From a virus: a stretch of DNA of 64,000 bases. The notes below the pieces were generated by a model. That model was not told where the DNA came from and made no database searches. It was given only the letters and a program-made list of their open reading frames with translations. This document shows, in pieces, positions 1 through 64,000 of the stretch; position 1 is the stretch's first letter; each line of letters begins with the position of its first letter. Position numbers and translations under genes: made by a program. Location of the stretch: IMG/VR virus record IMGVR_UViG_3300015263_000597, positions 1 to 64,000 of that record; one strand, 5' to 3'.

Positions 1-81
1 GAAAGCTCTGCCATGATTATGGAGCGGGGAGCAGTGTTCGCCGACGAAGAGATCGCACAATGGAAGGAGAACGCAAAGTGA
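1..81 (+). CDS. C-terminal end of an unidentified protein (partial)
   Basis: An open frame enters from the left edge and stops at a TGA at 79-81, giving 26 residues ending in WKENAK. The stop overlaps the GTG start of the next gene (GTGA), the tight coupling usual in phage operons. Too short to identify. Confidence 0.6.
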   Translation, partial: ESSAMIMERGAVFADEEIAQWKENAK

Positions 82-266
82 GAAACCTTCAGATCGAAGA
101 CATCGTTTGTGAAGGGCGGCACCAAGCGGTAACCCCTAGCGAGTGGGACTTTGACTTCTACGACGAGTCCTATACACCGCGCGCTGAGGTGTTCAACGAA
201 GACTTCGATATGGCTGACAACTGGCCAACGGCTAGAAAGCGCGAGCAGCCGTCGCCCAAGCATTGA
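78..266 (+). CDS. Small acidic hypothetical protein
   Basis: GTG at 78 is preferred over the ATG at 60 because AAGGAG at 64-69 lies 8 nt before it and the preceding gene ends there. The 62-residue product is acidic in the middle and basic at the C-terminus (RKREQPSPKH). No family recognised. It is followed directly by a strong promoter, so it closes a transcription unit. Confidence 0.6.
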   Translation: MRNLQIEDIVCEGRHQAVTPSEWDFDFYDESYTPRAEVFNEDFDMADNWPTARKREQPSPKH

Positions 267-291
267 CAATCTGCAACGGACCTGCTAGTAT
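263..291 (+). promoter_or_regulatory. Sigma70-type promoter
   Basis: TTGACA at 263-268 and TAGTAT at 286-291 are separated by exactly 17 bp. The -35 box and the bases after it (TTGACAATCTGCAACG) closely match the promoter at 5118. Predicted start about 298, just upstream of the XRE-type gene at 321. Confidence 0.8.
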
Positions 292-320
292 CCCCAGTGA
301 GTGGCCGCTCAGAGGATACT

Positions 321-563
321 ATGCAGAACGAAAACTTACGTACATACGTGCAAGACTTGCTGCACGGTAGTGGGCTGTCACTAGCACAGCTTGCACAGCT
401 GACAGGGTTAGACAAAGGGTGGTTGTGCCGAGCGATGAAGGGTACAGGTAGCGTGAACATGAGCGCGCAGACGTTGGCTAAGTTGGTGGCAGTGGGGTTA
501 GATCCGGCTGTAGCTATAGAGCACGCTGCGGCGGATAGTGATGAAAAGGAGAATGGTAAATGA
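321..563 (+). CDS. Small XRE-like helix-turn-helix regulator
   Basis: The 80-residue product has a helix-turn-helix at about residues 24-45 (LSLAQLAQLTGLDKGWLCRA), as in small Cro/XRE DNA-binding proteins. A start at GTG 297 would be leaderless because transcription should begin near 298; ATG 321 has AGAGGA just upstream and is preferred. It is the first gene after a strong promoter and its stop overlaps the next start (ATGA). Likely a transcriptional regulator of the early region, by inference. Confidence 0.65.
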   Translation: MQNENLRTYVQDLLHGSGLSLAQLAQLTGLDKGWLCRAMKGTGSVNMSAQTLAKLVAVGLDPAVAIEHAAADSDEKENGK

Positions 564-907
564 CACCTCCGTGGCCAGAACGTAATCCGTGTTACATATA
601 CCCAGGGGAGCAAGTGCGTGAGTTGCCGCTGTCTATGTGGGAAGAAGTACGCGACCTAGTAGGCAGCGACGACGCGGCGAGCTACCGCGCAGATAAATGT
701 CAAGAAAGAAAAGAAGCGCGGGAACTGATTGATAGTTTACGCACGTTGCATAAGGAAATTAGACCAATAGCCGACTTTATATCGTGGGACTGCGATGCCG
801 TGTCAGTTGGGCAAGGAGACGATTTCAGCTATCAGGTATACGCGTCTTTGCGTAATGATCAGATTTACAGCGGTGTGTTAGCAGCAATTGATGGAAGCTG
901 TACCTAA
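560..907 (+). CDS. Hypothetical protein
   Basis: 115 residues, translationally coupled to the XRE-like gene by ATGA. The central part (about residues 45-70) is charged and probably helical. No signal peptide, membrane segment or recognised family. Confidence 0.55.
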   Translation: MTPPWPERNPCYIYPGEQVRELPLSMWEEVRDLVGSDDAASYRADKCQERKEARELIDSLRTLHKEIRPIADFISWDCDAVSVGQGDDFSYQVYASLRNDQIYSGVLAAIDGSCT

Positions 908-923
908 GTAAAGGATATACGAA

Positions 924-1142
924 ATGATTGAGGAAGAAATACGCCAAGAGCTTATGAATACGGGCAGGCTTGTAATGACTGTATGCACTCACTGTGGCGG
1001 GTACCCGGACGAGGACACGATAATGAACACTAGAGACACGGGCGACTGTGCGGAGTGTAGCGGTCGTGGGTATCACATACACGTATCTTATAGTGAACTG
1101 AAAAACTTCGACGAGCTGTCGAAGTACACACTGACAGATTAG
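924..1142 (+). CDS. Small zinc-ribbon protein
   Basis: 72 residues with two Cys pairs, CTHCGGY at about 21-27 and CAECSGRGY at about 42-50, a DnaJ-like treble of CxxCxG-type knuckles that should bind one zinc ion. Such mini-proteins are common next to phage replication genes; the partner is unknown. It sits 6 nt before the polymerase gene. Confidence 0.6.
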   Translation: MIEEEIRQELMNTGRLVMTVCTHCGGYPDEDTIMNTRDTGDCAECSGRGYHIHVSYSELKNFDELSKYTLTD

Positions 1143-1148
1143 CGCACT

Positions 1149-3989
1149 ATGTACCGCGTAGTTTTTGGCAAAGGTCCCAAACCTGCCCGTGTCGCCGCAG
1201 TAGGCGAGAAACCCGGCCGTGAGGAAGCCTATCGGGGTTACCCGTTCGCTGGCGCAAGTGGCAAAGATCTCAGTATGTATCTGCGTCCATACGGCATAGA
1301 CCCCCACGCTGAGTGGTATATAACTAATCTTGACAAGTCGTACGACGAAGGTAACCCGGACCCTACACCGGCGGACATAGAGCACTGGTCTGCGGTGCTG
1401 CGTGATGAACTGGATGAAGTTCAACCTGAGATTATTATCGCTATTGGACGCTACGCTGCTAGCTGGCTACTTGGTAGGCAAGTCGCTATGGAACGAGTGC
1501 ACGGCATGCCGTTCTATAACGCTTATAACGGCGCACACGTGCTGCCTGTGTATCACCCAGCAGCGGCTATGCATCAACCGCGATTTCAGCCCATGACGTC
1601 GTGGGACTATCAGCAAGTAGCGGACTTTATATACACGGGTAAAACGGCAAGGATGTTGCAAGTTGACGAGTATGAGGGGCGTGAGGACTATAGAGACGTG
1701 ACAGGGCAGGAGTTAGTGAAGCTGGCACGCCAGGGGCTCATTACCCCTCAGTACTCCCTTGACACAGAAGGCACCCCAGCAAACCCCTGGAGCGTGCAAG
1801 TATCCAGCACACCTGGCACAGGTTACACCTTGAGGTTAGGTAGCAGTGGGTTCGCCGAAGGAATAGGTACGCTACAGCGCCTTGCGAACGATAACACTGC
1901 GGATATTACTATCCATAACGCACTGTATGATATCCCGATGAGCCGTGTCATGGGGCTAGAGTTAGCTCATGTGCCTATGTGGGACAGTATGTACGCAGCA
2001 TACTTGCTGTGCTTTGAAGCACAAGGGCTGAAGAACCTTGCGTATAGATTTGCTGGCATGATCATGGATACGTTTAGCTCAGTGGTCAGCGGCGCAGGTA
2101 AGCAGAAGCAGTTAGAGTATTTGTTACAGGCAGCTAGTATCGATTGGCCCAAGCCAGCAGCTAGGCAGGTACGCACCAACAACGGCATTACACGAGAGTA
2201 CAGACCGACTGGGATGAACGCGAAGCTTACGCGGATGATTCGCAAGATAAATGAAACTGGCCTAGATCATGTTGATTTACTAGACAGCTGGTACAAGGTA
2301 TCCGGTGAGCAGTACGCAAAGGATGCTGCTATACAAGCGGTACGCATGGTCGAGAGTAGGCTAGGTGTATTCCCTGAACCAACACTTGCAGATGTGCCGT
2401 TAAACGTGGCTATCAGGTATGCGTCGAGAGACCCGGACGCAACATTGCGAGTAAGGTACGGCTTGGAAAAAGAACTAGAAGCGTATGACCTTGTCGACCT
2501 TATGCGCCGCGGCATGTATGCGCTACCCGTAGCCGAAGAGGTACAGGCAACTGGTATGCCAGCGGTGAGGCCACACTTTGAAGCACTTCATGATGAAATG
2601 ATGATCAATGCGCACAGTGTGCAGGACACAATCATAGATATGTTCGTGCCTAGACAGCTTGTGAAGGTTAAGATAAAGGTACCGAAAACAAACGAAGACG
2701 GCACCCCGCAGGTTACTAGAGCTGGCAAAGTTAAGATGAAGACTGTGGCCCTTGAGCAGCTACAGTCTCCAGGATTCAATCCTCGCAGCTCCAAACAAGT
2801 CGCTGAGATGATCACACGGCGAGGACTAAAAGCTCTTAAAATGACAAAAGCTGGCGCACCGTCTACAAGTGCGAAGTCCATAGGTCATCTGGTTCGTGAA
2901 GACGACTTCGTAAGACAGCTGTTTGAATACCGGCACTACTGTAAGGTAGCGGGGGACTTCTGTAAACCTCCTTTAGACAGGCTGCCAGAGAACGCGACAG
3001 CCCCTCTCCCTGTGTATGCGCGATGGTCTATAACAAGGACCACGAGTAGAAGATACGCGACTAGTGGGAAATCTGATTCGTACGAAATTCAAGACATAGC
3101 CGGTCCTGATGAGCCAGACTTGCTAGATGTGAGTGAAGACTTAGCAGACGATTCGCCAGTGCGTACTGCTCGTGTAGCTGGGTTCAACTTGATGAATATA
3201 CCCATTCGCACAGAGCTGGGTAAGCGAGTGCGTGCAGGCTACCAGTGTCCTGCTGGGTACAAAATGATGTCTGTTGATTACGGCAAGATTGAGCCACGAG
3301 TGCTTGCACATCTGTCAGCCGATGAGCTTATGTGTGCAATCTTCCACGAGGATAGGAATATCTACAAAGAGACAGGCGCGCGGTGCTTCGGGGTGCCAAT
3401 TGAGCAAATAACTCAGGAGCAATACAACGTCAGTAAGACCCTGGTACTTGGGCAAATGTACGGTATGGGCGCACTGGCGCTACGCGACACGCTGTGGGCA
3501 CAGGGGTTGTTACACTGGATACTAGAGCAGTGTGAACAGCTTGTAGACGGATTCTGGAATACGTTCCATGGCGCAGCAGAGTACAAACGGCAAGTAGCAG
3601 CAGAAGCACGCGCGGCTGGATTCGTCCGGGATCACTGGGGGATGTATAGGTACCTGCCTAACCTGAACTCGCACGATTTTAAGTTACGTGCCGAGGCTGA
3701 GCGCCATGCAGTTAGTCACAAGGTACAACCTATGGCGCAGGGGATGTTACAGAACGCAACAGGGCGGCTGTGGAGGGAGTTATGCAAGCTGAGAGCAGAA
3801 GGCGTAGACGCTAGGATGTGTTTGCAAATGCACGATGAAATCGTGCTGATATACAGGGACGATCCTGGCGTAGGGGAACTGCTGGAAGCCCTGACCATTG
3901 ATTCATTTGTCAACTACGCAGACGTAGAACTGTCAGTGCCAGTAGTGGCAGAAGCGGCGCACGGAACAAGCTGGGCGGAATTGAAGTAA
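1149..3989 (+). CDS. Uracil-DNA glycosylase / family A DNA polymerase fusion
   Basis: 946-residue replicative polymerase with three parts. Residues 1-170 look like a family 4/5 uracil-DNA glycosylase (GEKPGREEAYRGYPFAG from residue 19, and HPAAAMH near 136). A DnaQ-type 3'-5' exonuclease follows: ExoI SLDTEG near 200, ExoII HNALYD near 254, ExoIII SRDPDA near 424. The polymerase has motif A SVDYGKIEPR near 708, motif B K763-TLVLGQMYG and motif C MHDEI near 893. All three exonuclease acids and the motif A and C acids are present. In motif B the residue equivalent to E. coli Phe762 is Leu767, and the position of Arg754 is Tyr759. Fusion of the glycosylase to the polymerase suggests uracil surveillance during synthesis. 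First large gene of the replication operon. Confidence 0.92.
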   Translation: MYRVVFGKGPKPARVAAVGEKPGREEAYRGYPFAGASGKDLSMYLRPYGIDPHAEWYITNLDKSYDEGNPDPTPADIEHWSAVLRDELDEVQPEIIIAIGRYAASWLLGRQVAMERVHGMPFYNAYNGAHVLPVYHPAAAMHQPRFQPMTSWDYQQVADFIYTGKTARMLQVDEYEGREDYRDVTGQELVKLARQGLITPQYSLDTEGTPANPWSVQVSSTPGTGYTLRLGSSGFAEGIGTLQRLANDNTADITIHNALYDIPMSRVMGLELAHVPMWDSMYAAYLLCFEAQGLKNLAYRFAGMIMDTFSSVVSGAGKQKQLEYLLQAASIDWPKPAARQVRTNNGITREYRPTGMNAKLTRMIRKINETGLDHVDLLDSWYKVSGEQYAKDAAIQAVRMVESRLGVFPEPTLADVPLNVAIRYASRDPDATLRVRYGLEKELEAYDLVDLMRRGMYALPVAEEVQATGMPAVRPHFEALHDEMMINAHSVQDTIIDMFVPRQLVKVKIKVPKTNEDGTPQVTRAGKVKMKTVALEQLQSPGFNPRSSKQVAEMITRRGLKALKMTKAGAPSTSAKSIGHLVREDDFVRQLFEYRHYCKVAGDFCKPPLDRLPENATAPLPVYARWSITRTTSRRYATSGKSDSYEIQDIAGPDEPDLLDVSEDLADDSPVRTARVAGFNLMNIPIRTELGKRVRAGYQCPAGYKMMSVDYGKIEPRVLAHLSADELMCAIFHEDRNIYKETGARCFGVPIEQITQEQYNVSKTLVLGQMYGMGALALRDTLWAQGLLHWILEQCEQLVDGFWNTFHGAAEYKRQVAAEARAAGFVRDHWGMYRYLPNLNSHDFKLRAEAERHAVSHKVQPMAQGMLQNATGRLWRELCKLRAEGVDARMCLQMHDEIVLIYRDDPGVGELLEALTIDSFVNYADVELSVPVVAEAAHGTSWAELK

Positions 3990-3999
3990 GGATATCGCA

Positions 4000-4188
4000 A
4001 TGCCAGTTACACAGGCAGATAGAATAGTAAACGACTTGCAAGCTGTCATAGATGCACTGCGCACGGCTGGTAAAGTGTGTGCGTTCACAAATGGGCCACT
4101 CCTTAGCCAGCCTTGCTATTGCCGCTATTGCTGCAACAAATTTGGACCCGGCGGGAGACCGTCACAACAAGAAAGGGCGGAAAGGTGA
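4000..4188 (+). CDS. Small cysteine-rich hypothetical protein
   Basis: 62 residues, AAGGA 9 nt before ATG. The C-terminal half has four Cys (CYCRYCC), possibly a metal knuckle. Its stop overlaps the GTG start of the macro-domain gene. No family recognised. Confidence 0.5.
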   Translation: MPVTQADRIVNDLQAVIDALRTAGKVCAFTNGPLLSQPCYCRYCCNKFGPGGRPSQQERAER

Positions 4189-4721
4189 AGGTAATCGTTG
4201 GCGATCTCGTCCAGTTATCCAAAGCTGGCTATTTCGACGTCATCGTACATGGGTGTAATTGCCAGGGTGTAATGGGCGCAGGAATCGCACGACAGATAGC
4301 ACACGCATTTCCTGAAGCACGTGTCGCAGATACTCTCTATGAGGTATCTGCGGAAGAAAAACTCGGAACTATATCGACTGCATGGACTGTGACAGACGCA
4401 GGCACAGCATTGCTTGTAGTCAATGCGTATACGCAACTACACTTCGGGCGAGGAATACAGCAGGTTAGCTATGACGCAGTCAGCGCATCATTTGAAGAAA
4501 TCGCGTATCTGTGTCACGTAGTTATCCCAAGGGTTGAATCTGAGGCTGCTATGCTGTGTGACTTACACACACCTGACCATAGGATGCGTATCGGTTACCC
4601 ACGCATCGGCGCTGGTCTGGGCGGTGGTGACTGGCGGGTGATAGAGGACATCATTGACAAAAAGCTGGCGGGGCTAGACCACACCTTAGTAGTGTTGAAA
4701 GGAGACACAACATGCGCATAG
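4185..4721 (+). CDS. Macro-domain protein (ADP-ribose binding)
   Basis: GTG 4185 is chosen because it overlaps the previous stop and starts exactly at the first macro-domain strand (VKVIVGDL); upstream in-frame ATGs lie inside the previous gene. The 178-residue product carries the hallmark loops of macro domains: VHGCNCQGVMGAGIA at about 20-34 and the glycine loop PRIGAGLGGGDW near 145. Family members bind ADP-ribose or remove it from proteins and nucleic acids. In a phage this could reverse host ADP-ribosylation defences or recycle NAD metabolites; that role is inference. Confidence 0.85.
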   Translation: MKVIVGDLVQLSKAGYFDVIVHGCNCQGVMGAGIARQIAHAFPEARVADTLYEVSAEEKLGTISTAWTVTDAGTALLVVNAYTQLHFGRGIQQVSYDAVSASFEEIAYLCHVVIPRVESEAAMLCDLHTPDHRMRIGYPRIGAGLGGGDWRVIEDIIDKKLAGLDHTLVVLKGDTTCA

Positions 4722-4999
4722 TAGGTATAGAGCACTGGAATCCAGACTGGGAGTTCGGACACCCTGTAATCATCGTGCATCCTGGCTTCAGCTCGCATAC
4801 TGACCAAATTTATCAAGTGCTGGCCGAAAGCCATTACGAGGAATTCACAATAGATGGTACATGGCCGACAGAAGAAGAGCCCGCATGGACGCACGAAGGT
4901 CCCATGGACCACAAAACAGCAAAGGGCGTCTATACCGCCTTATCCCGTGGTCGTTATGTGCGTGGGTGGACTACGTTCGTGTACGACACAGAGGATTAG
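4712..4999 (+). CDS. Hypothetical protein
   Basis: 95 residues, overlaps the macro-domain gene by 10 bases and has AAAGGAGA before its ATG. Rich in Trp, His and acidic residues, probably a small globular protein. Last gene before a promoter. No family recognised. Confidence 0.55.
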   Translation: MRIVGIEHWNPDWEFGHPVIIVHPGFSSHTDQIYQVLAESHYEEFTIDGTWPTEEEPAWTHEGPMDHKTAKGVYTALSRGRYVRGWTTFVYDTED

Positions 5000-5117
5000 C
5001 AGCGCGAGTAGTTAGGCTCTAAGTACACCATACTGACGTCATAACGCGTCATGCCCTCCTCGCACTAAACGACTTCCGGACCCTCTTATCCTCAATGAAC
5101 TTTTTTCACTTCGCCTA

Positions 5118-5146
5118 TTGACAAGCTGCAACGCGTACACTACAGT
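5118..5146 (+). promoter_or_regulatory. Sigma70-type promoter with GC-rich leader
   Basis: TTGACA at 5118-5123, 17-bp spacer, TACAGT at 5141-5146. The leader to 5243 contains two GC-rich inverted repeats (CTGGC...GCCAG near 5163-5181 and GCCCG...CGGGC near 5213-5229), the second just before the ribosome-binding site of the 5244 gene. No gene is seen in 5000-5243. Confidence 0.8.
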
Positions 5147-5243
5147 AGCAGGACACTAAGCAACTGGCGCGCCGGGGGCCAGATGTACACAGACTGACTT
5201 AACGCCACTCGTGCCCGTCCCGGCCGGGCAGTAAGGAGACTCC

Positions 5244-5546
5244 ATGTCCGAGAACACCCCTGTCAAACGTCGCCGCAGTGCCTCTAGCAAGATCACTCTG
5301 AACCTCTCCGCTCAGACTCGCGCTGTGCTCGCCAAAAAGCACACGGCCAGCGGGAGCGATGAGAAGTTTACGGACTGGGCCGCAGGGTATGCGGCGCAAG
5401 TCCTTGAGGACCACTTGGAAGAGGAGGAGGCTGAGACTATTGCGGAAGTCGTCGCCGAGCAACAAGCGACCTACGTGACGACCCTGGACGGCATCCCGCT
5501 CAACGTCATCAGTAACTACATGGCCAACACCGCCCGCGAGGACTGA
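5244..5546 (+). CDS. Hypothetical protein with basic N-terminus
   Basis: 100 residues: a Lys/Arg/Ser-rich start (VKRRRSASSK) followed by an acidic helical region rich in Glu around residues 52-70. Codons end mostly in C or G, unlike the neighbours, which suggests high expression or a different origin. AAGGAG precedes the ATG. First gene after its own promoter. Function unknown. Confidence 0.65.
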   Translation: MSENTPVKRRRSASSKITLNLSAQTRAVLAKKHTASGSDEKFTDWAAGYAAQVLEDHLEEEEAETIAEVVAEQQATYVTTLDGIPLNVISNYMANTARED

Positions 5547-5549
5547 TCT

Positions 5550-6269
5550 GTGAAGCCCGAGACCGTCGAACGTATCCAGAACTGGCAATTAAAGGTCATC
5601 GGCAGCGCCATGGTCATCGTCAGCACAGCGTTGCTGGGTGGCGCCGTGGTAACAGCAAAGACTGGCACACCGCCGTCACACTTCATGTGGACGTATGTTC
5701 CAGCAGTAGCTGTCGGAGTTGTTGCCGTACTAACTGCCAGCATGACCGTGTCACGCGCTATTACAGACACGACTATGCCAGCATGGATGCGCGGCGGTCT
5801 CGGGTGTACGTGGCTATTTCAGTTTGTAAGCATGTGCCTGGTTATACCAGTGTATATGTTGGCAGCTAGCCTAAGCAAGAGTTTTGACAAAACGATTGGA
5901 TGGATATTCGATAATCCAGAGGTAGGTGGGTCTACGCTAGCGCTGTATGCCGTACTGACCGCCAGTCTAGAGATTGGGTACCCCGCATTTCTGGTAACTG
6001 CGTTCCACCACAAGCGAAAAGAGCACGCTACTGCGATGGCTACGATCGGCCTCAACCAACAACAGGCCGCAGTGATCAAGCTGCTAACTATGCTTAACAT
6101 GCCAATGACTAAGCAGGCGATCCGAGAACAGCTTGCAGAAGATGGCACCGAGCTAGATTCGCAAGAAATGGGTAACCTGATAGATCCGATGGTGAGGAAC
6201 GGGAAGCTGGCTAAGGATGGGATGGGTAAGGGTGCGACGTATACGGTGATACCTGAGGGGCTGGCATGA
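5550..6269 (+). CDS. Four-helix membrane protein with C-terminal winged-helix-like domain
   Basis: 239 residues from GTG 5550 (GAGG 8 nt upstream). Four hydrophobic segments are visible at about 15-37, 45-70, 82-105 and 125-148, then a soluble tail from about residue 160 resembling a winged helix (LNQQQAAVIKLLTMLNMPMT, then two more helices and a GKGATYTVIP wing). The layout suggests an inner-membrane protein with a cytoplasmic nucleic-acid-binding or interaction tail. No named family recognised. Confidence 0.65.
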   Translation: MKPETVERIQNWQLKVIGSAMVIVSTALLGGAVVTAKTGTPPSHFMWTYVPAVAVGVVAVLTASMTVSRAITDTTMPAWMRGGLGCTWLFQFVSMCLVIPVYMLAASLSKSFDKTIGWIFDNPEVGGSTLALYAVLTASLEIGYPAFLVTAFHHKRKEHATAMATIGLNQQQAAVIKLLTMLNMPMTKQAIREQLAEDGTELDSQEMGNLIDPMVRNGKLAKDGMGKGATYTVIPEGLA

Positions 6270-6598
6270 TCATTACTGCCTATGAGTTTAGCTGGTCGCT
6301 TGGTTGTGCAGCTTATCTTCCTGGTTGCCAGGGAGTTCACGGCGACGGTACTTATGTCGCAACGTCTAGAGCCGGTATGCGAGACATCGTTGTTTCGAGA
6401 ATTCCAGAAGCACAGCTAGAATTCAAGCCAGCCCGTGGGCGAACTGTTGATGAGGTGCGCGCAGAAGCACGGGGAGAAGATGTCTTTAGTAACCTTTCTC
6501 TGGGATTGTCAGTCGCAGACACAGGCCCAGATGATATTCCGTTCACAAGCCGCAAGGAAGCGATCTCCTATTTGGACAGTCTTCTTACAGTGCGGTAA
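6266..6598 (+). CDS. Hypothetical protein
   Basis: 110 residues, coupled to the membrane-protein gene by ATGA. N-terminal half has Gly and aromatic residues; no transmembrane segment or motif recognised. Confidence 0.5.
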   Translation: MIITAYEFSWSLGCAAYLPGCQGVHGDGTYVATSRAGMRDIVVSRIPEAQLEFKPARGRTVDEVRAEARGEDVFSNLSLGLSVADTGPDDIPFTSRKEAISYLDSLLTVR

Positions 6599-6616
6599 CG
6601 CACTATAGGAACCGCT

Positions 6617-6706
6617 ATGAAGCACAAAAACGGCAAACGTTCTAAACAAGGGCGCCGTAAACGCAAGCTTGCACGTAAGGATAAGAAGAAGGGCATGAAG
6701 AGATGA
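6617..6706 (+). CDS. 29-residue highly basic peptide
   Basis: The open frame from ATG 6617 encodes 29 residues of which more than half are Lys or Arg (KRSKQGRRKRKLARKDKKK). AGGA lies 6 nt upstream and the stop overlaps the next ATG (ATGA), so it is very likely translated. A nucleic-acid-binding or condensing role is plausible but unproven. Confidence 0.6.
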   Translation: MKHKNGKRSKQGRRKRKLARKDKKKGMKR

Positions 6707-7269
6707 GTACGTTTGTTCTGCCAGACTTACCTGTCCATGTGCCTGAAGTGATGGACGCTATCACGATCACTACGACAGAGCAAGCGAACAGCTTACGATT
6801 CCGTAGAGAGCTACTTAGAGACGCTCTGGAGGAAGTAAGAAAAGACTTCTTGCCTACGGAGACGGCCATCAGGGACGCATTGAACACCTGTGTCAAGCAA
6901 AGAAAGGCGCATGAAACGCCGATATTGCAGGAAGACGAGCTTATCAAAGCTGCACTTGACGCGTGGGAGACGGAGCGTTTACAGGCTCATCGTCAGCTAG
7001 AAGCACAACTGGACGACATACGCAAGTCCGCAGAAGCAGAAGGTGTGAGTCTGGTACTGCCTACACGTAAATTACCGAGTTTGGGCGGGACGATTGTCAA
7101 GTCAGCTGTGGTCACTGATCCGGCCAAGGTAAAACGAGAGTACATGGTGCCAGATATGAAGAAGATCAACGCGGCTGCTAAGCGTCATGGCAAAGAAGTG
7201 GAAACGATTGTAGGCGGAGTAGTGTACGTAGAGGAAGTGAGCACAAGGCGCAGAACGAGGAGGCAGTAA
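6703..7269 (+). CDS. Coiled-coil hypothetical protein
   Basis: 188 residues. Residues about 25-115 are strongly helical and charged (a probable coiled coil), followed by a mixed region and an Arg-rich tail (STRRRTRRQ). Coupled at both ends to its neighbours. Located directly upstream of the helicase, so a replication or recombination accessory role is possible. Confidence 0.6.
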   Translation: MSTFVLPDLPVHVPEVMDAITITTTEQANSLRFRRELLRDALEEVRKDFLPTETAIRDALNTCVKQRKAHETPILQEDELIKAALDAWETERLQAHRQLEAQLDDIRKSAEAEGVSLVLPTRKLPSLGGTIVKSAVVTDPAKVKREYMVPDMKKINAAAKRHGKEVETIVGGVVYVEEVSTRRRTRRQ

Positions 7270-7487
7270 TGGCGCAAGGATTCGCAGCGTATATACGGCG
7301 AACAGACGGCGCATGGTACCGCCCTGGTGGGTTTATACCGTGTAGCCCGCACTACGCCGAACCACTGGGCGGCAGCTTCGTGGTGAAGAATCCAGACGGA
7401 CACCAGATACAAGCACTTGTGCAAAAAGCCAGAGAGTGCGAAGGATGCGTCATACTAATTCCTTACGAGATCAGCGATGACACCTAG
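7269..7487 (+). CDS. Hypothetical protein
   Basis: 72 residues, overlapping the previous stop by one base and the helicase start by 11 bases. Two Cys in ECEGC near the C-terminus. No family recognised. Confidence 0.5.
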   Translation: MAQGFAAYIRRTDGAWYRPGGFIPCSPHYAEPLGGSFVVKNPDGHQIQALVQKARECEGCVILIPYEISDDT

Positions 7488-9018
7488 AGACCTTGGGTTG
7501 CCGTTTGATGAGTTCCGCGCTGGGCAGCTGGGCACCGCCTGCTCCCTGGACGAATCAATCTCCTATGCCACGATATTCCGTGCGCCCCCTGGCACAGGTA
7601 AAACTCTGACGTATATGACAGCAGCTCAGTTAGGAGCATTGCGGTCGTCTGGTGCATTTCGTACCTGTGTGCTTACTAGTACCAAACGCCTACAGGATCA
7701 GATCTATACTGATTTTCAACCCACTGGAATGGTAGATGTACGCGGCAAAGCAAACTATCCTTGCCACGAGATTCAAGGACTACAGTGTGACGATATCACA
7801 GCACCCTGTAACCATGGTGAACACTGTGCAAGGAAGGCTACAACGTGTGCGTATTACGCAACAGTACGTAAAGCAACAACAGCCGGCAGCATAGTGACGT
7901 CATATGCGTTCTACTTAAACAGGGCTTTGCATGGTCAAGACCTCGGAACGTTTGACCTACTAGTGTGTGATGAAGCCCATCTAGCACTTGACTGGCTAAC
8001 TAACGTGTTGTCATTCTCACTCATGCCTAAACACGTCAAAGACCTGTCTGGTATGGAGCTAGAGATTACAGACGATGCTGATCTTCTCCGTGTGTGGGCA
8101 TACGCAGCTATCGATGCGCTACGCACTGAGTACGTCAAGTGTAAGAAAGATCGCGTACGGCAACAGAATATCACAGCGCTAGGTCAGAACCTGGGTAGGT
8201 TCCTACACGATTCGGTAGAGTGGGTACTTGATGCTGATAAACATGGCGTAAACCTGCGGCCAGTCAACCCAGGGCATGTGTTCAGTCACTTCTTATGGCA
8301 GCACGCTAGGAAAGTCGTTCTGTGTAGTGCAACTGTATATCGAGAAGACGCCATGATGCTGGGGCTCAACGACGTCGTAGAAATCACAGTGCCAAGTACG
8401 TTCCCTGCTGAGCGGCGACCGGTGATACTGTACGACAAAGCCCCCGCTATTCTCATGTCACACAGGACAACAGACGAAGAATTAGCAATCATTGTAGATC
8501 GCATAGATAACGTCGTTGAGTCCATGCCGGAACAAAAAGGCATCGTGCAGTGTACAAGCTACTGGCAGGCACAGCGTATCAAGAAGATGTCCCGCATGGC
8601 AGGACGTATGCTTGTAGCTGACAGGAACCGTAGCCAGCTACGACTGTTCACACAGAGTACCAATGGAGTGCTGGTGAGCCCGACTGTGAAGGAAGGCGTC
8701 GACTTTCCACACGACGCATGCAGGTTTGTAATTTTCCCCAAAGTGCCGTTCCCACACACTGGGGACAAGCTAACAAAGGCACGTACCGAGCTGTATAAGC
8801 AGCATGGCATAAAGTACATAGACCACCTAGCCGTGCGGTCATTCGTACAGATGTCATTGCGTGCAATGAGAGCCCATGACGATTACTGTTTGATCGTCTT
8901 GCTAGACGGTCACTTTGACCAGTGGTTGGTGAGAGTCGCTGACCACTTCGAACCCTGGTTTACGGAAGCGATATCCGTAACCGACACGTTACCAACGTTG
9001 GAGAATGTGACACAATGA
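7477..9018 (+). CDS. XPD/DinG-like superfamily 2 DNA helicase
   Basis: 513 residues. Walker A is RAPPGTGKT near 36-44, and motif II is VCDEAH near 165, followed by SATVY (motif III) near 285. Between Walker A and DEAH lies a Cys-rich insert (C at YPCHE, LQCDD, APCNH, EHCAR, TTCAY), in the place where XPD/DinG helicases hold a 4Fe-4S cluster. The C-terminal half has GVLVSPTVKEGVDFP and a motif VI-like QMSLRAMR. Family members unwind DNA 5'-3' and act in repair. Here it probably unwinds DNA for phage replication or recombination. Overlaps the next gene by ATGA. Confidence 0.85.
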   Translation: MTPRDLGLPFDEFRAGQLGTACSLDESISYATIFRAPPGTGKTLTYMTAAQLGALRSSGAFRTCVLTSTKRLQDQIYTDFQPTGMVDVRGKANYPCHEIQGLQCDDITAPCNHGEHCARKATTCAYYATVRKATTAGSIVTSYAFYLNRALHGQDLGTFDLLVCDEAHLALDWLTNVLSFSLMPKHVKDLSGMELEITDDADLLRVWAYAAIDALRTEYVKCKKDRVRQQNITALGQNLGRFLHDSVEWVLDADKHGVNLRPVNPGHVFSHFLWQHARKVVLCSATVYREDAMMLGLNDVVEITVPSTFPAERRPVILYDKAPAILMSHRTTDEELAIIVDRIDNVVESMPEQKGIVQCTSYWQAQRIKKMSRMAGRMLVADRNRSQLRLFTQSTNGVLVSPTVKEGVDFPHDACRFVIFPKVPFPHTGDKLTKARTELYKQHGIKYIDHLAVRSFVQMSLRAMRAHDDYCLIVLLDGHFDQWLVRVADHFEPWFTEAISVTDTLPTLENVTQ

Positions 9019-9953
9019 GTGAAGCCACACACAGTAACCCTCTGCTGAACGCACCTACACCTGCTACCGGCGACAGCATCTTCCACTGCCTTACTGGCAC
9101 GTTTCTTGACGCATACTTCGCACCGTACGCGATGTATGGCGAGAAAAAGGTTGACGGATGTTTCTTCCACTACACTATCCTGCCGGACCCGGGAGAGAAG
9201 TGCTTGGAACATCTTGGGAAGACCAACGGACTTCTTGTCCGCTTCTTGAGCGCGGGATCGTACAACAAGACGAAGGTTGGCGTGACTCCGTCAGAAGAAT
9301 TGGACCTGTCGCTGCCGCTTGACCAGCAGCGAGGGAACTTCTTGATTCCTCAGGGCGGGCGGACCGACGTCGTCCAGAACAGCCGGTTTGGTGTTTTCAT
9401 CCAGCACATCCAGGAGCTTATCGCGGAAGGAGAGCTTGACGCAGATAGGTTTGCGAATGGCGACATTGCTGAGGCGCTTGTCGGAGTGCGTGCGCACTTC
9501 GTCGGCGTTGATCAGCCGAAATGGGAACGGAAGGGAGGCAAGAAGAAAGGTGCCGCCGACGTGTTTGGCGGCCACAAGAAAGATGAAGAGAAAGAGCCTG
9601 AGCAGATCATGGTCCTTGACACGATCGAAGGATACCTCAACGGTGAGGAACTTGAGAAACTCAAGGCTACGGCGGGTAGCATGAATGGCACATCGACTGC
9701 TCCAGCTACCACTGCCAACCCTGAGCATGTCGCCACGATGGAAGCCCTCGTTCTGGCCACGTTGTCAGAAAAGGGCAAAGTGGAGCTTGGCGACATCGCG
9801 CCGATGGTTGCCAAGGCGCTGCACGACGACAGTAATCCTGGCGTCACACCGGCCAACCGTGCCGAGATCATGAAACTCGGCCGGCCAGACTGGCTGTTCA
9901 GTGACGAACGGCCTTGGTTGTACGAAGGCAAGACGGTTACAGCGGCCAAGTAG
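9015..9953 (+). CDS. Probable ssDNA-binding or replication accessory protein, unassigned
   Basis: 312 residues with a compact N-terminal part (1-170), a Lys-rich linker (about 170-195) and a C-terminal helical domain from about 235. Codons end mostly in C or G and the gene looks tuned for high expression. Its place between helicase and nuclease genes fits a single-strand-binding protein, but I see no clear OB-fold signature, so the role is inference from context. Confidence 0.55.
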   Translation: MSEATHSNPLLNAPTPATGDSIFHCLTGTFLDAYFAPYAMYGEKKVDGCFFHYTILPDPGEKCLEHLGKTNGLLVRFLSAGSYNKTKVGVTPSEELDLSLPLDQQRGNFLIPQGGRTDVVQNSRFGVFIQHIQELIAEGELDADRFANGDIAEALVGVRAHFVGVDQPKWERKGGKKKGAADVFGGHKKDEEKEPEQIMVLDTIEGYLNGEELEKLKATAGSMNGTSTAPATTANPEHVATMEALVLATLSEKGKVELGDIAPMVAKALHDDSNPGVTPANRAEIMKLGRPDWLFSDERPWLYEGKTVTAAK

Positions 9954-10035
9954 GCATCACGTCAACCAATGTCCAGCGGGTACATAACCCCCGGGCCGGT
10001 GGAAGGCCGGCAGCTATTTACTAAAGGAGTTACTC

Positions 10036-10224
10036 GTGAGTGCGCTACTTCCACAAAGCGGCAAGGACTGGATCGGCAATGACGGCAAGCTTGTACGGGG
10101 CAAATACAAAGGAAAGTACGTTGAAGATGCCCCGCGTGGGTATCTAGTTTGGATCCTCAATGAGACAGATATCAGCGACGGTGATGCTGTTATCATCCAA
10201 GCACATCTTGCACGCAAGTCATGA
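10036..10224 (+). CDS. DUF3820-like small protein
   Basis: 62 residues from GTG 10036 with AAAGGAG 8 nt upstream. GKYKGKYVEDAPRGYLVWIL matches the pattern of DUF3820 and of the small domain at the end of exonuclease X-type proteins (K(Y)KGK..DAP..YL.W). Such domains accompany DNA nucleases, and the next gene is one. Overlaps it by ATGA. Confidence 0.6.
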   Translation: MSALLPQSGKDWIGNDGKLVRGKYKGKYVEDAPRGYLVWILNETDISDGDAVIIQAHLARKS

Positions 10225-10823
10225 GTGTAGATAGAACCATCTGGACCTTGGAGGACACTGAGTTTCCCGATCTACTGCCTATGCAGAACAGATCACCAGG
10301 TATCCATGTGTCAGACGTCATTGATGTATGGCAGGGGTATGAGCAGGACGGTGCGGTAGATAATGAAGTACTAGGCCGTATGCAGCTGGGGTGTGCGTTG
10401 GAGGATGCGATTGTGCACCGAACACTGATGCATTACGGCCTGGATCCGGGCTACGAGCTTGAGATGGACAACCTGTTTGGTACGTTTGATGCCCTCTCGT
10501 ACATAGATACAGGCGTGGCACAGATAGCCGAAATCAAACTAACATCGAAGATCGAATCTCCGCTACCTATCGACTATCCCAACCAGCGTGAAGATTTCAA
10601 CTTCGCCCTTGACGACAAGTTCGCAGCGTGGCAAATGCAACTTAAAGCCTACTGTTACATGTACGGCACGAACTACGGGCAGCTGATTAATGTGCATGTG
10701 CGCAGGGATCTAACAGCGCATTGGCGCCGGAGGACTGTTGTGTTCAGTGACGCAGATCTAGCAACGAACTGGGCGGTGATTAGGAACACGGCCGAGTTCA
10801 TGAGACAGCAGAGCGAGGAGTGA
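10221..10823 (+). CDS. RecB/Cas4-like PD-(D/E)XK exonuclease
   Basis: 200 residues. GTFDAL near 89-94 provides the catalytic Asp, AEIKLTSK near 105-112 the ExK pair, and QLKAYCYMY near 143-151 the QxxxY motif of the RecB nuclease group. A role in end resection for recombination is expected from the family. It stands next to an annealase/ATPase-type gene, as in many phage recombination modules. Confidence 0.75.
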   Translation: MSVDRTIWTLEDTEFPDLLPMQNRSPGIHVSDVIDVWQGYEQDGAVDNEVLGRMQLGCALEDAIVHRTLMHYGLDPGYELEMDNLFGTFDALSYIDTGVAQIAEIKLTSKIESPLPIDYPNQREDFNFALDDKFAAWQMQLKAYCYMYGTNYGQLINVHVRRDLTAHWRRRTVVFSDADLATNWAVIRNTAEFMRQQSEE

Positions 10824-10826
10824 AAC

Positions 10827-11561
10827 ATGCCGCTTAAACTTGTCAAAGGCCCTATCGTTCAATCTTTCAGAATTGGCATTCACGGCAGAGAGCTGTCCGG
10901 TAAATCGTGGTTGGCGCTAACAGCTCCACGTGATCCCGTTCTGTATCTACACAACGACGAGCGACAACGTGGCACGCTGGACGCCGAAGCTTTTGCTCAT
11001 CGTAACGTAACACGCTGCGATTATGGCGAAGGCATACGTGGCGAAAGTCCGTCTGATGTGCAAAAGGTAGCACAGCAGAGAGTAGCAGAACTACAAGCGC
11101 TTGCAAACGACGCGTCACAGTGGGCAGGGACCATCATCCTTGATACGGAGACCGACCTGTGGACGTTGTACAAGTACGCATTCCATGGCGGCGAGAAAGC
11201 CGATTCTAAGGGCGGGCGACGCAACAACTGGGCAGAGATTAACGGTGTGTGGCGTATGTTTTTCAGCACACTGCTTAGCGGACGCTCGGACTTAATCGTG
11301 ATATCCAAAGACAAGCCAGTGTATGTGGACAACGAAGACACAGGCAGGATCGTGGCCAAGTGCTCATCAGAGATACCTACGTTGTGCGAGGTAAGGCTAG
11401 AGGTCGAGAGGGTGGACACGAACGGCGCATCAACGTTCGGTGCAAAGGTGATAAAGTGCAACGACGTCGCTAGACTAGGAGAAGTGTTCTACGATTCTAA
11501 TTTGCCGGCTATTATGGAGAGCTTGTACGGGCGTAACGTGTGGGAGGTGAAGGGTGACTAG
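10827..11561 (+). CDS. AAA_24/Sak4-like P-loop recombination ATPase
   Basis: 244 residues. Walker A is GIHGRELSGKSW at about 14-25, and a Walker B-like strand TIILDTETDLW lies near 104-114. Overall length and the order of motifs match the RecA-like AAA_24 family, which includes the Sak4 phage recombinases. With the nuclease upstream it likely forms the phage's strand-exchange or annealing pair. Confidence 0.75.
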   Translation: MPLKLVKGPIVQSFRIGIHGRELSGKSWLALTAPRDPVLYLHNDERQRGTLDAEAFAHRNVTRCDYGEGIRGESPSDVQKVAQQRVAELQALANDASQWAGTIILDTETDLWTLYKYAFHGGEKADSKGGRRNNWAEINGVWRMFFSTLLSGRSDLIVISKDKPVYVDNEDTGRIVAKCSSEIPTLCEVRLEVERVDTNGASTFGAKVIKCNDVARLGEVFYDSNLPAIMESLYGRNVWEVKGD

Positions 11562-11766
11562 TCCAAAATACAAAAAGGGCGATAAGGTCCGGCATGTCGT
11601 ATCCAACGAAAAGGCTGTGATTATAGGCTATAACAAACATATAGAGAAAGGAGATGACGGCGAAAACTACTTGGTCTGGAGCGGACAATACACAGTATCT
11701 ACTGGTTTTGGCCAAACAAGCAGCGTATTTGAGGGAGAGATAGAATTGCGCAGTGAGGACGACTGA
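11554..11766 (+). CDS. Small SH3/KOW-like hypothetical protein
   Basis: 70 residues from GTG 11554. The start (KKGDKVRHVVSNEKAVIIGY) reads like a small beta-barrel of the KOW/SH3 kind. Coupled to both neighbours by overlap. Function unknown. Confidence 0.55.
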   Translation: MTSPKYKKGDKVRHVVSNEKAVIIGYNKHIEKGDDGENYLVWSGQYTVSTGFGQTSSVFEGEIELRSEDD

Positions 11767-12569
11767 TGATCTACGTAGACAAAGCCGCTGGGTCTAAGGA
11801 CTTGATGGATGTACCGTGTATCGCTGAACAAGGGTGCATGACGGTACTAGACTCCGGCGATGTTTACTTCATCGGTGAAGGACCGCACGGTGCTGTAGAC
11901 ATTGGCATAGAGGTAAAAAGCGTTGCTGATCTAATTGCATCGCAGCGTTCTGGACGACTAACGACGCAACTCGAACGCATGCAAGACAGGTACGGAGCTG
12001 GGCAGATGTATCTATACTGGTACGGACATGTGCGTGCAAATGCCGCTGGCGGATTAGAGTACTCCACTAACCCGATAATGCCCACCAGACAGGCAAAGTT
12101 TGATGGTCCTGGCGGCCACCACCTTGTCAAGTACTCTTACCTTAAGCACTTGCTATTCTGCATAGAACAAGCTGGCTTCATAGTGTGGCATGGCAACACG
12201 ATACAGGACGTAGCCGCGCAGGTACGCTGGCTGTATGATACATGGCAACGGCCCTGGACGGATCATAGGTACCTGCGGACTATCGATACCAGCCAAACTA
12301 TCAACTGTACGGCGGTGTATAGCGCAGACCGTGCCGAGAATGAACGAATGAAAAGACTTGTAGGGTCTGTGTCGTTTTGGCCAGGTGTAGGGCTAGTAAG
12401 AGCAGAGGCCCTAGCTAAGGCATTTAGCTCCGCACGAGAGCTGTACAACGTAGACCGGGCAGATATCGAGGCTATACCCGGATTTGGCAAAGGGCTGGCT
12501 AAGCGTATCTGTGAATGGCTAGACAAGAGGAGACCAGGCGAGTGCCTAAAGAACACATGCACGCCTTGA
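11766..12569 (+). CDS. ERCC4-type structure-specific nuclease with HhH domain
   Basis: 267 residues. GDVYFIGEGPHGAVD-IGIEVK, then DLIASQRSGRL (about 37-73), follows the ERCC4 nuclease pattern GDx(n)ERKxxxDL..S...GRL, with the usual ERK reading as EVK. A helix-hairpin-helix pair follows at about 203-255 (WPGVGLVRAEALAKAF and IPGFGKGLAKRICEWL). XPF/Mus81-type nucleases cut branched DNA; here it probably resolves replication or recombination intermediates. Confidence 0.82.
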   Translation: MIYVDKAAGSKDLMDVPCIAEQGCMTVLDSGDVYFIGEGPHGAVDIGIEVKSVADLIASQRSGRLTTQLERMQDRYGAGQMYLYWYGHVRANAAGGLEYSTNPIMPTRQAKFDGPGGHHLVKYSYLKHLLFCIEQAGFIVWHGNTIQDVAAQVRWLYDTWQRPWTDHRYLRTIDTSQTINCTAVYSADRAENERMKRLVGSVSFWPGVGLVRAEALAKAFSSARELYNVDRADIEAIPGFGKGLAKRICEWLDKRRPGECLKNTCTP

Positions 12570-12745
12570 TAGCTGGAGACTGCGTACGACACAAAGCCTC
12601 TGGCGTTAGTTACATCGTAACATCTAATTACCGTGAACGTGTTACTGCTGTACGTACAGTAGATATAACACGCCCTGATGAATGGGAGATAGTGTACAAG
12701 GTGTACCAATACGTCGATGGTGATGTCTATACCGACAATGGCTAG
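12542..12745 (+). CDS. Hypothetical protein
   Basis: 67 residues from GTG 12542, chosen over ATG 12515 because GAGGAGA at 12527-12533 lies 9 nt upstream. The middle (GDCVRHKASGVSYIVTSNY) again looks like a small beta-barrel. Last gene of the replication operon before a promoter. Confidence 0.5.
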   Translation: MPKEHMHALIAGDCVRHKASGVSYIVTSNYRERVTAVRTVDITRPDEWEIVYKVYQYVDGDVYTDNG

Positions 12746-12756
12746 CGGCAAGTCTC

Positions 12757-12785
12757 TTGACGCCAGCTCACGCCTGCTGTACAGT
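12757..12785 (+). promoter_or_regulatory. Sigma70-type promoter
   Basis: TTGACG at 12757-12762, 17-bp spacer, TACAGT at 12780-12785. Drives the 12818 gene with a leader of about 25 nt. GTACTGACCTACTGA just after the start resembles the core of the long repeat at 14147. Confidence 0.75.
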
Positions 12786-12817
12786 ACACTGTACTGACCT
12801 ACTGATAAAGGACACCC

Positions 12818-13471
12818 ATGACTACGCTGCTCTCACTCTCGCCAGACTTTGACCTCGTTGACGCCCTTGTCGAATACCTACCTAGACACCATGCGCCGTT
12901 GAACACTGTGCGATTACGTTCAGTGCCATTGTACCTAAGTACCGCAGTGGAACGTGCGCGCGCCTCGGTAAGCAAAGACCCTAGGTTCACTGAGCACCCG
13001 GATATTAAACGGACTAAGGTCTCCGCATCCGCAGTTATTGGGTGTTGTACATACGAAGGTCTCATGCTAATCAATCAACACGAGTATGTAGTGCAGTTAA
13101 TGGAACTAAAGGAGGATTTGCTACTTAATTACAAATTCGCAGATACGCAAATGGAGGACGATGTGTTTAGTATACTGCGGGAGTACCCGGTAGCGTTACC
13201 TACCGCTGAGCGTAGAGGGCAAAGTACGGCAGTGTCCATTCCTGAGTGGCTGTTTAACAAGATCACGGATACAAAGAACGCACTAGGGTGCTCGATGGAT
13301 GCCGCTGTGTTGTTTGCTACAGCGGTAGTATTGAAAGACCTGTTCTATATGAGAGAAAGTCACAAGGAGAGTTTGGACAGAAGTATGAAAGCATTCTTTG
13401 CGTCAGTGCAGAGACGGATAGCGATTGGGAATAGGCTAAAACCGCTGGTAGACTTTGTACCGACGGGGTAG
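12818..13471 (+). CDS. Hypothetical protein with possible C-terminal RHH-like segment
   Basis: 217 residues under its own promoter, AAAGGAC before ATG. From about residue 130 the sequence STAVSIPEWLFNKITDTKNA reads like a ribbon-helix-helix strand and helix, followed by further helices. The N-terminal part is unassigned. A DNA-binding role is possible, not shown. Confidence 0.55.
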   Translation: MTTLLSLSPDFDLVDALVEYLPRHHAPLNTVRLRSVPLYLSTAVERARASVSKDPRFTEHPDIKRTKVSASAVIGCCTYEGLMLINQHEYVVQLMELKEDLLLNYKFADTQMEDDVFSILREYPVALPTAERRGQSTAVSIPEWLFNKITDTKNALGCSMDAAVLFATAVVLKDLFYMRESHKESLDRSMKAFFASVQRRIAIGNRLKPLVDFVPTG

Positions 13472-13473
13472 AC

Positions 13474-13698
13474 ATGCGTAGATGGAAACAAGAGCGAGTT
13501 AGCGCAGACCTCGTGCGTCACAGGCTAGAGGTACTTGGGGCAAACGTAGCTGTTGGTAGAATAGAAAGCTTTGCTGCGAAGTGTATAGCCTACCTGCCAG
13601 GAGGCAATGTGCTATATGAAGGTTCAGATATTGAAGTAGCGAAGACAGCTGTTGAACAAGCAATAATTGACGCTGAAAGAAGAATGTCATGTACGTAG
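13474..13698 (+). CDS. Hypothetical protein
   Basis: 74 residues, 2 nt after the previous stop. Mixed alpha/beta composition; no motif recognised. Probably co-transcribed with the 12818 gene. Confidence 0.5.
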   Translation: MRRWKQERVSADLVRHRLEVLGANVAVGRIESFAAKCIAYLPGGNVLYEGSDIEVAKTAVEQAIIDAERRMSCT

Positions 13699-13739
13699 CT
13701 GTACCCACTTGGAGAGCCGCAGGTAGATGACTTGATTAC

Positions 13740-13856
13740 TTGAAGCTCATAGACCTAGAGGACGTATTGCCTAAGTACGATGAGACTCAGCAGCAGTGGT
13801 TAATCAGAATGGCAGCTGAAGGGTTGCTAAAATCAGACAAGGACATCTCTTTATGA
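13740..13856 (+). CDS. Possible 38-residue ORF with TTG start
   Basis: An open frame from TTG 13740 gives 38 residues rich in Leu, Asp and Lys. No convincing ribosome-binding site is visible, so translation is doubtful; it may be a remnant. Confidence 0.25.
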   Translation: MKLIDLEDVLPKYDETQQQWLIRMAAEGLLKSDKDISL

Positions 13857-14262
13857 ACACATCGGCATGTCAGCTACCAGGCGTAAGTAGCAGTACGAGA
13901 CTTTGAGATCTTAAATACCGATAGAGAAAGCAGAGTTGAAGATGTACTTATCAACAACGGTGAGCGAGATTGCTGCTGGGTGTCTGGTGACATGTGTCTC
14001 AGCTGTCAGATATACCGTTGGCATACCGGGCTCAATAGACGAACTAGTAAACCGACTTATCTTTCAAGTCCTTGGCTACCCGACGGTTATCTACCCGCAC
14101 TCTCGTAATCTATCTACCTCACCTAGGTACCACCCACCCGCGTGTGTTTCTTATTCTTATAGATGCACCGTACTGACGTACTGAGATGTGGGAGAGGGCA
14201 CGGCGTATTACCGCTATGTTACGGCGTAGTACCGCCTAGGAAAAATTTTTTGCAATTGCAGC
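13857..14262 (+). promoter_or_regulatory. Intergenic control region with a long repeat and operator-like sites
   Basis: No convincing gene lies here. It contains a 41-bp sequence at 14147-14187 repeated in inverted orientation at 39263-39303, two copies of GGCGTAnTACCGC near 14199-14235, the second inside the inverted repeat GGCG-TAGTAC-CGCC, and an A5T6 tract just upstream of the promoter at 14263. The set looks like an operator region for that promoter. Confidence 0.55.
14147..14187 (+). repeat. 41-bp repeat, copy 1
   Basis: The core TGCACCGTACTGACGTACTG plus AGAT and the upstream TTTCTTATT... match 39263-39303 in the opposite orientation, with only small differences near the T-rich end. 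Both copies lie upstream of a strong promoter in the same relative orientation. GTACTGAC-GTACTGAG inside it is a direct 8-mer repeat. Likely a binding site for a phage or host regulator. Confidence 0.7.
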
Positions 14263-14291
14263 TTGACAACGGGACGTAAGTGGAGTAGGGT
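14263..14291 (+). promoter_or_regulatory. Sigma70-type promoter
   Basis: TTGACA at 14263-14268, 17-bp spacer, TAGGGT at 14286-14291, with an A/T-rich UP-like tract directly upstream. Starts the 14432-17610 operon. Confidence 0.75.
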
Positions 14292-14300
14292 TAGAGATGT

Positions 14301-14377
14301 CAGAGGGCTTAGCAAGCTTGCCGCTGTTTTTCTCGATAGTGTAGCTAACTGAAGAGGATCACAGATAGAGCCCTCTG
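14301..14377 (+). other. Long-stem leader structure
   Basis: CAGAGGGCT at 14301-14309 pairs perfectly with AGCCCTCTG at 14369-14377 across about 59 nt, which also contain the self-complementary GCAAGCTTGC. The element sits in the 140-nt untranslated leader of the operon. It could be a regulatory leader or a processed RNA. Confidence 0.45.
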
Positions 14378-14431
14378 GCAGCTCGGATTCTACCTGGAAG
14401 CTCAAGACTGGCTGAACAGAGGAGTAATGGA

Positions 14432-14701
14432 ATGGTACAATGCGCAAACTGCAAACAGGAACGCTGCCAATGTGAGCGGATCATCGTAGACTGGTCTGAA
14501 GACGGCTATAACTGTCGAAGCGGACTTGTGCCATTTTATGCTGAAACAAGAGATGAGCTTGAAAGCAAAGTACGTTCAGCAGTTGGGAACAAAGTACGTT
14601 TTAACTACCCGGACAAGATGATCCCTAAACACCCAAATGTAGACGTGCTAAATGCCGCCGTAGATGAATTTGTTCGTCGTAACCCTAGGACAACGCAATG
14701 A
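14432..14701 (+). CDS. Small Cys-cluster protein
   Basis: 89 residues; CANCKQERCQC at 4-14 is a likely metal-binding knuckle. First gene after the 14263 promoter; overlaps the next by ATGA. Function unknown. Confidence 0.6.
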   Translation: MVQCANCKQERCQCERIIVDWSEDGYNCRSGLVPFYAETRDELESKVRSAVGNKVRFNYPDKMIPKHPNVDVLNAAVDEFVRRNPRTTQ

Positions 14702-14883
14702 GCATGCTCAACTGCGACCGCTGCGGCAACTCCTGCCACATATCACATAAGTGGACATACTGCCCAAAGTGCGGCGGGCCTATGAAGCACGAGAGTGAGT
14801 CTAGTAGCAATAGACAACAGCAGGCTGAATATCGTGAGTACCTGAGACTCAAAGGCAAATTCGATAAAGGGCGCACGTGGTGA
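14698..14883 (+). CDS. Small zinc-ribbon protein
   Basis: 61 residues with CDRCGNSC near 6-13 and CPKCGGPM near 22-29, a standard zinc-ribbon, then a charged helical tail. Likely a small nucleic-acid- or protein-binding factor. Confidence 0.65.
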   Translation: MSMLNCDRCGNSCHISHKWTYCPKCGGPMKHESESSSNRQQQAEYREYLRLKGKFDKGRTW

Positions 14884-14916
14884 ACTACCCAACTGATGAG
14901 CAAAGGAGGCATCGTC

Positions 14917-15078
14917 ATGCAAGAACACACCGAAGAACTGAACGAATCGACTGCCTACGCCGACTGGCAATCTAGTATAGAGGAACCAAGCACACCAGTT
15001 ACCCCAGAGGAACTAGATGCCGCATGGGAAGAATTCAGCCGACGACGCAAGACACTGGATTACACGCCGTGCGACTGA
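14917..15078 (+). CDS. Small acidic protein
   Basis: ATG 14917 is preferred over 14896 because AAAGGAGG lies 8 nt upstream of it. 53 residues, strongly acidic, with a helical C-terminal half. No family recognised. Confidence 0.5.
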   Translation: MQEHTEELNESTAYADWQSSIEEPSTPVTPEELDAAWEEFSRRRKTLDYTPCD

Positions 15079-15344
15079 CTAGACTACAGCGGAAAGCCAT
15101 TGCGTACCTTGCTAGTCGAAGCGAAGGAGGCACCGCGTACGGTCTGTATAGTTCTGAGTTTAGTTTCAGCACTGTAGGTGTGGCAAAGAGAACGCTCTCG
15201 ACGCTTGAGCGTAAAGGGTTGATAGACGCCGTGGGCACTAGGTACTACGCGAAGAAAGGGAACGTGTGCCAGCAAGCGGACGCAGCAGGCTCTCTAGAAG
15301 AAGCAGAGGCTGACTCACACGATAACACCCCAACGGGCATTTAG
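15069..15344 (+). CDS. Small winged-helix DNA-binding protein
   Basis: From GTG 15069, 91 residues. Residues 4-60 (LQRKAIAYLASRSE, then TVGVAKRTLSTLERKGLIDA and RYYAK) follow a MarR-like winged-helix pattern, with an acidic tail. No strong ribosome-binding site; the ATG at 15024 lies deep inside the previous gene. Its last codons overlap the tRNA by 10 bases. Confidence 0.55.
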   Translation: MRLTRLQRKAIAYLASRSEGGTAYGLYSSEFSFSTVGVAKRTLSTLERKGLIDAVGTRYYAKKGNVCQQADAAGSLEEAEADSHDNTPTGI

Positions 15345-15410
15345 CTCAGTGGTCAGAGCATCCGGCTCATAACCGGTAGGTCGACGGTTCGATCCCGTCA
15401 AGGCCCACCA
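15335..15410 (+). tRNA. tRNA with CAT anticodon (Met or Ile2)
   Basis: 76 nt. The acceptor GGGCATT pairs with AAGGCCC with one A-G mismatch. D arm GCTC...GAGC, anticodon loop CTCATAA, and T arm GACGG-TTCGATC-CCGTC are all present, and CCA is encoded at 15408-15410. CAT can be elongator Met or, if lysidine-modified, Ile for ATA codons; phage genes here use ATA often, so Ile2 is attractive but not decided. Confidence 0.9.
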
Positions 15411-15436
15411 CAGCACTCTACACAAGAAAGGCGCAC

Positions 15437-15724
15437 ATGACTATGATAGATGTAAGAGAACACATAGCGAGTCTGTTCATAGACATTCAGAAACACGACA
15501 CCGCAGGGAGCTTCGTAGGACTAGTGTTAACAGACATCGGGCTAGAGCTTTGTCTGGGATACAAAGGAAGTGACGGACAAAACTACCTGCAAAACACAGC
15601 AGACTGTAAAAGAATAAAACAGTTCTTAGCCTGGCTGCCTGTACCATCCCTTAGCCATTTCAAAAAAGCGCTTCCACAGTACGCAGATGTTTTACCAGAA
15701 GACGCACCAGAGGACACAAGATGA
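15437..15724 (+). CDS. Hypothetical protein
   Basis: 95 residues starting 26 nt after the tRNA, AAAGG upstream. Mixed alpha/beta; ends with an acidic tail and overlaps the next gene by ATGA. No family recognised. Confidence 0.5.
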   Translation: MTMIDVREHIASLFIDIQKHDTAGSFVGLVLTDIGLELCLGYKGSDGQNYLQNTADCKRIKQFLAWLPVPSLSHFKKALPQYADVLPEDAPEDTR

Positions 15725-15918
15725 AAGCAACAGCACAACGCGCAGTTACTATCACAATAGAGCTAAATGAGACAGAAGCTTGCTGGCTTATTGCAAACAT
15801 GCAGAACCCACTACACGGCGTGCAACCTGATCATGAAATAGATAATGACAGGGCGTGCAGGATAGAGCTATTTACTGCGCTATCACAAGTGCTTGCAGCA
15901 CAGGACGGAGAAAACTAG
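15721..15918 (+). CDS. Small protein related to the C-terminus of the 15957 gene
   Basis: 65 residues. The segment ITIELNETEACWLIANMQN...IELFTALSQVL resembles LLQLTVSEAAWLRDAVECT...LDIMGALTRFL at the end of the 15957 product, so the two likely share a duplicated helical domain. Function unknown. Confidence 0.55.
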   Translation: MKATAQRAVTITIELNETEACWLIANMQNPLHGVQPDHEIDNDRACRIELFTALSQVLAAQDGEN

Positions 15919-15956
15919 CGCCAGCTTTAACCGCGCAGTCCAGACAAGGAACACAC

Positions 15957-16343
15957 ATGGAAAGAGTCAACATAAAGTACCTAAAGATGGCAGAAGAAGC
16001 GAAAGCGCACTTCTCTAATAACCTTCATCATCTCACGTACACAGACGGAGAAATTGAAGACGGGGATCTACTCGCTGTCTACTGGAACCCGTACTCAATT
16101 ATCGTGCTAGGTGTTGATGAGCCCATGCGTGTTGAACTAGACGACGCAATGCCTGGGCGAGTGCTTATCGAAGATAGAGCGGCTAGTGTTGACAACCAGT
16201 GCCTGCTGCAACTAACTGTCAGTGAGGCAGCGTGGTTACGAGATGCTGTAGAATGCACTGATACTAAGCCCGGTGCAGACAATGTAGTCAAACTTGACAT
16301 AATGGGCGCACTTACTAGGTTCCTTGACGGAGAAGATGAATGA
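15957..16343 (+). CDS. Two-part hypothetical protein with duplicated C-terminal domain
   Basis: ATG 15957 is chosen (AAGGA upstream; earlier in-frame codons lie in the previous gene). 128 residues: an N-terminal half of unknown type and a C-terminal domain (about 80-128) related to the whole 15721 protein. Coupled to the MazG-like gene by ATGA. Confidence 0.55.
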   Translation: MERVNIKYLKMAEEAKAHFSNNLHHLTYTDGEIEDGDLLAVYWNPYSIIVLGVDEPMRVELDDAMPGRVLIEDRAASVDNQCLLQLTVSEAAWLRDAVECTDTKPGADNVVKLDIMGALTRFLDGEDE

Positions 16344-16924
16344 GAACCTTCGCCGAACTTCAGCAGGAGATTGCCACTATCAATCGCGCCAATGGCTGGT
16401 CGGATACTCCGCGCACTACCACGCAATCACGTCTGCTCATCGATAGCGAACTGTCCGAGCTATTCGAATGGCATCGTAACGGTAACGGCGTGTCTGATCA
16501 TATACCGCCGTACTCAGGCGTAGAAGAAGAACTAGCAGACGTGCTTATCCGTTTGCTTGATACATGTGAACGGCACGGCATAGTCATACATGACGTAGCC
16601 ACTGCGGCGATAAACAGCACATATGTAGGCTCCGTAGAGTGGTGCGAAGAAAACAACATGAAAACGTTTAGACAGATGCGTGACTTCCTGCTTACACCCT
16701 CTAAATACTACGATCGGGAGCATGCGCTATGTGTTGCAAAAACAGTGCTATGGGCACCAAGCACTCTAGACTCAGATCGTGCACTGTATAACACAGTATG
16801 GCGTCTGCTAGACTGGGTTATTAAAGTCGCATATTCAGAATGCATTTATCTGCCATCCGTTGTCGACGACAAGCTTGATTTCAACCGCACACGTCCACAC
16901 CGCCATGGCGGCAAGACAGTGTGA
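16340..16924 (+). CDS. MazG-like NTP pyrophosphohydrolase
   Basis: 194 residues. The all-alpha pyrophosphohydrolase pattern is visible: LLIDSELSELFEWHR near 31-45 and VEEELADVLIRLLD near 61-74 (ExxE...ExxD). Members hydrolyse NTPs or (p)ppGpp-type nucleotides to monophosphates. In phages such enzymes clean up the nucleotide pool or dampen the stringent response; which one here is not known. The C-terminal 80 residues are extra. Confidence 0.78.
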   Translation: MRTFAELQQEIATINRANGWSDTPRTTTQSRLLIDSELSELFEWHRNGNGVSDHIPPYSGVEEELADVLIRLLDTCERHGIVIHDVATAAINSTYVGSVEWCEENNMKTFRQMRDFLLTPSKYYDREHALCVAKTVLWAPSTLDSDRALYNTVWRLLDWVIKVAYSECIYLPSVVDDKLDFNRTRPHRHGGKTV

Positions 16925-16941
16925 GCAAAGGAGACAGAGCC

Positions 16942-17610
16942 ATGAGCACAAAGCCATCAAGGGACTACTTTAGCAATGACGTACTAGCGCAACCTGTGCT
17001 AGTGCCGTTCGGCGAACTGCTAGACTTGCGTGACAGGCTGAACGCGCTAGAAACAGGCCAGGGTGGTAACGCTGAGCCACCGCCTGTAGACCCACCAGTT
17101 GATCCACCAGTTGACGTAATCCCCCCTATAGTTGGCGACAGGGAGGCACGATCCCTGCTGTACGTCTACGCCGAAGATGACAAGGATAAGGGTCTAGACG
17201 TCAGCTTAGACCTTGCGCTAGTGCGCAAACCGAATGAGTGGCTAGTAGTGGCCAAGACGTACGAGGGCGGCACGTGGAGTAAGCCACTAGACAAGGCATC
17301 ATGGAAGCTATCAAAGGGACAAGATATTGTCATCGTAGAAGGAACTGTTGTAGACGACGTACTGCAATTATTCGACGGATCAAAAACACACCATCTACAG
17401 CTACCGTCCGGCGGATTTCGCGGAACTGCCAAGTCCAACCAGCAAGGATCTCTGCCTGAACATCCATCATTCTGGCCAGACGCACATATCACGATTACGA
17501 TGGACGGAACGCCACTTAGCAAGTCACTTCTCGAAACAACTGGCGTTACTCTCCTCCTTGGACACGAGTCTTTCTCGGTAACTCTTGACTTTGGTCAGCC
17601 AATAGGATAA
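16942..17610 (+). CDS. Protein with Pro-rich linker, unassigned
   Basis: ATG 16942 has AAGGAG 8 nt upstream. 222 residues: a helical N-terminus, a PPVD repeat linker (about 44-58), then a beta-rich domain of about 155 residues. Domain plus Pro-repeat hinge suggests a virion or surface-exposed protein, but nothing more specific is visible. Last gene before a terminator. Confidence 0.5.
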   Translation: MSTKPSRDYFSNDVLAQPVLVPFGELLDLRDRLNALETGQGGNAEPPPVDPPVDPPVDVIPPIVGDREARSLLYVYAEDDKDKGLDVSLDLALVRKPNEWLVVAKTYEGGTWSKPLDKASWKLSKGQDIVIVEGTVVDDVLQLFDGSKTHHLQLPSGGFRGTAKSNQQGSLPEHPSFWPDAHITITMDGTPLSKSLLETTGVTLLLGHESFSVTLDFGQPIG

Positions 17611-17683
17611 GATCACTCTGTGCCAGCTACCTAACACACAAGAAGCGTCGTGCTCGCTACATGACCAGCTGGCATAGCCCACA

Positions 17684-17716
17684 CCCTGAGGGGACGCATC
17701 CCCTCAGGGCCTTTTT
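17684..17716 (+). terminator. Rho-independent terminator
   Basis: CCCTGAGGGG at 17684-17693 pairs with CCCCTCAGGG at 17700-17709 over a 6-nt loop, followed by CCTTTTT. Upstream, TGCCAGCT and AGCTGGCA (about 17621-17674) form a second perfect inverted repeat. It closes the 14263 transcription unit. Confidence 0.9.
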
Positions 17717-17739
17717 ACACCAGTAAAGGAGATACCAAG

Positions 17740-18471
17740 ATGCGAAAATCCACGATCGTGCTCGTTGCACTACTCACCTCTACTATGTGCTACGCCCAAA
17801 GAGACTCATCACGAGTGTCTGTCAACTTCGTGTTCAACGACACTGATGCAGTCGGTGAGATGTGTGAAGCGTTGTGCGGCAAGCAGGAATGCACATCTGT
17901 TACGGCTGACGACACCGCAGACTTTGAATCCTTTGTACAGACTGTAGGTACTGAGCAAAAGGCCGTTTCTAAAAGTGTATCTGGTGGCGTATCGGTAGAC
18001 TGCACGAACTACAAACGATACGGACAGCGGTTCCTCGATATTGCGCAAGCGTACCGCACTGGTGCGGCATGTCCTATGCAGGTACCTTGCGCACGGGCCG
18101 CATGGTCGGAGAAGTGGTGGGTGACTGTTAGCAAGAATATGCGGGCGTGTAGAATGGACGCACCGTTCAGTGATACCGAGATCACCGAATACTTTGGCGC
18201 CAGCGAGCTACCCGCAATAATGTGGCGACAGGACTACGTACCGAAGAATCCAGCAACGGTAGCCATAGTGTCCAAAGTACAGCGAGTAAACGTTGTTCAG
18301 TACTTACACAAAGCTACTGAATGGATCGACGAGAACAAGCCAGAGGTGCGATATCGTAACGAGGACCTTTATCAGCTAGCGGTCAGTATTGCACTGCGTG
18401 AAATGGACGTCATGGAAGAGGAAGGTAGGCTGGAAGGATTCTGGCTATACAGGGTAGTTAGTAGGCAGTAA
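17740..18471 (+). CDS. Secreted cysteine-rich protein with signal peptide
   Basis: 243 residues. Residues 1-19 form a Sec signal peptide (MRKSTIVLVALLTSTMCYAQ, cleavage near CYA-Q). The mature part has about eight Cys, consistent with disulfides outside the cytoplasm. AAAGGAG precedes the ATG. A periplasmic role such as superinfection exclusion is possible; no family recognised. Its stop is 3 nt from the end of the convergent minus-strand gene. Confidence 0.65.
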   Translation: MRKSTIVLVALLTSTMCYAQRDSSRVSVNFVFNDTDAVGEMCEALCGKQECTSVTADDTADFESFVQTVGTEQKAVSKSVSGGVSVDCTNYKRYGQRFLDIAQAYRTGAACPMQVPCARAAWSEKWWVTVSKNMRACRMDAPFSDTEITEYFGASELPAIMWRQDYVPKNPATVAIVSKVQRVNVVQYLHKATEWIDENKPEVRYRNEDLYQLAVSIALREMDVMEEEGRLEGFWLYRVVSRQ

Positions 18472-18474
18472 CTG

Positions 18475-18651
18475 TCATGAGTTCTCGTCGAGCCACTTTA
18501 AAACGGATGATCTATCACCTTTTGAAGCAGCACGTATTAGCTCCTTGTACTCAGGGATCATCAAGCACGATTCGCACGTACGGAGTTCTGCAACTCTGTC
18601 TTGCAGTTTGCCTATCTCTCTAAGCAGTTTCTGTTCCGTGCCGGTACTCAT
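18475..18651 (-). CDS. Small hypothetical protein
   Basis: 58 residues from ATG at 18651 to TGA at 18475. An N-terminal amphipathic helix and CESC in the middle. Probably the last gene of the minus-strand operon starting at the promoter near 19584. Confidence 0.5.
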   Translation of the reverse strand: MSTGTEQKLLREIGKLQDRVAELRTCESCLMIPEYKELIRAASKGDRSSVLKWLDENS

Positions 18652-18669
18652 GTCGGCCTCTCACACGCA

Positions 18670-18876
18670 CTAGTACGCCACACAGTACCTGTTACCCTCG
18701 ATACGCGGCTCAACGTAACGTGCAAACAAAGAGCCAGCAGAATACCCGATGTGCAGGTCAATGTACTTGGCACCAATGACAAGTACCAGCCTGCGACTAG
18801 CAGTGGACGTGTCAGGAGTTTCCAGGTCTGCCCAGAGGTAAGCGCTTTTGATCATTTTTATGAACATACTAACCAT
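18670..18876 (-). CDS. Hypothetical protein
   Basis: 68 residues, ATG at 18876 just after the stop of the upstream gene. Beta-rich C-terminal half. No family recognised. Confidence 0.5.
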   Translation of the reverse strand: MVSMFIKMIKSAYLWADLETPDTSTASRRLVLVIGAKYIDLHIGYSAGSLFARYVEPRIEGNRYCVAY

Positions 18877-18888
18877 CGTGCTATCACC

Positions 18889-19203
18889 CTACGTTGCATC
18901 TACAACAGGCGAACGGAACCATACGTAGGCTTCCCACCCCCATTGCGCGTCTTCGTCTTGCTGAACTTTGATCTCCACTGTGTGACATTCATAGGCTTGC
19001 TCCAGTGTGTAAGACAAATTAGCGGCACGGGATTCAGCTTGAGTCTTGGTACGTCCGTCAACACGGACCGCGAAGTGTCGGTCAGACATGCCAGGACACG
19101 GGTAGAATTCCAGTTCAGCAGTAGAGAAGTCAAAACAATTGCGAGCGGCTTGTGCGTTGAGGCGAGCAACAATAGCGCAGATCTTTTGGGTCGCAGTGTT
19201 CAT
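18889..19203 (-). CDS. Hypothetical protein
   Basis: 104 residues, GGGAGAGACACC before ATG. Two-part alpha/beta pattern ending in an aromatic-rich strand (WGWEAYVWFRS). No family recognised. Part of the same sigma54-type operon. Confidence 0.55.
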   Translation of the reverse strand: MNTATQKICAIVARLNAQAARNCFDFSTAELEFYPCPGMSDRHFAVRVDGRTKTQAESRAANLSYTLEQAYECHTVEIKVQQDEDAQWGWEAYVWFRSPVVDAT

Positions 19204-19243
19204 GGTGTCTCTCCCGGTTTAGGTGGCGGCCAGTGTTTAGAGT

Positions 19244-19528
19244 TTAAGCGAAGAAGGACATGATGCGAGAATCAATGACGGTCCTAGGGGCGGGAGTTTC
19301 AAAAGTAGAAGAGAGGACAGCATTCCCAGAGGAATCAAAAACCCGCGCTTTGCCATACCGATCAGCGCTAGAAACAACGTTAAAGACCTCTTTGGAGCTG
19401 ACAGACTCACTACGGATGCTGACGTACGCAATAGTCTGGGTGTAAGCTATGACACTGACTTGACGGCTGTTAATCCCAGCGTCACGAAGGGCTCGGCGAA
19501 TGGTCTTGGCGTTGGTGTTCTTGGTCAT
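19244..19528 (-). CDS. Small DNA- or RNA-related protein, first gene of a sigma54-type operon
   Basis: 94 residues. The N-terminal part (TKNTNAKTIRRALRDAGIN, then SVIAYTQTIAYVSIRS) resembles the small LPD29-like domains found in plasmid and phage accessory proteins. It starts about 45 nt downstream of the predicted start of the -24/-12 promoter at 19584. Confidence 0.55.
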   Translation of the reverse strand: MTKNTNAKTIRRALRDAGINSRQVSVIAYTQTIAYVSIRSESVSSKEVFNVVSSADRYGKARVFDSSGNAVLSSTFETPAPRTVIDSRIMSFFA

Positions 19529-19583
19529 TGTCTTGCTCCTAGTCTAAGTTGTGCAGGCTACCCCGCGTTATGCCAGTCTATGT

Positions 19584-19599
19584 AGCAAGAGCTGTGCCA
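19584..19599 (-). promoter_or_regulatory. Sigma54-type promoter A
   Basis: On the minus strand the sequence is TGGCACAGCTCTTGCT: GG and GC are 10 bp apart, a perfect match to the RpoN -24/-12 consensus TGGCACG-N4-TTGCW. Bases following it (ACATAGACTGG) are conserved in the other four copies. An activator-type array lies 89 bp upstream at 19687-19732. Confidence 0.8.
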
Positions 19600-19686
19600 A
19601 ATGGTCTCATAGCGTAGAATACGCCTAGGCACTTGGCTACACGGGCTCTAGACCACTAACTGCACCGTACCCGTAGCATAGAATCA

Positions 19687-19732
19687 TCCAATGATTTGGA
19701 CTTATTCAAATTTCTGGATACGGATTTTTGGA
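19687..19732 (-). promoter_or_regulatory. Three-site enhancer array for promoter A
   Basis: Three 14-bp sites of the TCCAA-N4-TTGGA type: TCCAATGATTTGGA (19687-19700, proximal), a 4-bp gap, TTCAAATTTCTGGA (19705-19718) and directly adjoining TACGGATTTTTGGA (19719-19732). The same layout recurs at four other places. The array overlaps the last codons of the 19706 gene. Confidence 0.7.
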
Positions 19733-19924
19733 TTCCACCTGGCTATCTAGCTCGTCTGCGAATCTCTCCAGAGCTAGCAGTATGATCTCTGTCATGAAGG
19801 CCGGGCGGTCGGTCGCTCCAGGCTTCCGCCAATCTCGTTTAACCGGTATCCGTATCTGTTCACGAATGGCGTTTAGTCGCGCCCATAGGTCGGGGGGTAT
19901 GTTACGTAGATGGTAGTTATGGGC
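19706..19924 (-). CDS. Ribbon-helix-helix-like DNA-binding protein
   Basis: ATG 19924 gives 72 residues. HLRNIPPDLWARLNAIREQI (5-24) matches the strand and first helix of Arc/FitA-type RHH proteins, and AFMTEIILLALERFADEL (about 41-58) the second helix, separated by an unusual Arg/Pro-rich insert. A repressor or antitoxin-like role is likely. The upstream region is the 51-base C tract, so its start signals are unusual. Confidence 0.6.
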   Translation of the reverse strand, partial: AHNYHLRNIPPDLWARLNAIREQIRIPVKRDWRKPGATDRPAFMTEIILLALERFADELDSQVESKNPYPEI

Positions 19925-19929
19925 CATTG

Positions 19930-20274
<345 letters not shown>

Positions 20275-20314
20275 GGTATGTCTCCTGATCTGTGGTTGGT
20301 TGGCTCATCAGTGA

Positions 20315-20354
20315 CTAGGTACCACCTAGCCAGACGGGGCGTACCCCGTTTCGC
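20315..20354 (-). other. Two-hairpin 3' element, copy 1
   Basis: Just after the stop of the 20356 gene. Stem CTAGG/CCTAG (20315-20329) and stem CGGGG/CCCCG with a TACG loop (20335-20348), preceded on the minus strand by AAGGCGAAA. A second copy at 21924-21967 keeps both stems although the first has different bases, which suggests a conserved RNA structure. Confidence 0.6.
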
Positions 20355-20355
20355 C

Positions 20356-20583
20356 TTAAACTGAGGCAGTCATTAGCTGCACAGACGCACTGAGGAGAGA
20401 GTCTGCCTGAGCAATGCCTGCCTTCATCCACTCTCCAAACCGAGGGTGGCGCTTCTCAGATTCGGTGAAGATCGTCCAGTCAGGAACGGTGTTGTCTAGA
20501 CGGGCAAGAGCGAAGGCACGAATGGCCTTTTCTTCGAGGGCGGACTCTTCGTCGAGCATGTTGCTGGTGTAGATGGCGGTCAT
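20356..20583 (-). CDS. Hypothetical protein
   Basis: ATG 20583 with AGGAG upstream gives 75 residues; the longer frame to 20661 crosses the promoter. Acidic N-terminus, helical body. Begins MTAI like the 20274 product, possibly because both start regions derive from one source. Confidence 0.55.
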   Translation of the reverse strand: MTAIYTSNMLDEESALEEKAIRAFALARLDNTVPDWTIFTESEKRHPRFGEWMKAGIAQADSLLSASVQLMTASV

Positions 20584-20639
20584 GGTCTTGCTCCTAGTCG
20601 GTGTTGGTCTCTGGGGCGCGTCCCCCGTTCGATGAATAC

Positions 20640-20668
20640 AGTGTAGGACAGGGCTCTGCAAAAGTCAA
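20640..20668 (-). promoter_or_regulatory. Sigma70-type promoter (minus strand)
   Basis: Read on the minus strand: TTGACT at 20668-20663, 17-bp spacer, TACACT at 20645-20640. Drives the 20583 and 20274 genes. The only clear sigma70-type promoter inside the sigma54-type cassette region. Confidence 0.7.
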
Positions 20669-20955
20669 CCCTCTTTTGCAGAAAAATTTCGTGGCCTAGC
20701 AGGTCCTCTCAGTAGTCTGGTTCTTAGGCACCCTCTATTGAGGACATCAGGGGCTTAAACTCGCTTATGCCCGCCTACCGCAGCGATAGAGGACAAAGGG
20801 ATCCAGAAGTCTTGTTAGCTACTGTTGACCTCTTGATGAACTGGTCGGCTAGTGCTGAGGGCAAGGAAGACCCGAGCTGCCCTGTACGCTTGTTGACATC
20901 GTCATGAACATACGCACTGCATTTACCAGCTGGCAGCAAAACGGGCATGTGCTAG
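20669..20955. other. Intergenic stretch without a clear gene
   Basis: No well-supported coding sequence is visible. A 46-codon plus-strand frame from ATG 20769 lacks a ribosome-binding site. The stretch separates the 20956 gene (end of one operon) from the promoter at 20640-20668. Confidence 0.4.
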
Positions 20956-21162
20956 TCACTTGCCTGCCTTTCTTCCACGACCTGCTTTCTCGAAAGCTTC
21001 TGCCAGTGTGCACAAAGTGATCTTCGGTCCAGTACGCCCTCTGTTCACTTCCGTGATCTCCTGCGCTGGATCATAAAAAGCATATGCGTGCTCTCGCCAC
21101 TGCTCGTCTGACAACTGCTCGTCTACTTCCCGGACTTCGATATCATCATCGTTCATATTCAT
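20956..21162 (-). CDS. Small acidic protein with basic tail
   Basis: 68 residues: a very acidic N-terminus (MNMNDDDIEVREVDEQ) and a basic C-terminus (KAGRGRKAGK). Start overlaps the stop of the 21338 gene (ATGA). Last gene of operon B. Confidence 0.55.
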   Translation of the reverse strand: MNMNDDDIEVREVDEQLSDEQWREHAYAFYDPAQEITEVNRGRTGPKITLCTLAEAFEKAGRGRKAGK

Positions 21163-21338
21163 ACCTTTAGCTTCTTATAAAGAGCGTCTAACAAGTCCTG
21201 CCGTGTAGACGCATATAGTTCCACTGTGCCGCCTTGGGTGACGAGCACAGCAGTGTGTCTGTCGCCGTCTGCGCTAATACGCAGAGTAAAGCCTAGCTTA
21301 GCGGCACGATGCTTCAGCGTTGTTTCACGATCACTCAT
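21159..21338 (-). CDS. Small hypothetical protein
   Basis: 59 residues from ATG at 21338. Alpha/beta pattern with a Lys-rich C-terminus. It overlaps both neighbours, filling a gap in the operon exactly, which supports translation. Confidence 0.55.
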   Translation of the reverse strand: MSDRETTLKHRAAKLGFTLRISADGDRHTAVLVTQGGTVELYASTRQDLLDALYKKLKV

Positions 21339-21618
21339 CGTATTCCTGCTTGTGTAGATGTGCCAAGTATGCGTTAGTTTCTTCTTCCCAAGTTTGTACC
21401 GAGTACACTACGTAGCCGAACCCTATTGCTACATAAGATCCCCTGTAGATACCCATGTAATTCATGTACATCTCGCGATCTTCTGCCGTGGCGAATCTGT
21501 ACTCACCTGCACAGTCGCGAGAATGGTCAACGCCTTCCCGCCAGCCCCAGTAGGTCATGCAGTACTTGCCATCTGACGTCAGTAAGTTCCGGCACTTGTC
21601 GCGTCTGTCAGTGCTCAT
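21331..21618 (-). CDS. Hypothetical protein
   Basis: ATG 21618 chosen inside the end of the upstream gene; 95 residues with many Tyr, Met and Trp. No family recognised. Confidence 0.5.
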   Translation of the reverse strand: MSTDRRDKCRNLLTSDGKYCMTYWGWREGVDHSRDCAGEYRFATAEDREMYMNYMGIYRGSYVAIGFGYVVYSVQTWEEETNAYLAHLHKQEYDE

Positions 21619-21883
21619 CTGCACGGCCCCTAGAACAGTCCTCTTCAATAAGGTAAAAGCCAGTGCTAGATAGGTTAAAACGACCCCACAGACGTTCGAT
21701 GATCTGCATCTTACCGTACGCTATGGCCGCTTTGACCTTTCTGTCGTGTTCTAGACTTTCATCAATTTGCGCCCACCCGACACTGGATCGGTGGTTATTC
21801 CCGGTCATGGCGTAAAAGTCGTGCTGACTAGACGTATCGCAGTCTGCCAGGTACTCTGCTAGAGCGTGCTTACTAAATCGCAT
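21608..21883 (-). CDS. Hypothetical protein
   Basis: 91 residues, AAAGGAGG before ATG. Mixed helices and strands; no motif recognised. Second gene of operon B. Confidence 0.55.
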   Translation of the reverse strand: MRFSKHALAEYLADCDTSSQHDFYAMTGNNHRSSVGWAQIDESLEHDRKVKAAIAYGKMQIIERLWGRFNLSSTGFYLIEEDCSRGRADEH

Positions 21884-21923
21884 GTCTGTCCTCCTTTACC
21901 GGGCGTTAGCTGGCATCATCAGA

Positions 21924-21967
21924 CCCTAGGCGCAACCCTAGGGTGACGGGGGCGTACCCCGTTTCGC
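21924..21967 (-). other. Two-hairpin 3' element, copy 2
   Basis: Directly after the stop of the 21969 gene. Stem CCCTAGG/CCTAGGG (21924-21943) and a CGGGG/CCCCG stem with a TACG loop. It parallels copy 1 at 20315 in order and in position behind a gene, with compensating differences in the first stem. No T run, so RNA stabilisation or processing is more likely than termination. Confidence 0.6.
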
Positions 21968-21968
21968 C

Positions 21969-22577
21969 TCAAGCTCGGATAATATGGCAGACTGCGGCTT
22001 CCATTTTCTGGATAGCCCTTGTGTAATCATGAACAAACGTGCCGTCCATGCCGCCCCAATTCGCCGTCTCGTCCGTTTGCTTGAACGTACAATCCTGATC
22101 AGCGACGTCAAAGAACCTCTCGGCCATCGCACAAGCCGTAACTAGCACTTTGTGGGAAAACCCGTGGAAGTATGCGTAGCATCCAAGGCTAGCCCAGCTT
22201 TCGGCTGTGTCTACACAGTGCCCGTCGAAAAGCTCGGCCTCAAACTGGCGAAATTCCTGCTCAGTGACCGGCTTGTACTCTGGACCACGGAACTTGATGG
22301 GGTGGAGCACAGGAGAGGCAGTGTGCTTTGCGACTGCGAGATCTACCATGCGGTCAACAGCGTTAGTCCGGCACTGCCTGTATACCTTGCGAAGGGTGGC
22401 GGTATCGGTACCCACCGTATGGAACGCCATGGCGAAGATGTAACCCACCGTGCTACGGGAAAGCTGGACGCTGTTGATGTTGTCGTCAGTGTCCTCAATC
22501 GCTTGCTCAGAGATGCCCAGCAGCTGGCCGACTTTGAAGATATCTTCCTTACCGCGAGTGGTGTGTGTGTCGCTCAT
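21969..22577 (-). CDS. Hypothetical protein, first gene of sigma54-type operon B
   Basis: 202 residues, GGAAAG before ATG, starting about 50 nt after the predicted start of promoter B. Mostly helical with scattered Cys; no recognised domain. Confidence 0.6.
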   Translation of the reverse strand: MSDTHTTRGKEDIFKVGQLLGISEQAIEDTDDNINSVQLSRSTVGYIFAMAFHTVGTDTATLRKVYRQCRTNAVDRMVDLAVAKHTASPVLHPIKFRGPEYKPVTEQEFRQFEAELFDGHCVDTAESWASLGCYAYFHGFSHKVLVTACAMAERFFDVADQDCTFKQTDETANWGGMDGTFVHDYTRAIQKMEAAVCHIIRA

Positions 22578-22637
22578 GGGGTTACTTTCCTTCGGTCTGT
22601 GTCGTAGCGGTCCATTCCGCTGTATGCCAGACTATAT

Positions 22638-22653
22638 AGCAAGAGCTGTGCCA
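22638..22653 (-). promoter_or_regulatory. Sigma54-type promoter B
   Basis: Minus-strand TGGCACAGCTCTTGCT, identical in its 16 bases to promoter A, followed by ATATAGTCTGGCAT. The enhancer array lies 91 bp upstream. The interval between promoter and array is also partly alike in A and B (for example GTAGCAT near the array). Confidence 0.8.
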
Positions 22654-22742
22654 GATGTGCCAGGTAGCATAGAATCAACCCGAAGTGTTGAGTAGCCGGG
22701 CTTTTCTGGTACCTGACCACTGTGGCCCGTAGCATGTAAACA

Positions 22743-22788
22743 TCCAACGTATTGGACAAATCCAATTCCTTGGATTCAAAGTTTTGGA
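22743..22788 (-). promoter_or_regulatory. Three-site enhancer array for promoter B
   Basis: TCCAACGTATTGGA (22743-22756), 4-bp gap, TCCAATTCCTTGGA (22761-22774), then adjoining TTCAAAGTTTTGGA (22775-22788). Same order and spacing as array A. The distal site overlaps the stop of the 22776 gene. Confidence 0.7.
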
Positions 22789-23225
22789 TCTATCTTCGCC
22801 AGCGCGGCGGGGGAATAGTCTACGGTGTAGCGACCGGTAGGCTCCGTCTCTCCCTGGCGCCTAAGGTCCACTACGTCTTGGAGCGTCAGGGTCTTATGAC
22901 CAGCAGCACGTAACACAGCACACACGTGCTTTACAGCAGACCTCCTATCGATCCCGACAGCATAGACACTGTACCCCGTGCTGTACTTCTGAATGTACAC
23001 TGGACAAGTCATTCGAATCGGAGGTTTGATATACCTCAGTCTGTGAAGTTCCTGGCTTGCAGACTTACAAGCCATCCCCCATGCCCAGCGCTCTCCTTCC
23101 CAGTCGTCACGTCCGTCGTATCCGTAAGCGTCTACCATCTTGCCATCTACATACACAGCGTAGCATTCGTTACGGGCGGTACGCCGCACGTTCGTTATCT
23201 GTATCCGGTTTGTGCCGTAGTTCAT
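22776..23225 (-). CDS. Hypothetical protein
   Basis: 149 residues, AAGGACA before ATG. Two-part alpha/beta pattern; the second half (GIDRRSAVKHVCAVLRAAGH, then LTLQDVVDLRRQG) is helical. No family recognised. Last gene of operon C. Confidence 0.55.
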   Translation of the reverse strand: MNYGTNRIQITNVRRTARNECYAVYVDGKMVDAYGYDGRDDWEGERWAWGMACKSASQELHRLRYIKPPIRMTCPVYIQKYSTGYSVYAVGIDRRSAVKHVCAVLRAAGHKTLTLQDVVDLRRQGETEPTGRYTVDYSPAALAKIDPKL

Positions 23226-23243
23226 AGCTTGTCCTTTTGTGCA

Positions 23244-23669
23244 CTAGACTTGGAACATCCCATAGTCTAGCTTCGTTATCTGTTCGTCTGTCCAACCGAA
23301 CGCCCCGTAGTGGGCAGGATTTTTCCAAAGCAGCAGACCTCGGTAAGCCACGTGCACCTCTGGTCGGCCTAACCATTTGGGCATTACCACCCTGCCAGGA
23401 AATACGTCTGTAAACGACTTGATCACACCCCGCTGTGAGTCCTTGTATCCCCGTGCTAGCCATTCGTCGCAGATTGCTATCCCGTAGAAAATCAGTGCCC
23501 CCTCGTATCCTTTCCAGGCCAGCGTAACGGGGTGATTCGCATAACCCTTAGTCTGACCAGCTAACGCACGGAGCATTTGCACTACTTCGAGACGTTGCTT
23601 GCCTAGTCGCTGCTGATCCAAGTGCTTCGCAGTGCGAGGGAAGGATGGGTAGGGTAGAAATGTTTGCAT
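23244..23669 (-). CDS. Pyrimidine-dimer DNA glycosylase family (Pyr_excise) protein
   Basis: 141 residues, the usual length for this family. Diagnostic segments: MQTFLPYPSF, LDQQRLGKQRLE near 17-28, HPVTLAWKGYEGALIFYG near 46-63, and HVAYRGLLLWKNPAHYGAFG near the C-terminus. T4 endonuclease V-type enzymes remove UV photoproducts or damaged bases; the closest bacterial and phage members are annotated as MSMEG_6572-type glycosylases. Probably protects or modifies phage DNA. Member of operon C, so it would be under -24/-12 control. Confidence 0.8.
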   Translation of the reverse strand: MQTFLPYPSFPRTAKHLDQQRLGKQRLEVVQMLRALAGQTKGYANHPVTLAWKGYEGALIFYGIAICDEWLARGYKDSQRGVIKSFTDVFPGRVVMPKWLGRPEVHVAYRGLLLWKNPAHYGAFGWTDEQITKLDYGMFQV

Positions 23670-23675
23670 CTCGCT

Positions 23676-23909
23676 TCACCGTCCGTTTTTCCAGAACTCG
23701 TGCATTAAGGTTAGTAAGTCGACATCACCCCACCCCACCCATACGGCAAACCCAGGCGACAATCTAGGGGGCCTTCCAGAGTGACAGTCAACAAACCCCG
23801 CAGTGATAAGGTGACAGGGGATATCACAAGCTTTCGCCATGCCATCGATTACGCGTCGAATGGCCCGACAATCATTACTGTCGAATGGCGCTTCTTCAGT
23901 TCGTAACAT
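23676..23909 (-). CDS. Hypothetical protein
   Basis: 77 residues, starting at the stop of the 23910 gene. Four Cys/His residues in the middle (CDIPCHL, DCHSG) could bind a metal. Unassigned. Confidence 0.5.
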   Translation of the reverse strand: MLRTEEAPFDSNDCRAIRRVIDGMAKACDIPCHLITAGFVDCHSGRPPRLSPGFAVWVGWGDVDLLTLMHEFWKNGR

Positions 23910-24467
23910 CTACCTATCCCCTAGCAATTGTCCGACATCTGGTGTGTACACTGTGAACGTGTCTCGCTCGTTAACTGGTGACATCGAAGGCGGGGCATTG
24001 CTCAGTGTTTGCACTCCAGCACATTCTCCGTCTGCCGTATACTTGAACACAGCCCAGAAATACGCAGGCTCAACAGCCTCATCCCTAGAGACGTGAAGAA
24101 ACGGAGTAGGCTCCGCACTGTACACATACCCGTCTTCGAGTCCGTTAAGCTCTCTAGCAGCATCCAAAGCTCCTCGCCAGAAATCAAGGGCCTGATCTGG
24201 GATGCTGGCGTAGTCACGAATGAGACAGGCCCCCGACATGTCCTCAATCCACGTAGCCACTTCCTCACTCCAACGGTAGGAAAGAACACCAGGGCTAGAC
24301 CAGCAATTGCAGTGGCCAGCACGTGGGCAACATCCGATACCTACGCGGAAGGCCGCAGTACTGGAGGTAGCACTAGCAGCACGAGTTGACGCCGTGCGGG
24401 TGCTTTTCTTTGCACGAGTGAAATCGAAGGTGTTGTCAGAGCGAACGGGCACAGTGTAGTAGTTCAT
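23910..24467 (-). CDS. Hypothetical protein, first gene of sigma54-type operon C
   Basis: 185 residues. A Ser/Thr/Arg-rich low-complexity segment (about 18-40) leads into a Cys cluster (GCCPRAGHCNCW) and then an ordinary globular part. About 41 nt separate its ATG from the predicted start of promoter C. No family recognised. Confidence 0.55.
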   Translation of the reverse strand: MNYYTVPVRSDNTFDFTRAKKSTRTASTRAASATSSTAAFRVGIGCCPRAGHCNCWSSPGVLSYRWSEEVATWIEDMSGACLIRDYASIPDQALDFWRGALDAARELNGLEDGYVYSAEPTPFLHVSRDEAVEPAYFWAVFKYTADGECAGVQTLSNAPPSMSPVNERDTFTVYTPDVGQLLGDR

Positions 24468-24518
24468 GTCTGCTTTTCCAGTCAGTTAGTGCCGTTTCCG
24501 GCGTGTACCAGTCTCTAT

Positions 24519-24534
24519 AGCAAACAGCGTGCCA
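24519..24534 (-). promoter_or_regulatory. Sigma54-type promoter C
   Basis: Minus-strand TGGCACGCTGTTTGCT with GG and GC 10 bp apart, followed by ATAGAGACTGG. Its nearest enhancer array (24630-24674) is shared with the divergent promoter D, 97 bp upstream. Confidence 0.75.
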
Positions 24535-24629
24535 GGTGGTAGTTACGTCTTGTTTACGCCTAATGGTCGTCTGTAGAGGACGGTATGGGCCGTATGACGC
24601 CCTGTTTACGCCCTGTCCATGACTACGGA

Positions 24630-24674
24630 TCCAAAATACTGAATCCAAGAATCTGGATTCTCCAAGATTCTGAA
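24630..24674. promoter_or_regulatory. Three-site enhancer array between promoters C and D
   Basis: TCCAAAATACTGAA (24630-24643), adjoining TCCAAGAATCTGGA (24644-24657), 3-bp gap, TCCAAGATTCTGAA (24661-24674). Orientation matches promoter D, 80 bp from its -24 element; it could serve C as well, because enhancer-binding proteins act from either side. Confidence 0.7.
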
Positions 24675-24752
24675 TACTGCACATGCTACTGATGTCAGCT
24701 CACACCAGCGAGGATTCAACGTCTGCGGGCAGTTTGATGCTACTCGTCCATG

Positions 24753-24768
24753 TGGCACGCGTCTTGCT
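24753..24768 (+). promoter_or_regulatory. Sigma54-type promoter D
   Basis: TGGCACGCGTCTTGCT, perfect -24/-12 spacing, followed by AAGTAGTATGG. Predicted start about 24779, 42 nt before the ATG of the 24821 gene. The leader GCGACAAACA is shared with promoter E. Confidence 0.8.
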
Positions 24769-24820
24769 AAGTAGTATGGTGGACGCGACAAACAACCTTC
24801 AAAAGGAAAGTAGCCGACTC

Positions 24821-25036
24821 ATGACCACCACCGAACAGCAAACCGCCCGTCTCTGGTTTCTCAATAACGCCCGCGCCTACGTGGATGACTGTGGAGAGGT
24901 CGACATCACGACCCTGTGCGAAGACTGGGCGGATCAAGCACGCGTCCGTATGGGCCGCAACGGGCTTGACAATGACCACCCTGCGCATACCATCGCCATA
25001 CAGGCTTGCGAGGACTTGGGGCTGGACACGCCATGA
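24821..25036 (+). CDS. Small hypothetical protein, first gene of operon D
   Basis: 71 residues from ATG 24821 (AAAGGAAAG upstream); an upstream ATG at 24683 is in frame but lies before the promoter. Helical, acidic. No family recognised. Confidence 0.6.
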   Translation: MTTTEQQTARLWFLNNARAYVDDCGEVDITTLCEDWADQARVRMGRNGLDNDHPAHTIAIQACEDLGLDTP

Positions 25037-25119
25037 CCAGAATCACCAGAATGGCGCAAGGGCTTGGTACGAGCGGCAGACGGGACGGGAGCCGGGACAA
25101 TGACTACCCCTATTGCTAA
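25033..25119 (+). CDS. Possible 28-residue basic peptide
   Basis: Starts in ATGA overlap with the previous stop; 28 residues rich in Arg and Gly. It overlaps the beginning of the 25100 gene. Translation is plausible from coupling only. Confidence 0.3.
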   Translation: MTRITRMAQGLGTSGRRDGSRDNDYPYC

Positions 25120-25420
25120 AGAGCCTTGGATCTCTATCACGTACAGCGAAGAAGCTCAGGCTGACTTTGGGCGCCCATGGAGTACAGGCCGCCGTATGAA
25201 CGTGCACCACGCGTTCGCTATTGGCGCACTGACAGAGACGCCCGAAGGAACCGTGTTCGCCGAAGCGTACGAGAGCAACGTTAAACCTGAGTACTTTGGC
25301 AAGGAATACCCACTGAGCACTATGAAGCGAGTGTTGATTACTACAGGCCGGGATACAGAGCCCACCGATGCAACAGGACAGAAATCGATCTTAGACCTCG
25401 TTAAGGAGGGGACCCGATGA
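25100..25420 (+). CDS. Hypothetical protein
   Basis: ATG 25100 with GGGAG upstream is preferred to the GTG-like start at 25064. 106 residues, mixed alpha/beta. No family recognised. Overlaps the next short gene by ATGA. Confidence 0.5.
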   Translation: MTTPIAKEPWISITYSEEAQADFGRPWSTGRRMNVHHAFAIGALTETPEGTVFAEAYESNVKPEYFGKEYPLSTMKRVLITTGRDTEPTDATGQKSILDLVKEGTR

Positions 25421-25485
25421 GCCAGAAACCCCCTACTCGTAAAGGCGCTGCTGGGCAGTTCAGCTCCTTGAATCCAAGTTCCTGA
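25417..25485 (+). pseudogene. 22-codon gene stub ending in an enhancer-like array
   Basis: ATG 25417 has a very strong site (AAGGAGGGG) yet the frame stops after 22 residues (MSQKPPTRKGAAGQFSSLNP...). Its last codons are formed by the TCCAA-type array at 25459. This looks like a longer gene cut off by recombination at an array, though a genuine small peptide cannot be excluded. Confidence 0.45.
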
Positions 25486-25503
25486 ACTCTCCAACATGTA
25501 CCA
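25459..25503 (+). promoter_or_regulatory. Orphan, partly decayed enhancer array
   Basis: TTCAGCTCCTTGAA (25459-25472), adjoining TCCAAGTTCCTGAA (25473-25486), 3-bp gap, TCCAACATGTACCA (25490-25503). Same geometry as arrays D and E, but no -24/-12 element is found 80-100 bp downstream. The outer sites are degenerate, as expected after loss of its promoter. Confidence 0.55.
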
Positions 25504-25516
25504 CGTGGAGATGTTG

Positions 25517-25939
25517 ATGGCAATGCTAACAGAATCAACGTGGATACGGGAAAACGTTAACGCCCCTTTAGGTGCGTGCAAAGAATCAAGTCACGCATTT
25601 GTAGAGGCGTTCCCGGACTACGAGGTAAGGTGCGGGTTTTTCCACTCGACACTTTGGGGTGCTAGACAGCATTGGTGGTGTCGACACAAGATGACGGGAA
25701 AGATCGTTGATCCTACGGGTGAGCAGTTTCCAGACGGCGCCTTGTTTCCCTTGTCGGATGCCTACTATGAGGATCTCACGGACTTGTCAGAAGAGGAGCT
25801 ACACAGCAAGGTCCCTACAGGAGTGTGTGCAGAATGCGGGGGGCCTGTCTTTAACCTAGACACGTTTTGCACAGCTAAATGCGCCGAGTTGTGCATCGGG
25901 GAGCTGAACCAGAGGTTAGCGTGCGATTCGGATTCTTGA
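25517..25939 (+). CDS. Possible Cys-His-Asp hydrolase with zinc knuckle
   Basis: ATG 25517 has GGAG 6 nt upstream; in-frame ATGs at 25496 and 25511 are alternatives. About 140 residues. C of GACKESSHAF, H of RQHWWCRH and D of GKIVDPTGEQFP are spaced like the catalytic triad of transglutaminase/papain-like proteins, and G.IVDPTG.QFP is typical of such families. A C-terminal four-Cys segment (CAECGGP, then FCTAKC) may bind zinc. Enzymatic role is inference. Confidence 0.5.
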   Translation: MAMLTESTWIRENVNAPLGACKESSHAFVEAFPDYEVRCGFFHSTLWGARQHWWCRHKMTGKIVDPTGEQFPDGALFPLSDAYYEDLTDLSEEELHSKVPTGVCAECGGPVFNLDTFCTAKCAELCIGELNQRLACDSDS

Positions 25940-25971
25940 ATCCAAATTCCTGGATTCTCCAAGATTTTGAA
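25927..25971 (+). promoter_or_regulatory. Three-site enhancer array for promoter E
   Basis: TTCGGATTCTTGAA (25927-25940), adjoining TCCAAATTCCTGGA (25941-25954), 3-bp gap, TCCAAGATTTTGAA (25958-25971), 79 bp before the -24 element. It overlaps the last codons of the 25517 gene. Between array and promoter, ATAGGCCCT and AGGGCCTAT form a perfect 9-bp inverted repeat (about 25989-26029). Confidence 0.7.
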
Positions 25972-26048
25972 GCTGTCTATGCTTCTCAATAGGCCCTGAA
26001 CCAACAAGGAATCAACGTATAGGGCCTATCCTAGGCTACTCCCACATC

Positions 26049-26064
26049 TGGCACGGACCTTGCT
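26049..26064 (+). promoter_or_regulatory. Sigma54-type promoter E
   Basis: TGGCACGGACCTTGCT matches the RpoN consensus at every conserved position. Predicted start about 26075, 40 nt before the ATG of the 26115 gene. Confidence 0.82.
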
Positions 26065-26114
26065 ATGTAGACTGGTGTACGCGACAAACACCAACGCACA
26101 CAGGAAAGACTACC

Positions 26115-26732
26115 ATGACCATCGAAACCGCCAGCACCTACACCCTCGACGCCGCTAACCTCCTGCACGACGCTGCCGGACGCTTCGCCAGCCGCGCTAC
26201 CCGTCAGGACTGGGACGCTACCTTGGTTCAGGCCGCTCAAGCCCTCAATAGCTGGATCGTGGTCTGTGGCTGCAAGCTTGGGCTCGCTTGGGCGCAGATG
26301 GAAGCCTGCAAGACTTTGGCTCTCACCACGACGGTCCCTCTTCACACGACGCTGACCAACCCCGAGACAGGGGAGTCTGAGAGCGTTCCGGTCGGTGAGG
26401 TCTCCACCTTCGTCCCCTGGCTGCCCTCCTCCTGGGTTGGCGCGATCACCTGGGAATCGACTGACCTCTACCCCGAGATCGGCACCGTCACGGTCTACGG
26501 CAAGGCTGGTAATCAGATCTACCGGCGGGAAGGTCAGACACTGGCCACGCTCCTGTCCATCCTTCGCGCCGATGTCACCGCCAAGTCGACCAGCAAACGC
26601 AGCATCGGTGCCACGGTCCTCCACTACTTTGGTCGGAAGGCCCAACCGAAGAAGTCTAGCGCTGTCGCCGCTTACGACCCCTTCGTCCGCAACGTGGTCG
26701 TCAACGGTCAGATGCTGACTGCCAGCCTCTAG
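26115..26732 (+). CDS. Highly biased-codon protein of unknown function, first gene of operon E
   Basis: 205 residues, AGGAAAG before ATG. Codons end almost always in C or G, very unlike most of the window, which suggests strong expression or recent arrival. N-terminal half is Ala-rich and helical, the middle is beta-rich (ETGESESVPVGE...), and the C-terminus basic then hydrophobic. No signal peptide or known domain. Confidence 0.6.
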   Translation: MTIETASTYTLDAANLLHDAAGRFASRATRQDWDATLVQAAQALNSWIVVCGCKLGLAWAQMEACKTLALTTTVPLHTTLTNPETGESESVPVGEVSTFVPWLPSSWVGAITWESTDLYPEIGTVTVYGKAGNQIYRREGQTLATLLSILRADVTAKSTSKRSIGATVLHYFGRKAQPKKSSAVAAYDPFVRNVVVNGQMLTASL

Positions 26733-26761
26733 GCTGGTAGAGCGCTCACGAGGATACAGCA

Positions 26762-26998
26762 ATGAAGATCAAACGCATGTGGGAAGCAGTCTACGCCAAC
26801 GATCGTCGTAAGCACCGCCACCGCTGCCGTATCTGTGAGAAGATCTGCAAGGTTGGCGACCTCGTCATTATGTGGCGTTCGGGACGGTCGACCTACGCAG
26901 CACACACAGAATGTGTCGCCAGTCCCCATCCGGACTCAACAGAACAAGAGCCCTGGACATGGACAGACTCTATCCGTAGCTGGTCTCACACAACCTAG
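26762..26998 (+). CDS. Small zinc-binding protein
   Basis: 78 residues. HRCRICEKICKVGDLVIMW (20-38) and HTEC near 48 form a C-x2-C...H-x2-C knuckle of the kind found in small phage zinc proteins; the 52690 product has the same pattern. Second gene of operon E. Confidence 0.6.
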   Translation: MKIKRMWEAVYANDRRKHRHRCRICEKICKVGDLVIMWRSGRSTYAAHTECVASPHPDSTEQEPWTWTDSIRSWSHTT

Positions 26999-27030
26999 TG
27001 ACCATCGTCAAACCTACAAAGGAGAGAACC

Positions 27031-27273
27031 ATGACGTCTGCATCTCCCAGCCGCTTCCTGCCTCTTGCCCCGCATAAGACCTCTGTATATCGTGACAGAG
27101 CTGCGGTCTTCGTCGTTGAATACCACAATGGAGAGAGCTTCGTATTTGGCATCTTTGACAAAGATGGAGTCGCCACGTACGACGACGGACGGAATGATGG
27201 TACCGTTATCGGCTACTCCGTGATGCCCTCGTTGGCTAGCGTTGTCAACGCACTGCAAAATGAGGGGGGATAA
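27031..27273 (+). CDS. Hypothetical protein
   Basis: ATG 27031 has AAAGGAGAG upstream; the GTG at 26998 is less likely. 80 residues, beta-rich. No family recognised. Confidence 0.5.
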   Translation: MTSASPSRFLPLAPHKTSVYRDRAAVFVVEYHNGESFVFGIFDKDGVATYDDGRNDGTVIGYSVMPSLASVVNALQNEGG

Positions 27274-27586
27274 AGCAGAGCACGCACATACACCTCAAAA
27301 AGAAAGCATCCCAGTGCACCACCAACCCATAACACAGCGCCTCCACACTTTGAACACCCCAGTCCTATCCTTACCCGCTGTTGATTTCATCACGCGGACC
27401 GCCGCAACCTCACAGACCTCAACAGCGGGGATTTTCGCTGCCGGATTTCTTGCAGGGCGAGAATTTGGCCTGGTCACTCCGTATGAAGTTTCGATAATGT
27501 ACCCCTGTTTGGAACCTGGACAAGTCGACGTCTTCTGTAACGGTGCGAACGACGGAAACGAAGGAGACCTATTCCGGCTCAGATAG
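27260..27586 (+). CDS. Hypothetical protein
   Basis: About 108 residues from ATG 27260, but no ribosome-binding site is evident and a downstream GTG (27314) is an alternative. Middle region is Ala/Gly/Thr-rich (TSTAGIFAAGFLAGREF). Unassigned. Confidence 0.4.
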   Translation: MRGDKAEHAHTPQKESIPVHHQPITQRLHTLNTPVLSLPAVDFITRTAATSQTSTAGIFAAGFLAGREFGLVTPYEVSIMYPCLEPGQVDVFCNGANDGNEGDLFRLR

Positions 27587-27634
27587 CAATTGCAGCTGCC
27601 AGCCTCTAATCCCGCACTGAACAGGAGATAGACC

Positions 27635-27910
27635 ATGACTCGCTTAGATACGATTGTCATAACAACTTGCGAGAGCCCGAAAGACTTCGTCCAGCAGTAC
27701 CACACCCACGTTGGAAACTCTTTCGACCTCCAAGCGATGATTCCGTCATACCAGGAGGACTTTGAACGGTTCGGTATCTGCTGGATGGACCCGCACGGTT
27801 CAAGACTTCGCCGCTTCATGGTGTGGTGTCCAAAGGGCCGAGACTTTGCGGAAAAGCTCATCCAGGACTCAATCGATAGATTTGGCTATCTTCTCCCTTT
27901 GGAAGGGTAA
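27635..27910 (+). CDS. Hypothetical protein
   Basis: 91 residues, CAGGAGA before ATG. Alpha/beta with aromatic residues. No family recognised. Confidence 0.5.
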   Translation: MTRLDTIVITTCESPKDFVQQYHTHVGNSFDLQAMIPSYQEDFERFGICWMDPHGSRLRRFMVWCPKGRDFAEKLIQDSIDRFGYLLPLEG

Positions 27911-27953
27911 AGAGGGGAATACCACTCATGCTGCGTAGACCAGGAGTTACCCG

Positions 27954-27995
27954 ATGAACACACCCTTGTTTGAGGAAAGGGAGTCCCATGAATAA
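27954..27995 (+). CDS. Possible 13-residue leader peptide
   Basis: ATG 27954 follows CAGGAG; the frame ends in TAA overlapping the start region of the 27988 gene. Could be a translational-coupling leader. Confidence 0.3.
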   Translation: MNTPLFEERESHE

Positions 27996-28200
27996 ACAGA
28001 TGTGGTTACTAATAGCTAACCGAGTTGAACTTGCACATAGGGAAATTGCGGAGAACATGCACAAAGACCCCCGGGGGCTGGCTAACGAGGCCCATCTGTT
28101 GCTAATGACTGACATTGCTATTAGCTGCCGTGAGATACTTAAGGAGCTACGCAATGTAAATACCACTATCAACAGGAAGAGCGTGAATGAATACCCCTGA
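27988..28200 (+). CDS. Small helical protein
   Basis: ATG 27988 with GGGAG upstream, 70 residues, nearly all helical (VELAHREIAENMHKD...). Overlaps the next gene by 14 bases. No family recognised. Confidence 0.5.
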   Translation: MNKQMWLLIANRVELAHREIAENMHKDPRGLANEAHLLLMTDIAISCREILKELRNVNTTINRKSVNEYP

Positions 28201-28438
28201 CACTCGTGCATACTTCTCGTATACAACGCCAGGTAACGGTGATACATTGCACATCGATGGACACCACGATCACTTTCATCTGGTATTGTCAGTTCACACG
28301 AACGATACGGAAGGGCTAGAGCCCGGCTTTGCTAACATTTGCTTTAACCTCAAGACTGTCATAGAGATCCATAAAGTACTTGGTGAGCACATCGCATGTG
28401 CTGCGCTGACGATGCAGGAGCTACAGACAGAATCGTAG
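28187..28438 (+). CDS. Hypothetical protein
   Basis: 83 residues, AGGAAGAG before ATG. N-terminal beta-rich part with a His cluster (IDGHHDHFH) that might bind metal. Followed by about 180 bp without a clear gene. Confidence 0.5.
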   Translation: MNTPDTRAYFSYTTPGNGDTLHIDGHHDHFHLVLSVHTNDTEGLEPGFANICFNLKTVIEIHKVLGEHIACAALTMQELQTES

Positions 28439-28621
28439 GTCAGTCGCAGGCATTTTGTGTACTGACGAAGTAAGCAACCTGCGGCAAGCGCGCAATACTG
28501 CAAAGCAGTATTCATCTCAAGGCGATATGTGGTCTGCTGTGCTTTCTCTCCCTTGTAACAACGTCGTTAGTCACTACAGCCATGGCAAGCTTGTTGCAAC
28601 CCAACACACTAAGGAAAACCA

Positions 28622-28858
28622 ATGACAGCCTATAGCACACAACACCATTCACCCGCTGGTACTCGTTTCGATTTCCACCTACCTGTCATCATCACCCCGG
28701 TAGCAGAGATCCCACTGGCCGCTACTTACCAACGCCGCGCGCGGCAAGAGCGGGTTAAGCGTGTCCGGCAAGGCATGCTAGATCAGCTGCACGAAAGCTG
28801 CGTTCACAGTCGCAGCGTGTACCTGATCAACAGCGGAGAGCAGGGACATCGCATATAG
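28622..28858 (+). CDS. Small basic protein
   Basis: 78 residues, AAGGAAAA before ATG; the middle is Arg-rich (YQRRARQERVKRVRQG). Possibly binds nucleic acid. Unassigned. Confidence 0.5.
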   Translation: MTAYSTQHHSPAGTRFDFHLPVIITPVAEIPLAATYQRRARQERVKRVRQGMLDQLHESCVHSRSVYLINSGEQGHRI

Positions 28859-28919
28859 TCCTGCGAAATGCTCTAAACGGGCTTGCAGAGAGCACAGAGC
28901 AGCAAAAGCGAAAGATCCC

Positions 28920-28948
28920 TTGACATCCGCTGTTGACACACGTATACT
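28920..28948 (+). promoter_or_regulatory. Sigma70-type promoter
   Basis: TTGACA at 28920-28925, 17-bp spacer, TATACT at 28943-28948, the best -10 box in the window. Transcript starts about 28955, 18 nt before the 28973 gene. Confidence 0.85.
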
Positions 28949-28972
28949 ACAAATCGAACAAAGGAGCACAGT

Positions 28973-29152
28973 ATGTACGAGACCCCCTACGGCATCTACA
29001 TCCATGGCTCATTGTGGCATAAGTTTCTAGTACCACACGACAGGCTTGAACATCCTGGCAAGGTCAACTCCCGTGCTGCACAGATAGCTGCTCGGATCGT
29101 AGGTGACCACGGGCCAAGCAAGTACAAAGTGTGCCGTATACCTCAAGCGTAG
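28973..29152 (+). CDS. 59-residue protein under a strong promoter
   Basis: AAAGGAG lies 7 nt before ATG 28973. Sequence starts MYETPYGIYIHGSLWHKF and ends with a Lys/Arg-rich part. First gene after the strongest promoter, so probably expressed early. No family recognised. Confidence 0.65.
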   Translation: MYETPYGIYIHGSLWHKFLVPHDRLEHPGKVNSRAAQIAARIVGDHGPSKYKVCRIPQA

Positions 29153-29291
29153 GCAAGCACAGCTGTCACAATACAAAGGAGGCATCATGCCACCGGGTTA
29201 GCGTAAGACCGTGCAAGCTTGATAGGAAGCTGACCGTACCTACGACAACGGTCCTAGCTTGACGGGTAGAAGGGTACATCTTAGCACCGAG

Positions 29292-29420
29292 ATGGATTGC
29301 CCACAGTGTGAAATGGATATCATCCAATGGTGTAGTGCCTACGATCTGCTAGACATGTGGTTAACTAGCAGGGAGGATAACTGGGAGTCAGGTACTAATG
29401 GAACGTCCTGGCTAAGCTAG
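29292..29420 (+). CDS. 42-residue Cys/Trp-rich ORF
   Basis: ATG 29292 to TAG 29420, with CPQC at residues 3-6. Ribosome-binding site weak. The 140 bp upstream contain a strong site (AAAGGAGG near 29177) followed by a five-codon frame, so a damaged gene may have stood here. Confidence 0.35.
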   Translation: MDCPQCEMDIIQWCSAYDLLDMWLTSREDNWESGTNGTSWLS

Positions 29421-29465
29421 CAAGCGGCGGGAAGGCTAGCGTGTAATCTACATAAGGAGAGCACC

Positions 29466-29672
29466 ATGTCTCGCACATATCGCCCTGGTAAACGGATCGT
29501 CACTGTCAAGTTCCCGTTGGCGCAAGCGTTACTGCCTGGTGATCGCCAGTTTACCGACTCGTTCCCTGTAGGATGGTTCCGTGGCACCACGGAAGAAAAA
29601 CGCGTATGGCGCAAGCAACGTAACGTGCGTTCTCGGCGCATGGCGAAGAAAGAAGCACAGTACGCTGAGTAG
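29466..29672 (+). CDS. Small basic protein
   Basis: 68 residues, AAGGAGAG before ATG; very basic C-terminal half (WRKQRNVRSRRMAKK). Likely nucleic-acid binding. No family recognised. Confidence 0.55.
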   Translation: MSRTYRPGKRIVTVKFPLAQALLPGDRQFTDSFPVGWFRGTTEEKRVWRKQRNVRSRRMAKKEAQYAE

Positions 29673-29740
29673 CTTGTAGCCTTAAGGAAGTAGCGCTCAA
29701 CACGAACCAAGATAGCGTTAAATGCCCTCAAACAGCTTAC

Positions 29741-29806
29741 ACACGTGTAGACTTTCCTAGCGGGTTGCTTCACTCGACAGACACACACACAAGGCTTTAC
29801 ACGTGT
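29741..29806. promoter_or_regulatory. Two ACACGTGT palindromes
   Basis: ACACGTGT at 29741-29748 and 29799-29806, each preceded by TTAC or TTT-AC, 58 bp apart, in an otherwise empty 220-bp gap (29673-29893). They look like operator sites, but I see no convincing promoter between them. Confidence 0.35.
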
Positions 29807-29893
29807 GAGGAGTCATTGCGCTGTATGTGTGTCATGAGCCGGCTGGCCCCCGAGATAGGGCCGTTTAGCGCGTTACATGCTTAGGAGATAGCG

Positions 29894-30046
29894 ATGACAG
29901 AAAAAGAACTTTCGGCCGTTACCGAGTCTGAACTGAGCAGCGGAGACGTGCAGCTGTCGTTGCATCTCCGTGCGCATGGGATCAAAGTGCCAATAACTGT
30001 ACTTCTGTCATACTTGGAAAAGAACAACATACGGCATATAAAGTAA
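29894..30046 (+). CDS. 50-residue hypothetical protein
   Basis: TTAGGAG lies 7 nt before ATG 29894. Acidic N-terminus, then a helical basic half. First of three genes leading to the lipase. Confidence 0.55.
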   Translation: MTEKELSAVTESELSSGDVQLSLHLRAHGIKVPITVLLSYLEKNNIRHIK

Positions 30047-30073
30047 CGAATACTTAGTAAAGGAGTAATCGCC

Positions 30074-30928
30074 GTGATAACCGACCTAACCAGCTGGGAC
30101 TCTAGCACCCTGTCTATATCGGCCTTACACCACTGTGCAAAGCATGCAGCTGGTGTGTATGACCCAACCGCGTACATCAAACTAGCCATATCACTAGGCT
30201 ACAACGACGCCACGGTACTCAAGGACACTAACGCGCAAGCCGCCCTAGCTTGGTCAGATCGCATCATCACAGTGTCCATATGTGGCTCAAATGACATCCG
30301 CGACTGGACGGGTAATCTGCTATCCTGGGTAAAGGTACGCTGGAAAGCAAACAGCTCGACGACTGCTTACTACACTGGACTAGGTGGCAAGATAGGTTAC
30401 GGGTTCCGTAATAACGCTAACCGCATATGCCCACATGTGCTATCGCATGTTCGTGCGCTACTCACTGAATACCCAGAGGCTGCCGTATACATCACAGGTC
30501 ATTCGCTCGGGGCAAGTATAGCCCCACTAGTCGCTTTGTATCTCCGTGACTACAGTGTTACCATACCAGTAACTGTCGTGATGATAGAAGCCCCCAGGGT
30601 AGGTAATGAAGCCTTCGCTCAGCACTACGCGATGTCCAACATACCTACCTGGTCTGTGGTCAACGCTACCAACGGCGTGCCTGACATCGTCACCCGAGTG
30701 CCAAAACGCTCCTGGGGGTTTAGACACGTTGGCCGCCGTGTGATACTCGATAACGGTACAGTATTCGCTAGCGAACAATGCTGGCAGCAGTACCGAGCGG
30801 CTAATCCATACAGTAGTACCCTGGCCACATGGCGACTAGTGAGCCGTGTGATAGAACGCGTACGGCAGTCCGTACAGGCTCATTACGCAAAGCTGGTACT
30901 GGAAGCTTTTGAAAGGATTGACCAATGA
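30074..30928 (+). CDS. Class 3 lipase-like alpha/beta hydrolase
   Basis: 284 residues from GTG 30074 with AAAGGAG upstream. GHSLGAS near 142-148 is the nucleophile elbow; VPDIVTRVP near 205 supplies the Asp and FRHVG near 219 the His, in the order and spacing of the lipase_3 family. No signal peptide. Members split ester bonds in lipids. A phage copy next to a DUF5675 gene may help lysis by damaging membranes or act in the virion; this is inference. Confidence 0.85.
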   Translation: MITDLTSWDSSTLSISALHHCAKHAAGVYDPTAYIKLAISLGYNDATVLKDTNAQAALAWSDRIITVSICGSNDIRDWTGNLLSWVKVRWKANSSTTAYYTGLGGKIGYGFRNNANRICPHVLSHVRALLTEYPEAAVYITGHSLGASIAPLVALYLRDYSVTIPVTVVMIEAPRVGNEAFAQHYAMSNIPTWSVVNATNGVPDIVTRVPKRSWGFRHVGRRVILDNGTVFASEQCWQQYRAANPYSSTLATWRLVSRVIERVRQSVQAHYAKLVLEAFERIDQ

Positions 30929-31335
30929 GCACGTTGCAAGCAACACTTGCCCGTCAAGAATGGCTGCCAGACGGCACCTTTGGCCTACTTTACTGGAATG
31001 GTCAAGCTAGCCCCGTGTTCACTGTCGAACGTGAGTGGAGGGAAAATAGGCTAAACGAATCTTGCATACCACCAGGCGAATACATATGCATACCACGTCA
31101 GTACTACGCCGGTAACTACCCAGCTACAGAAGTCACTGGCGTACCCGGACGCAGTAACATCCTGTTCCATCGTGCCAACTGGCCGTGGGAACTAAACGGG
31201 TGCATTGCAATAGGTACATATCCTGCGTACCACCCGGAAAATAGCAGGCGCGGTGTTCTACACAGTCTTCTTGCATGGCAAAGGTTTGCGCAAGCTGGCT
31301 TTATAGGCAGTGAATGGGTGCTGACTATTACGTAG
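30925..31335 (+). CDS. DUF5675 family protein
   Basis: 136 residues. Hallmarks of DUF5675 are present: DGTFGLL, TVEREWRENRLNESCIPPGEY, VPGRSNILFHRANWPWELNGCIAIG. The family occurs in phages beside lysis genes and has invariant Cys, His and Arg residues suggestive of a small hydrolase or binding domain; its activity is not established. Overlaps the lipase gene by ATGA. Confidence 0.8.
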   Translation: MSTLQATLARQEWLPDGTFGLLYWNGQASPVFTVEREWRENRLNESCIPPGEYICIPRQYYAGNYPATEVTGVPGRSNILFHRANWPWELNGCIAIGTYPAYHPENSRRGVLHSLLAWQRFAQAGFIGSEWVLTIT

Positions 31336-31367
31336 TGCTGCTAGCTGGAGCACGGTATAGCACACAT

Positions 31368-32534
31368 CTATTTGTCTAGCTGAAGCGGCGAGTCTGCCGG
31401 TTCCGTCACCCATGTCTTCGGCAGTACACGCATCCCGCGGACGTCCTGCGTGCCGTCGTCCCGCACGGCAGACTTCTCGAAGACGAGGACTGAGTCCTTG
31501 CTGAAGTGAACCGTCACGTGGCTCACATCCGCATGCGTCTCCAGCCGGACGGTTCCGACGTTCTCCACCGTGCCCCCGTCCAGGTCCGGCCTGAGCTTCG
31601 TCATCGTCCATTGCGCCTGATCCGACGCTAGCCGCCGCAAGAGGTAGAGAGGGCCGTCATTGGCGTCAGCGTAGAGGCCATAGGGCATGGACTGACCTTC
31701 AGCTTCAATCGTATTGAACACCGCGAAACGTTGACGACCAAGGTCAATCACCGGCAGGCTTACATCGTCCCCAGGGAGGCCATTAAGGTATTGCGGCCGA
31801 CCGCGTTTCTGCATATCGTAAACGAATAGCGCTGGGAACCCTGCCCCCATGTCTAGATAGTAGACCTGCTGTCTCATTGCTGCAACGTAGGGTAGTCCAA
31901 GGAGATAGTAGTCAAATTTCTCCGACGTCTCGACGATATCACCTTTCATGGTTCTGGCAAAGGTATTGCCGGGTGCATGGAGCTGGAAGGTAAAAAATCC
32001 GAACTCGAATGTGTCGGAGTCATTGCTGATGTTACGTCTGCTGCGGTTAATGGCACCGTACGCGAATACATAGTCTCCGGCGACGACCCAGTTGTAAAGA
32101 ACCAGCACCCGATCCTCAATCGGATCGGTGTTCTCCGGCGCAATGAAGCGCGCTGTGCCGCGATACTCCAGGTTGGAACCAAACCAGTTGACTCGTTGAG
32201 GCAGGCCGGACGCGCGATGGACGGCGACCTGTACATAGCCTGTGCTCGCTAGCTTCACTTCCAAGAGCGGAGTTAGTCCAGTTGGATCCAATTCCCTAAA
32301 CGGCAGTCTCTTAGCTGAGATAGCTCGATCAGCAGAAGGACGCTCAAACATGACGATACGTGCACTGATGCTATCGATGACGATGAGGTCCGAACCCATT
32401 TCAATAACAGATTTGACGGACTTCAGACCCAAGTGGTCGAGAGGAACCCATGCGCCCTGTTCAGGAGCTGTCCAAGCAGGAGGCACCACAAGCAGCGCCA
32501 TTAGCAGACAGAGATTGATTCGTGTTGCTATCAT
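31368..32534 (-). CDS. Secreted beta-propeller-like protein (moron)
   Basis: ATG 32534 with AGGAAAT upstream gives 388 residues; the frame can extend to 32561. An N-terminal signal peptide (MIATRINLCLLMALLVVPPA...) ends near TAPEQG. The rest is beta-rich, with repeats such as GSDLIVIDS, RVLVLYNWV and VYYLDMGAG, consistent with a propeller or six-bladed fold. Length, composition and style are bacterial, unlike its neighbours. It is the last gene of the minus-strand block and is flanked by direct TGCTGCTAGC sequences (31336 and 32571). Probably a cargo gene expressed from the prophage or early in infection; role unknown. Confidence 0.65.
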   Translation of the reverse strand: MIATRINLCLLMALLVVPPAWTAPEQGAWVPLDHLGLKSVKSVIEMGSDLIVIDSISARIVMFERPSADRAISAKRLPFRELDPTGLTPLLEVKLASTGYVQVAVHRASGLPQRVNWFGSNLEYRGTARFIAPENTDPIEDRVLVLYNWVVAGDYVFAYGAINRSRRNISNDSDTFEFGFFTFQLHAPGNTFARTMKGDIVETSEKFDYYLLGLPYVAAMRQQVYYLDMGAGFPALFVYDMQKRGRPQYLNGLPGDDVSLPVIDLGRQRFAVFNTIEAEGQSMPYGLYADANDGPLYLLRRLASDQAQWTMTKLRPDLDGGTVENVGTVRLETHADVSHVTVHFSKDSVLVFEKSAVRDDGTQDVRGMRVLPKTWVTEPADSPLQLDK

Positions 32535-32624
32535 CTGTGGGATTTCCTTCCTGTTACTCAATAACCGCGATGCTGCTAGCCAGCTCGTGGTTAATGATTC
32601 GCCACGTTTGGCAGGTTATTGCCT

Positions 32625-32656
32625 GTATTACTAGCCAGCAGCATGGCTAGTAATAC
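32625..32656. terminator. Perfect 12-bp hairpin between operon and moron
   Basis: GTATTACTAGCC at 32625-32636 pairs with GGCTAGTAATAC at 32645-32656 over an 8-nt loop. It sits 3 nt after the stop of the HNH gene. There is no T run on the minus strand, so termination strength is unclear; it may also mark an insertion boundary. Confidence 0.5.
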
Positions 32657-32658
32657 TA

Positions 32659-33270
32659 TTAGAACGGCAAGCCGTCAAGAAAGATATCCGGTGTGCTGCT
32701 GCGAATCGTTGCCCCAGTGCACAGTACTTCCTCCCGCTTCCTCCACACACCGTCTACATACTCCCACTGGTCAGTCACTGTCCCGTTACACACTGGACAA
32801 TTAGTACCCTCGCACCGCCTACACTCTGGACCATGTAACTCATCTATACTCTTATGCGAGATGATCGCCTTGTACCTGGTACCCCTAATAACCGGCGGGT
32901 GATCTGTGTCGTATTCTACGAATCGTCCATCCGGCCCACGGCAGCCGGCTAGTGTTTGCAAGTAAGCGTGCTCGCGTCCGTGGTGCGATGCGTGTACTAC
33001 GGTTAGGTTAGGCAACACGTCGTGGTATACTACCAGGTCCTCATGATGTACATGCTCACCGGTAAGCAATCTGCGTCCTAGAGTGTAATTTACCGTGAGT
33101 ATATAACGGTACTGCCAGCCTCCAGTGTTAGCGTACTCGTGAGACGTGCCTAGGGTTACTCTAACCCTACCGCGTCTGTCTGCCCTTTCTACACCGAACG
33201 ACTGCGATGTGGGGTGTTCACGTAGCCAGGGACGGTTGGTACATCCAGGTACCAAGTACTCGTCAGTCAC
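32659..33270 (-). CDS. HNH endonuclease with zinc motif
   Basis: 203 residues. EHVHHEDLVVYHDVLPNLTV...HASHHGREHA (about 72-100) is an HNH motif with two zinc-type Cys pairs further on (CRRCEGTNCPVC near 155). It could be a homing-type enzyme, or a nicking enzyme linked to packaging; it lies far from the terminase, so homing is more likely. Confidence 0.8.
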   Translation of the reverse strand: MTDEYLVPGCTNRPWLREHPTSQSFGVERADRRGRVRVTLGTSHEYANTGGWQYRYILTVNYTLGRRLLTGEHVHHEDLVVYHDVLPNLTVVHASHHGREHAYLQTLAGCRGPDGRFVEYDTDHPPVIRGTRYKAIISHKSIDELHGPECRRCEGTNCPVCNGTVTDQWEYVDGVWRKREEVLCTGATIRSSTPDIFLDGLPF

Positions 33271-33779
33271 TACTTCGCCCTTGAGTCAAGTTCCTTCTGT
33301 CTAGTCTTTGCTAGCAAACTAGCTTGCCAAATGTGCACACCAACGGCTTTTTCTATCTCTCTAAACGAAAACCCACGCTGACGCATACGCAGAATCGTGT
33401 GGCTTTTCGCACGCCGTCTTAGTGAGCATCTATTGAACTTTACATTACGCCGTTCCAGCCAGTCTTTGGAGTACCATTTCACAGATCTCCCTATCAGCGC
33501 CTTGTACTCGCGTAGAGAAAGAAGCTCCACTACCCAGCGTTCTTCATCGGCAAGAATGGTCTTGTTGAACGGCCCTCTCCAACGACCTCTACGTAACCCC
33601 AGGGCCTTTTCTACTTGTTGTACGTACTGTCTTGATGTGACCAGCCTATCTGCTACTTCCTGTAGTGTGGGCCGTGGGTGATGATAAAACTGCTCCAAGA
33701 TGTATTGCCTACGTACTGCACTTGCGTGCCTGTTGTACGGGGCGTACACTGTACAGTTTTCTTTCAATGTGTCGCTCAT
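33270..33779 (-). CDS. Helix-turn-helix DNA-binding protein
   Basis: 169 residues from ATG 33779. One HTH at about 30-55 (RPTLQEVADRLVTSRQYVQQ) and a second near the C-terminus (FSFREIEKAVGVHIWQASLL), separated by a basic region. The arrangement resembles transposase- or regulator-type DNA-binding modules. Its stop overlaps the HNH start, so the two may work together. Confidence 0.6.
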   Translation of the reverse strand: MSDTLKENCTVYAPYNRHASAVRRQYILEQFYHHPRPTLQEVADRLVTSRQYVQQVEKALGLRRGRWRGPFNKTILADEERWVVELLSLREYKALIGRSVKWYSKDWLERRNVKFNRCSLRRRAKSHTILRMRQRGFSFREIEKAVGVHIWQASLLAKTRQKELDSRAK

Positions 33780-33802
33780 ATGCGCGCCTTTATCATGCCG
33801 TC

Positions 33803-34033
33803 CTAGTCGTTCCACAGCCTTTTACACCCATTCTTCATGCACCTTAGTTCTTCAGGAACCTTACTTGCGCTCATCTCTGATTCCTCAATATAGAACGAAA
33901 CACTTCCCCCGCCTGGTAACGTCCTATGTATACCGCACTTTGTACGTGATCCATCATTGTCCCAGAAATGCCACCGACGCCCACAGCTACGACTAGCTGT
34001 CCAGCTAGAATCCACTCTGTACACCTTACGCAT
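33803..34033 (-). CDS. Hypothetical protein
   Basis: 76 residues with a C-terminal CMKNGCKRLW knuckle. Overlaps the upstream gene by 8 bases. Unassigned. Confidence 0.5.
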   Translation of the reverse strand: MRKVYRVDSSWTASRSCGRRWHFWDNDGSRTKCGIHRTLPGGGSVSFYIEESEMSASKVPEELRCMKNGCKRLWND

Positions 34034-34346
34034 TTGCGTCTGTTACACCCGTGCAACGTCTGTTAGCCGCTATTGCAAGAAGCTCATAAAGGCCCGCAAG
34101 CCTGCCAAGGACAAATTCGGGAGAATTCTCTCCAGATGTACTCATGGTCTTTGCTAGCATAACTGTATAGGCCCTTCTTATTTCTATTTTTGCCTTGTAC
34201 AAGTATTCCCGATCTCCTGACATGAGGGCGTCTGCTATATCGGAAGACACGAGTTCTAGTGGTCCTTCTGTCTCCTTTGTCAAGTTTTCATCACAGTGTC
34301 CGACTGTCTCCAGTAAGCTGCCCAGTGGGTCTAGTGCTTCTTTCAT
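34026..34346 (-). CDS. Helical hypothetical protein
   Basis: ATG 34346 (GGAAGGAGAG upstream) gives 106 residues, mostly helical. The longer frame to 34379 lies in the upstream gene. Unassigned. Confidence 0.55.
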   Translation of the reverse strand: MKEALDPLGSLLETVGHCDENLTKETEGPLELVSSDIADALMSGDREYLYKAKIEIRRAYTVMLAKTMSTSGENSPEFVLGRLAGLYELLAIAANRRCTGVTDANA

Positions 34347-34537
34347 GGTGTCTCTCCTTCCTCTAGCTCCAGTTTCCACGCTGCAAAGTGGGCAATAAGC
34401 GCTTCTAACTCACTTACCAAGTACTCCCCTTGACCACTTTCTAGCGATAGTTCAAGGTCACCTAGCAGATCAATGGCTCTGTCGTACTTCGCCTGATCGT
34501 CCCTGTACACTGCCTTACTCCTTTGCACCTTGCACAT
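34343..34537 (-). CDS. Small helical acidic protein
   Basis: 64 residues; an amphipathic helix pair (YDRAIDLLGDLELSLESG, then LVSELEALIAHFAAWKLE). Overlaps both neighbours. Confidence 0.5.
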   Translation of the reverse strand: MCKVQRSKAVYRDDQAKYDRAIDLLGDLELSLESGQGEYLVSELEALIAHFAAWKLELEEGETP

Positions 34538-34865
34538 CTACCACTGACCAGTGATCTAGTGTTCCGCTGTCAAAATCATCGCCAAATACCCACCCGTCTA
34601 GTTGGTTAGTAGTAACATCTAGCTCAACAGTTCCGCAGTCTACGTAGCTGCCAGCTAGGTCGTAGCATCCTACTTGACGTACACACTCCCAACGCATGCT
34701 ATACACCTTCTTCAATTGACCACTCTGTGTACATGTAACCGCAGTGTATTCTGGGCATAGCTCGGTAAAGCACACGGATACAGTGGCAGCTGGTATCCAT
34801 GTAGCCACGAGTTCTATAGCGCCGTAGTTAAGTACTGCGGACAGAGCTATTATTGTTATTGACAT
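34515..34865 (-). CDS. Possible exported or membrane-anchored small protein
   Basis: ATG 34865 has AGAGG upstream. 116 residues; residues 2-25 are hydrophobic (ITIIALSAVLNYGAIELVAT) and act like a signal anchor. Several Cys follow. Unassigned. Confidence 0.5.
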   Translation of the reverse strand: MSITIIALSAVLNYGAIELVATWIPAATVSVCFTELCPEYTAVTCTQSGQLKKVYSMRWECVRQVGCYDLAGSYVDCGTVELDVTTNQLDGWVFGDDFDSGTLDHWSVVDVQGAKE

Positions 34866-35031
34866 TATGCAACCTCTCGTCGTACCGTTCTTCAAGCTCT
34901 ATCAATAGCCCAAAGGTATCATCGCAGATCTTGGTACCCCAGGGCGTGTTTACTCTGGCGGTAGGATCACCGCAACAGTCACATGGTCCTGGCTTGCAAC
35001 GTGCTAAGTACTCTTTCTTATCGTCACGCAT
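34828..35031 (-). CDS. Small zinc-binding protein
   Basis: 67 residues; CKPGPCDCCGDPTARVN near 12-28 and a later IC form a likely four-Cys zinc site. Asn/Ser-rich tail. Confidence 0.55.
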   Translation of the reverse strand: MRDDKKEYLARCKPGPCDCCGDPTARVNTPWGTKICDDTFGLLIELEERYDERLHNVNNNNSSVRST

Positions 35032-35040
35032 GTTATGTGC

Positions 35041-35364
35041 CTACGTTAGCGCTACTACCCTAACCCCTAGCTTACGAGCTAGCCTAGCACATGACTCACA
35101 AGGCTCAATAGGCAACGGGTTACCGGACTTGCCAAAGCGTGCGATATACACGGTACGTACTGACTTAGGCGCACGGCGTAGTACTCGCACTTCGGCATGA
35201 ATACCCCCACCGCGCTTAAACAACCTTGGCGCATTGGTGGTAATGTGCATAAGTGTCCCGTTGGCATTCTCGCACGCTGCAACTACGGTGTGGGTAGTTG
35301 CGGTGTGTTTAGTTGCCCGCGACTGCATACGGGTGTAGAGGGTAGAGTGAGTAGCGCGCATCAC
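35041..35364 (-). CDS. Cytidine-deaminase-fold protein
   Basis: 107 residues. GGGIHAEVRVLRR (about 52-64) and PCESCARLARKLGV (about 87-100) are the two zinc motifs HAE and PCxxC of the CDA superfamily, with the strand pattern around them intact. Family members deaminate free cytidine/dCMP, guanine-type bases or nucleic acids; the small size and HAE spacing are closer to the single-domain bacterial and phage deaminases than to dCMP deaminase. The substrate cannot be read from sequence. Confidence 0.78.
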   Translation of the reverse strand: MMRATHSTLYTRMQSRATKHTATTHTVVAACENANGTLMHITTNAPRLFKRGGGIHAEVRVLRRAPKSVRTVYIARFGKSGNPLPIEPCESCARLARKLGVRVVALT

Positions 35365-35669
35365 TCAACAATACGGCGAAACATTGTCATAGCATCCATG
35401 GCAGCACTCTCTGGAGTACTACCATCAACTTCGCAGTAGATAATTGTCGCAGCCCTCATCAGCGTATCTAGATTCTCATCGCGCCTGAGCCTCTCTGTAT
35501 CCATCGTCGACATGTTCAGCTCAGCAATAACGGACTCCGCTACAGCTTTTGCGCTCTTCATGGTCTCCCCGTAGATTACGGCGAATGATCCATCTTGCCC
35601 GTCTTGCCCATTTTCCCAGATCTTGACGCATTTCATGCTGTGGTCTTCTGACTTGATGTAGTAGCTCAT
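35361..35669 (-). CDS. Hypothetical protein
   Basis: 102 residues, AAGGAGAT before ATG, overlaps the deaminase gene by ATGA. Strand-rich N-terminus, Met-rich helical C-terminus. Unassigned. Confidence 0.5.
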   Translation of the reverse strand: MSYYIKSEDHSMKCVKIWENGQDGQDGSFAVIYGETMKSAKAVAESVIAELNMSTMDTERLRRDENLDTLMRAATIIYCEVDGSTPESAAMDAMTMFRRIVE

Positions 35670-35851
35670 TAAGATCTCCTTTGTGCCTCTGATTCGAGTA
35701 TAGCCACCCGCTGCTGCAACTCTGCTACCCTTCGAGCGAGAACGATAACTGCGCCGTGTAGACCGCTAGTATCGACTGGCTGAATCTCTTCACCGCTTAG
35801 CAACTCTGCAATCTCCTCAAGGGTACAGTTTTCCCATCCTGTTACGCACAT
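35669..35851 (-). CDS. Small coiled-coil protein
   Basis: 60 residues; the second half (VIVLARRVAELQQRVAILES) is a clear short coiled coil, suggesting a dimer or trimer. Unassigned. Confidence 0.5.
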   Translation of the reverse strand: MCVTGWENCTLEEIAELLSGEEIQPVDTSGLHGAVIVLARRVAELQQRVAILESEAQRRS

Positions 35852-35862
35852 CCGTTACTCCT

Positions 35863-36300
35863 TTACGGTGGAACTCCAGTGTCCCACTCGTACGTATCTG
35901 GACCATCATTGCCATTGCAGTATTCTGCTACCCACTTGTCATAGTCGACAGCTAAAATGCGTACTATCTGATCCAGCACCCACTGTTTATGTTGAGCACC
36001 GTCGATACCACCGTATCTCTCGATAAGAGATAGTACTTCTGAACATGCGGACTTGTTGATCACGGCCTTTTCCATAGGTGCCTCCAGTTCACGGGTGTGC
36101 ATAGCTACAAATGAATCAACTGCCTTTGCTATCCTGCCAGCTATGTGTGTAGACGTCTCACAAGAAAGGATAAGTAACGTCTTTGCTAGTTCCAGATCAT
36201 TGCAGCACTCTGGCCACTCTACACCGGTTGCGTGCACGGCGCACATCGTGCCGGACTTCGCAAAGTATTCACAGTTGTGTGTTTCTCTCAACATGCCCAC
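35863..36300 (-). CDS. Conserved phage protein with WVLDQIVR...YDKWVAEY motif
   Basis: 145 residues. The C-terminal 50 residues (YGGIDGAQHKQWVLDQIVRI, then DYDKWVAEYCNGNDGPDTYE) resemble a conserved domain seen in many phage proteins of unknown role; the N-terminal part varies. Here it may bind another early protein. Confidence 0.55.
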   Translation of the reverse strand: MGMLRETHNCEYFAKSGTMCAVHATGVEWPECCNDLELAKTLLILSCETSTHIAGRIAKAVDSFVAMHTRELEAPMEKAVINKSACSEVLSLIERYGGIDGAQHKQWVLDQIVRILAVDYDKWVAEYCNGNDGPDTYEWDTGVPP

Positions 36301-36314
36301 GGGTTACTATCCTG

Positions 36315-36713
36315 TTACGACCAGTATACAGTTTCTCCATTCGCTGCTGCACTGTGGAACCCAATAGCAATAGCGTCAGTGACTTCTACAATCGTCTTTT
36401 GCGACTTACCGCGCTCGCCTAGTAGTGAACACATGTACAGTCTATCGCTACTAAGCAGTGGCCATACCTGACGAAGCTCTTTAACTAGCTGCCCTGCCTG
36501 TTCTGGGCTTGTCTCGCCAGAGCAGTCTGAGTGGCTAAAAAAGTGCTCCATACCTGGCCAATCGCCAAGTGGTCCAAGAACATCGCTCCAGTGCCACGTA
36601 TTATCCCCACGTTCCTCTGGCCACTTGCCGTCTAGACAGTGAAGTAAGTCACCCCGATAGAGATCGAATACGATATACGATCCGTGATATATGTTACCTA
36701 AGTGCAGTCCCAC
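36315..36713 (-). CDS. Hypothetical protein
   Basis: 132 residues. Its end (FHSAAANGETVYW) resembles the end of the neighbouring 36734 product (QHSAAANRETAE), a sign of local duplication. Unassigned. Confidence 0.5.
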   Translation of the reverse strand: MGLHLGNIYHGSYIVFDLYRGDLLHCLDGKWPEERGDNTWHWSDVLGPLGDWPGMEHFFSHSDCSGETSPEQAGQLVKELRQVWPLLSSDRLYMCSLLGERGKSQKTIVEVTDAIAIGFHSAAANGETVYWS

Positions 36714-36733
36714 GGGTTACCCTCCTCTCAAGG

Positions 36734-37048
36734 TTACTCTGCGGTTTCTCTGTTCGCCGCCGCACTATGCTGGAGCTGCCCCGTGCTCGACATCTGCCAT
36801 CTTCCTCTTTTCTCCGTCCAATACCAGCGCATGTAGTCGTTCTCTGTCTGCAACAGGTACTCTACTTCCGACACATCCTTGCTGCTGCACGGAGCAATAC
36901 TGCCGTTAGACAGGGTGACTACCAGGATATCTGCTGGATGTTCCGACGGATCAATACGGGCCACAGCGACAGGATCAAACGTGGTCGAATCTATCAGTGT
37001 TCCGTCCTTCTTTACGAATTTGATTGTCAGTATCACTGCCATTTCCAA
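36734..37048 (-). CDS. Hypothetical protein
   Basis: 104 residues, AAGGGAGA before ATG (37042 is an alternative start). Beta-rich N-terminal half. Shares a C-terminal motif with the 36315 product. Confidence 0.5.
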   Translation of the reverse strand: MEMAVILTIKFVKKDGTLIDSTTFDPVAVARIDPSEHPADILVVTLSNGSIAPCSSKDVSEVEYLLQTENDYMRWYWTEKRGRWQMSSTGQLQHSAAANRETAE

Positions 37049-37056
37049 TTCTCCCT

Positions 37057-37497
37057 TTAGTACAGCCCGTGTTCCTCAGCTACTTGCCGCCAGCATTCCA
37101 TCATGTCGTGCGCAATGTCTTTGTCAGCATCAGGCACCTTGTACCCACTCCAGCCCTCGGTGCCCTCTATATACTGCACACAGTACTCACGTTGCGCCAG
37201 AGTAAACTCTGCCAGCCCTTGCTCTACGGCACGGACAACTCCTTCTATATTTGAACAAACGCACACTTCCACGTCGAAGTACTTTGTACACGGGCAACCA
37301 TCGTACTTCCACTCTATGTCCTGCGGTACGTAACCGTATGGGAACTGGAAGTCTCCTTTACGGTAGTACCGTAGCGCGTAGCGTTCATACATTACAGCCT
37401 CTGACACATTGCCTGCCAGCAAGCTCCCGTTTGCTAGCTCCAAACAGGTCTTGTATGAGCTAAAAGGCCAATTAAGCGGGCTGTGACTGGTCCTCAT
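37057..37497 (-). CDS. Hypothetical protein
   Basis: 146 residues with many Tyr and six Cys, including CPCTKYFDVEVCVC. A metal site is possible. Unassigned. Confidence 0.5.
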   Translation of the reverse strand: MRTSHSPLNWPFSSYKTCLELANGSLLAGNVSEAVMYERYALRYYRKGDFQFPYGYVPQDIEWKYDGCPCTKYFDVEVCVCSNIEGVVRAVEQGLAEFTLAQREYCVQYIEGTEGWSGYKVPDADKDIAHDMMECWRQVAEEHGLY

Positions 37498-37554
37498 TGC
37501 TTGATATCCTCTGTGCCTGTTAGAGACTGTACTGGTGTTGGTTTATTCACGGAA

Positions 37555-38307
37555 CTAATGTCCTTTCAGTTCATATAGCTTAGCCCGACACTCCTCTATG
37601 CTCTTCTGTATAGAGAACTTTTGTGACGGATCTGATACAATTGCTGCCTGCTCCATAAGAAACGCAAGCTTTCTTTCCCATTGGGTAATAGCTGCGTTGT
37701 ACGGATCTCTAGTGCCGGTTCGTGTACTCGTGTTTAACACACTGCCTACTGGCTGTCGCTGAACACTATACCCGCCAGTGTCAATCCACGTCTCAGCCTC
37801 TGCTCGCTGAACTGCCGTTGCACTGGTAAGCAAAGCGGCACACCTGTCCCAGAACCGCGACCCTGTGGGCATCTTGCCTATAGCCAGAATCTCCTCAATA
37901 CGGTCTGCCTGATCATCTATTGTAGCGCCCATGCGACCAGCGGCTACGAGAATGCGGATATCTACTAGCAAGTCACGTGGCACAGCACTGTAGTCCAACC
38001 CTAGGTCTACGTTAACGCCATCAAGCAAGATACTGCCATCCGCCGGACAATGAGTACGCTTTGCCCACACCTCGACTGGAGTCTTACCCCGTCCTGGTGG
38101 TAGCTGTTGCCCACCATGAGTAAGGTACGCACGTGCAGCGGACAGCGAAATGTTCTTATTGAACCCCTTACTCGCTGGCATGATTACGCGTGCGTTAGCC
38201 AGCGGGCCTTGGATTACCAGCGACTGTGCGTCCTTATCGCCGTCTAGTGCGGCCTGTAACTGCATCTCGGGGGTTTCTTCACGCCACGTGGCAGGCTTGC
38301 TACTCAT
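37555..38307 (-). CDS. Protein with an effector-associated-type C-terminal motif
   Basis: 250 residues. The last 40 (KLAFLMEQAAIVSDPSQKFS, then IQKSIEECRAKLYEL) match the short pattern KLxxL...A...DPxQKFxLxxxIEE that ends many bacterial conflict-system effectors and sensors. The first 200 residues are unassigned. A role in counter-defence or exclusion is suggested only by this motif. Confidence 0.5.
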   Translation of the reverse strand: MSSKPATWREETPEMQLQAALDGDKDAQSLVIQGPLANARVIMPASKGFNKNISLSAARAYLTHGGQQLPPGRGKTPVEVWAKRTHCPADGSILLDGVNVDLGLDYSAVPRDLLVDIRILVAAGRMGATIDDQADRIEEILAIGKMPTGSRFWDRCAALLTSATAVQRAEAETWIDTGGYSVQRQPVGSVLNTSTRTGTRDPYNAAITQWERKLAFLMEQAAIVSDPSQKFSIQKSIEECRAKLYELKGH

Positions 38308-38489
38308 TTATCGCTCTCCTTGTTCTCTAGTTCTATGCTTCGCGCACGGGCCGTAAACTCGTCTGCGAGGTCATACCAGCCATGCGCCTTCATGTACGCA
38401 GCCTGCTCGCGACACATGTCTGCAAGACCTTGCAAGTCGAGGGGTGCTTGCTCCCCTACTCTGGGGACCCATCGTACCGCCATACCCAT
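38304..38489 (-). CDS. Small helical protein
   Basis: ATG 38489 (AGAGAGGG upstream) gives 61 residues; the long frame to 38639 overlaps the next gene. Mostly helical. Unassigned. Confidence 0.5.
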   Translation of the reverse strand: MGMAVRWVPRVGEQAPLDLQGLADMCREQAAYMKAHGWYDLADEFTARARSIELENKESDK

Positions 38490-38496
38490 GCCCTCT

Positions 38497-38682
38497 CTAG
38501 TAGTACTCCGTGCACAACTTCGCCTTATGCCTATCCTGCCTCTTGAGATACCGACGCGCCTGACGCTTGCTAACCTTCTTGCGAAAGTAGTCCTTACCGC
38601 CAATAGCGGTCTTGCGCCCTTCGGACTGAATATCCGCAACGTCGGGATATTCCTCGAGCTTGATGTACTGATACGGCCTCAT
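38497..38682 (-). CDS. Small basic protein
   Basis: 61 residues, GAAAGGAAGG before ATG. C-terminal half is strongly basic (RKKVSKRQARRYLKRQDRHK). Likely binds nucleic acid. Confidence 0.55.
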   Translation of the reverse strand: MRPYQYIKLEEYPDVADIQSEGRKTAIGGKDYFRKKVSKRQARRYLKRQDRHKAKLCTEYY

Positions 38683-38709
38683 GTCCCTTCCTTTCAGTCA
38701 GCGCTGCTA

Positions 38710-38955
38710 CTATCCAAAGGTTAGCGCGGCTTTCCCGATACGCTCGAAGTCCCCCGTTATTGCCCGATTGTAGGCGAGCGCGACGTCATTCTCTGCGTTT
38801 GATTGCGGCATCGCCAGGTAAGCCTTTACCCCCCACGGTCTGACTTCATCAACGGTTAGAAAGCAGCCTCTCCATGGATGGTCTGCTTTAGTTATTTGGA
38901 TAACATCGCCTTCCCCTAGTGGGGTATCGTGCTTGTTTTCCGTCATGGCCGCCAT
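38710..38955 (-). CDS. KOW-like small protein, first gene of the minus-strand block
   Basis: 81 residues, CTAAGGAGAT before ATG 38955. GEGDVIQITKADHPWRGCFLTV reads like a small beta-barrel of the KOW/SH3 type. First gene behind the promoter at 39018-39046. Confidence 0.6.
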   Translation of the reverse strand: MAAMTENKHDTPLGEGDVIQITKADHPWRGCFLTVDEVRPWGVKAYLAMPQSNAENDVALAYNRAITGDFERIGKAALTFG

Positions 38956-39017
38956 GGGATCTCCTTAGTATTAGCGTCCTACCCGCCTTCAGTGCCCCGC
39001 TGCACTCAACTGTCTAC

Positions 39018-39046
39018 ACCGTACACGGCCCGATCCGCCCTGTCAA
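39018..39046 (-). promoter_or_regulatory. Sigma70-type promoter of the minus-strand block
   Basis: Minus strand: TTGACA at 39046-39041, 17-bp spacer, TACGGT at 39023-39018, with a GATTTTGAAAAACTTC tract directly upstream resembling the one before the 39587 promoter. It transcribes about 7 kb leftward. Confidence 0.8.
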
Positions 39047-39586
39047 GAAGTTTTTCAAAATCGCCCTCAGATCCCTTCTTCATGACCTTGTCAACTGGCA
39101 AATCGGCTAGGCGAATTTAAGACCCTTTTGTCCCAATTACTCGCCTATACACATCTGAGCGTCCAAATCAAGCCAGACCTTTTACTGAAAAGCATCGTGT
39201 ATACAGCAAACCATACGCGTATGCGTAAGGCATACCCTCTCCCAGGGCCCTAGGCCCGTAATATCTCAGTACGTCAGTACGGTGCATTATAGAAATAAGA
39301 AAAGAGCTAGAAGGAGACTTGTGGATATACATGTCAACAATAGGGCACATGGGCGGCCTGTAGAGCCCATGCAACTAGTGCCCTCAGGCCAGGTGCGTAA
39401 AACGCCCGTATTTGCCCTCAGATCGACGAACGGCACCTACCAGCTGGGTAGGTAGCCGGGACCTTGAGTTCGTTCAACACAGGGCAACCTCGCAAGCGAG
39501 AGAGGGTGTCTAGGGTGCCACCGTGACCCCTAGCAGGTGGGTAGCTGGCAGCTAGGGGGTCCTGGTGAAGTTTTTTGAAAAAGTAC
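39047..39586. promoter_or_regulatory. 540-bp divergent control region without genes
   Basis: Lies between divergent promoters. It contains the inverted copy of the 41-bp repeat, the palindrome CATACGCGTATG near 39211, CTCGC-AA-GCGAG near 39490, and two inverted repeats around CTAGGG (about 39511-39533) and TAGCTGGCAGCTA (about 39542-39554). It has the look of an operator or origin region; no ORF here is convincing. Confidence 0.55.
39263..39303 (-). repeat. 41-bp repeat, copy 2 (inverted)
   Basis: Read on the minus strand it matches 14147-14187, including the GTACTGAC-GTACTGAG core. It stands upstream of the minus-strand promoter just as copy 1 stands upstream of the 14263 promoter; GGGAGAGGG follows the core in both. 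Confidence 0.7.
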
Positions 39587-39615
39587 TTGACAACGCCCCC
39601 GTGCTGCCGTACTGT
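39587..39615 (+). promoter_or_regulatory. Sigma70-type promoter of the 39.6-kb ncRNA
   Basis: TTGACA at 39587-39592, 17-bp spacer, TACTGT at 39610-39615, with GTTTTTTGAAAAAGTAC upstream. Predicted start about 39622, at the base of the first stem. Confidence 0.82.
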
Positions 39616-39619
39616 CTAC

Positions 39620-39817
39620 CCGTGAGCGGCGGTCATCAGCTGCTATCGGCTCCTGATAACGTCCCTCACGGCGTGAACGTCTGGCTCCATGTCCTTGCAG
39701 GTGGAGCACGCCGTTCACACAGTGCCTACCAGTAGCAATCCTGCGAACGTAGGCGCAGGGACAGACCAGTTTCCACGGCACCCCCCAGTTCCCCTAGCTG
39801 GTCTGTCCCTGTTTCTT
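39620..39817 (+). ncRNA. Structured small RNA of about 195 nt
   Basis: No ORF. Stems in order: CCGTGAG/CTCACGG (39620-26/39665-71) enclosing ATCAG/CTGAT (39635-39/39653-57); GTGAACG/CGTTCAC (39673-79/39712-18) enclosing GCTCCA/TGGAGC (39684-89/39702-07); GCCTAC/GTAGGC (39724-29/39749-54); then a 14-bp terminator stem. The promoter places the 5' end at the first stem. It may act on phage or host RNA, or bind a protein. No known family recognised. Confidence 0.75.
39756..39817 (+). terminator. Rho-independent terminator of the 39.6-kb ncRNA
   Basis: CAGGGACAGACCAG at 39756-39769 pairs perfectly with CTGGTCTGTCCCTG at 39798-39811, followed by TTTCTT. Confidence 0.85.
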
Positions 39818-39866
39818 GACTGACTTGCGTGAAAGGAAGTACTCGTGGGTTACAAAGGCGGCAGCA

Positions 39867-40133
39867 ATGGATGACACTGAAGGCAACTGTCCTGCTTGCG
39901 GCAAGGCCCTTGTCGATTGTATTAACTGTGGTATTGTCGACGAGTCTGTTTTGAATAAACACGTAGATACCATGTACGGAATACAGACGCAACATTCTGG
40001 ACCCACTGACAAATGGGTAGGCTATGGCTGTCAGTACAGTGAGGCTGAATTTGCACAGGCGGCGGCAGAGAGACTTAGCGCTGGCTACTATGCTGTACGT
40101 GTTGTAAAGTACGAGATATACGTAGTGGACTAA
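39867..40133 (+). CDS. Small zinc-binding protein
   Basis: ATG 39867 follows AAAGGCGG; 88 residues with CPACGKALVDCINC (8-21), a four-Cys zinc knuckle. A nine-codon frame from GTG 39845 with its own good site overlaps the start and may be a coupling leader. Confidence 0.55.
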   Translation: MDDTEGNCPACGKALVDCINCGIVDESVLNKHVDTMYGIQTQHSGPTDKWVGYGCQYSEAEFAQAAAERLSAGYYAVRVVKYEIYVVD

Positions 40134-40139
40134 TCCACC

Positions 40140-40472
40140 ATGCACCTAGGCACCACAATATCCACCCTACGCCGTCTAGCCGGTCTTAATCAAACTGAGC
40201 TAGCGAGACGATGCACGTACACCTACCCGAACGGTTATAGGTCATATTCGTTCAGTCACATCAGTCTAGTAGAAGCCGGCAAGCGGAAAGTCACTACCAA
40301 GTTTCTTACCGCACTAGAGAGTGGACTACGCTTACAACCTGGTGATGTTACCTTTGCACATGAGTATATCAGTGGCACAGTGCACGATACTAACCGTTGG
40401 GACGCTATACGCAACAAACTAACGGCACAGATAAGCGACTTGGCCGGAGTACCACGGGTTGCTAGGAGCTAG
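40140..40472 (+). CDS. XRE/Cro-type regulator
   Basis: 110 residues. TISTLRRLAGLNQTELARRC (6-25) and FSHISLVEAGKRKVTTKFLTAL (about 37-58) form an XRE-type helix-turn-helix with a Tyr-rich insert between the two helices. Located beside the divergent control region, so a likely regulator of the 39.0 and 39.6 kb promoters. Confidence 0.75.
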   Translation: MHLGTTISTLRRLAGLNQTELARRCTYTYPNGYRSYSFSHISLVEAGKRKVTTKFLTALESGLRLQPGDVTFAHEYISGTVHDTNRWDAIRNKLTAQISDLAGVPRVARS

Positions 40473-40734
40473 CACAATGACCAATAAAGACGAACTATCC
40501 GACCTTGCCTTTCTGTCCACAGACCCTGACGAGGGCATAGGCGTCTACATAGACCAATCCATTGCCGACGAGGACTTTGAGGGCGTTATACCTTGGGACA
40601 TTTCAATCGGAGACCTAACAGGCATGCCGTCCGAAATGGCTAGCCGATACGTCCCTCTCGTTGAAGACTTGTTGAAAAGGCTAAAAGACATAGCAGCTCG
40701 CGGGGAGTAAACTAACGGCACAGATAAGCGACTT
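40416..40734 (+). repeat. 26-bp direct repeat flanking the 40477 gene
   Basis: AAACTAACGGCACAGATAAG plus CGACTT occurs at 40416-40441 and again at 40709-40734. Together with a 27-of-30 match between 40501-40530 and 41137-41166 it shows that this stretch arose by tandem duplication followed by decay. Confidence 0.8.
40477..40710 (+). CDS. Acidic hypothetical protein
   Basis: ATG 40477; 77 residues, strongly acidic. Parts of its coding sequence recur as decayed copies at 40881 and 41137. A 26-bp direct repeat lies just before it (40416-40441) and just after it (40709-40734). Confidence 0.5.
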   Translation: MTNKDELSDLAFLSTDPDEGIGVYIDQSIADEDFEGVIPWDISIGDLTGMPSEMASRYVPLVEDLLKRLKDIAARGE

Positions 40735-40776
40735 TGTCTAGAGTGCCGCATACACTCGTCAGCCGGAGAGTGAAGC

Positions 40777-40827
40777 ATGACCCATACAAACCTTCCAACA
40801 CCGCCATCTGATTCACTCGGGGAGTAG
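40777..40827 (+). CDS. Possible 16-residue peptide
   Basis: ATG 40777 follows CGGAGAG; 16 residues (MTHTNLPTPPSDSLGE). It may be a remnant of a duplicated gene rather than a functional peptide. Confidence 0.25.
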   Translation: MTHTNLPTPPSDSLGE

Positions 40828-40880
40828 CTCATCGGGCACATTGACAGATACCTAATCACAGATTCAAAGGAATTGACACA

Positions 40881-41105
40881 ATGACCAACAAAGACATCTG
40901 TCCTGAACTCTGGGCCATCGTGGATAGTCGCGGCCGTATCGTCAAATCTCGCGGTGGCTCAAGTACAGCTCGCCGCCTCATGGTATATCCGTCCTCCCGT
41001 CTTGCACAACTTGCGCTCAAAAATAGCTGGACACAGCAATACTACGGAGGTCGGGAACTGTACGTAAAACTGGTTTACAGGGCAGAGGAGACAAATAACG
41101 AGTAG
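40881..41105 (+). CDS. Hypothetical protein
   Basis: 74 residues, CAAAGGAA before ATG. The first codons (MTNKD) copy those of the 40477 gene, then the sequence diverges into a basic alpha/beta protein. Unassigned. Confidence 0.5.
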   Translation: MTNKDICPELWAIVDSRGRIVKSRGGSSTARRLMVYPSSRLAQLALKNSWTQQYYGGRELYVKLVYRAEETNNE

Positions 41106-41184
41106 ATTGGGATAAAAAGACCGATACGAACTAGTTGACCTCACCTTTCTGTCCACAGACCATGACTAGGAAACCACCACGGCA

Positions 41185-41562
41185 ATGCGTACCAAATACT
41201 ACGACGCTTACTTCCGCTGGCGTCCACATCTAACCACCCGCCAGCTGCGCAGTCTCCGCAGTACCCTTCGGCACACAGTGCTAGAGATAGAACGTGTCGG
41301 CGTAGACGGGCTGGAAGGGCAGATCCGTTGGCCTGAAGACGAGGACGATGTCACCAACGTGCTAGCTGCTGTAGAGCATGTAGTCAAGAAGGGCCTCATA
41401 GGCGCCATTGTGCCGCGTGGGTACGGAGACGACGGGCACGACGATACCATGTGTGACTGCGCTATACTCACACAACGTAACGACGTGAACACGATGGCAT
41501 GTGTGACAGTGCGTGCGTATACATCAATGCCGCCGCTGGCGGTAATAGACACAGAGGACTAA
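41185..41562 (+). CDS. Hypothetical protein
   Basis: 125 residues, AAACCACC region before ATG without a strong site. Helical N-terminus with Arg-rich segment (RQLRSLRSTLRH), acidic middle. Unassigned. Overlapped on the left by decayed repeat sequence. Confidence 0.5.
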   Translation: MRTKYYDAYFRWRPHLTTRQLRSLRSTLRHTVLEIERVGVDGLEGQIRWPEDEDDVTNVLAAVEHVVKKGLIGAIVPRGYGDDGHDDTMCDCAILTQRNDVNTMACVTVRAYTSMPPLAVIDTED

Positions 41563-41565
41563 GCA

Positions 41566-41688
41566 ATGACTGACTTCTTCGGCGTTCCCATAATTGTAGT
41601 ACCAGAGCCAGTATCTTGCCAAGTTCGGTTCCCACGATCCAAAAAACGGCGTATACGGAAAAAGTGGGCGCGGAACGAAGACAACTGA
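41566..41688 (+). CDS. 40-residue basic conserved-type phage protein
   Basis: ATG 41566 to TGA 41688. MTDFFGVPIIVVPEP, then RFPRSKKRRIRKKWARNED: the RSKKRRIRKKW segment is a pattern I associate with tiny conserved proteins in many phages. Function unknown, nucleic-acid binding likely. Confidence 0.6.
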   Translation: MTDFFGVPIIVVPEPVSCQVRFPRSKKRRIRKKWARNEDN

Positions 41689-41721
41689 AGAGCTACGGCA
41701 CTCCTTGACATAGGTGACATA

Positions 41722-41826
41722 ATGCAAACACCGCACGGGCCGTACATGCGCGCTGCCACTGCGAACAGATTAGCACAGGAAATGAGGTCTCAGGGTACTT
41801 CCGGCCAAAGCATTACAAGATGGTAA
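41722..41826 (+). CDS. Possible 34-residue ORF
   Basis: ATG 41722 preceded by TAGGTGA. 34 residues. The stretch to 41917 otherwise holds no gene. May be a fragment. Confidence 0.3.
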   Translation: MQTPHGPYMRAATANRLAQEMRSQGTSGQSITRW

Positions 41827-41917
41827 GTGGTGCCTGATTCGAGACACTAGTGTCATGGGACGTCACTGGTGTTAATAGACACAGGGCAGAAATCGCAGAT
41901 GAAGAAGAGTGCGTATA

Positions 41918-43510
41918 ATGGACATACCTACCACAGCTCTAATCCCCCACGATCTAGTCACCCAAGTCTGCGCTGATCGCAATACGGCACTGACTGCATT
42001 TGACACATACTTCACTACAGTAGGCGCTGCCCGTAGCGCACTACACACCGCACTTAAACACTACGCCCGCGCCACTGGCGGTTCTGCCCGCTGGCCTGAC
42101 ACATCAGGCGAATCACAGGAGTTCTTTGACCTGATCAAGCAACCCGACCTGTCAGCTATTGAGCACACCACCCAACGCATCGTAGACACTGGCATTTGGC
42201 AATACCTCGTTTCTACTAGCGGCCTAGCTACCATGATGGACGCGACCGCAAAGGCTGAACTAGACGCACAACTGTCCTACGTACCACCTAACGCCGCGCA
42301 CTCCCGTAATCAATCCTCACTAGCTACCAGTGAGCAACTCTCACCAACTACCCTTCCGCCCATCACCGTAGAGAACATCGAAGCTACTCTAGAAGCCTTT
42401 CGCGCCCAAGCGCCTTCAATAGTAGCCCGCGGTATAGCCGAAGCATTCAGCGCCCTCGACAATCGGTTCAAAACCCACAACGGGTTCAAAGTCGGCTACT
42501 GCGGCCCGTCGTCAAAAACCGCAGGGCGTATCATACTCAACTACGCGGTGGGCGACACTACATGGTGTAGTACAGACTGGCACGATGAGTACAAACCAAC
42601 ATCAGCGTACAATCGCCTACTTGACGTAGAACGCTGTTTCCGTGCCCTCGACGGAAAGTCAGTAGCCGGCAACTGGCTAGAGGACAGTGCGGTAAAGACC
42701 GTAATGCGGGAACGAAAGGCCAATAAACCCACTGATATAATGTCTCGTCGTACACGCACATGGCCATCTACACATGACACCGAGTACTTCATTATACGTA
42801 TCTTCGCTAAAGGCACCTGTCACGTATGGTTCAAACGCGCCGACCTGGTCCGGCGTGTCAATGACATCCTTGCCAAGTACTACGGAGCTACACTAGGTTG
42901 GGGTGTGTATGGCGAGAAAAGTACAGAAGACCCGTTACGCGATGCCGAACATAGACCACTGGCGCCGCGTCTAGGCGAGTACTTCACACCGGCTACCGTT
43001 GTGGACTTTGTACGCGCACGTACTCATTACGAGCGGCTAACTAAAGAATCGCTGTGCTTAGAGCCGTCCGCAGGCAGTGGGAACTTAGCGTCTGTACTAA
43101 CAGACCTAGGGCTCAGAACCGACTGCGTGGAAATACAGCCCGCCTTAGCCCGCGTGCTGCAAAACTCCGGCATGTATAACCACGTCTACTTCGAAAACTT
43201 CCTTCATCTCCCAGTGCAGCCGAAGTACTCAGGCGTACTTATGAACCCGCCATTTAACTATGAAGGTGGTATAGACCACGCTAACCGCGCGTTACAATTC
43301 CTAGACACCAGCAGTCCATTCGAGTTCGCCGCTATCCTAGGCGCCAGTGCACGCTATAGCGCCACTAGCAAAGCTACTGCTTTCCGTGCTAAGATCGACA
43401 GGCTAGCTAGCGAATGGGACGCCATGGTAACTTGGTACGATCTGCCCCCAAGATCCTTCGTGCCTGCTGGTACCAATGTAAACACCGTACTACTAACCAT
43501 AAGGAAGTAA
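41918..43510 (+). CDS. DUF4942 plus N6-adenine DNA methyltransferase
   Basis: 530 residues from ATG 41918 (GTG 41909 is an alternative). Residues about 165-330 match the DUF4942 pattern (RCFRALDGK, then YFIIRIFAKGTCHVWFKRAD and YYGATLG). The methyltransferase follows: SAM motif I CLEPSAGSGNLA near 383 and catalytic NPPF near 444. It should methylate adenine in DNA, and probably protects phage DNA from host restriction or regulates transcription. DUF4942 proteins are typical of plasmids and phages. Confidence 0.85.
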   Translation: MDIPTTALIPHDLVTQVCADRNTALTAFDTYFTTVGAARSALHTALKHYARATGGSARWPDTSGESQEFFDLIKQPDLSAIEHTTQRIVDTGIWQYLVSTSGLATMMDATAKAELDAQLSYVPPNAAHSRNQSSLATSEQLSPTTLPPITVENIEATLEAFRAQAPSIVARGIAEAFSALDNRFKTHNGFKVGYCGPSSKTAGRIILNYAVGDTTWCSTDWHDEYKPTSAYNRLLDVERCFRALDGKSVAGNWLEDSAVKTVMRERKANKPTDIMSRRTRTWPSTHDTEYFIIRIFAKGTCHVWFKRADLVRRVNDILAKYYGATLGWGVYGEKSTEDPLRDAEHRPLAPRLGEYFTPATVVDFVRARTHYERLTKESLCLEPSAGSGNLASVLTDLGLRTDCVEIQPALARVLQNSGMYNHVYFENFLHLPVQPKYSGVLMNPPFNYEGGIDHANRALQFLDTSSPFEFAAILGASARYSATSKATAFRAKIDRLASEWDAMVTWYDLPPRSFVPAGTNVNTVLLTIRK

Positions 43511-43513
43511 CAC

Positions 43514-43723
43514 ATGTTCAAATGGACCACTGAACCGCTTAGAACCTACAGCAAGTTCAAGCGAATACTGCACATATACAATGGACGGGAGGTACACTAT
43601 CCTATATGGCGTAAGGCTTGGCTGGCTGCGACAGAAGCTGCACTACTTACAGATGAGATGCTAGATACCCGGGAGTACATAGAGTCCTGCCAAGAAGAAC
43701 TCTATGTAGCCTTTGTAGACTAG
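43514..43723 (+). CDS. Hypothetical protein
   Basis: 69 residues, 3 nt after the methyltransferase stop. Basic N-terminus, acidic C-terminus. Unassigned. Confidence 0.5.
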   Translation: MFKWTTEPLRTYSKFKRILHIYNGREVHYPIWRKAWLAATEAALLTDEMLDTREYIESCQEELYVAFVD

Positions 43724-43745
43724 GTGTAAGATAAGAGACTAAGTA

Positions 43746-43994
43746 ATGAGATACCGTCAAGCTAAAAAGATCTTCTGTACATCTGCGTTTAGTAGCTCAC
43801 TACCGTGCTGGAAGAAGTACCGTGGACGTAACACATTTGCACGCAAAATAACTCGTATACAAAGACGTGTCATGAAGCGGTTTATACGCCAAATAGAGCA
43901 GCTAGAGGAGCGATTTGCGGAAGCTACACAAGCTGTCAAAGAGCTATCCAGTACCATGAACTCCCTGTCCCGCAGCACTGTATTACACCACTAA
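43746..43994 (+). CDS. Basic coiled-coil protein
   Basis: 82 residues. Basic, Cys-containing N-terminal half (KKIFCTSAF...KKYRGR), then a coiled-coil half (FIRQIEQLEERFAEATQAVK). Unassigned. Confidence 0.5.
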   Translation: MRYRQAKKIFCTSAFSSSLPCWKKYRGRNTFARKITRIQRRVMKRFIRQIEQLEERFAEATQAVKELSSTMNSLSRSTVLHH

Positions 43995-44011
43995 CACACC
44001 GGGAACCCGCG

Positions 44012-44566
44012 ATGAAACTCTACCCCAAGGAACTTACCCTCCTACGCGTCATTGACCACGAGCACATCAGTGCTACGTCGGACAGCATCGCCTTTGCGCC
44101 GTCCTGCACTCAAGCGCACATAGACCGCGCGGATGCCGAACTGCCCACTCTATCCGGCGAACTGTTCCGTGAGGAAGTATTCGGTATCAACGCTCGAAAC
44201 AAGCTACAACACGAATGGAGTAAACTAGGCCGCAGGACGAATACTGCCCGTATAGCTCACCTACAGGAACTTATCCTACTCAACGGTGGTACATGCAACA
44301 CGTATCGAACCGTCCAGGAAGCCGAAGCGCACTTGACTGAGCGGTACCGACTTAGCATACGCTGTACCATGGGCGGTGGCGACTTCCTTAGTTATGTGGC
44401 CCGTACAGTAGAAGCGGACTGGAGTAATCTAGATCCCGACTGCCTTGACGAACTGACGTACTATAACGAAACTGACTTAATCTGCTACAAACGCGCTGTG
44501 TGTCTCCGTCTCCGTGAGCTTGCCAGACTACCGGTACTAAACGATGAAAGAGATGATCTGCCATGA
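44012..44566 (+). CDS. Hypothetical protein
   Basis: 184 residues, mostly helical, no recognised motif. Overlaps the next gene by ATGA. Confidence 0.55.
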   Translation: MKLYPKELTLLRVIDHEHISATSDSIAFAPSCTQAHIDRADAELPTLSGELFREEVFGINARNKLQHEWSKLGRRTNTARIAHLQELILLNGGTCNTYRTVQEAEAHLTERYRLSIRCTMGGGDFLSYVARTVEADWSNLDPDCLDELTYYNETDLICYKRAVCLRLRELARLPVLNDERDDLP

Positions 44567-44760
44567 GCAACACTGTCCTTTGCCATCACACAAGTGACGA
44601 AACGTGTGACTTCTGCATCCCATGGAACGAGCGTCCGGAACTCCTAGAGCGCGTAACGAATGTTAATGACAAAGTAGAAGTGCAGCCGGTATACATGACA
44701 CGAGCGGAGCTGGCCGCACTGCCGGAGTCATACCACTGTATTACACTACTAACACACTGA
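44563..44760 (+). CDS. Small Cys/His protein
   Basis: 65 residues; CHHTSDETCDFC at 7-18 is a probable zinc site. Unassigned. Confidence 0.55.
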   Translation: MSNTVLCHHTSDETCDFCIPWNERPELLERVTNVNDKVEVQPVYMTRAELAALPESYHCITLLTH

Positions 44761-44779
44761 TAGCCGTCAAATAGTTACT

Positions 44780-45424
44780 ATGTCAACTTTCATCCTAGAT
44801 CGCGCTACGATGGATAACCCTCAAGGGCGCGTACCGATACTTGAAACCATGTACCACCGTGGTCCATCTGACGGTGGTTGGGATTTCGACACGTTGCGCG
44901 CGGACTACGAGTCTTACCGTACACGCGTCACGCCATTACCCAAAAAGGTAGCGTTGGCTAGGGCGTTACGTATCAACAAGCGCCAAGTCGAAACCGCTCT
45001 TAGCTTTCACTTTAAGGGCATAGACATCAAAGGCACCCCGTTGTCGGCTAATAGGATAGAGTTTTATGACCGCATAGCGGCAGTTATAGATGATGTGGAT
45101 AATGGCGAAAAGTTACTTGAACATTGGGACGGGTTGGGGCATAAGCTAGCTAATCAGAACGCGTTTAAGTATGCAGCGCTGGTGCATCCCGATTTCATTG
45201 AACCGATGAAAAGTGAGCGCGAGCGTACTGTGGTAATGAAGGGCATAGAGCAAGGGCTGATACGTGCGCAGCAGATGTTGAGTGGGGTAGCGGATGCTAC
45301 GGCATTGGACACGGCGGTAGCGGTGACAAGGGCAGTAAATGCTGGCAATACGCCAGAGGCTAGGGAGATCCTTGTGGCATTTGTGGCAGAAACGTTCCAG
45401 GCGGCATTGGTAGATAGATCCTAG
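44780..45424 (+). CDS. Possible terminase small subunit
   Basis: 214 residues. An N-terminal HTH-like region (PLPKKVALARALRINKRQVE near 53-72) and a helical C-terminal part with LVHPDFIEPMKSERERTV fit a small terminase. The large subunit lies 2.3 kb downstream with small genes between, which is unusual, so the call is by size and order only. Confidence 0.4.
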   Translation: MSTFILDRATMDNPQGRVPILETMYHRGPSDGGWDFDTLRADYESYRTRVTPLPKKVALARALRINKRQVETALSFHFKGIDIKGTPLSANRIEFYDRIAAVIDDVDNGEKLLEHWDGLGHKLANQNAFKYAALVHPDFIEPMKSERERTVVMKGIEQGLIRAQQMLSGVADATALDTAVAVTRAVNAGNTPEAREILVAFVAETFQAALVDRS

Positions 45425-45447
45425 TGTGAACACAAGAAAGGCGAGTG

Positions 45448-45570
45448 ATGAGCAAGACGGTAGATTGTTTCATTGACAGAGATAACAGCGGGCACTGGTA
45501 CCTAGTCGAAGAGGAACACATATCAAGGAGTGGTGAACGATGTGCAAAGCTAGCAAGTACCGTTTGCTAA
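45448..45570 (+). CDS. 40-residue hypothetical protein
   Basis: ATG 45448, GAAAGGCGAG upstream. 40 residues (starts MSKTVDCFIDRDNSGHWYLV). Overlaps the start of the 45540 gene. Confidence 0.45.
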   Translation: MSKTVDCFIDRDNSGHWYLVEEEHISRSGERCAKLASTVC

Positions 45571-45719
45571 AGGAGGGTGAGACAGTCCGTCCGCTTGATG
45601 AGTTCTACGATGACGACGCGAAGAAGTGGAAACATGTGATGAATTCCGTTGGTAAGCCGGCACCTAACCCGTGTTACACGTCACATCGGCTGTTTCGACG
45701 TAGGCTTAAAGACGTTTAG
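45540..45719 (+). CDS. 59-residue conserved-type phage protein
   Basis: ATG 45540 with AAGGAG 10 nt upstream. YRLLKEGETVRPLDEFYDDD, then KKWK and a basic end (LFRRRLKDV), follows a pattern common in small phage proteins (YRLL.pGE.i.pgDEf.dDd...W). Function unknown. Confidence 0.6.
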   Translation: MCKASKYRLLKEGETVRPLDEFYDDDAKKWKHVMNSVGKPAPNPCYTSHRLFRRRLKDV

Positions 45720-45734
45720 TCACTGGAGGGATGT

Positions 45735-46049
45735 ATGAGGCAATGGCCAGTACAGTTCACCGTAGACCAAGTTGCCTTAGAGCAATTTGCCAGAGAAGTA
45801 CGGCAGGTTGTAGAAGACCGCTTGCCAGACGTGGGAGAACACGAGAAGTGCACAATACAGCCTCTAGAGCTGGGTAACTGCGAAATACATATCCGTGGTC
45901 ACAGTATACGAGTATACGACGGTGAGCACTGGAGAGAGGTAAGCAGCGTGAGTGACGCAGTAGCTATCATAGTGGGTGAGCGAGCTAGAGAACGACACAC
46001 TGGTATGAAAGCGCACATTCTCGAAACAGCAGACAAGGACGTTAGGTAA
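45735..46049 (+). CDS. Hypothetical protein
   Basis: 104 residues, TGGAGGG before ATG. Alpha/beta. Unassigned. Confidence 0.5.
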   Translation: MRQWPVQFTVDQVALEQFAREVRQVVEDRLPDVGEHEKCTIQPLELGNCEIHIRGHSIRVYDGEHWREVSSVSDAVAIIVGERARERHTGMKAHILETADKDVR

Positions 46050-46052
46050 CTG

Positions 46053-46241
46053 ATGGGCAAAGCATACCAGTTGTATATGTTCGACATGGGTAGCCAGGGC
46101 ACAGGGATGCTTATCATGCTGAATGAAAAGCCTGCGCACATCGACTCTCTACCTCTAGATGACCAGGAGGACATAAGGAAGTCTGTACACCAGTGGGAGA
46201 TAGACAGAATGAAAGGCCCCTTGACAAACGCTGCTGGCTAG
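46053..46241 (+). CDS. Hypothetical protein
   Basis: 62 residues, 3 nt after the previous stop. Its end overlaps the promoter at 46221. Unassigned. Confidence 0.5.
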   Translation: MGKAYQLYMFDMGSQGTGMLIMLNEKPAHIDSLPLDDQEDIRKSVHQWEIDRMKGPLTNAAG

Positions 46242-46249
46242 TGTAGGAT
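46221..46249 (+). promoter_or_regulatory. Sigma70-type promoter
   Basis: TTGACA at 46221-46226, 17-bp spacer, TAGGAT at 46244-46249. Followed by a 100-nt leader and then the small genes leading to the terminase and the head module, so this is probably a late-gene promoter. Confidence 0.8.
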
Positions 46250-46358
46250 GCGTATAGTACTGGTCGCATGACGTAGGCGCGAGGCAGAAAACACGCTGCG
46301 GCGCATGTTGTCAGCGACTAGGCGGGCAGAGCGATAAAGGAAGCTAAAGGAGACCAAC

Positions 46359-46583
46359 GTGCTTAAGTGGGAAGAGTACTCGCAGGTCAACACTGTCTGG
46401 GAAAACACAGCAGACGATGAGCCCGTATTCATCATCTGTGGACGTGATGAGCTCGCCGCAGTGCCTATTGTTGCCTGGATCGAAGCAGCCCGCGCAGCGG
46501 GTGTAGCGCATGAAAAGATCAAAGACGCTGAAGAGCTTCTACAGAGCTTTCGCGATTACGAACATAAGAAACTGCCTGACTAA
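46359..46583 (+). CDS. Conserved-type small phage protein
   Basis: 74 residues from GTG 46359 (AAAGGAGA upstream). PVFIICGRDELAAVPIVAWI, then helices ending KLPD, resembles a group of small phage proteins of the same length. Function unknown. Confidence 0.6.
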   Translation: MLKWEEYSQVNTVWENTADDEPVFIICGRDELAAVPIVAWIEAARAAGVAHEKIKDAEELLQSFRDYEHKKLPD

Positions 46584-46601
46584 GTAGAAAGGACTACGAC
46601 C

Positions 46602-46835
46602 ATGAACACACCAGACATCTACCGTGAAGCCGCCGCAGAGTGCATTACCGCACAGAACGAAGCGATACGTAAAGCGCGTGCTATCGCATCTACGAAACTT
46701 TTCGACGCGGACCGCCGTAGAGCATTCAAAGCAGCTAGTTCCGCTGGTGACGGGTACGGTGAGTGCGCGGCGCTGTACTGTACGTTGGCGAGTAATGCAG
46801 TAGCTAAGAGAGCTCGATTGGATGTCAGCACCTGA
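46602..46835 (+). CDS. Ala-rich helical protein
   Basis: 77 residues, GAAAGGA before ATG; helical and Ala-rich throughout. Overlaps the next gene by 14 bases. Unassigned. Confidence 0.5.
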   Translation: MNTPDIYREAAAECITAQNEAIRKARAIASTKLFDADRRRAFKAASSAGDGYGECAALYCTLASNAVAKRARLDVST

Positions 46836-47064
46836 AGATAGTTTCCGCGATCTACTAGAGATACTACGTGACGTACCTGCGTTCACGTTCTCTATTAACT
46901 GTGTGTCTGGTCTAGTAGGCTGCGATGTATGCCAGTGCTGGCGATGTACTGGCGTAGAGCCAAAAGACGAGAATCCTGGCTGGCGCAGAGCGGCGCAGTT
47001 GATAACCGAAGGACACAGAGCTGAATTGTCCAGATGGCTACAGGAGAACAAGAATGGAACCTAA
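46822..47064 (+). CDS. Small Cys-rich protein
   Basis: 80 residues; CDVCQCWRC at 34-42 is a likely zinc knuckle. Unassigned. Confidence 0.5.
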   Translation: MSAPEDSFRDLLEILRDVPAFTFSINCVSGLVGCDVCQCWRCTGVEPKDENPGWRRAAQLITEGHRAELSRWLQENKNGT

Positions 47065-47320
47065 AAAGACCCTCTACACTGTTATCGTCCCCATGTCTGG
47101 TGCAGCCGTGCTCCAGTTCGTCGGTGATTCTGACCTAACTGACAACGACGCGGTGTGTATTGCTATCCAGGGCGTAGAGGACGCGTCACTGAAAGTCATC
47201 AATGGCGGATCATTGTGCGATATTAAAGAATGGGAGTTGCACGAGGGGTCAGTAGATCGTGGTAACGTCTGCTACTTTTCTCACACCTCGCCTGACGTGT
47301 ACAGAGAGGACTATGAGTGA
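47054..47320 (+). CDS. Hypothetical protein
   Basis: 88 residues, alpha/beta, starting with a beta strand (TLYTVIVPMSGAAVLQFV). Unassigned. Confidence 0.5.
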   Translation: MEPKKTLYTVIVPMSGAAVLQFVGDSDLTDNDAVCIAIQGVEDASLKVINGGSLCDIKEWELHEGSVDRGNVCYFSHTSPDVYREDYE

Positions 47321-47322
47321 TA

Positions 47323-47445
47323 ATGAATAGCACAGTGACTCCGCTACTTAGTGACTTACGCACATCTCCACCAGACTGCGACGAGATTTGTGATGGAACC
47401 GACTTTGCTATGAGTAGGCACGAGCTATATAAAAGCACCTACTGA
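47323..47445 (+). CDS. 40-residue hypothetical protein
   Basis: ATG 47323, GAGGA about 13 nt upstream. Acidic middle with two Cys (PDCDEICDG). Fits exactly between neighbours. Confidence 0.45.
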   Translation: MNSTVTPLLSDLRTSPPDCDEICDGTDFAMSRHELYKSTY

Positions 47446-47451
47446 GTACCC

Positions 47452-47678
47452 ATGAACCACATACATATCAGGATACAGTGCGATGTCTCAGACGAAGACG
47501 CGCTAAAGACGCGATAGAGATGGTCAGTGCTGTTATAGATGACGGCCGTGTTTCCGTGTCTCGCTTTGGTCCGTCTTACTGTTCGGTGACACGGTTCGAG
47601 TCTTCTAGTGATGGCACGAGCTGCACAGTGATTGCGCATAGGACGAAGAAAAGCGACGTATTCGTAGTACGAAAGTGA
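47452..47678 (+). pseudogene. Frame-split small gene (possible -1 frameshift)
   Basis: ATG 47452 opens a frame (MNHIHIRIQCDVSDEDALK...) that stops at 47517. The overlapping frame continues as DAIEMVSAVIDDGRVSVS to 47678. A one-base backward shift at CTA-AAG joins them into a smooth 75-residue protein. Either a genuine programmed shift at A-AAG, a mutation, or a sequence error. Confidence 0.45.
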
Positions 47679-47689
47679 TACGGTAGTTT

Positions 47690-49444
47690 GTGAGCTTCTA
47701 CGACGACTTACTAACTGGCTACGACGAACTGGTATCCACTCCAGAGGGGCTACCTGCGTCCGTAATAAACCGCCTCCAAGTACACCAATCTCGTATGTCC
47801 ACGCGGTCTCGTACTTGCCAGTCATGGCTGTACGAAAAACTCCCCGGCGTATTCAGTGATCCACCAGCGCGGTTTCACACTGACTTCTTTCATCATGTGG
47901 ATACGCTGCGTCTCGGTGAGAAATCCCGTCCATACTTAGCCTGTCTACCTCGTGCAGCTGGCAAGTCTACCGTTGGCATGGGCGCTGCTGCGTTCCTCTC
48001 CGCCATGGGGCAAACTCGCTACGCCCTAGTATTATCTGAACATCTACCTAACGCACAAGACAGGCTGAAGTCACTGAGACTACTATTCGACGAACCCTCG
48101 TTTCGCCGCTCTTACCCATTGATAGCCAAGCCTGCCATGACTGCGGAAGGGCGGTTGTTAGGTTGGAGCAATCGTATTCTCTTTACAAAATCCGGCCACA
48201 TATTCCAGGCCACTAGTCTAGAAGCTGGCAAGCGCGGTGCCAATCAAGCCAGTGTAGAACAGCCTGATCCAGATATGCCGGACGAAGCACGTGAGCTACT
48301 GAAAGCTGTTCGGCCTGATCTACTCATCATAGATGATATCGACAACCAGCTTGACACAGCGCGCGCAACGGCGCGTAAAGAGTCCATCCTGTCTACCGAA
48401 GTGGTACCCATGGGCAGCCGACAGTACCCGTTACGTGTTCTTATACTCCAAAACAGGATCATACACAGCGGTGTGATAGGTCGTATCATTGAACGCAAAA
48501 GCTCGTGTTTTAACGACGCAATAGTCAGTGGTCCATGGAAGGCCATAGTAGACCTGAAGACTAAACCAGTGATGCGCAAGGTCAAGGCTACTGGGGCAGA
48601 GAGCATGAGTGAAGCAGAGCTAGATGAGTACGTTCGTCAGCAACATGACGCAAGTCACCAGCAAGAGAGCGCACTTGAGCAATACGTAGAATACCCAGCA
48701 CATGACATCGTGGGCGGTATCCCTAGCTGGCCGGAGGGGATGAGTATAGCCAAGTGTCAGCAGCTAATCGACGACATGGGTATAGGGGCGTTTCGCGTAG
48801 AAATGAACCACGAGACTACGAATCGCGAAGGGGCGTTGCTGGACGATTCGTACTTTCAACAAGTACCAGATGAGTTTGACTTAAAAACGATCCGTGAACG
48901 TATTGTATCCGTTGACCCTGGCGGCGGTGCTACAGAGTCTGGCATTACTGTAATAGGCCGCTCTATAGGTGAGAAGGCTGGTACCCGATGCATGATGTAC
49001 TACGTCATGGAGGACTTGACTACGGGGCCGCGCGAAGGTTGGGAGGTCGTTGCTGTCATGGCGGCTCATCGGCACAAATGTGACATACTGGTAGAGGACA
49101 ACTACGGCGGCAAGAATCTAATCCGTGCAGTAGAAACAGTGCGCGATGACCTGCGACGACGTGGTAAGATACCTGGTCGACTACCTCAAGTCCACCCCGT
49201 ACACGCTAGCAACAACAAACATGACCGCGCTGTACCGTTCTCTATGGTGTACAAAGAAGGCCGAGTGTGGCACGTAGGTGACCAATCGCGGTTGGAAAAA
49301 CAGTGGACTAGTGCTATACTGGAGCAGAAGGGCGTAGAGAGCCCGGATACACTGGATAGTGCGGTCCATGGGTATAACTACCTGGATAGTAAGCCGCAAG
49401 GTATCGTGGTTGCTGTTGGCGCTGGTACAGATAGCTTTGTGTAA
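47690..49444 (+). CDS. terL: Terminase large subunit
   Basis: 584 residues from GTG 47690. ATPase: Walker A PRAAGKST near 86-93 and Walker B LLIIDDID near 209. Nuclease: SVDPGGG near 405, VEDNYGG near 464 and DTLDSAVHGYNY near 561 give the acidic cluster. It powers DNA packaging and cuts concatemers. No small terminase directly precedes it; 44780 is a candidate. Confidence 0.93.
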   Translation: MSFYDDLLTGYDELVSTPEGLPASVINRLQVHQSRMSTRSRTCQSWLYEKLPGVFSDPPARFHTDFFHHVDTLRLGEKSRPYLACLPRAAGKSTVGMGAAAFLSAMGQTRYALVLSEHLPNAQDRLKSLRLLFDEPSFRRSYPLIAKPAMTAEGRLLGWSNRILFTKSGHIFQATSLEAGKRGANQASVEQPDPDMPDEARELLKAVRPDLLIIDDIDNQLDTARATARKESILSTEVVPMGSRQYPLRVLILQNRIIHSGVIGRIIERKSSCFNDAIVSGPWKAIVDLKTKPVMRKVKATGAESMSEAELDEYVRQQHDASHQQESALEQYVEYPAHDIVGGIPSWPEGMSIAKCQQLIDDMGIGAFRVEMNHETTNREGALLDDSYFQQVPDEFDLKTIRERIVSVDPGGGATESGITVIGRSIGEKAGTRCMMYYVMEDLTTGPREGWEVVAVMAAHRHKCDILVEDNYGGKNLIRAVETVRDDLRRRGKIPGRLPQVHPVHASNNKHDRAVPFSMVYKEGRVWHVGDQSRLEKQWTSAILEQKGVESPDTLDSAVHGYNYLDSKPQGIVVAVGAGTDSFV

Positions 49445-49459
49445 GTAAGGGAGATCCAC

Positions 49460-49777
49460 TTGGCACATACAGAAACAATCAAGCAAGCGCACGCCAGAAT
49501 TGCTGCTGCCCTTGACATGGAAATGGACAAGTCTGGAATCACTGCTATGTACCCGGGGTGTGCAAGCTCGCATGGACTTGCGTATATAGTGCTCGACGTG
49601 GTACGCACTGGGCAAGACATTGAACAGTGGACGATACGTGCGGATGTCAATGTGCCCGCTGGTAACCATGGGCCTGCCATGTTAGCTAAGAGGCTTGGCG
49701 AGCTAGCACAACTATCTCATGTTCAAGCGTGTGCGATGGCTATGGTAGGAGGTAGAACTTGGAACATGATAGAGTAG
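49460..49777 (+). CDS. Hypothetical protein
   Basis: 105 residues from TTG 49460 (AAGGGAGA upstream). Helical N-terminus, alpha/beta body. Unassigned. Confidence 0.5.
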   Translation: MAHTETIKQAHARIAAALDMEMDKSGITAMYPGCASSHGLAYIVLDVVRTGQDIEQWTIRADVNVPAGNHGPAMLAKRLGELAQLSHVQACAMAMVGGRTWNMIE

Positions 49778-49816
49778 GTAGTATACACAACGGTGCTTAT
49801 CCAAGGAGAGCAGAAA

Positions 49817-49969
49817 ATGTCCATCAAGATGCGCAAGATAATCTACAGAACACTAACTAGGATTGCCTGTTGGTTAGGCTCTCATGATGTGTACGTACTA
49901 CACGACGGACTAGGGAGTAGCTCTTTACCTGCGTGTCGTAGATGTGGCAAGCTGTTTCAGCGCAGATAG
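49817..49969 (+). CDS. 50-residue zinc-knuckle protein
   Basis: ATG 49817 with AAGGAGAG upstream. Basic N-terminal helix, then C of ACWLG and CRRCGKLFQRR, a likely three- or four-ligand zinc site. Unassigned. Confidence 0.5.
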   Translation: MSIKMRKIIYRTLTRIACWLGSHDVYVLHDGLGSSSLPACRRCGKLFQRR

Positions 49970-49990
49970 CTTTGTGTAGGAGAACGAAAA

Positions 49991-50287
49991 ATGGCACTTC
50001 CTATTTACGAGCACAGACAAGTCGGCGACCACGAAACTCTACGTAAAGCTCTTACGGAAGAGGGGGCGTCTGTATCACAGATGTATGTAGACGACAGCGA
50101 CACTGCCTGGGTTAACTGGGATGCAACAGTCCCGTCTAAAAACGTGTCCCTAGTTATTCGTGCGTATGGCAATAAAAGCAGAACACCTACTTTGGAAGTC
50201 GGTTTAATTATAGGCGATATCGAACTACCGCTATCTGGTAGCTTATCTCCAGAGCATAGAGCAGCAGATGAGGAACCTGATCAATGA
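49991..50287 (+). CDS. Hypothetical protein
   Basis: 98 residues, beta-rich with an acidic tail, TAGGAGAA before ATG. Unassigned. Confidence 0.5.
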   Translation: MALPIYEHRQVGDHETLRKALTEEGASVSQMYVDDSDTAWVNWDATVPSKNVSLVIRAYGNKSRTPTLEVGLIIGDIELPLSGSLSPEHRAADEEPDQ

Positions 50288-50321
50288 CACACATAGCTTT
50301 GTGAGAATAAAGGAGTGCGTA

Positions 50322-50498
50322 ATGGGACTTTTTGACTTTGTAGAAGACGCCTTGACTACAGTCGTGGAAACGCCGCGCAAAGTAGTCAACATGTCTGGTG
50401 ACGTGGTAGCAAAAGTCGCTAAGGAAGCAGTACAAGCGCCAGACGTTATAGCTGATAACGTTGATAAGGTGCTTAGTTCATTGCTAGACAGTGACTAG
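50322..50498 (+). CDS. 58-residue amphipathic protein
   Basis: ATG 50322 (AAAGGAG upstream). MGLFDFVEDALTTVVETPRK and what follows is a repeating amphipathic helix, possibly membrane-associated. Unassigned. Confidence 0.5.
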   Translation: MGLFDFVEDALTTVVETPRKVVNMSGDVVAKVAKEAVQAPDVIADNVDKVLSSLLDSD

Positions 50499-50511
50499 CT
50501 AGAGGGCAGCT

Positions 50512-50778
50512 ATGGATAACAAAGACACCGCAGTTAAGCAAGAACGTCAGATACGTGCTGATCTAGAGTCAACAAATGCGTGTGGCAGTGAAAGTATAGG
50601 ACTAGCAAATCTCGCAAGACACATGTCTAACGTAGCCCTGTCGAAACGCCAGGAATCTGGCATGGGTCAAAGGGACGCACTACGCCTAGAGTCTATAGCG
50701 ACCAAAGCCGACGAGCTTGCAGAGTTGCTGGACGCGTGGATGCCTACAGACAGTCTTCAGATCTACTGGAGACACTGA
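50512..50778 (+). CDS. Helical hypothetical protein
   Basis: 88 residues, helical. Its stop overlaps the ATG of the metallopeptidase-like gene. Unassigned. Confidence 0.5.
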   Translation: MDNKDTAVKQERQIRADLESTNACGSESIGLANLARHMSNVALSKRQESGMGQRDALRLESIATKADELAELLDAWMPTDSLQIYWRH

Positions 50779-51194
50779 TGGAACTAACAGAGCTACAGCA
50801 ACTGCTCGCAGACATTGGCACACGTATGCAACGTGCTATGTCGCTCGGTCTCTGGGATATTCAGTTCGTTGCTGCAAAGTCATCAGACGCCGATGATGGA
50901 AGAATCGGTCTGTGCAGTCCGTTAGTATCGTATGAAACAGCTGTAGTCACTCTGTACTCTGATCGCGTACACACACGTGTAGATGTGCTAAGATCAGTTC
51001 GACATGAACTTATACACATTATGCTGAGTGATGTAGATATGATAGTAGAGTGTGCACGTACAGCCATCGGCGACAACACAGAGATATTCGAGATTGCAAG
51101 ACGTCATGCAGAAGAACGACAAGTGCTGGCTACTGAACGCTTACTTGACAGCGTGAGTCTAACAGCTGAGAAGTTACTGGAGATGGGTCAATGA
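50778..51194 (+). CDS. Putative zinc metallopeptidase (HExxH)
   Basis: 138 residues from ATG 50778. RHELIHIMLSD near 77-87 carries HExxH, preceded by a strand and followed by helices with a possible third ligand in the C-terminal half, as in small phage metallopeptidase-like proteins. A head-processing or host-directed role cannot be decided. Confidence 0.6.
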   Translation: MELTELQQLLADIGTRMQRAMSLGLWDIQFVAAKSSDADDGRIGLCSPLVSYETAVVTLYSDRVHTRVDVLRSVRHELIHIMLSDVDMIVECARTAIGDNTEIFEIARRHAEERQVLATERLLDSVSLTAEKLLEMGQ

Positions 51195-52693
51195 CACACA
51201 TAGCCAATCGCATACACCCGTCCTACTTCCCAATGGCCGCCGCACGGGAACTATCACAAGCCTACATGATAGGCGCAGACGCGTTCCGTTTTGACGGCGC
51301 CAATGATCAAAAGTGGGTACGGCCTACGGCGAGCGAGTACGCATCGGCTAGTGATCCGCTGTACATACGTGGCTACCCGGTGTTTGAGGACCGCCTACGT
51401 CGATGGACTACTACCAACGTCTACGGTGACTCTATAGCCGTTAGTGCCTCACAGCCGATTAATGCCAACGTTGACCTCAGCGAATGGCCGGATATTCTAG
51501 CAGATCGCTGCGTGGGTAAGTATGGTGGCCTTACTGGCGCAGGGCAAGGCTTGATGCAGATGATGGAGATAACGCTAGAGAGTGTGTTTTTCTCAGGCAT
51601 GGATTTCATACGGCTATTCGAGAAAGGCAATCGCGCGTTCTGGGTACGTGAACCGGCCGATAACTTCCTGTACTGGGAGTATGGCTACAGCGAGAACGGC
51701 CTAGTGTTATTGGACGCCGTACTGGAAGGGTCTATAGATGGTACATTGGTACGTCGCGTATACACGGTAACTAGCGAAGGCGTAGAGTGGCGGGTATACC
51801 GCGCTAAAGAGAAAGATTCGTATAAGCGTCGCGTATACGCGCTAACTGACAAGGATGTCGAGCTGTCCTTGGAGCCTGAAAACAAGCCGTGGAAAAGCGG
51901 CTTGTATAGAGGTTTAACGTCAGTACCTGTTGAAGCATTCGCAGCAACATGGGATGAGCCGTACGTTTCTATGCCGCCGTTTAAGGATGCAGCTGAGATA
52001 CAGCTTAAGGTAGATCGCGGTGACTCGCACTTAGAGGACTTCAGGCTACGCGTAGCTACAGCAGCTGTGTTTGTAATAGCGGCGGACTTAACAGTAGATG
52101 AGAATGGACAGACTGTTATGCCTAAAGCAGGCGCAGCTAGGCTACTTGCTCTACCTGAAGGCAGTAGTGGTGACTGGAAATCCTTAGACAGCTCATTTAT
52201 ACCACAAGAGATAGAAGTACTGGAGGACCTGAAGAACGAGGTACGCCGTAAGTGCCTAGATCCGTTAGACGCCCAGTACAAAGGCGACGTCAAGGCTACA
52301 CAGATTGCAGTAGCAGACGCGCGGTCTATGTCTTATCTAGACCTTGCGTTTCTCGCAATGGCGCCAGGGGCTAAGCGACTACTGCGCGCTACGGCCCAGA
52401 TGGAAGGAATACCAGTAACTAACGAACCGCAGCTTACCTTTAGTCGCCGCAGGCCAAAGGCGGAGAGTGATAGAAGTTTAGACCGCGTACTCGAGCTTTA
52501 TGACAAGGGCGTTGTGCTTAACCGGCAAACTGTGCTCGCTGTTGCTCAAAGTGTAGACGACAGCATAAGCGCGGATGTGTGGGCGAAGATATTAGAAATG
52601 GAAGGATCTGGTAGTGAAGGTGAGGAGGGGAGCTTAGATAGCGAGCAGGACAGCGAACAGGATGACAGTGTCGAAGAGGAAGAGGCACAATGA
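51191..52693 (+). CDS. Portal protein (DUF4055-like)
   Basis: 500 residues. Place right after the terminase cluster and before scaffold/coat, length, and segments such as DPLYIRGYPVFEDRLRRW, then SGLYRGLTSVPVEAF and MPPFKDAAEIQLKVDRGDSH match the DUF4055 group of portals. The acidic Glu/Ser/Asp tail (from about 478) is typical. Twelve copies form the DNA channel at the head vertex. Confidence 0.82.
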   Translation: MTHIANRIHPSYFPMAAARELSQAYMIGADAFRFDGANDQKWVRPTASEYASASDPLYIRGYPVFEDRLRRWTTTNVYGDSIAVSASQPINANVDLSEWPDILADRCVGKYGGLTGAGQGLMQMMEITLESVFFSGMDFIRLFEKGNRAFWVREPADNFLYWEYGYSENGLVLLDAVLEGSIDGTLVRRVYTVTSEGVEWRVYRAKEKDSYKRRVYALTDKDVELSLEPENKPWKSGLYRGLTSVPVEAFAATWDEPYVSMPPFKDAAEIQLKVDRGDSHLEDFRLRVATAAVFVIAADLTVDENGQTVMPKAGAARLLALPEGSSGDWKSLDSSFIPQEIEVLEDLKNEVRRKCLDPLDAQYKGDVKATQIAVADARSMSYLDLAFLAMAPGAKRLLRATAQMEGIPVTNEPQLTFSRRRPKAESDRSLDRVLELYDKGVVLNRQTVLAVAQSVDDSISADVWAKILEMEGSGSEGEEGSLDSEQDSEQDDSVEEEEAQ

Positions 52694-53019
52694 GTCTACA
52701 CGCTGTTAGCCGCTGGTACCAAGGCACAGATGGCGTAGTTTTTGAGCACTGCCGTAAAGCACGTAAAGAGCATGTGTGCGATGTTTGCCGTAATCATATT
52801 GAGCCAGGGGAAGACTATCGCGCGGTATGGTCACCTGAGTGCTTTACGGCTGCTTTGCATACCAGCTGTGCAGACCTTATAGATCAACTACACGTGGAGA
52901 TGGATTTGCGAGACGATGAGGGTATCTCGTATAACGAGGCTGCTGATCTGGCCAAACAGTGCGGATATACGTTCGACTTGACTATCCTGACCTGGGAGAA
53001 AGGGGTGGTCCCGTCATGA
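52690..53019 (+). CDS. Zinc-binding protein
   Basis: 109 residues. HVCDVCRNHIEPGEDYRAVW (29-48) and LHTSC near 56 form a C-x2-C...H-x3-C zinc site as in the 26762 product. Coupled to the portal by ATGA. Confidence 0.6.
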   Translation: MSLHAVSRWYQGTDGVVFEHCRKARKEHVCDVCRNHIEPGEDYRAVWSPECFTAALHTSCADLIDQLHVEMDLRDDEGISYNEAADLAKQCGYTFDLTILTWEKGVVPS

Positions 53020-53252
53020 CCGATCTTACAGCGCTGCTCGATGAAACAACGGGCACCAATACGTGGCAGCACGGTTGCTGTGCTGATCATAAATGCGATA
53101 CGACAACGTGCATGAGATTACCCCAAGGGGCCACTTGTGGTGGCTGTAAGCACGTTGAAAAATGCCTCTCCCTCGGGTTCACGTCGTCCGAATCGAATAC
53201 CTGGTGTGATTTTTTTCCTAGACGGTTCCTGTCTAGCAAAGTCATTGCGTGA
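53016..53252 (+). CDS. Small Cys-rich protein
   Basis: ATG 53016 overlaps the previous stop. 78 residues with about nine Cys; CGGCKHVEKCLSLGFTSSES, then WCDFFPRRF matches a widespread small phage protein pattern ending in CDxxPxRF. Metal binding likely; role unknown. Confidence 0.6.
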   Translation: MTDLTALLDETTGTNTWQHGCCADHKCDTTTCMRLPQGATCGGCKHVEKCLSLGFTSSESNTWCDFFPRRFLSSKVIA

Positions 53253-53265
53253 CTCAGCCAGATCG

Positions 53266-53294
53266 TTGACATACGTATCTACACAGGCTACACT
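53266..53294 (+). promoter_or_regulatory. Sigma70-type promoter of the double tRNA-like RNA
   Basis: TTGACA at 53266-53271, 17-bp spacer, TACACT at 53289-53294. The predicted start, about 53301, coincides with the 5' end of the outer acceptor stem. Confidence 0.85.
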
Positions 53295-53301
53295 ACGTAC
53301 T

Positions 53302-53418
53302 GGCTGTAGCTCAGTCTGGTAGAGCAAGCGTAGCCGCAGGTTCGAATCCTGCCTCTGTGCGCAGAGTAGCTCAGTCTGGTAGAGTGACGCTGTCAGCGGT
53401 TCAAATCCGCTCAGCCCT
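53302..53418 (+). ncRNA. Double tRNA-like RNA (two tRNA elbows sharing one anticodon stem)
   Basis: Outer domain: acceptor GGCTG/CAGCC (53302-06/53412-16), TA, D arm GCTC-AGTCTGGTA-GAGC (53309-25), T arm AGCGG-TTCAAAT-CCGCT (53395-411). Inner domain, circularly permuted: T arm GCAGG-TTCGAAT-CCTGC (53336-52), acceptor CTCTG/CAGAG closed by a TGCG loop (53353-66), TA, D arm GCTC-AGTCTGGTA-GAGT (53369-85). Both are joined by one stem AGCGT/ACGCT (53327-31/53387-91) at the exact tRNA position 27-31/39-43. No CCA and no anticodon loop, so not a translating tRNA. Own promoter and terminator. A decoy for tRNA-recognising host enzymes is one idea; I know no described family. Confidence 0.75.
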
Positions 53419-53422
53419 TGAG

Positions 53423-53446
53423 AGCCCGGATATACCGGGCTTTCTT
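53423..53446 (+). terminator. Rho-independent terminator of the double tRNA-like RNA
   Basis: AGCCCGG at 53423-53429 pairs with CCGGGCT at 53435-53441 over an ATATA loop, then TTCTT. Confidence 0.88.
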
Positions 53447-53450
53447 GCTA

Positions 53451-53479
53451 TTGACAAGTGCAGCCGAGTAGTCTAGACT
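53451..53479 (+). promoter_or_regulatory. Sigma70-type promoter of the second ncRNA
   Basis: TTGACA at 53451-53456, 17-bp spacer, TAGACT at 53474-53479, beginning only 5 nt after the preceding terminator's tail. Confidence 0.82.
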
Positions 53480-53485
53480 GTACAG

Positions 53486-53635
53486 TCTAGTCCCGCCCTG
53501 CACCCGGTGACAACGAATGAAGGGCGGACTGTTAGAGGGTAGACTACCTGTCTACAAGGTTGAGGCACGGTTAAACGCGGTGCCAACTTGGCCCACACTC
53601 CAGATCCTTAGGCGGGAAGTGAGTGTGGGCCTTTT
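53486..53635 (+). ncRNA. Structured small RNA of about 150 nt
   Basis: No ORF. Stems: AGTCC-c-GCCCT/AGGGCGGACT (53489-99/53521-30) with one bulged C; GTAGAC/GTCTAC (53539-44/53550-55); GGCAC/GTGCC (53564-68/53580-84) extended by AAG/CTT; then the terminator stem. Starts at its own promoter. Function unknown; no family recognised. Confidence 0.72.
53590..53635 (+). terminator. Rho-independent terminator of the second ncRNA
   Basis: GGCCCACACTC at 53590-53600 pairs with GAGTGTGGGCC at 53621-53631, followed by TTTT. Confidence 0.88.
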
Positions 53636-53696
53636 ACTGTCTACCCGTGCCTGAGTTTCATGTAGACGCCGTCTTATTTACCACAGGGGTGTTTAG

Positions 53697-54005
53697 CTAA
53701 TCTGTCGGCTCCTGCTCTATCGGTTTCTTCGGCGCATTGCGTAAGCTAGCGGCGTGGGACACTATCATCCCATCGCCTACGTGCTCTCTGATTACTACAA
53801 AGTCATCGCCGCTGTCTGCTGATACGGATATGACGATAGTGCTGTGGTCTTGCCCTTCGCTCTCTACGTATAGATCTGTCCATATCCTTCCTTCTACTAG
53901 TGCAGTAAGTGCATAGTCTGTCTCTGCCGCCAAACTGCGTCGGGTTTTCCTACAATGATCGGATAGTGCTCTGTGCATTTTGTCTGTAATGCGGACGCTT
54001 TTCAT
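53697..54005 (-). CDS. Ribbon-helix-helix repressor-like protein
   Basis: ATG 54005 gives 102 residues; the frame to 54083 runs through its promoter. KSVRITDKMHRALSDHCRKT and LAAETDYALTALVEGR (2-41) match an Arc-type RHH domain, followed by a beta-rich C-terminal part. It is the only minus-strand gene in the late region and faces the scaffold promoter, so it may control both. The 8-bp inverted repeat at 54022-54049 is a fitting autoregulatory operator. Confidence 0.65.
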   Translation of the reverse strand: MKSVRITDKMHRALSDHCRKTRRSLAAETDYALTALVEGRIWTDLYVESEGQDHSTIVISVSADSGDDFVVIREHVGDGMIVSHAASLRNAPKKPIEQEPTD

Positions 54006-54021
54006 TAGGTGTACCCTGTGT

Positions 54022-54083
54022 ACAGATGTCACAACATGTAAACATCTGTCACACACAGTACACCAGTGTGCCAGCTCAGTCAA
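54022..54083 (-). promoter_or_regulatory. Minus-strand promoter and operator of the RHH gene
   Basis: Minus strand: TTGACT at 54083-54078, 17-bp spacer, TACTGT at 54060-54055. Downstream of it, ACAGATGT (54022-54029) and ACATCTGT (54042-54049) form a perfect inverted repeat between promoter and start codon. Confidence 0.7.
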
Positions 54084-54103
54084 GTACTTTTTTCCCCTTA
54101 TTC

Positions 54104-54132
54104 TTGACTTTCTGATCCGAATATCCTAGACT
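54104..54132 (+). promoter_or_regulatory. Sigma70-type promoter of the head operon
   Basis: TTGACT at 54104-54109, 17-bp spacer, TAGACT at 54127-54132, divergent from the RHH-gene promoter. The 80-nt leader has hairpins GAGCT/AGCTC (about 54142-54157) and GCGGT/ACCGC (about 54165-54180). Confidence 0.78.
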
Positions 54133-54218
54133 AGTTACCCAGAGCTGCCCAAAGCTCACCCATCGCGGTTGTCATACCGCAACACCTACCGTCGGTACTC
54201 AAACCGGAGGACACTGTT

Positions 54219-55022
54219 ATGCCTATAACGAGCGAAGAAATCACAGATGCCCTTGGACTGTCCGAGCTGTCAGACGAGCAACAGACTTACATCAGCGCAC
54301 TTGTGGCCAAGTACACAGAGGCTGAACAAGGCATCGACAAGGTAAAGGAAGCTGCGGCCAAAAAAGCTCGCTTACAAGCTAACCGCACTAAGGAACTGCT
54401 AGAGAAGCTACTTAATGCAGATAGTCCAGATGAGCTAGATCTTGGCGATTCTGCGCCGGACGAGAAAGATCCGCTGGCAGGAATAGCCGCCTTACTCAAG
54501 CAGCACAAAGAGTCCGAGCTGTCTGGTAAGTCCGAACTCCAGCAGCGCCTTGAGGAACTACAGGCATACAACGCAGAGCAAGAAAAGAAGCTTAAGGCTC
54601 ACGAGACCAAAACGGCCGAAATGCTCAAGAAGATGCAAGACGCCGAAACGGCCCGTGCTGAGAAAGAGCTTTACGACTTTGCGGTCAGCAAGTACATGGA
54701 CAAGGTCAACGAGGACATGCGCCCAATAGTGTGGGAAAAGACGCGACCAATGGTCAGCCAGGTCAATGGCGCGCTAATTGTCAAAGATGCTGATGGCACT
54801 CCGCGTATGCTCGGCGACAAGGTTGCAGATTACAGCGCGCTACTTGGCGACATGCGCACCGGTGGCAAAGAGTTCGGCCTGAACCTAGCATCCGCTTTCA
54901 CACCCGTAGACAAGGACACAGAACCTGGTAACACCCGCTCACCGCTTCACCCGAACGCTGGGCAAACAACAGAAGAGCCTGACAAGCTCTTCCAACGGCT
55001 CTACGGAGGCAAAGGTCTGTAG
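54219..55022 (+). CDS. Scaffolding protein
   Basis: 267 residues just before the coat gene. Residues about 40-150 are a long, charged coiled coil (KSELQQRLEELQAYNAEQEK), and the C-terminal region is basic and Gly-rich, as in scaffolds that bind coat subunits. CGGAGGA precedes the ATG. Expected to direct procapsid assembly and then leave. Confidence 0.8.
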   Translation: MPITSEEITDALGLSELSDEQQTYISALVAKYTEAEQGIDKVKEAAAKKARLQANRTKELLEKLLNADSPDELDLGDSAPDEKDPLAGIAALLKQHKESELSGKSELQQRLEELQAYNAEQEKKLKAHETKTAEMLKKMQDAETARAEKELYDFAVSKYMDKVNEDMRPIVWEKTRPMVSQVNGALIVKDADGTPRMLGDKVADYSALLGDMRTGGKEFGLNLASAFTPVDKDTEPGNTRSPLHPNAGQTTEEPDKLFQRLYGGKGL

Positions 55023-55047
55023 GGCGCAAACTTGAGGAGCCTGAACC

Positions 55048-56274
55048 GTGGCTAACAACATCCAAACGTACTCGACTTTCAGCACAAGCGCATTTCGCTT
55101 TAACCCACAGGACTCGGTGGCTGCCGCGTCCATGATGGCTATGCATACCAGTAATGCATACCGTCTCACTGCGACAGAGGCGCTTGTTGGCACATGGCCA
55201 GCGGCACCAGCCAAGGGGTTGACTATCAATGTCACATACCCCGCCGAGCCTGAAGTCGGCGACTATGCAAATGGCTCGTTTGCTGCGTCTGACATCAACA
55301 CGCCGCAGGTTCCTCTTACTATCAACCACGAGCTTGGCGTGCATTACACGCTTACTGGCCGTGAGCAGGATTTTCAGCTGGAAGACTTCCAGAAATACGT
55401 GATTGATCCTGCGATCATTGCGTTGTCAAAGCAGGTCGAGTTGCAAGTCATGGCACAGGCTGGATCAGTGTACAACGCGTCAGTGGTCGGTGCTAACGCG
55501 TACTTGACTACACGTGCGCAGATTGAGCCGCACATGACCAACCTTGACAATAATGGCGCACTTTTCCCACGTTACAGTCTGTTGTCATACGCAGACTACA
55601 ACCGTGCGGCTATGGCTGCTGACTTCAGCCACGCTAACATCACTGGTGACAGCACGGGCAGTGTGTTCCAGACTGGCAAGCTGCTAAACGCCGGTGACTT
55701 CGAGATGTACAAGACGTTCGGCGTGAGCGGTAGCAAGGCGCCATTGTCGCCAAATCTAGTTACCACGAACAAGTTCACGGCTGGTGATTACGACAACACT
55801 ACCGTTCTTGTTAACGGCGCAGTCCTTGCTGGTGCTACCACGATGAACACTGACGGTGGCACGATTAACGGCACTCTGAAGGCGGGGGACCTGTTCACAG
55901 TCGCTGGCGTGGATGGAACGTTCTTGGTCACTGCGGACAACGTTGCTGACGGTGCCGGTGCCGCAACTGGCATCACGTTCACGCCAGCTGCGCCGACCGG
56001 CGGATTCCCTGATGACGCAGCAGTCACGTTCAGTGGCAATCACGCCAAGAGCCTGTTCTTCTCGCGTGGCTGCATTGTATCGCTGACCCTCCCACCGATG
56101 ATTCCTGAAGGTCAGTCCGGTGCACAAGTCCGCAACCCTGACGGGTTCTCGTTTACTTGGTTTGCGCACAATCGTGGCCAGAACGACGGTAAGCACGGAT
56201 ACAGCTTTGTAACCTACCTGGCTACCAAGTGCATCCGCCCAGAGTGGGGTTCTCTGCATCTGTCAGACGGGTAA
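55048..56274 (+). CDS. Major capsid protein (P22 coat-like)
   Basis: 408 residues, AGGAG before GTG 55048. VPLTINHELGVHYTLTGREQ and DFQKYVIDPAIIALSKQVE near 95-135 match the P22 gp5-type coat family, and a beta-rich insertion with ADGAGAATGI-like repeats near 280-310 fits its I-domain region. Codons are well biased, as expected for the most abundant virion protein. Confidence 0.85.
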   Translation: MANNIQTYSTFSTSAFRFNPQDSVAAASMMAMHTSNAYRLTATEALVGTWPAAPAKGLTINVTYPAEPEVGDYANGSFAASDINTPQVPLTINHELGVHYTLTGREQDFQLEDFQKYVIDPAIIALSKQVELQVMAQAGSVYNASVVGANAYLTTRAQIEPHMTNLDNNGALFPRYSLLSYADYNRAAMAADFSHANITGDSTGSVFQTGKLLNAGDFEMYKTFGVSGSKAPLSPNLVTTNKFTAGDYDNTTVLVNGAVLAGATTMNTDGGTINGTLKAGDLFTVAGVDGTFLVTADNVADGAGAATGITFTPAAPTGGFPDDAAVTFSGNHAKSLFFSRGCIVSLTLPPMIPEGQSGAQVRNPDGFSFTWFAHNRGQNDGKHGYSFVTYLATKCIRPEWGSLHLSDG

Positions 56275-56283
56275 TGCGCACCT

Positions 56284-56817
56284 ATGGCCCTTGAGATCGA
56301 AGACGGCACTGGGGTAACGGGTGCCAACGCGTATCAGGATGTGGCTGCCGCAGAGGCGCTGCTGGCGATCTATGGATATACCTCACTTGCGTCTATTACA
56401 GACACCGCAGTGAAGGAATCCATCCTGGTACGCGGTACCTTGAGTATCGACGCGTCACGGCACAGCGCGGCAACATACATACTCAAGGTAAACCGTACTC
56501 AAGGGCTGTTTTACCCGCAGTACAGCTGTGTAGATCACATCACGGTGTTAGGCATACCGAGTGACATCATACTTGCATCAGCGCTAAGAGCTGAACACAT
56601 TGCACTTACTGAGTTTGTGTCCGGACCATCTAAAACAGCAGCTGACATAGATCCGATGATAACTCAGATCAAAGTGGCCGAAGAGGTTGCGGTTAGTCGC
56701 AAAGCTGGCACATCAGACACCGTGCAGTCTAGAAGGCTGGATAACTTCGTACGTGCCGTGCTAGGCAGGTTAATACGTACAGAATCAGAAGGCGTTGCAG
56801 TAGCCGCATGGTGTTGA
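56284..56817 (+). CDS. DnaT-like head-tail connector protein
   Basis: 177 residues. The start (EDGTGVTGANAYQDVAAAEA) and helical pattern match the phage protein group annotated as DnaT-like ssDNA-binding, which in this gene order acts as head-completion adaptor. Position directly after the coat gene supports that. Confidence 0.7.
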   Translation: MALEIEDGTGVTGANAYQDVAAAEALLAIYGYTSLASITDTAVKESILVRGTLSIDASRHSAATYILKVNRTQGLFYPQYSCVDHITVLGIPSDIILASALRAEHIALTEFVSGPSKTAADIDPMITQIKVAEEVAVSRKAGTSDTVQSRRLDNFVRAVLGRLIRTESEGVAVAAWC

Positions 56818-56818
56818 T

Positions 56819-57418
56819 ATGTCATTGGTTGCGTATGTACAAAGTCAAGTGGCTGTAGGCAGTGCGCTACTGGCCGACTATACCCTTGTGCTCAAGTCGC
56901 CGCCTGGGCAGACGAATACGTTGCGCATGGAGGACGGAAGCGCACTGGCTGTTGTGTTGGCAGCGCCTGTGAGTGTGTCAGATGGTCAAATTACACTGGA
57001 AGGCGCGGGCAGTATTGGGCTAAGTGGTACACTACGCGCTGAGACATTGTTAACTATAGGCACTGATACAGTAGCAGTAGTAGGTGAGACATCTACGCGG
57101 TTCGGTAAACTTACTGCAAGCGTCACACCGGCTATAGGTAATGCGTACACAGCTGGTGAGTCAGTGTCGTTCTCACAGTCCGTAATATCGGACATACCAG
57201 CTAACACGATATCTACTGACAAGGCGCCGCAGAACGTATACACGTCCAAGCTGCCAGAGTTCGGCTTCGTTATAGCAAAGTCCGTATTGCCCATTCGCCC
57301 ACGCGACGGCTGGACAGTTACGGCAACCAACACTATAAGCAATGAAGTACTGAGCGGCACTATAGGTAATGTGACTGGCGGTGCCGCCAACGTATTCATA
57401 TGGGTAGGGAGCCCGTAG
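56819..57418 (+). CDS. Structural protein, unassigned
   Basis: 199 residues, nearly all beta strand with Ser/Thr/Gly repeats. In the head-tail joining cluster; probably a head-decoration, stopper or tail-joining protein. Confidence 0.5.
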   Translation: MSLVAYVQSQVAVGSALLADYTLVLKSPPGQTNTLRMEDGSALAVVLAAPVSVSDGQITLEGAGSIGLSGTLRAETLLTIGTDTVAVVGETSTRFGKLTASVTPAIGNAYTAGESVSFSQSVISDIPANTISTDKAPQNVYTSKLPEFGFVIAKSVLPIRPRDGWTVTATNTISNEVLSGTIGNVTGGAANVFIWVGSP

Positions 57419-57420
57419 CA

Positions 57421-57834
57421 ATGGATCCACTAGAGCAACTGCTTCGTAATCGACACAGTGCCCTTGCCCACGCCCAAGTAGAGCAGTTTCTAACCGGCGG
57501 TGTGCAAGCTGCGGTGAGTGTTGCTCCTGGTCCGGAGAAGACGTCCACGAGTACGGGCCGCACACGCGCATCCATACACCCGGCTGTAAATGAGCCAAAC
57601 GAATCAGACCCTGGTGTGCGCACAACTTACCCGATACCTGACCAAAAGGACGTTGATATAGAAGTAGCCAAATGGCGAGCGTACCAGTCGGCATATGTGT
57701 CCGTGTTCACTGAGTACTATAAGTACATACAGGACAGATACCCAGTGGGTCCTACTGCTGTGATAGGTAGCCGCGCAGCACTGCGCGCTGGTCACCAGCA
57801 AGCTACAAAGAAGGCACAGAATGTCAGAGCTTAG
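57421..57834 (+). CDS. Head-tail joining protein (HK97 gp10-type position)
   Basis: ATG 57421, just after the previous stop. 137 residues, helical ends with a flexible middle (about 35-60). Its place corresponds to the neck protein in siphophage modules; no clear sequence signature. Confidence 0.5.
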   Translation: MDPLEQLLRNRHSALAHAQVEQFLTGGVQAAVSVAPGPEKTSTSTGRTRASIHPAVNEPNESDPGVRTTYPIPDQKDVDIEVAKWRAYQSAYVSVFTEYYKYIQDRYPVGPTAVIGSRAALRAGHQQATKKAQNVRA

Positions 57835-58288
57835 CTGGGATATCGACGACTTGCGGGTTATACAAACTGCGTTACGTAATGCAGCTGCCATAGCTACGTT
57901 CCCTGACATAGACTTTCTAGATTGGGTGCTAGATAGTGACGGGTATGTGCCACCAACCGGTCAATCACCAACAGGCTTTCCGTACGTATGGGGCTCTGTA
58001 GGTTTCCTAGACGCACAGACGTACGCAAAGAACCAGTGTGGGGCGCCGTCCCGCAGTCCAGACACAGCGCTAGAGATCAACTCGCAAGGACCACTACAGC
58101 TTGACGCAAGACAAGCGATAATGACGGCAGTAGAGACAGGACTACATGCTTTACCTGCTGGCTACTGGCCTAACTTTCACTCGTACCACCCGCCGACAGG
58201 CCAGCCCGTGGCTAATCAAACTCATCCTGGTTATTACGCAATTCTGGCGCGTATACGCATACACGCCAGCCCTCAAACCGGACCGTAA
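57821..58288 (+). CDS. Probable tail-terminator or neck protein
   Basis: 155 residues, overlaps the previous gene by 14 bases. Size, and position immediately before the major tail gene, fit a tail terminator; the sequence itself is not diagnostic. Confidence 0.5.
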   Translation: MSELSWDIDDLRVIQTALRNAAAIATFPDIDFLDWVLDSDGYVPPTGQSPTGFPYVWGSVGFLDAQTYAKNQCGAPSRSPDTALEINSQGPLQLDARQAIMTAVETGLHALPAGYWPNFHSYHPPTGQPVANQTHPGYYAILARIRIHASPQTGP

Positions 58289-58300
58289 GGAGAAACGAAG

Positions 58301-59158
58301 ATGTCATCTTGTACACCAGACGCAGGAACGATTGCGAATATCGGCATACGGCTAGCCGATACTATACTTGGCAAAGCCGGCACAGGGTTGCCGGATATCC
58401 GGCCACAGAGTGCCACGCTTACACTGCCGCCCATCATGGAACAGACGCGAGTCAGTGGCCTAGGTGGCGAAGTCCAGCACAAACGCGGCGTTGCTGGCGG
58501 CACCTTTGTTTTCGACACCTACATCAACTACGGCAACCCTCAGGCTGGTATCGACGCGCTTAAGGCGTTTGAAAGCTCAATACTGCCAGTTATTTTCACG
58601 CTGGAGACAGCTACGCCGCTGCCGGGTACACCGAACACCAGCCCGGTAAATGCGTTCTGGGTTGCTATGCACGGGCTGCCTGAGGGCGGCACGTTGAACC
58701 AAGGGTACAACTTCCAGGTTAGCTCCATGGTCAACGGCTGCGTCGAGAAACTGTCGGCGCTTCCTGCCGCTGCTGGCGCTGTCACGCCTACTCCTACGTC
58801 ACTAGCCGTTAACCTGGACTGGCCAGCTGACACTGAGCTGCTTGTCGAAAACGTCGTGTCTAATCCCAACGATACGCCGTATCGAGTTGTCGGTTACAAA
58901 GTCGAATGGAAGCTAGCGGCAGATACCGACTACCAGGTAGCACCGGCCGACTTTGACATCAGCGGCGCTACTACTCCGCTCGTGCTTGACTGGAAGGACC
59001 TTGCTGGTACCCTTCACGTGCTGAATCCCGGCACCGGTACTATCAGCATCGACTTTGTCACGCTTGCCGACACCTACGACTTCCGCATCACGCCTATCGA
59101 TCACTGGTTGCTCGAAGGCACTCCGGCGGAAGCTCTCGGCGTTGTCGTTCCGGCCTAG
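58301..59158 (+). CDS. Major tail protein with C-terminal Ig/FN3-like domain
   Basis: 285 residues, TAAGGAGA before ATG. The N-terminal 160 residues form a beta-rich tube-type domain; after a Pro/Thr linker (AVTPTPTSL) comes a domain with FN3-like strands (YRVVGYKVEWKLAADTDYQV ... ADTYDFRITPID). Many siphophage tube proteins carry such surface domains. Confidence 0.75.
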   Translation: MSSCTPDAGTIANIGIRLADTILGKAGTGLPDIRPQSATLTLPPIMEQTRVSGLGGEVQHKRGVAGGTFVFDTYINYGNPQAGIDALKAFESSILPVIFTLETATPLPGTPNTSPVNAFWVAMHGLPEGGTLNQGYNFQVSSMVNGCVEKLSALPAAAGAVTPTPTSLAVNLDWPADTELLVENVVSNPNDTPYRVVGYKVEWKLAADTDYQVAPADFDISGATTPLVLDWKDLAGTLHVLNPGTGTISIDFVTLADTYDFRITPIDHWLLEGTPAEALGVVVPA

Positions 59159-59251
59159 TTAGCGTCATTCTGGACTAACAGACGGGATTTAAAGCGCAGT
59201 CTAGACGCCATAGCCCCGCGCACATCCCAGGGGCTTGGTACGTGGTGCACG

Positions 59252-60334
59252 ATGAAACGAAAGACTAAAAAGCATGCAAGTGTAGTGGCTTCCTATGAGA
59301 CTCTTACTAAGCCTGATCCGCTTGGCATCGGTGTTACCATTACTGCGATACGTAAAGGGCACAAGTCGTTGCGTAAAAGCACGCCACATTTTGCCAAAGT
59401 TGAAGCAGATCTAAAGCGTCAAGAAGCAGAATTGATAGAGGAAGCCAAAAAGCGCGAAGGCAACGAAGAGCTTCTAGCAGCAAAGGAAGCGCAATGGAAA
59501 GCCGACCAGGAGGGTGAGCAAGTCAGCAACCCGTTACGTCGGTTCGGTAATGCGCGTAAGCAGACCAAGGTAGAGCGAGACCACAATACGCTGTACACCG
59601 TGGATTCCCGGTACTGCGAGGACTACGATAACTTGCAGATACAGTTCCTTGAGAAGATGCAAAAAGCTGACCAGCTGGACGCTTGCATGCGGGTACGCTC
59701 ATGGAGCGGTGAAGCTATCACAGACGAGGAACAGTGCACGGGTAAAGAGACGCTAGAGCAGAAGCGTGAGGTGCTATTTGGCGACTGGGAGGACGGTGAC
59801 ATGTCAGTACCGCCGTACCTTGATGCTGAGTTAATGCCGCTGGAAGAAGGTGGCGCAGAGCATGAGGCGTTGAAAGTCGCAGAAGGTGTCAGGGATACGG
59901 CACTAGATGGCGTTGAACAGGATAAACAGGTACTCACACAACGGCTAGCAATAGAACACGAGAAGTCTGCGGAGATAGGCACAGATCCTAACTCCTGTGT
60001 GGCCGTTGCGTGCCGTGTGCTCGGCGGTGATCCTACCGTCGTACCATTTGGTAAATTCCGTAAGCAGTGTCTAAGCGGTGTGCCACCAGCGGCAACTGCG
60101 TACGTCGTTGACGTCGCTAGCGAGGTTTACAGTGCGTACGAAGCTTTCAAGGAACAGACGTCCGCAGCAGAAGACGCGTTCTCTGCGTCACTTGAACAAC
60201 TTGGCATCCACTCTACCGGTAAGTACGCTGGCATGCAATACAAAGTAGCATTCGCGCTCTGGCTATATGACCTCTCCATAGAGGCCGAAGAGGAGTTCCA
60301 AAAAAAAAGCGCATGGCGTACGAAGACGCCATAG
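59252..60334 (+). CDS. Tail assembly chaperone (upstream, gpG-like part)
   Basis: 360 residues, GTGGTGC region before ATG. Highly charged and helical with Lys/Glu-rich segments, longer than typical gpG proteins. It ends just past A9 at 60300-60308, where a -1 shift enters the next frame, the classical arrangement of tail chaperones directly before the tape measure gene. Confidence 0.7.
   Translation: MKRKTKKHASVVASYETLTKPDPLGIGVTITAIRKGHKSLRKSTPHFAKVEADLKRQEAELIEEAKKREGNEELLAAKEAQWKADQEGEQVSNPLRRFGNARKQTKVERDHNTLYTVDSRYCEDYDNLQIQFLEKMQKADQLDACMRVRSWSGEAITDEEQCTGKETLEQKREVLFGDWEDGDMSVPPYLDAELMPLEEGGAEHEALKVAEGVRDTALDGVEQDKQVLTQRLAIEHEKSAEIGTDPNSCVAVACRVLGGDPTVVPFGKFRKQCLSGVPPAATAYVVDVASEVYSAYEAFKEQTSAAEDAFSASLEQLGIHSTGKYAGMQYKVAFALWLYDLSIEAEEEFQKKSAWRTKTP
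60299..60311 (+). promoter_or_regulatory. Programmed -1 ribosomal frameshift site
   Basis: Zero-frame codons CAA-AAA-AAA-AGC contain the slippery heptamer A-AAA-AAA. A -1 shift leads into the frame of the 60313 ORF, giving a fusion of about 520 residues. Confidence 0.75.
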
Positions 60335-60816
60335 AGCTACAATACTTTGTGACCTACGCGCATATGTCTGGTCATGGGAGCATGCTGAAGCAGTTCCAGT
60401 ATGAACAGGATAACGGAATTGTTTTTTGTACCTCAGCACAGTGCAGTAGAGAGAATACGAGGGGGCACTGTGTGCACTGCGGACACGTGACGGACTTTCG
60501 TAAGCCGCGTGTAGGAAACGGACCGCAGGTGCTGCCAGCTTTTTTCACCCACGAGGGCGGAGAGCTAGCAGTGCCGTGGTCCACAGCGCTAAGCATAGTC
60601 GGCTCCTTGGACGTTACTGACGGTGGTGGCAAAGCGTACTGTTTGCGCGAACGCAAAGAAGCACGGCGGCTACTAAAGAGCAGCAAGATGCACAAGGGTG
60701 CTAGGTCGGTTACGCGTTCAATAATTGAGGGTCTCTTGGTAGGAAATATCAAAGGTGCTAAGGATGGCACCAAGTACGCGATGGACAACCCCCGTAAACC
60801 GATTAACGCAAAGTAG
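60313..60816 (+). CDS. Tail assembly chaperone extension (gpT-like part)
   Basis: The frame continues from the shift site to 60816, 167 residues counted from its first ATG. It is probably made mainly as an extension of the upstream chaperone. A zinc-type CSRENTRGHCVHCGH is seen at about 44-58. No ribosome-binding site of its own is convincing. Confidence 0.65.
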   Translation: MAYEDAIELQYFVTYAHMSGHGSMLKQFQYEQDNGIVFCTSAQCSRENTRGHCVHCGHVTDFRKPRVGNGPQVLPAFFTHEGGELAVPWSTALSIVGSLDVTDGGGKAYCLRERKEARRLLKSSKMHKGARSVTRSIIEGLLVGNIKGAKDGTKYAMDNPRKPINAK

Positions 60817-60822
60817 ACGCAC

Positions 60823-63800
60823 GTGGCTGATATCATCACTACATCGGCGCTAAAGTTTGAGGGGTTCACGGAAGCTGAGCGCCAGATAAAGCAGCTTATT
60901 GCGTTAAAGAAGGATTTTGAGAAACCGTCGACTAGTAGGTTGCGGGTAAGCGGCGGGAGAGGCGGCTTAAGCCCATCTGGCACTCCAGATGTGCCAGATA
61001 CTAGAAAGCTTTCTCTATTTGGTAGAGTACTGAAGGATCTGTCTGGTAACACACTACAGAGATTCTCGGCGCGTGCTGGAGTTAGTGTTAGCGCGCTGGA
61101 AGGTATATCCTCTGCTGCTGGCGTCTCGGCGGGCGCATTAACTTCTGTTGCAGCTGTTGTAGGCCCGCTAGTACTGGTGCTTAGCGGCCTAGCAGCTGCT
61201 GTTACTGCAACGGCCGCTGCTTACACATTCGCGGCATCTAAAGCCATAGAGTACCAAGTAGCTACTCAAAGTGTAGCAAAGACTACAGACCTTGTCGGCA
61301 ATGCGTTCGAGTCCACGCGACAGAAGCTCATCGACATGTCTACAGATCCGCAGTTAGGTAGAACTGCGGCAGAGTTAGCAGGGATTACAGAAGTCGCTGG
61401 CACGCTGGGTATACGGGGCGTTGACAATCTAACGATATTTACTGAGGCGATTGCCCGTCTTAATGCTACATCCGATGTAACGGGTAAAGAAGGCACCCAG
61501 CAGTTTGGTAAGTTTCTGGCTATTACTCAGCGGGCGCCCGCTGAAGCTCTGTCACTTTCATCGGCTATTACGGTCCTTGCCGCCAAGTACGCAACTACAG
61601 AATCAGCCATTCTGCGCACTTCCCAAGAAGTAGCTAAAGGCGGTATCTCTTTTAACCTTGCTGCGGAAGACGCGCTAGCACTGGCGGCGACCTATGATGA
61701 GTATGGCATCCAGTCGGAACTTGCAAGGTCGGCAACACTGCGCCTTGGCCAGACTATACAAAGTGCAGTTATTGCCGGTGGCAAAGATCTAGAAAAGCTT
61801 GCGAGTATTGCGGGCGTGTCGGCTGGAGAGATGTCCGATACGTTTCGCAGAGACGCCGGTGACGCCCTCCTGCTGTTGTTAAAGGGTTTCGACAGACTTG
61901 GTAAGCAGGGCCAAGACGTATCTGCGGTGCTTGATGACCTTGGTTTGAGTGGCGTTCGCCTAGGCGCTGTTATACCTACACTAGCCTCACACACAGACCG
62001 CCTTGCTGATGCAATGGCACTTGCTGCTAATGAGAGCAATAACCCGTCGCGGATATTTGCCGAGTCTGCCAACATGGCAGATACTACACAGCGTAGATTC
62101 GAGACACTACGTAACGAAGTAGTTGCATTAGCTATTCGCGTTGGTGATGATTTACTGCCTGCGCTAGATAGCATGATTCTTACTTCGTCACAGATACTGT
62201 CTGTGATTGAGTCTATGAAGGGCGTGTTCGGTGCGCTTGGCGACACAATACTGACGGCTCTAGCTCAGAAGTTTGCGATTGTCGCCAACGAGATACAACT
62301 AGTCGCTGACGTATTTCAGCACGGATTATTCGACGCGCTCGCTGGTGCTGGTGACCTGGACCGCACAGCCCAGCAATTCTCGTCCTTTGCTAACGAATTA
62401 GCAAAAATAGACGAAGCTGCAAAGAGCGGCAATCTAGAGAAGATGATGGAGGTCAATGCCGGTCTCCAGTCAACTATAGGTGAAGCGGCTGCCAGCGCCA
62501 AACGGTATAAGTTTCGTCTGGACGAGCTGTTAAAAGCGACAAACAACGGTGCAGATGCGACGAAGGTACAAAAGGCGCAGATAGACGGACTGCGTAGAGC
62601 TTACCAGTCTGCTAATGCAGACGCTACTAAGTACGAGCGCGCTAGCCTTGGATTACGTGAGGAGATAGCGCGGCTAACAAACGCAAAAAAAGACGAAGAG
62701 TACCAGGCTTCTATTACTGCTGCGCAGGCAGAGAAAGAACGGCAGGCCCGGGAGGAAGCGCGCAAAGAAGCTGAAAAGTACAACAAAGAGCTTGAGAAAC
62801 TAGGTAAGTCTATAACGGATAGTTTGCGCACGCCAGCTGAGAAGGCCGCTGATGAGATAGCCAAACTAGACGAGCTGCTTGCTGCCGGACTCATTACCCT
62901 AGATACTTGGCAACGCGGCGTAGACAGGGCAAAAGAGCCACTAAACAAGCTTACCAAAGAAGTCGAAGCGTACAATAAGGCCATAGCAGACATAGCCCAA
63001 GTGCACCAAGTTACAGAGGTTATACAGACCTTTGGTGTGGATACTGCTACGGCTACAGAGGCCGTAAAGCTCTCCACGGACGCGAACATCGCGCTGGCTG
63101 ACGCGCTTGATATCGTCAACCGGAAACGACTAGAGCTAGAAGCACAGGAGTTTGCGGCTTCTGGCGGGTTCCTTGGTATACCGTCGGACCAGGAAATAGA
63201 GCGCATGTCCAAAGGCATGGATCTTTGGGACATTGGCACCACTCGTATACAGGCGTATAGAAAAGAAGTAGATAAGCTTAACGAGCAGCTAGACAACGAG
63301 GAAATAACTCAACAGCAGTACGACAATGCGATGGCATCGCTAGATGGCCAAATGGAAGGCTGGGAGAAGCTAGGCGCACGTATTGCAGAGATCGCGGAAA
63401 ACACAGGGGGCGTGTGGGGCCGAGTACTCAAAGGAATATCTGAGAATCTGGATAAAGTAGGTGGTGCACTCGGCGACCTGTCTAGCATTGCATCGCAGCG
63501 CGGCGACATGGGCAACGCCCAGTGGATAGGCGCAGCACAGCAAGCTGTACAAGGCAACTGGGGGGGAGCTATAGCGGGTGCTGTGCAAGCTACTGGACTA
63601 GGCCAACAGTCAGTTTCGCAGTTCGGCGGCCTAACTAGTGGCAACTTCATGGCAGAGGGTGCCGCACTAGGCGCGAAGTACGGCGGTGCGATGGGTGCAG
63701 TGCTTGGCGCAGCTATTGGCGCGTTCGCCAAAAAAGGCGCAGACGACTTGCATTCTCACACTGTAGAGATGCAGGGCAAAGCGGATCTCATAGTCACACA

Positions 63801-64000
63801 AGCCGAAGGCGGGTTAGCGGACATAGCTGGTGAGATAGAAACAGCTGTTGAGGGCTATTTAAACGGCTTGCAAGACGCGCTGTTCGCAGATCTTGACCTT
63901 ACTGGCGTAGAGGTACACATACGCGAAGACCGTGTCAGGGTTATATCGAATGGCGTAGAGAAGGTATTCCATAGCCTGGACGAGGCGTTTGATTTCATTG
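60823..64000 (+). CDS. Tail tape measure protein (partial)
   Basis: GTG 60823; the frame is open to the window edge, more than 1059 residues. Near residues 90-140 a hydrophobic Ala-rich region (VAAVVGPLVLVLSGLAAAVT), then the TP901-type pattern of helical domains with ELAGITEVAGTLGI and GDDLLPALDSM, and long charged coiled coils from about 620. It sets tail length and later helps DNA entry. Another hydrophobic, Gly-rich stretch lies near residues 940-970. Confidence 0.9.
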   Translation, partial: MADIITTSALKFEGFTEAERQIKQLIALKKDFEKPSTSRLRVSGGRGGLSPSGTPDVPDTRKLSLFGRVLKDLSGNTLQRFSARAGVSVSALEGISSAAGVSAGALTSVAAVVGPLVLVLSGLAAAVTATAAAYTFAASKAIEYQVATQSVAKTTDLVGNAFESTRQKLIDMSTDPQLGRTAAELAGITEVAGTLGIRGVDNLTIFTEAIARLNATSDVTGKEGTQQFGKFLAITQRAPAEALSLSSAITVLAAKYATTESAILRTSQEVAKGGISFNLAAEDALALAATYDEYGIQSELARSATLRLGQTIQSAVIAGGKDLEKLASIAGVSAGEMSDTFRRDAGDALLLLLKGFDRLGKQGQDVSAVLDDLGLSGVRLGAVIPTLASHTDRLADAMALAANESNNPSRIFAESANMADTTQRRFETLRNEVVALAIRVGDDLLPALDSMILTSSQILSVIESMKGVFGALGDTILTALAQKFAIVANEIQLVADVFQHGLFDALAGAGDLDRTAQQFSSFANELAKIDEAAKSGNLEKMMEVNAGLQSTIGEAAASAKRYKFRLDELLKATNNGADATKVQKAQIDGLRRAYQSANADATKYERASLGLREEIARLTNAKKDEEYQASITAAQAEKERQAREEARKEAEKYNKELEKLGKSITDSLRTPAEKAADEIAKLDELLAAGLITLDTWQRGVDRAKEPLNKLTKEVEAYNKAIADIAQVHQVTEVIQTFGVDTATATEAVKLSTDANIALADALDIVNRKRLELEAQEFAASGGFLGIPSDQEIERMSKGMDLWDIGTTRIQAYRKEVDKLNEQLDNEEITQQQYDNAMASLDGQMEGWEKLGARIAEIAENTGGVWGRVLKGISENLDKVGGALGDLSSIASQRGDMGNAQWIGAAQQAVQGNWGGAIAGAVQATGLGQQSVSQFGGLTSGNFMAEGAALGAKYGGAMGAVLGAAIGAFAKKGADDLHSHTVEMQGKADLIVTQAEGGLADIAGEIETAVEGYLNGLQDALFADLDLTGVEVHIREDRVRVISNGVEKVFHSLDEAFDFI

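What the first reader, a model, noticed from the sequence alone, without database searches (positions are those of the whole stretch)
53266..53446. A self-contained gene for an RNA made of two tRNA elbows sharing one anticodon stem
The segment first looks like two damaged tRNAs lacking anticodon arms, but their acceptor ends pair crosswise: GGCTG (53302) with CAGCC (53412), and CTCTG (53353) with CAGAG (53362) across a TGCG loop. AGCGT (53327) and ACGCT (53387) pair as one shared anticodon stem at the exact tRNA positions. Both halves keep identical D loops with GG and standard TTCRAAT T loops, and both acceptors have 5 bp. The inner unit is circularly permuted. A promoter starts the RNA at the first pair and a perfect terminator ends it. 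It has no CCA or anticodon loop, so it could act as a decoy or scaffold for enzymes that read the tRNA elbow (RNase P, tRNA modification enzymes, tRNA-targeting defences). I know no described family of this form.
Basis: partly seen in the sequence, partly recalled or inferred. Interest (0 to 1): 0.95.

Follow-up and report, generated by a model that had tools for sequence, protein, structure and literature searches.

The report
Phage twin-tRNA RNA without anticodon
A phage gene makes a small RNA shaped like two transfer RNAs joined end to end at their anticodon stems, with no anticodon, and unrelated phages carry the same architecture in different sequences, which points to an unrecognised class of non-decoding tRNA mimics, possibly decoys for host proteins that grip tRNAs.

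Summary
Window 53302-53416 encodes an outer tRNA body whose anticodon loop is replaced by a circularly permuted second tRNA (T arm, acceptor hairpin, D arm). The two halves share one 5-bp anticodon stem; a sigma-70-type promoter and a terminator bracket the gene. Pattern scans of IMG/VR found the same architecture in at least 20 other phage contigs, including jumbo phages of 185-324 kb, and in the cultivated Burkholderia phage FLC9. Sequences differ, and 26 of 33 base pairs show two-sided compensatory changes. At fixed tRNA numbering the shared stem pairs 4.30 of 5 in twins, 1.67 in three controls. The inner unit matches the tRNA-like module of bacterial Y RNA YrlA (RF02553, positions 26-82 of 114), but the Ro-binding stem and any phage Ro60 gene are absent. 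Anticodon loops are always missing; T loops and a D-loop-like GG are kept. Best reading: a non-decoding tRNA/Y-RNA mimic presenting two elbows, most likely a decoy or tether for host tRNA-binding proteins. That function is inferred. The nearest-neighbour model prefers another fold (D1 paired to D2) for the window copy. The twin architecture was not found in Rfam or the literature searched.

The parts
53266..53294 (+). sigma-70-type promoter, TTGACA - 17 nt - TACACT
   Evidence: 10 of 12 consensus matches; predicted start at about 53301-53302, the first acceptor base
53302..53306 (+). outer acceptor stem, 5' strand GGCTG (pairs with 53412-53416)
   Evidence: family covariation
53309..53325 (+). 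D arm 1 (outer tRNA body)
   Evidence: sequence; Rfam tRNA hit
53327..53331 (+). shared anticodon stem, 5' strand AGCGT (pairs with ACGCT 53387-53391)
   Evidence: family test
53331..53386 (+). inner permuted tRNA unit = YrlA-type tRNA-like module (T arm, acceptor hairpin, D arm)
   Evidence: Rfam RF02553 model positions 26-82 of 114, 37.0 bits, E 6.3e-7
53336..53352 (+). T arm 1 (inner unit), loop TTCGAAT
53353..53366 (+). inner acceptor hairpin CTCTG-TGCG-CAGAG
   Evidence: covarying helix 5
53369..53385 (+). D arm 2 (inner unit)
   Evidence: sequence; YrlA alignment
53387..53391 (+). shared anticodon stem, 3' strand ACGCT
53395..53411 (+). T arm 2 (outer tRNA body), loop TTCAAAT
53412..53416 (+). 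outer acceptor stem, 3' strand CAGCC; no CCA follows
53420..53444 (+). intrinsic terminator, 10-bp stem, T-rich tail

Best explanation
The gene makes a stand-alone RNA of about 145 nt that is a tRNA body in which the anticodon loop is replaced by a second, circularly permuted tRNA body (a YrlA-type tRNA-mimic module). It therefore shows two tRNA elbows, two T-stem/acceptor stacks and no anticodon, and cannot decode. Most likely it works by protein binding: host factors that recognise the tRNA elbow or acceptor/T domain bind it instead of, or tethered beside, real tRNAs. The target is probably a tRNA-cutting defence effector or an RNA-decay/processing enzyme such as PNPase. SHOWN here by comparison: the architecture, its conservation, the loss of the anticodon loop, retention of the elbow elements, the promoter and terminator. 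INFERRED: expression, protein binding, decoy role, identity of the target.
For: Architecture: 26 of 33 pairs covary on both sides, 95.9% of cells paired against 65.1% in shuffles and 35-48% in slid controls (the alignment was hand-segmented, so it leans towards the structure). Independent test on pattern hits chosen without any pairing rule: anticodon stem at fixed tRNA numbering pairs 4.30 of 5 in 23 twins, 1.67 in 3 ordinary tandem cases; outer acceptor and stem pair with their own partner and not with other members' partners, p about 1e-5. Elbow: both T loops are canonical, and a GG lies before the 3' anticodon strand in 23 of 23 twins, even where the inner D stem is lost. Inner unit = YrlA module. 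Published YrlA facts: substrate of the tRNA enzymes DusA and TruB, tRNA-like domain binds PNPase (PMC8394870), proposed competitive inhibitor of an anticodon nuclease (PMC7790460). Phage tRNAs counter tRNA-cutting defences (abstracts). Several phages carry multiple different anticodon-loop-less tRNAs beside normal ones.
Against: No binding partner or transcript is known. Thermodynamic folding of the window copy prefers D1:D2 pairing, and the twin fold is the minimum in only some relatives. No Ro60/TROVE gene in 35 phage records, so the known Y RNA partner is absent from the phage. Many relatives encode CCA and sit in tRNA clusters, which could mean a role in charging or processing. Model scores do not separate twins from ordinary tRNAs on their own (window twin 54.9 bits leave-one-out, ordinary tRNA-Met 46.7). 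No phage relative of the window that spans the site was found.
Confidence: 0.45

Rival explanations
1. It is a Y RNA variant: the permuted unit binds PNPase or another exonuclease as in the Rsr-YrlA-PNPase machine, and the tRNA body replaces the Ro-binding stem as a cap that stabilises the RNA or blocks the nuclease.
For: Same topology and sequence motifs as YrlA; one double-stem twin aligns to the full YrlA model, L138 2253-2369, 40.9 bits; phages are known to interfere with host RNA decay (PMC13282480).
Against: All hits are below the YrlA gathering score of 69; no Ro60 in any of the 35 phage records; PNPase binding by the module without the Ro partner is untested.
Confidence: 0.2
2. It is a regulator of tRNA maturation or translation: a competitor for RNase P, CCA-adding enzyme, EF-Tu or tRNA modification enzymes that shifts host tRNA supply in favour of the phage.
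For: Both elbows and acceptor/T stacks kept, the surface used by RNase P, TruB and EF-Tu (established knowledge); many members lie in phage tRNA clusters.
Against: Window copy lacks CCA and starts at the acceptor by its own promoter, so it needs no RNase P or EF-Tu step; no direct evidence.
Confidence: 0.15
3. It is a pre-tRNA: cutting and re-joining at the anticodon region would yield one or two functional tRNAs, as with permuted or trans-spliced tRNA genes of algae and archaea.
For: Permuted order of the inner half; several relatives encode NCCA after the outer acceptor; some members have two stacked anticodon stems joined by an internal loop.
Against: No 7-nt loop with U33 can be assembled from the junctions read here; window junctions are a bare shared stem; no RtcB in 34 records and an Rnl2-type ligase in only 4 of 34; inner acceptor loops are often only 4 nt.
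Confidence: 0.07
4. It is a decaying pair of tandem tRNAs (pseudogenes) and the cross-pairing is accidental.
For: Two D and two T arms with no anticodon arms; the computed minimum fold is different.
Against: Perfect helices, chance about 1.6e-7; compensatory changes in unrelated phages; intact promoter and terminator.
Confidence: 0.03

Closest known systems
YrlA, bacterial Y RNA (Rfam RF02553; structure PDB 6CU1)
   Same: Inner unit has the same circularly permuted order (T arm, acceptor closed by a loop, D arm) enclosed by a stem at the anticodon-stem position; alignment over model 26-82, 37 bits.
   Different: No Ro-binding stem; the enclosing stem continues into a complete tRNA body instead. 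Score below the family's gathering threshold. No Ro60 gene in the phages.
tRNA (Rfam RF00005)
   Same: Outer body: acceptor, D arm, anticodon stem, T arm at tRNA positions; 29.2 bits against cut-off 29. Relatives often encode CCA.
   Different: Anticodon loop replaced by about 55 nt of structured RNA; 5-bp acceptor and no CCA in the window copy; no anticodon.
Permuted tRNA genes (red algae, archaea) and permuted tmRNA
   Same: 3' half lies before the 5' half in the inner unit.
   Different: No evidence for excision of the acceptor loop or for ligation; no anticodon to restore.
Phage tRNAs that evade tRNA-targeting defences (PMC10264068, PMC11555353)
   Same: Phage-encoded tRNA-like RNAs next to ordinary phage tRNAs.
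   Different: Those are tRNAs that evade or replace cleaved tRNAs and can decode; this RNA cannot decode.

Membership tests
YrlA (bacterial Y RNA) | permuted tRNA-like module: T arm, closed acceptor, D arm | tested here: met
   RF02553 positions 26-82, E 6.3e-7
YrlA (bacterial Y RNA) | Rfam gathering score (69 bits) | tested here: not met
   37.0 bits
YrlA (bacterial Y RNA) | Ro60-binding stem flanking the module (model 1-25 and 83-114) | tested here: not met
   match stops at 26 and 82; flanks form a tRNA body
YrlA (bacterial Y RNA) | Ro60/Rsr (TROVE) gene in the same genome | tested here: not met
   PF05731 absent from the 77,687-bp record and 34 other phage records, some of them fragments; a host copy cannot be excluded
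tRNA | cloverleaf with acceptor, D, anticodon and T stems | tested here: met
   outer body, Rfam 29.2 bits with a 61-nt insert
tRNA | 7-nt anticodon loop | tested here: not met
   sequence; ARAGORN finds no tRNA
tRNA | aminoacylation | not testable with these tools
   no CCA encoded in the window copy
twin-tRNA class described here | outer acceptor pairs across the insert, not with the neighbouring T arm's acceptor strand | tested here: met
   window 5 bp
twin-tRNA class described here | one anticodon stem at tRNA positions 27-31/39-43 shared by both halves | tested here: met
   AGCGT/ACGCT with a 3-nt variable loop; leave-one-out model aligns it full length, 54.9 bits
permuted/trans-spliced tRNA genes | splicing or ligase machinery and a restorable anticodon loop | tested here: not met
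   no U33-type loop; no RtcB, Rnl2-type ligase in 4 of 34 and not in the window's record

The most novel reading that the evidence does not exclude
Phages, jumbo phages above all, encode an unrecognised class of non-decoding tRNAs whose anticodon loop is swapped for a second tRNA elbow (or another structured insert, or even a whole tRNA), diversified in tandem like an arsenal, and used as bivalent decoys against host proteins that seize tRNAs.
Probability: 0.3. Interest if true: 0.92.

Novelty: new variant of a known kind. Interest (0 to 1): 0.8.

Why it matters
It links two known RNA kinds, tRNA and the YrlA Y RNA module, in one molecule that occurs in unrelated phages and that a standard tRNA gene finder does not report. 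If it binds tRNA-recognising host proteins it would be a new RNA strategy in the tRNA arms race between phages and bacteria and would help explain part of the odd content of phage tRNA clusters. The cultivated phage FLC9 makes this directly testable.

Tried and rejected
Close relatives of the window's phage by portal, major head protein and terminase: only two terminase fragments that do not reach the site. Direct DNA similarity of the element in INPHARED: none. First pattern scan had wrong spacings and found nothing. Ro60/TROVE partner: absent. RNA-repair ligases as partners: RtcB absent, Rnl2-type in 4 of 34. Bacterial chromosomes: 31 GTDB hits, no clear twin; mostly ordinary tandem tRNAs or tRNAs with other inserts. 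MAFFT alignment A1 misplaced the inner acceptor, so a hand-segmented, N-padded alignment (A2, A3) was used. A sequence-only model (R2) was built from A1 by mistake and not used. Pseudogene reading rejected because of covariation.

Full report
CHECK OF THE OBSERVATION. The RNA reads: outer acceptor GGCTG, D arm 1, AGCGT, AGCC, T arm 1, CTCTG-TGCG-CAGAG, D arm 2, ACGCT, GTC, T arm 2, CAGCC. The three cross-helices are perfect 5-bp Watson-Crick stems; with this composition and 5 registers allowed per helix, the product of chance probabilities is about 1.6e-7. A TTGACA-17-TACACT promoter would start the RNA at the first acceptor base, and a 10-bp terminator follows. ARAGORN finds only a tRNA-Met elsewhere in the window. 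Rfam sees the outer body as a tRNA with a 61-nt insert, just over its cut-off.

THE COMPETING FOLD. The nearest-neighbour model does not favour the twin fold in this copy: its minimum is -45.2 kcal/mol with D1 paired to D2, against -38.6 for the twin, and the shared stem has probability 0. The two D arms are identical and each is self-complementary, so such pairing is available to any tandem tRNAs. In relatives whose inner D arm is not complementary, the twin fold is the minimum or nearly so (L138b, L018b, L039e with all 32 native pairs; L154, L140 with most). Others, such as L149b and L121a, also have different computed minima. The model ignores D-loop/T-loop contacts. The fold of the window RNA itself therefore rests on comparison and needs probing.

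RELATIVES. The window lies in a 77,687-bp IMG/VR virus record with no near relative among 50,697 phage records by DNA. Patterns that ask only for a D arm, a gap too short for an anticodon arm, and one or two T arms, with no rule on pairing, retrieved over 118 loci and 50 loci from IMG/VR. Of 38 distinct hits with two real T arms in loci L002-L156, 23 pair the first acceptor strand with the far one rather than the near one, 3 are ordinary, 12 are ambiguous on acceptors, and 5 of those 12 also have a 4-5 bp shared stem. At fixed tRNA numbering, with no search, the anticodon stem pairs 4.30 of 5 on average in the 23 and 1.67 in the 3 ordinary ones. Some of the 23 are close relatives of each other. 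On 22 representatives, acceptor and anticodon-stem strands pair with their own partners far better than with other members' partners (6.18 against 3.16 of 7; 4.18 against 2.37 of 5; permutation p about 1e-5), while the ordinary-tRNA pairing A5:Ai5 shows nothing (p 0.72) (some of these members had been picked with acceptor or anticodon-stem filters). On 12 hand-segmented members 26 of 33 pairs have two-sided changes. A model built without the window aligns the window over its full length at 54.9 bits, but ordinary tRNAs also reach about 47 bits, so the score alone is not diagnostic.

FORMS OF THE FAMILY. (i) One shared stem, as in the window: L022, L035, L121 (several copies), L134, L138, L140, L146, L149, L151, L153, L154, L018, and a group with AT-rich flanks (L006, L048, L081, L084, L128 and others) in which ACTGG/CGAGT changes to ACCGG/CGGGT in L081. 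(ii) Two anticodon stems stacked through an internal loop, e.g. L018 7689: outer TCGTC/GACGA, inner TAAGG/CCTTA; also L039, L049, L066, L138 2246, L149 188 (and reading). (iii) Tandem permuted units with no outer tRNA in L002-L005, L064, L201, L202, L205. (iv) tRNA bodies whose anticodon loop is replaced by other hairpins, or by a complete tRNA-Lys with CCA in L146. Many of these lie among normal tRNA genes of phages up to 324 kb, and L039/L049/L018 carry four or five in a row or nearly so. The cultivated Burkholderia phage FLC9 (LC667451.1) has two twins and one hairpin-insert tRNA in its tRNA cluster, none annotated as such. Salicola phage SCTP-2 has a related element, in which the insert holds a GG loop and a T arm inside a stem. 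The outer acceptor is followed by an encoded NCCA in L140, L121, L022, L134/L138/L154, L149 and L103, but not in the window.

WHAT IS KEPT AND WHAT IS LOST. No twin read here has a 7-nt anticodon loop. T loops are canonical with rare exceptions, and a GG is present ahead of the 3' anticodon strand in 23 of 23 twins even where the inner D stem is gone. Selection thus appears to keep two elbows and to discard decoding.

WHAT IT IS LIKE. The inner unit matches the tRNA-like module of YrlA, a bacterial Y RNA, over model positions 26-82 (37.0 bits, E 6.3e-7); tandem units in L004, L002, L202 and L005 match too, 33-49 bits. All are below Rfam's threshold of 69. YrlA's enclosing stem binds Ro60/Rsr, its tRNA-like domain binds PNPase, and it is modified by DusA and TruB (PMC8394870). 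It has been suggested to inhibit an anticodon nuclease competitively (PMC7790460). Phage Y RNA modules and Ro60 in jumbo phages have been mentioned before (PMC7765460, PMC7824862). Here the Ro stem is replaced by a tRNA body and no TROVE gene is found in 35 records. It is therefore not filed as a YrlA; it shares one module. The original YrlA papers (Chen 2014, Wang 2018) are not in the library, so details of phage Y RNAs there could not be checked; that is the main risk to the novelty claim.

MECHANISM. Shown by comparison: architecture, conservation, missing anticodon loop, elbow retention, promoter and terminator. Inferred: the RNA is made, folds as a double L, and binds host proteins that recognise tRNA elbows. 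The decoy reading fits known phage tRNA countermeasures against tRNA-cutting defences (abstracts), but no target is identified. Splicing into decoding tRNAs is unlikely: no suitable loop, no RtcB, few ligases. Confidence is high (about 0.9) that twin tRNAs are a real conserved RNA architecture and moderate to low (0.45) for the protein-decoy/tether mechanism.

Noticed in passing
window 53451-53640 (+): A second small-RNA-like gene directly downstream: promoter TTGACA-17-TAGACT (53451-53479), hairpins and a strong terminator-like end GGCCCACACTC...GAGTGTGGGCCTTTT; folding z-score -3.6, no shuffle as stable; no Rfam match at gathering score.
   Followed up: partly
window 20294-20356 (-) and 21904-21969 (-): Two type II hammerhead ribozymes on the minus strand of the same phage.
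   Followed up: no
L008, L009, L011, L013, L016, L030, L086, L095 and others: Many phages carry single tRNA-like genes with paired acceptor, D and T arms but the whole anticodon arm reduced to a few bases: a second kind of non-decoding phage tRNA.
   Followed up: no
L022:4342-4463, L018:8133-8242, L039:53-183 and 523-629, L121:6286-6418, L140:629-755, L198:2802-2914, L216: tRNA bodies with the anticodon loop replaced by a long hairpin or other structured insert, often with ACCAACC-like bases before the 3' anticodon strand and often ending in NCCA.
   Followed up: partly
L146 about 545-390 (-): A complete tRNA-Lys(CTT) with CCA sits inside the anticodon loop of another tRNA body (outer stem CTTG/CAAG), next to a twin and a tmRNA.
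   Followed up: partly
L202:1193-1552 and 1911-2040: Tandem permuted YrlA-like units about 400 nt downstream of a tmRNA match in a 5-kb phage contig.
   Followed up: no
L167, L168, L186, L188, L192 (cyanobacterial and other bacterial genomes): tRNA genes with a shared insert of about 50 nt ending ...GGTTATCG near the anticodon arm, seen in several phyla.
   Followed up: no
window 1149-3989 (+): A uracil-DNA glycosylase domain and a family A DNA polymerase in one 946-aa reading frame.
   Followed up: no
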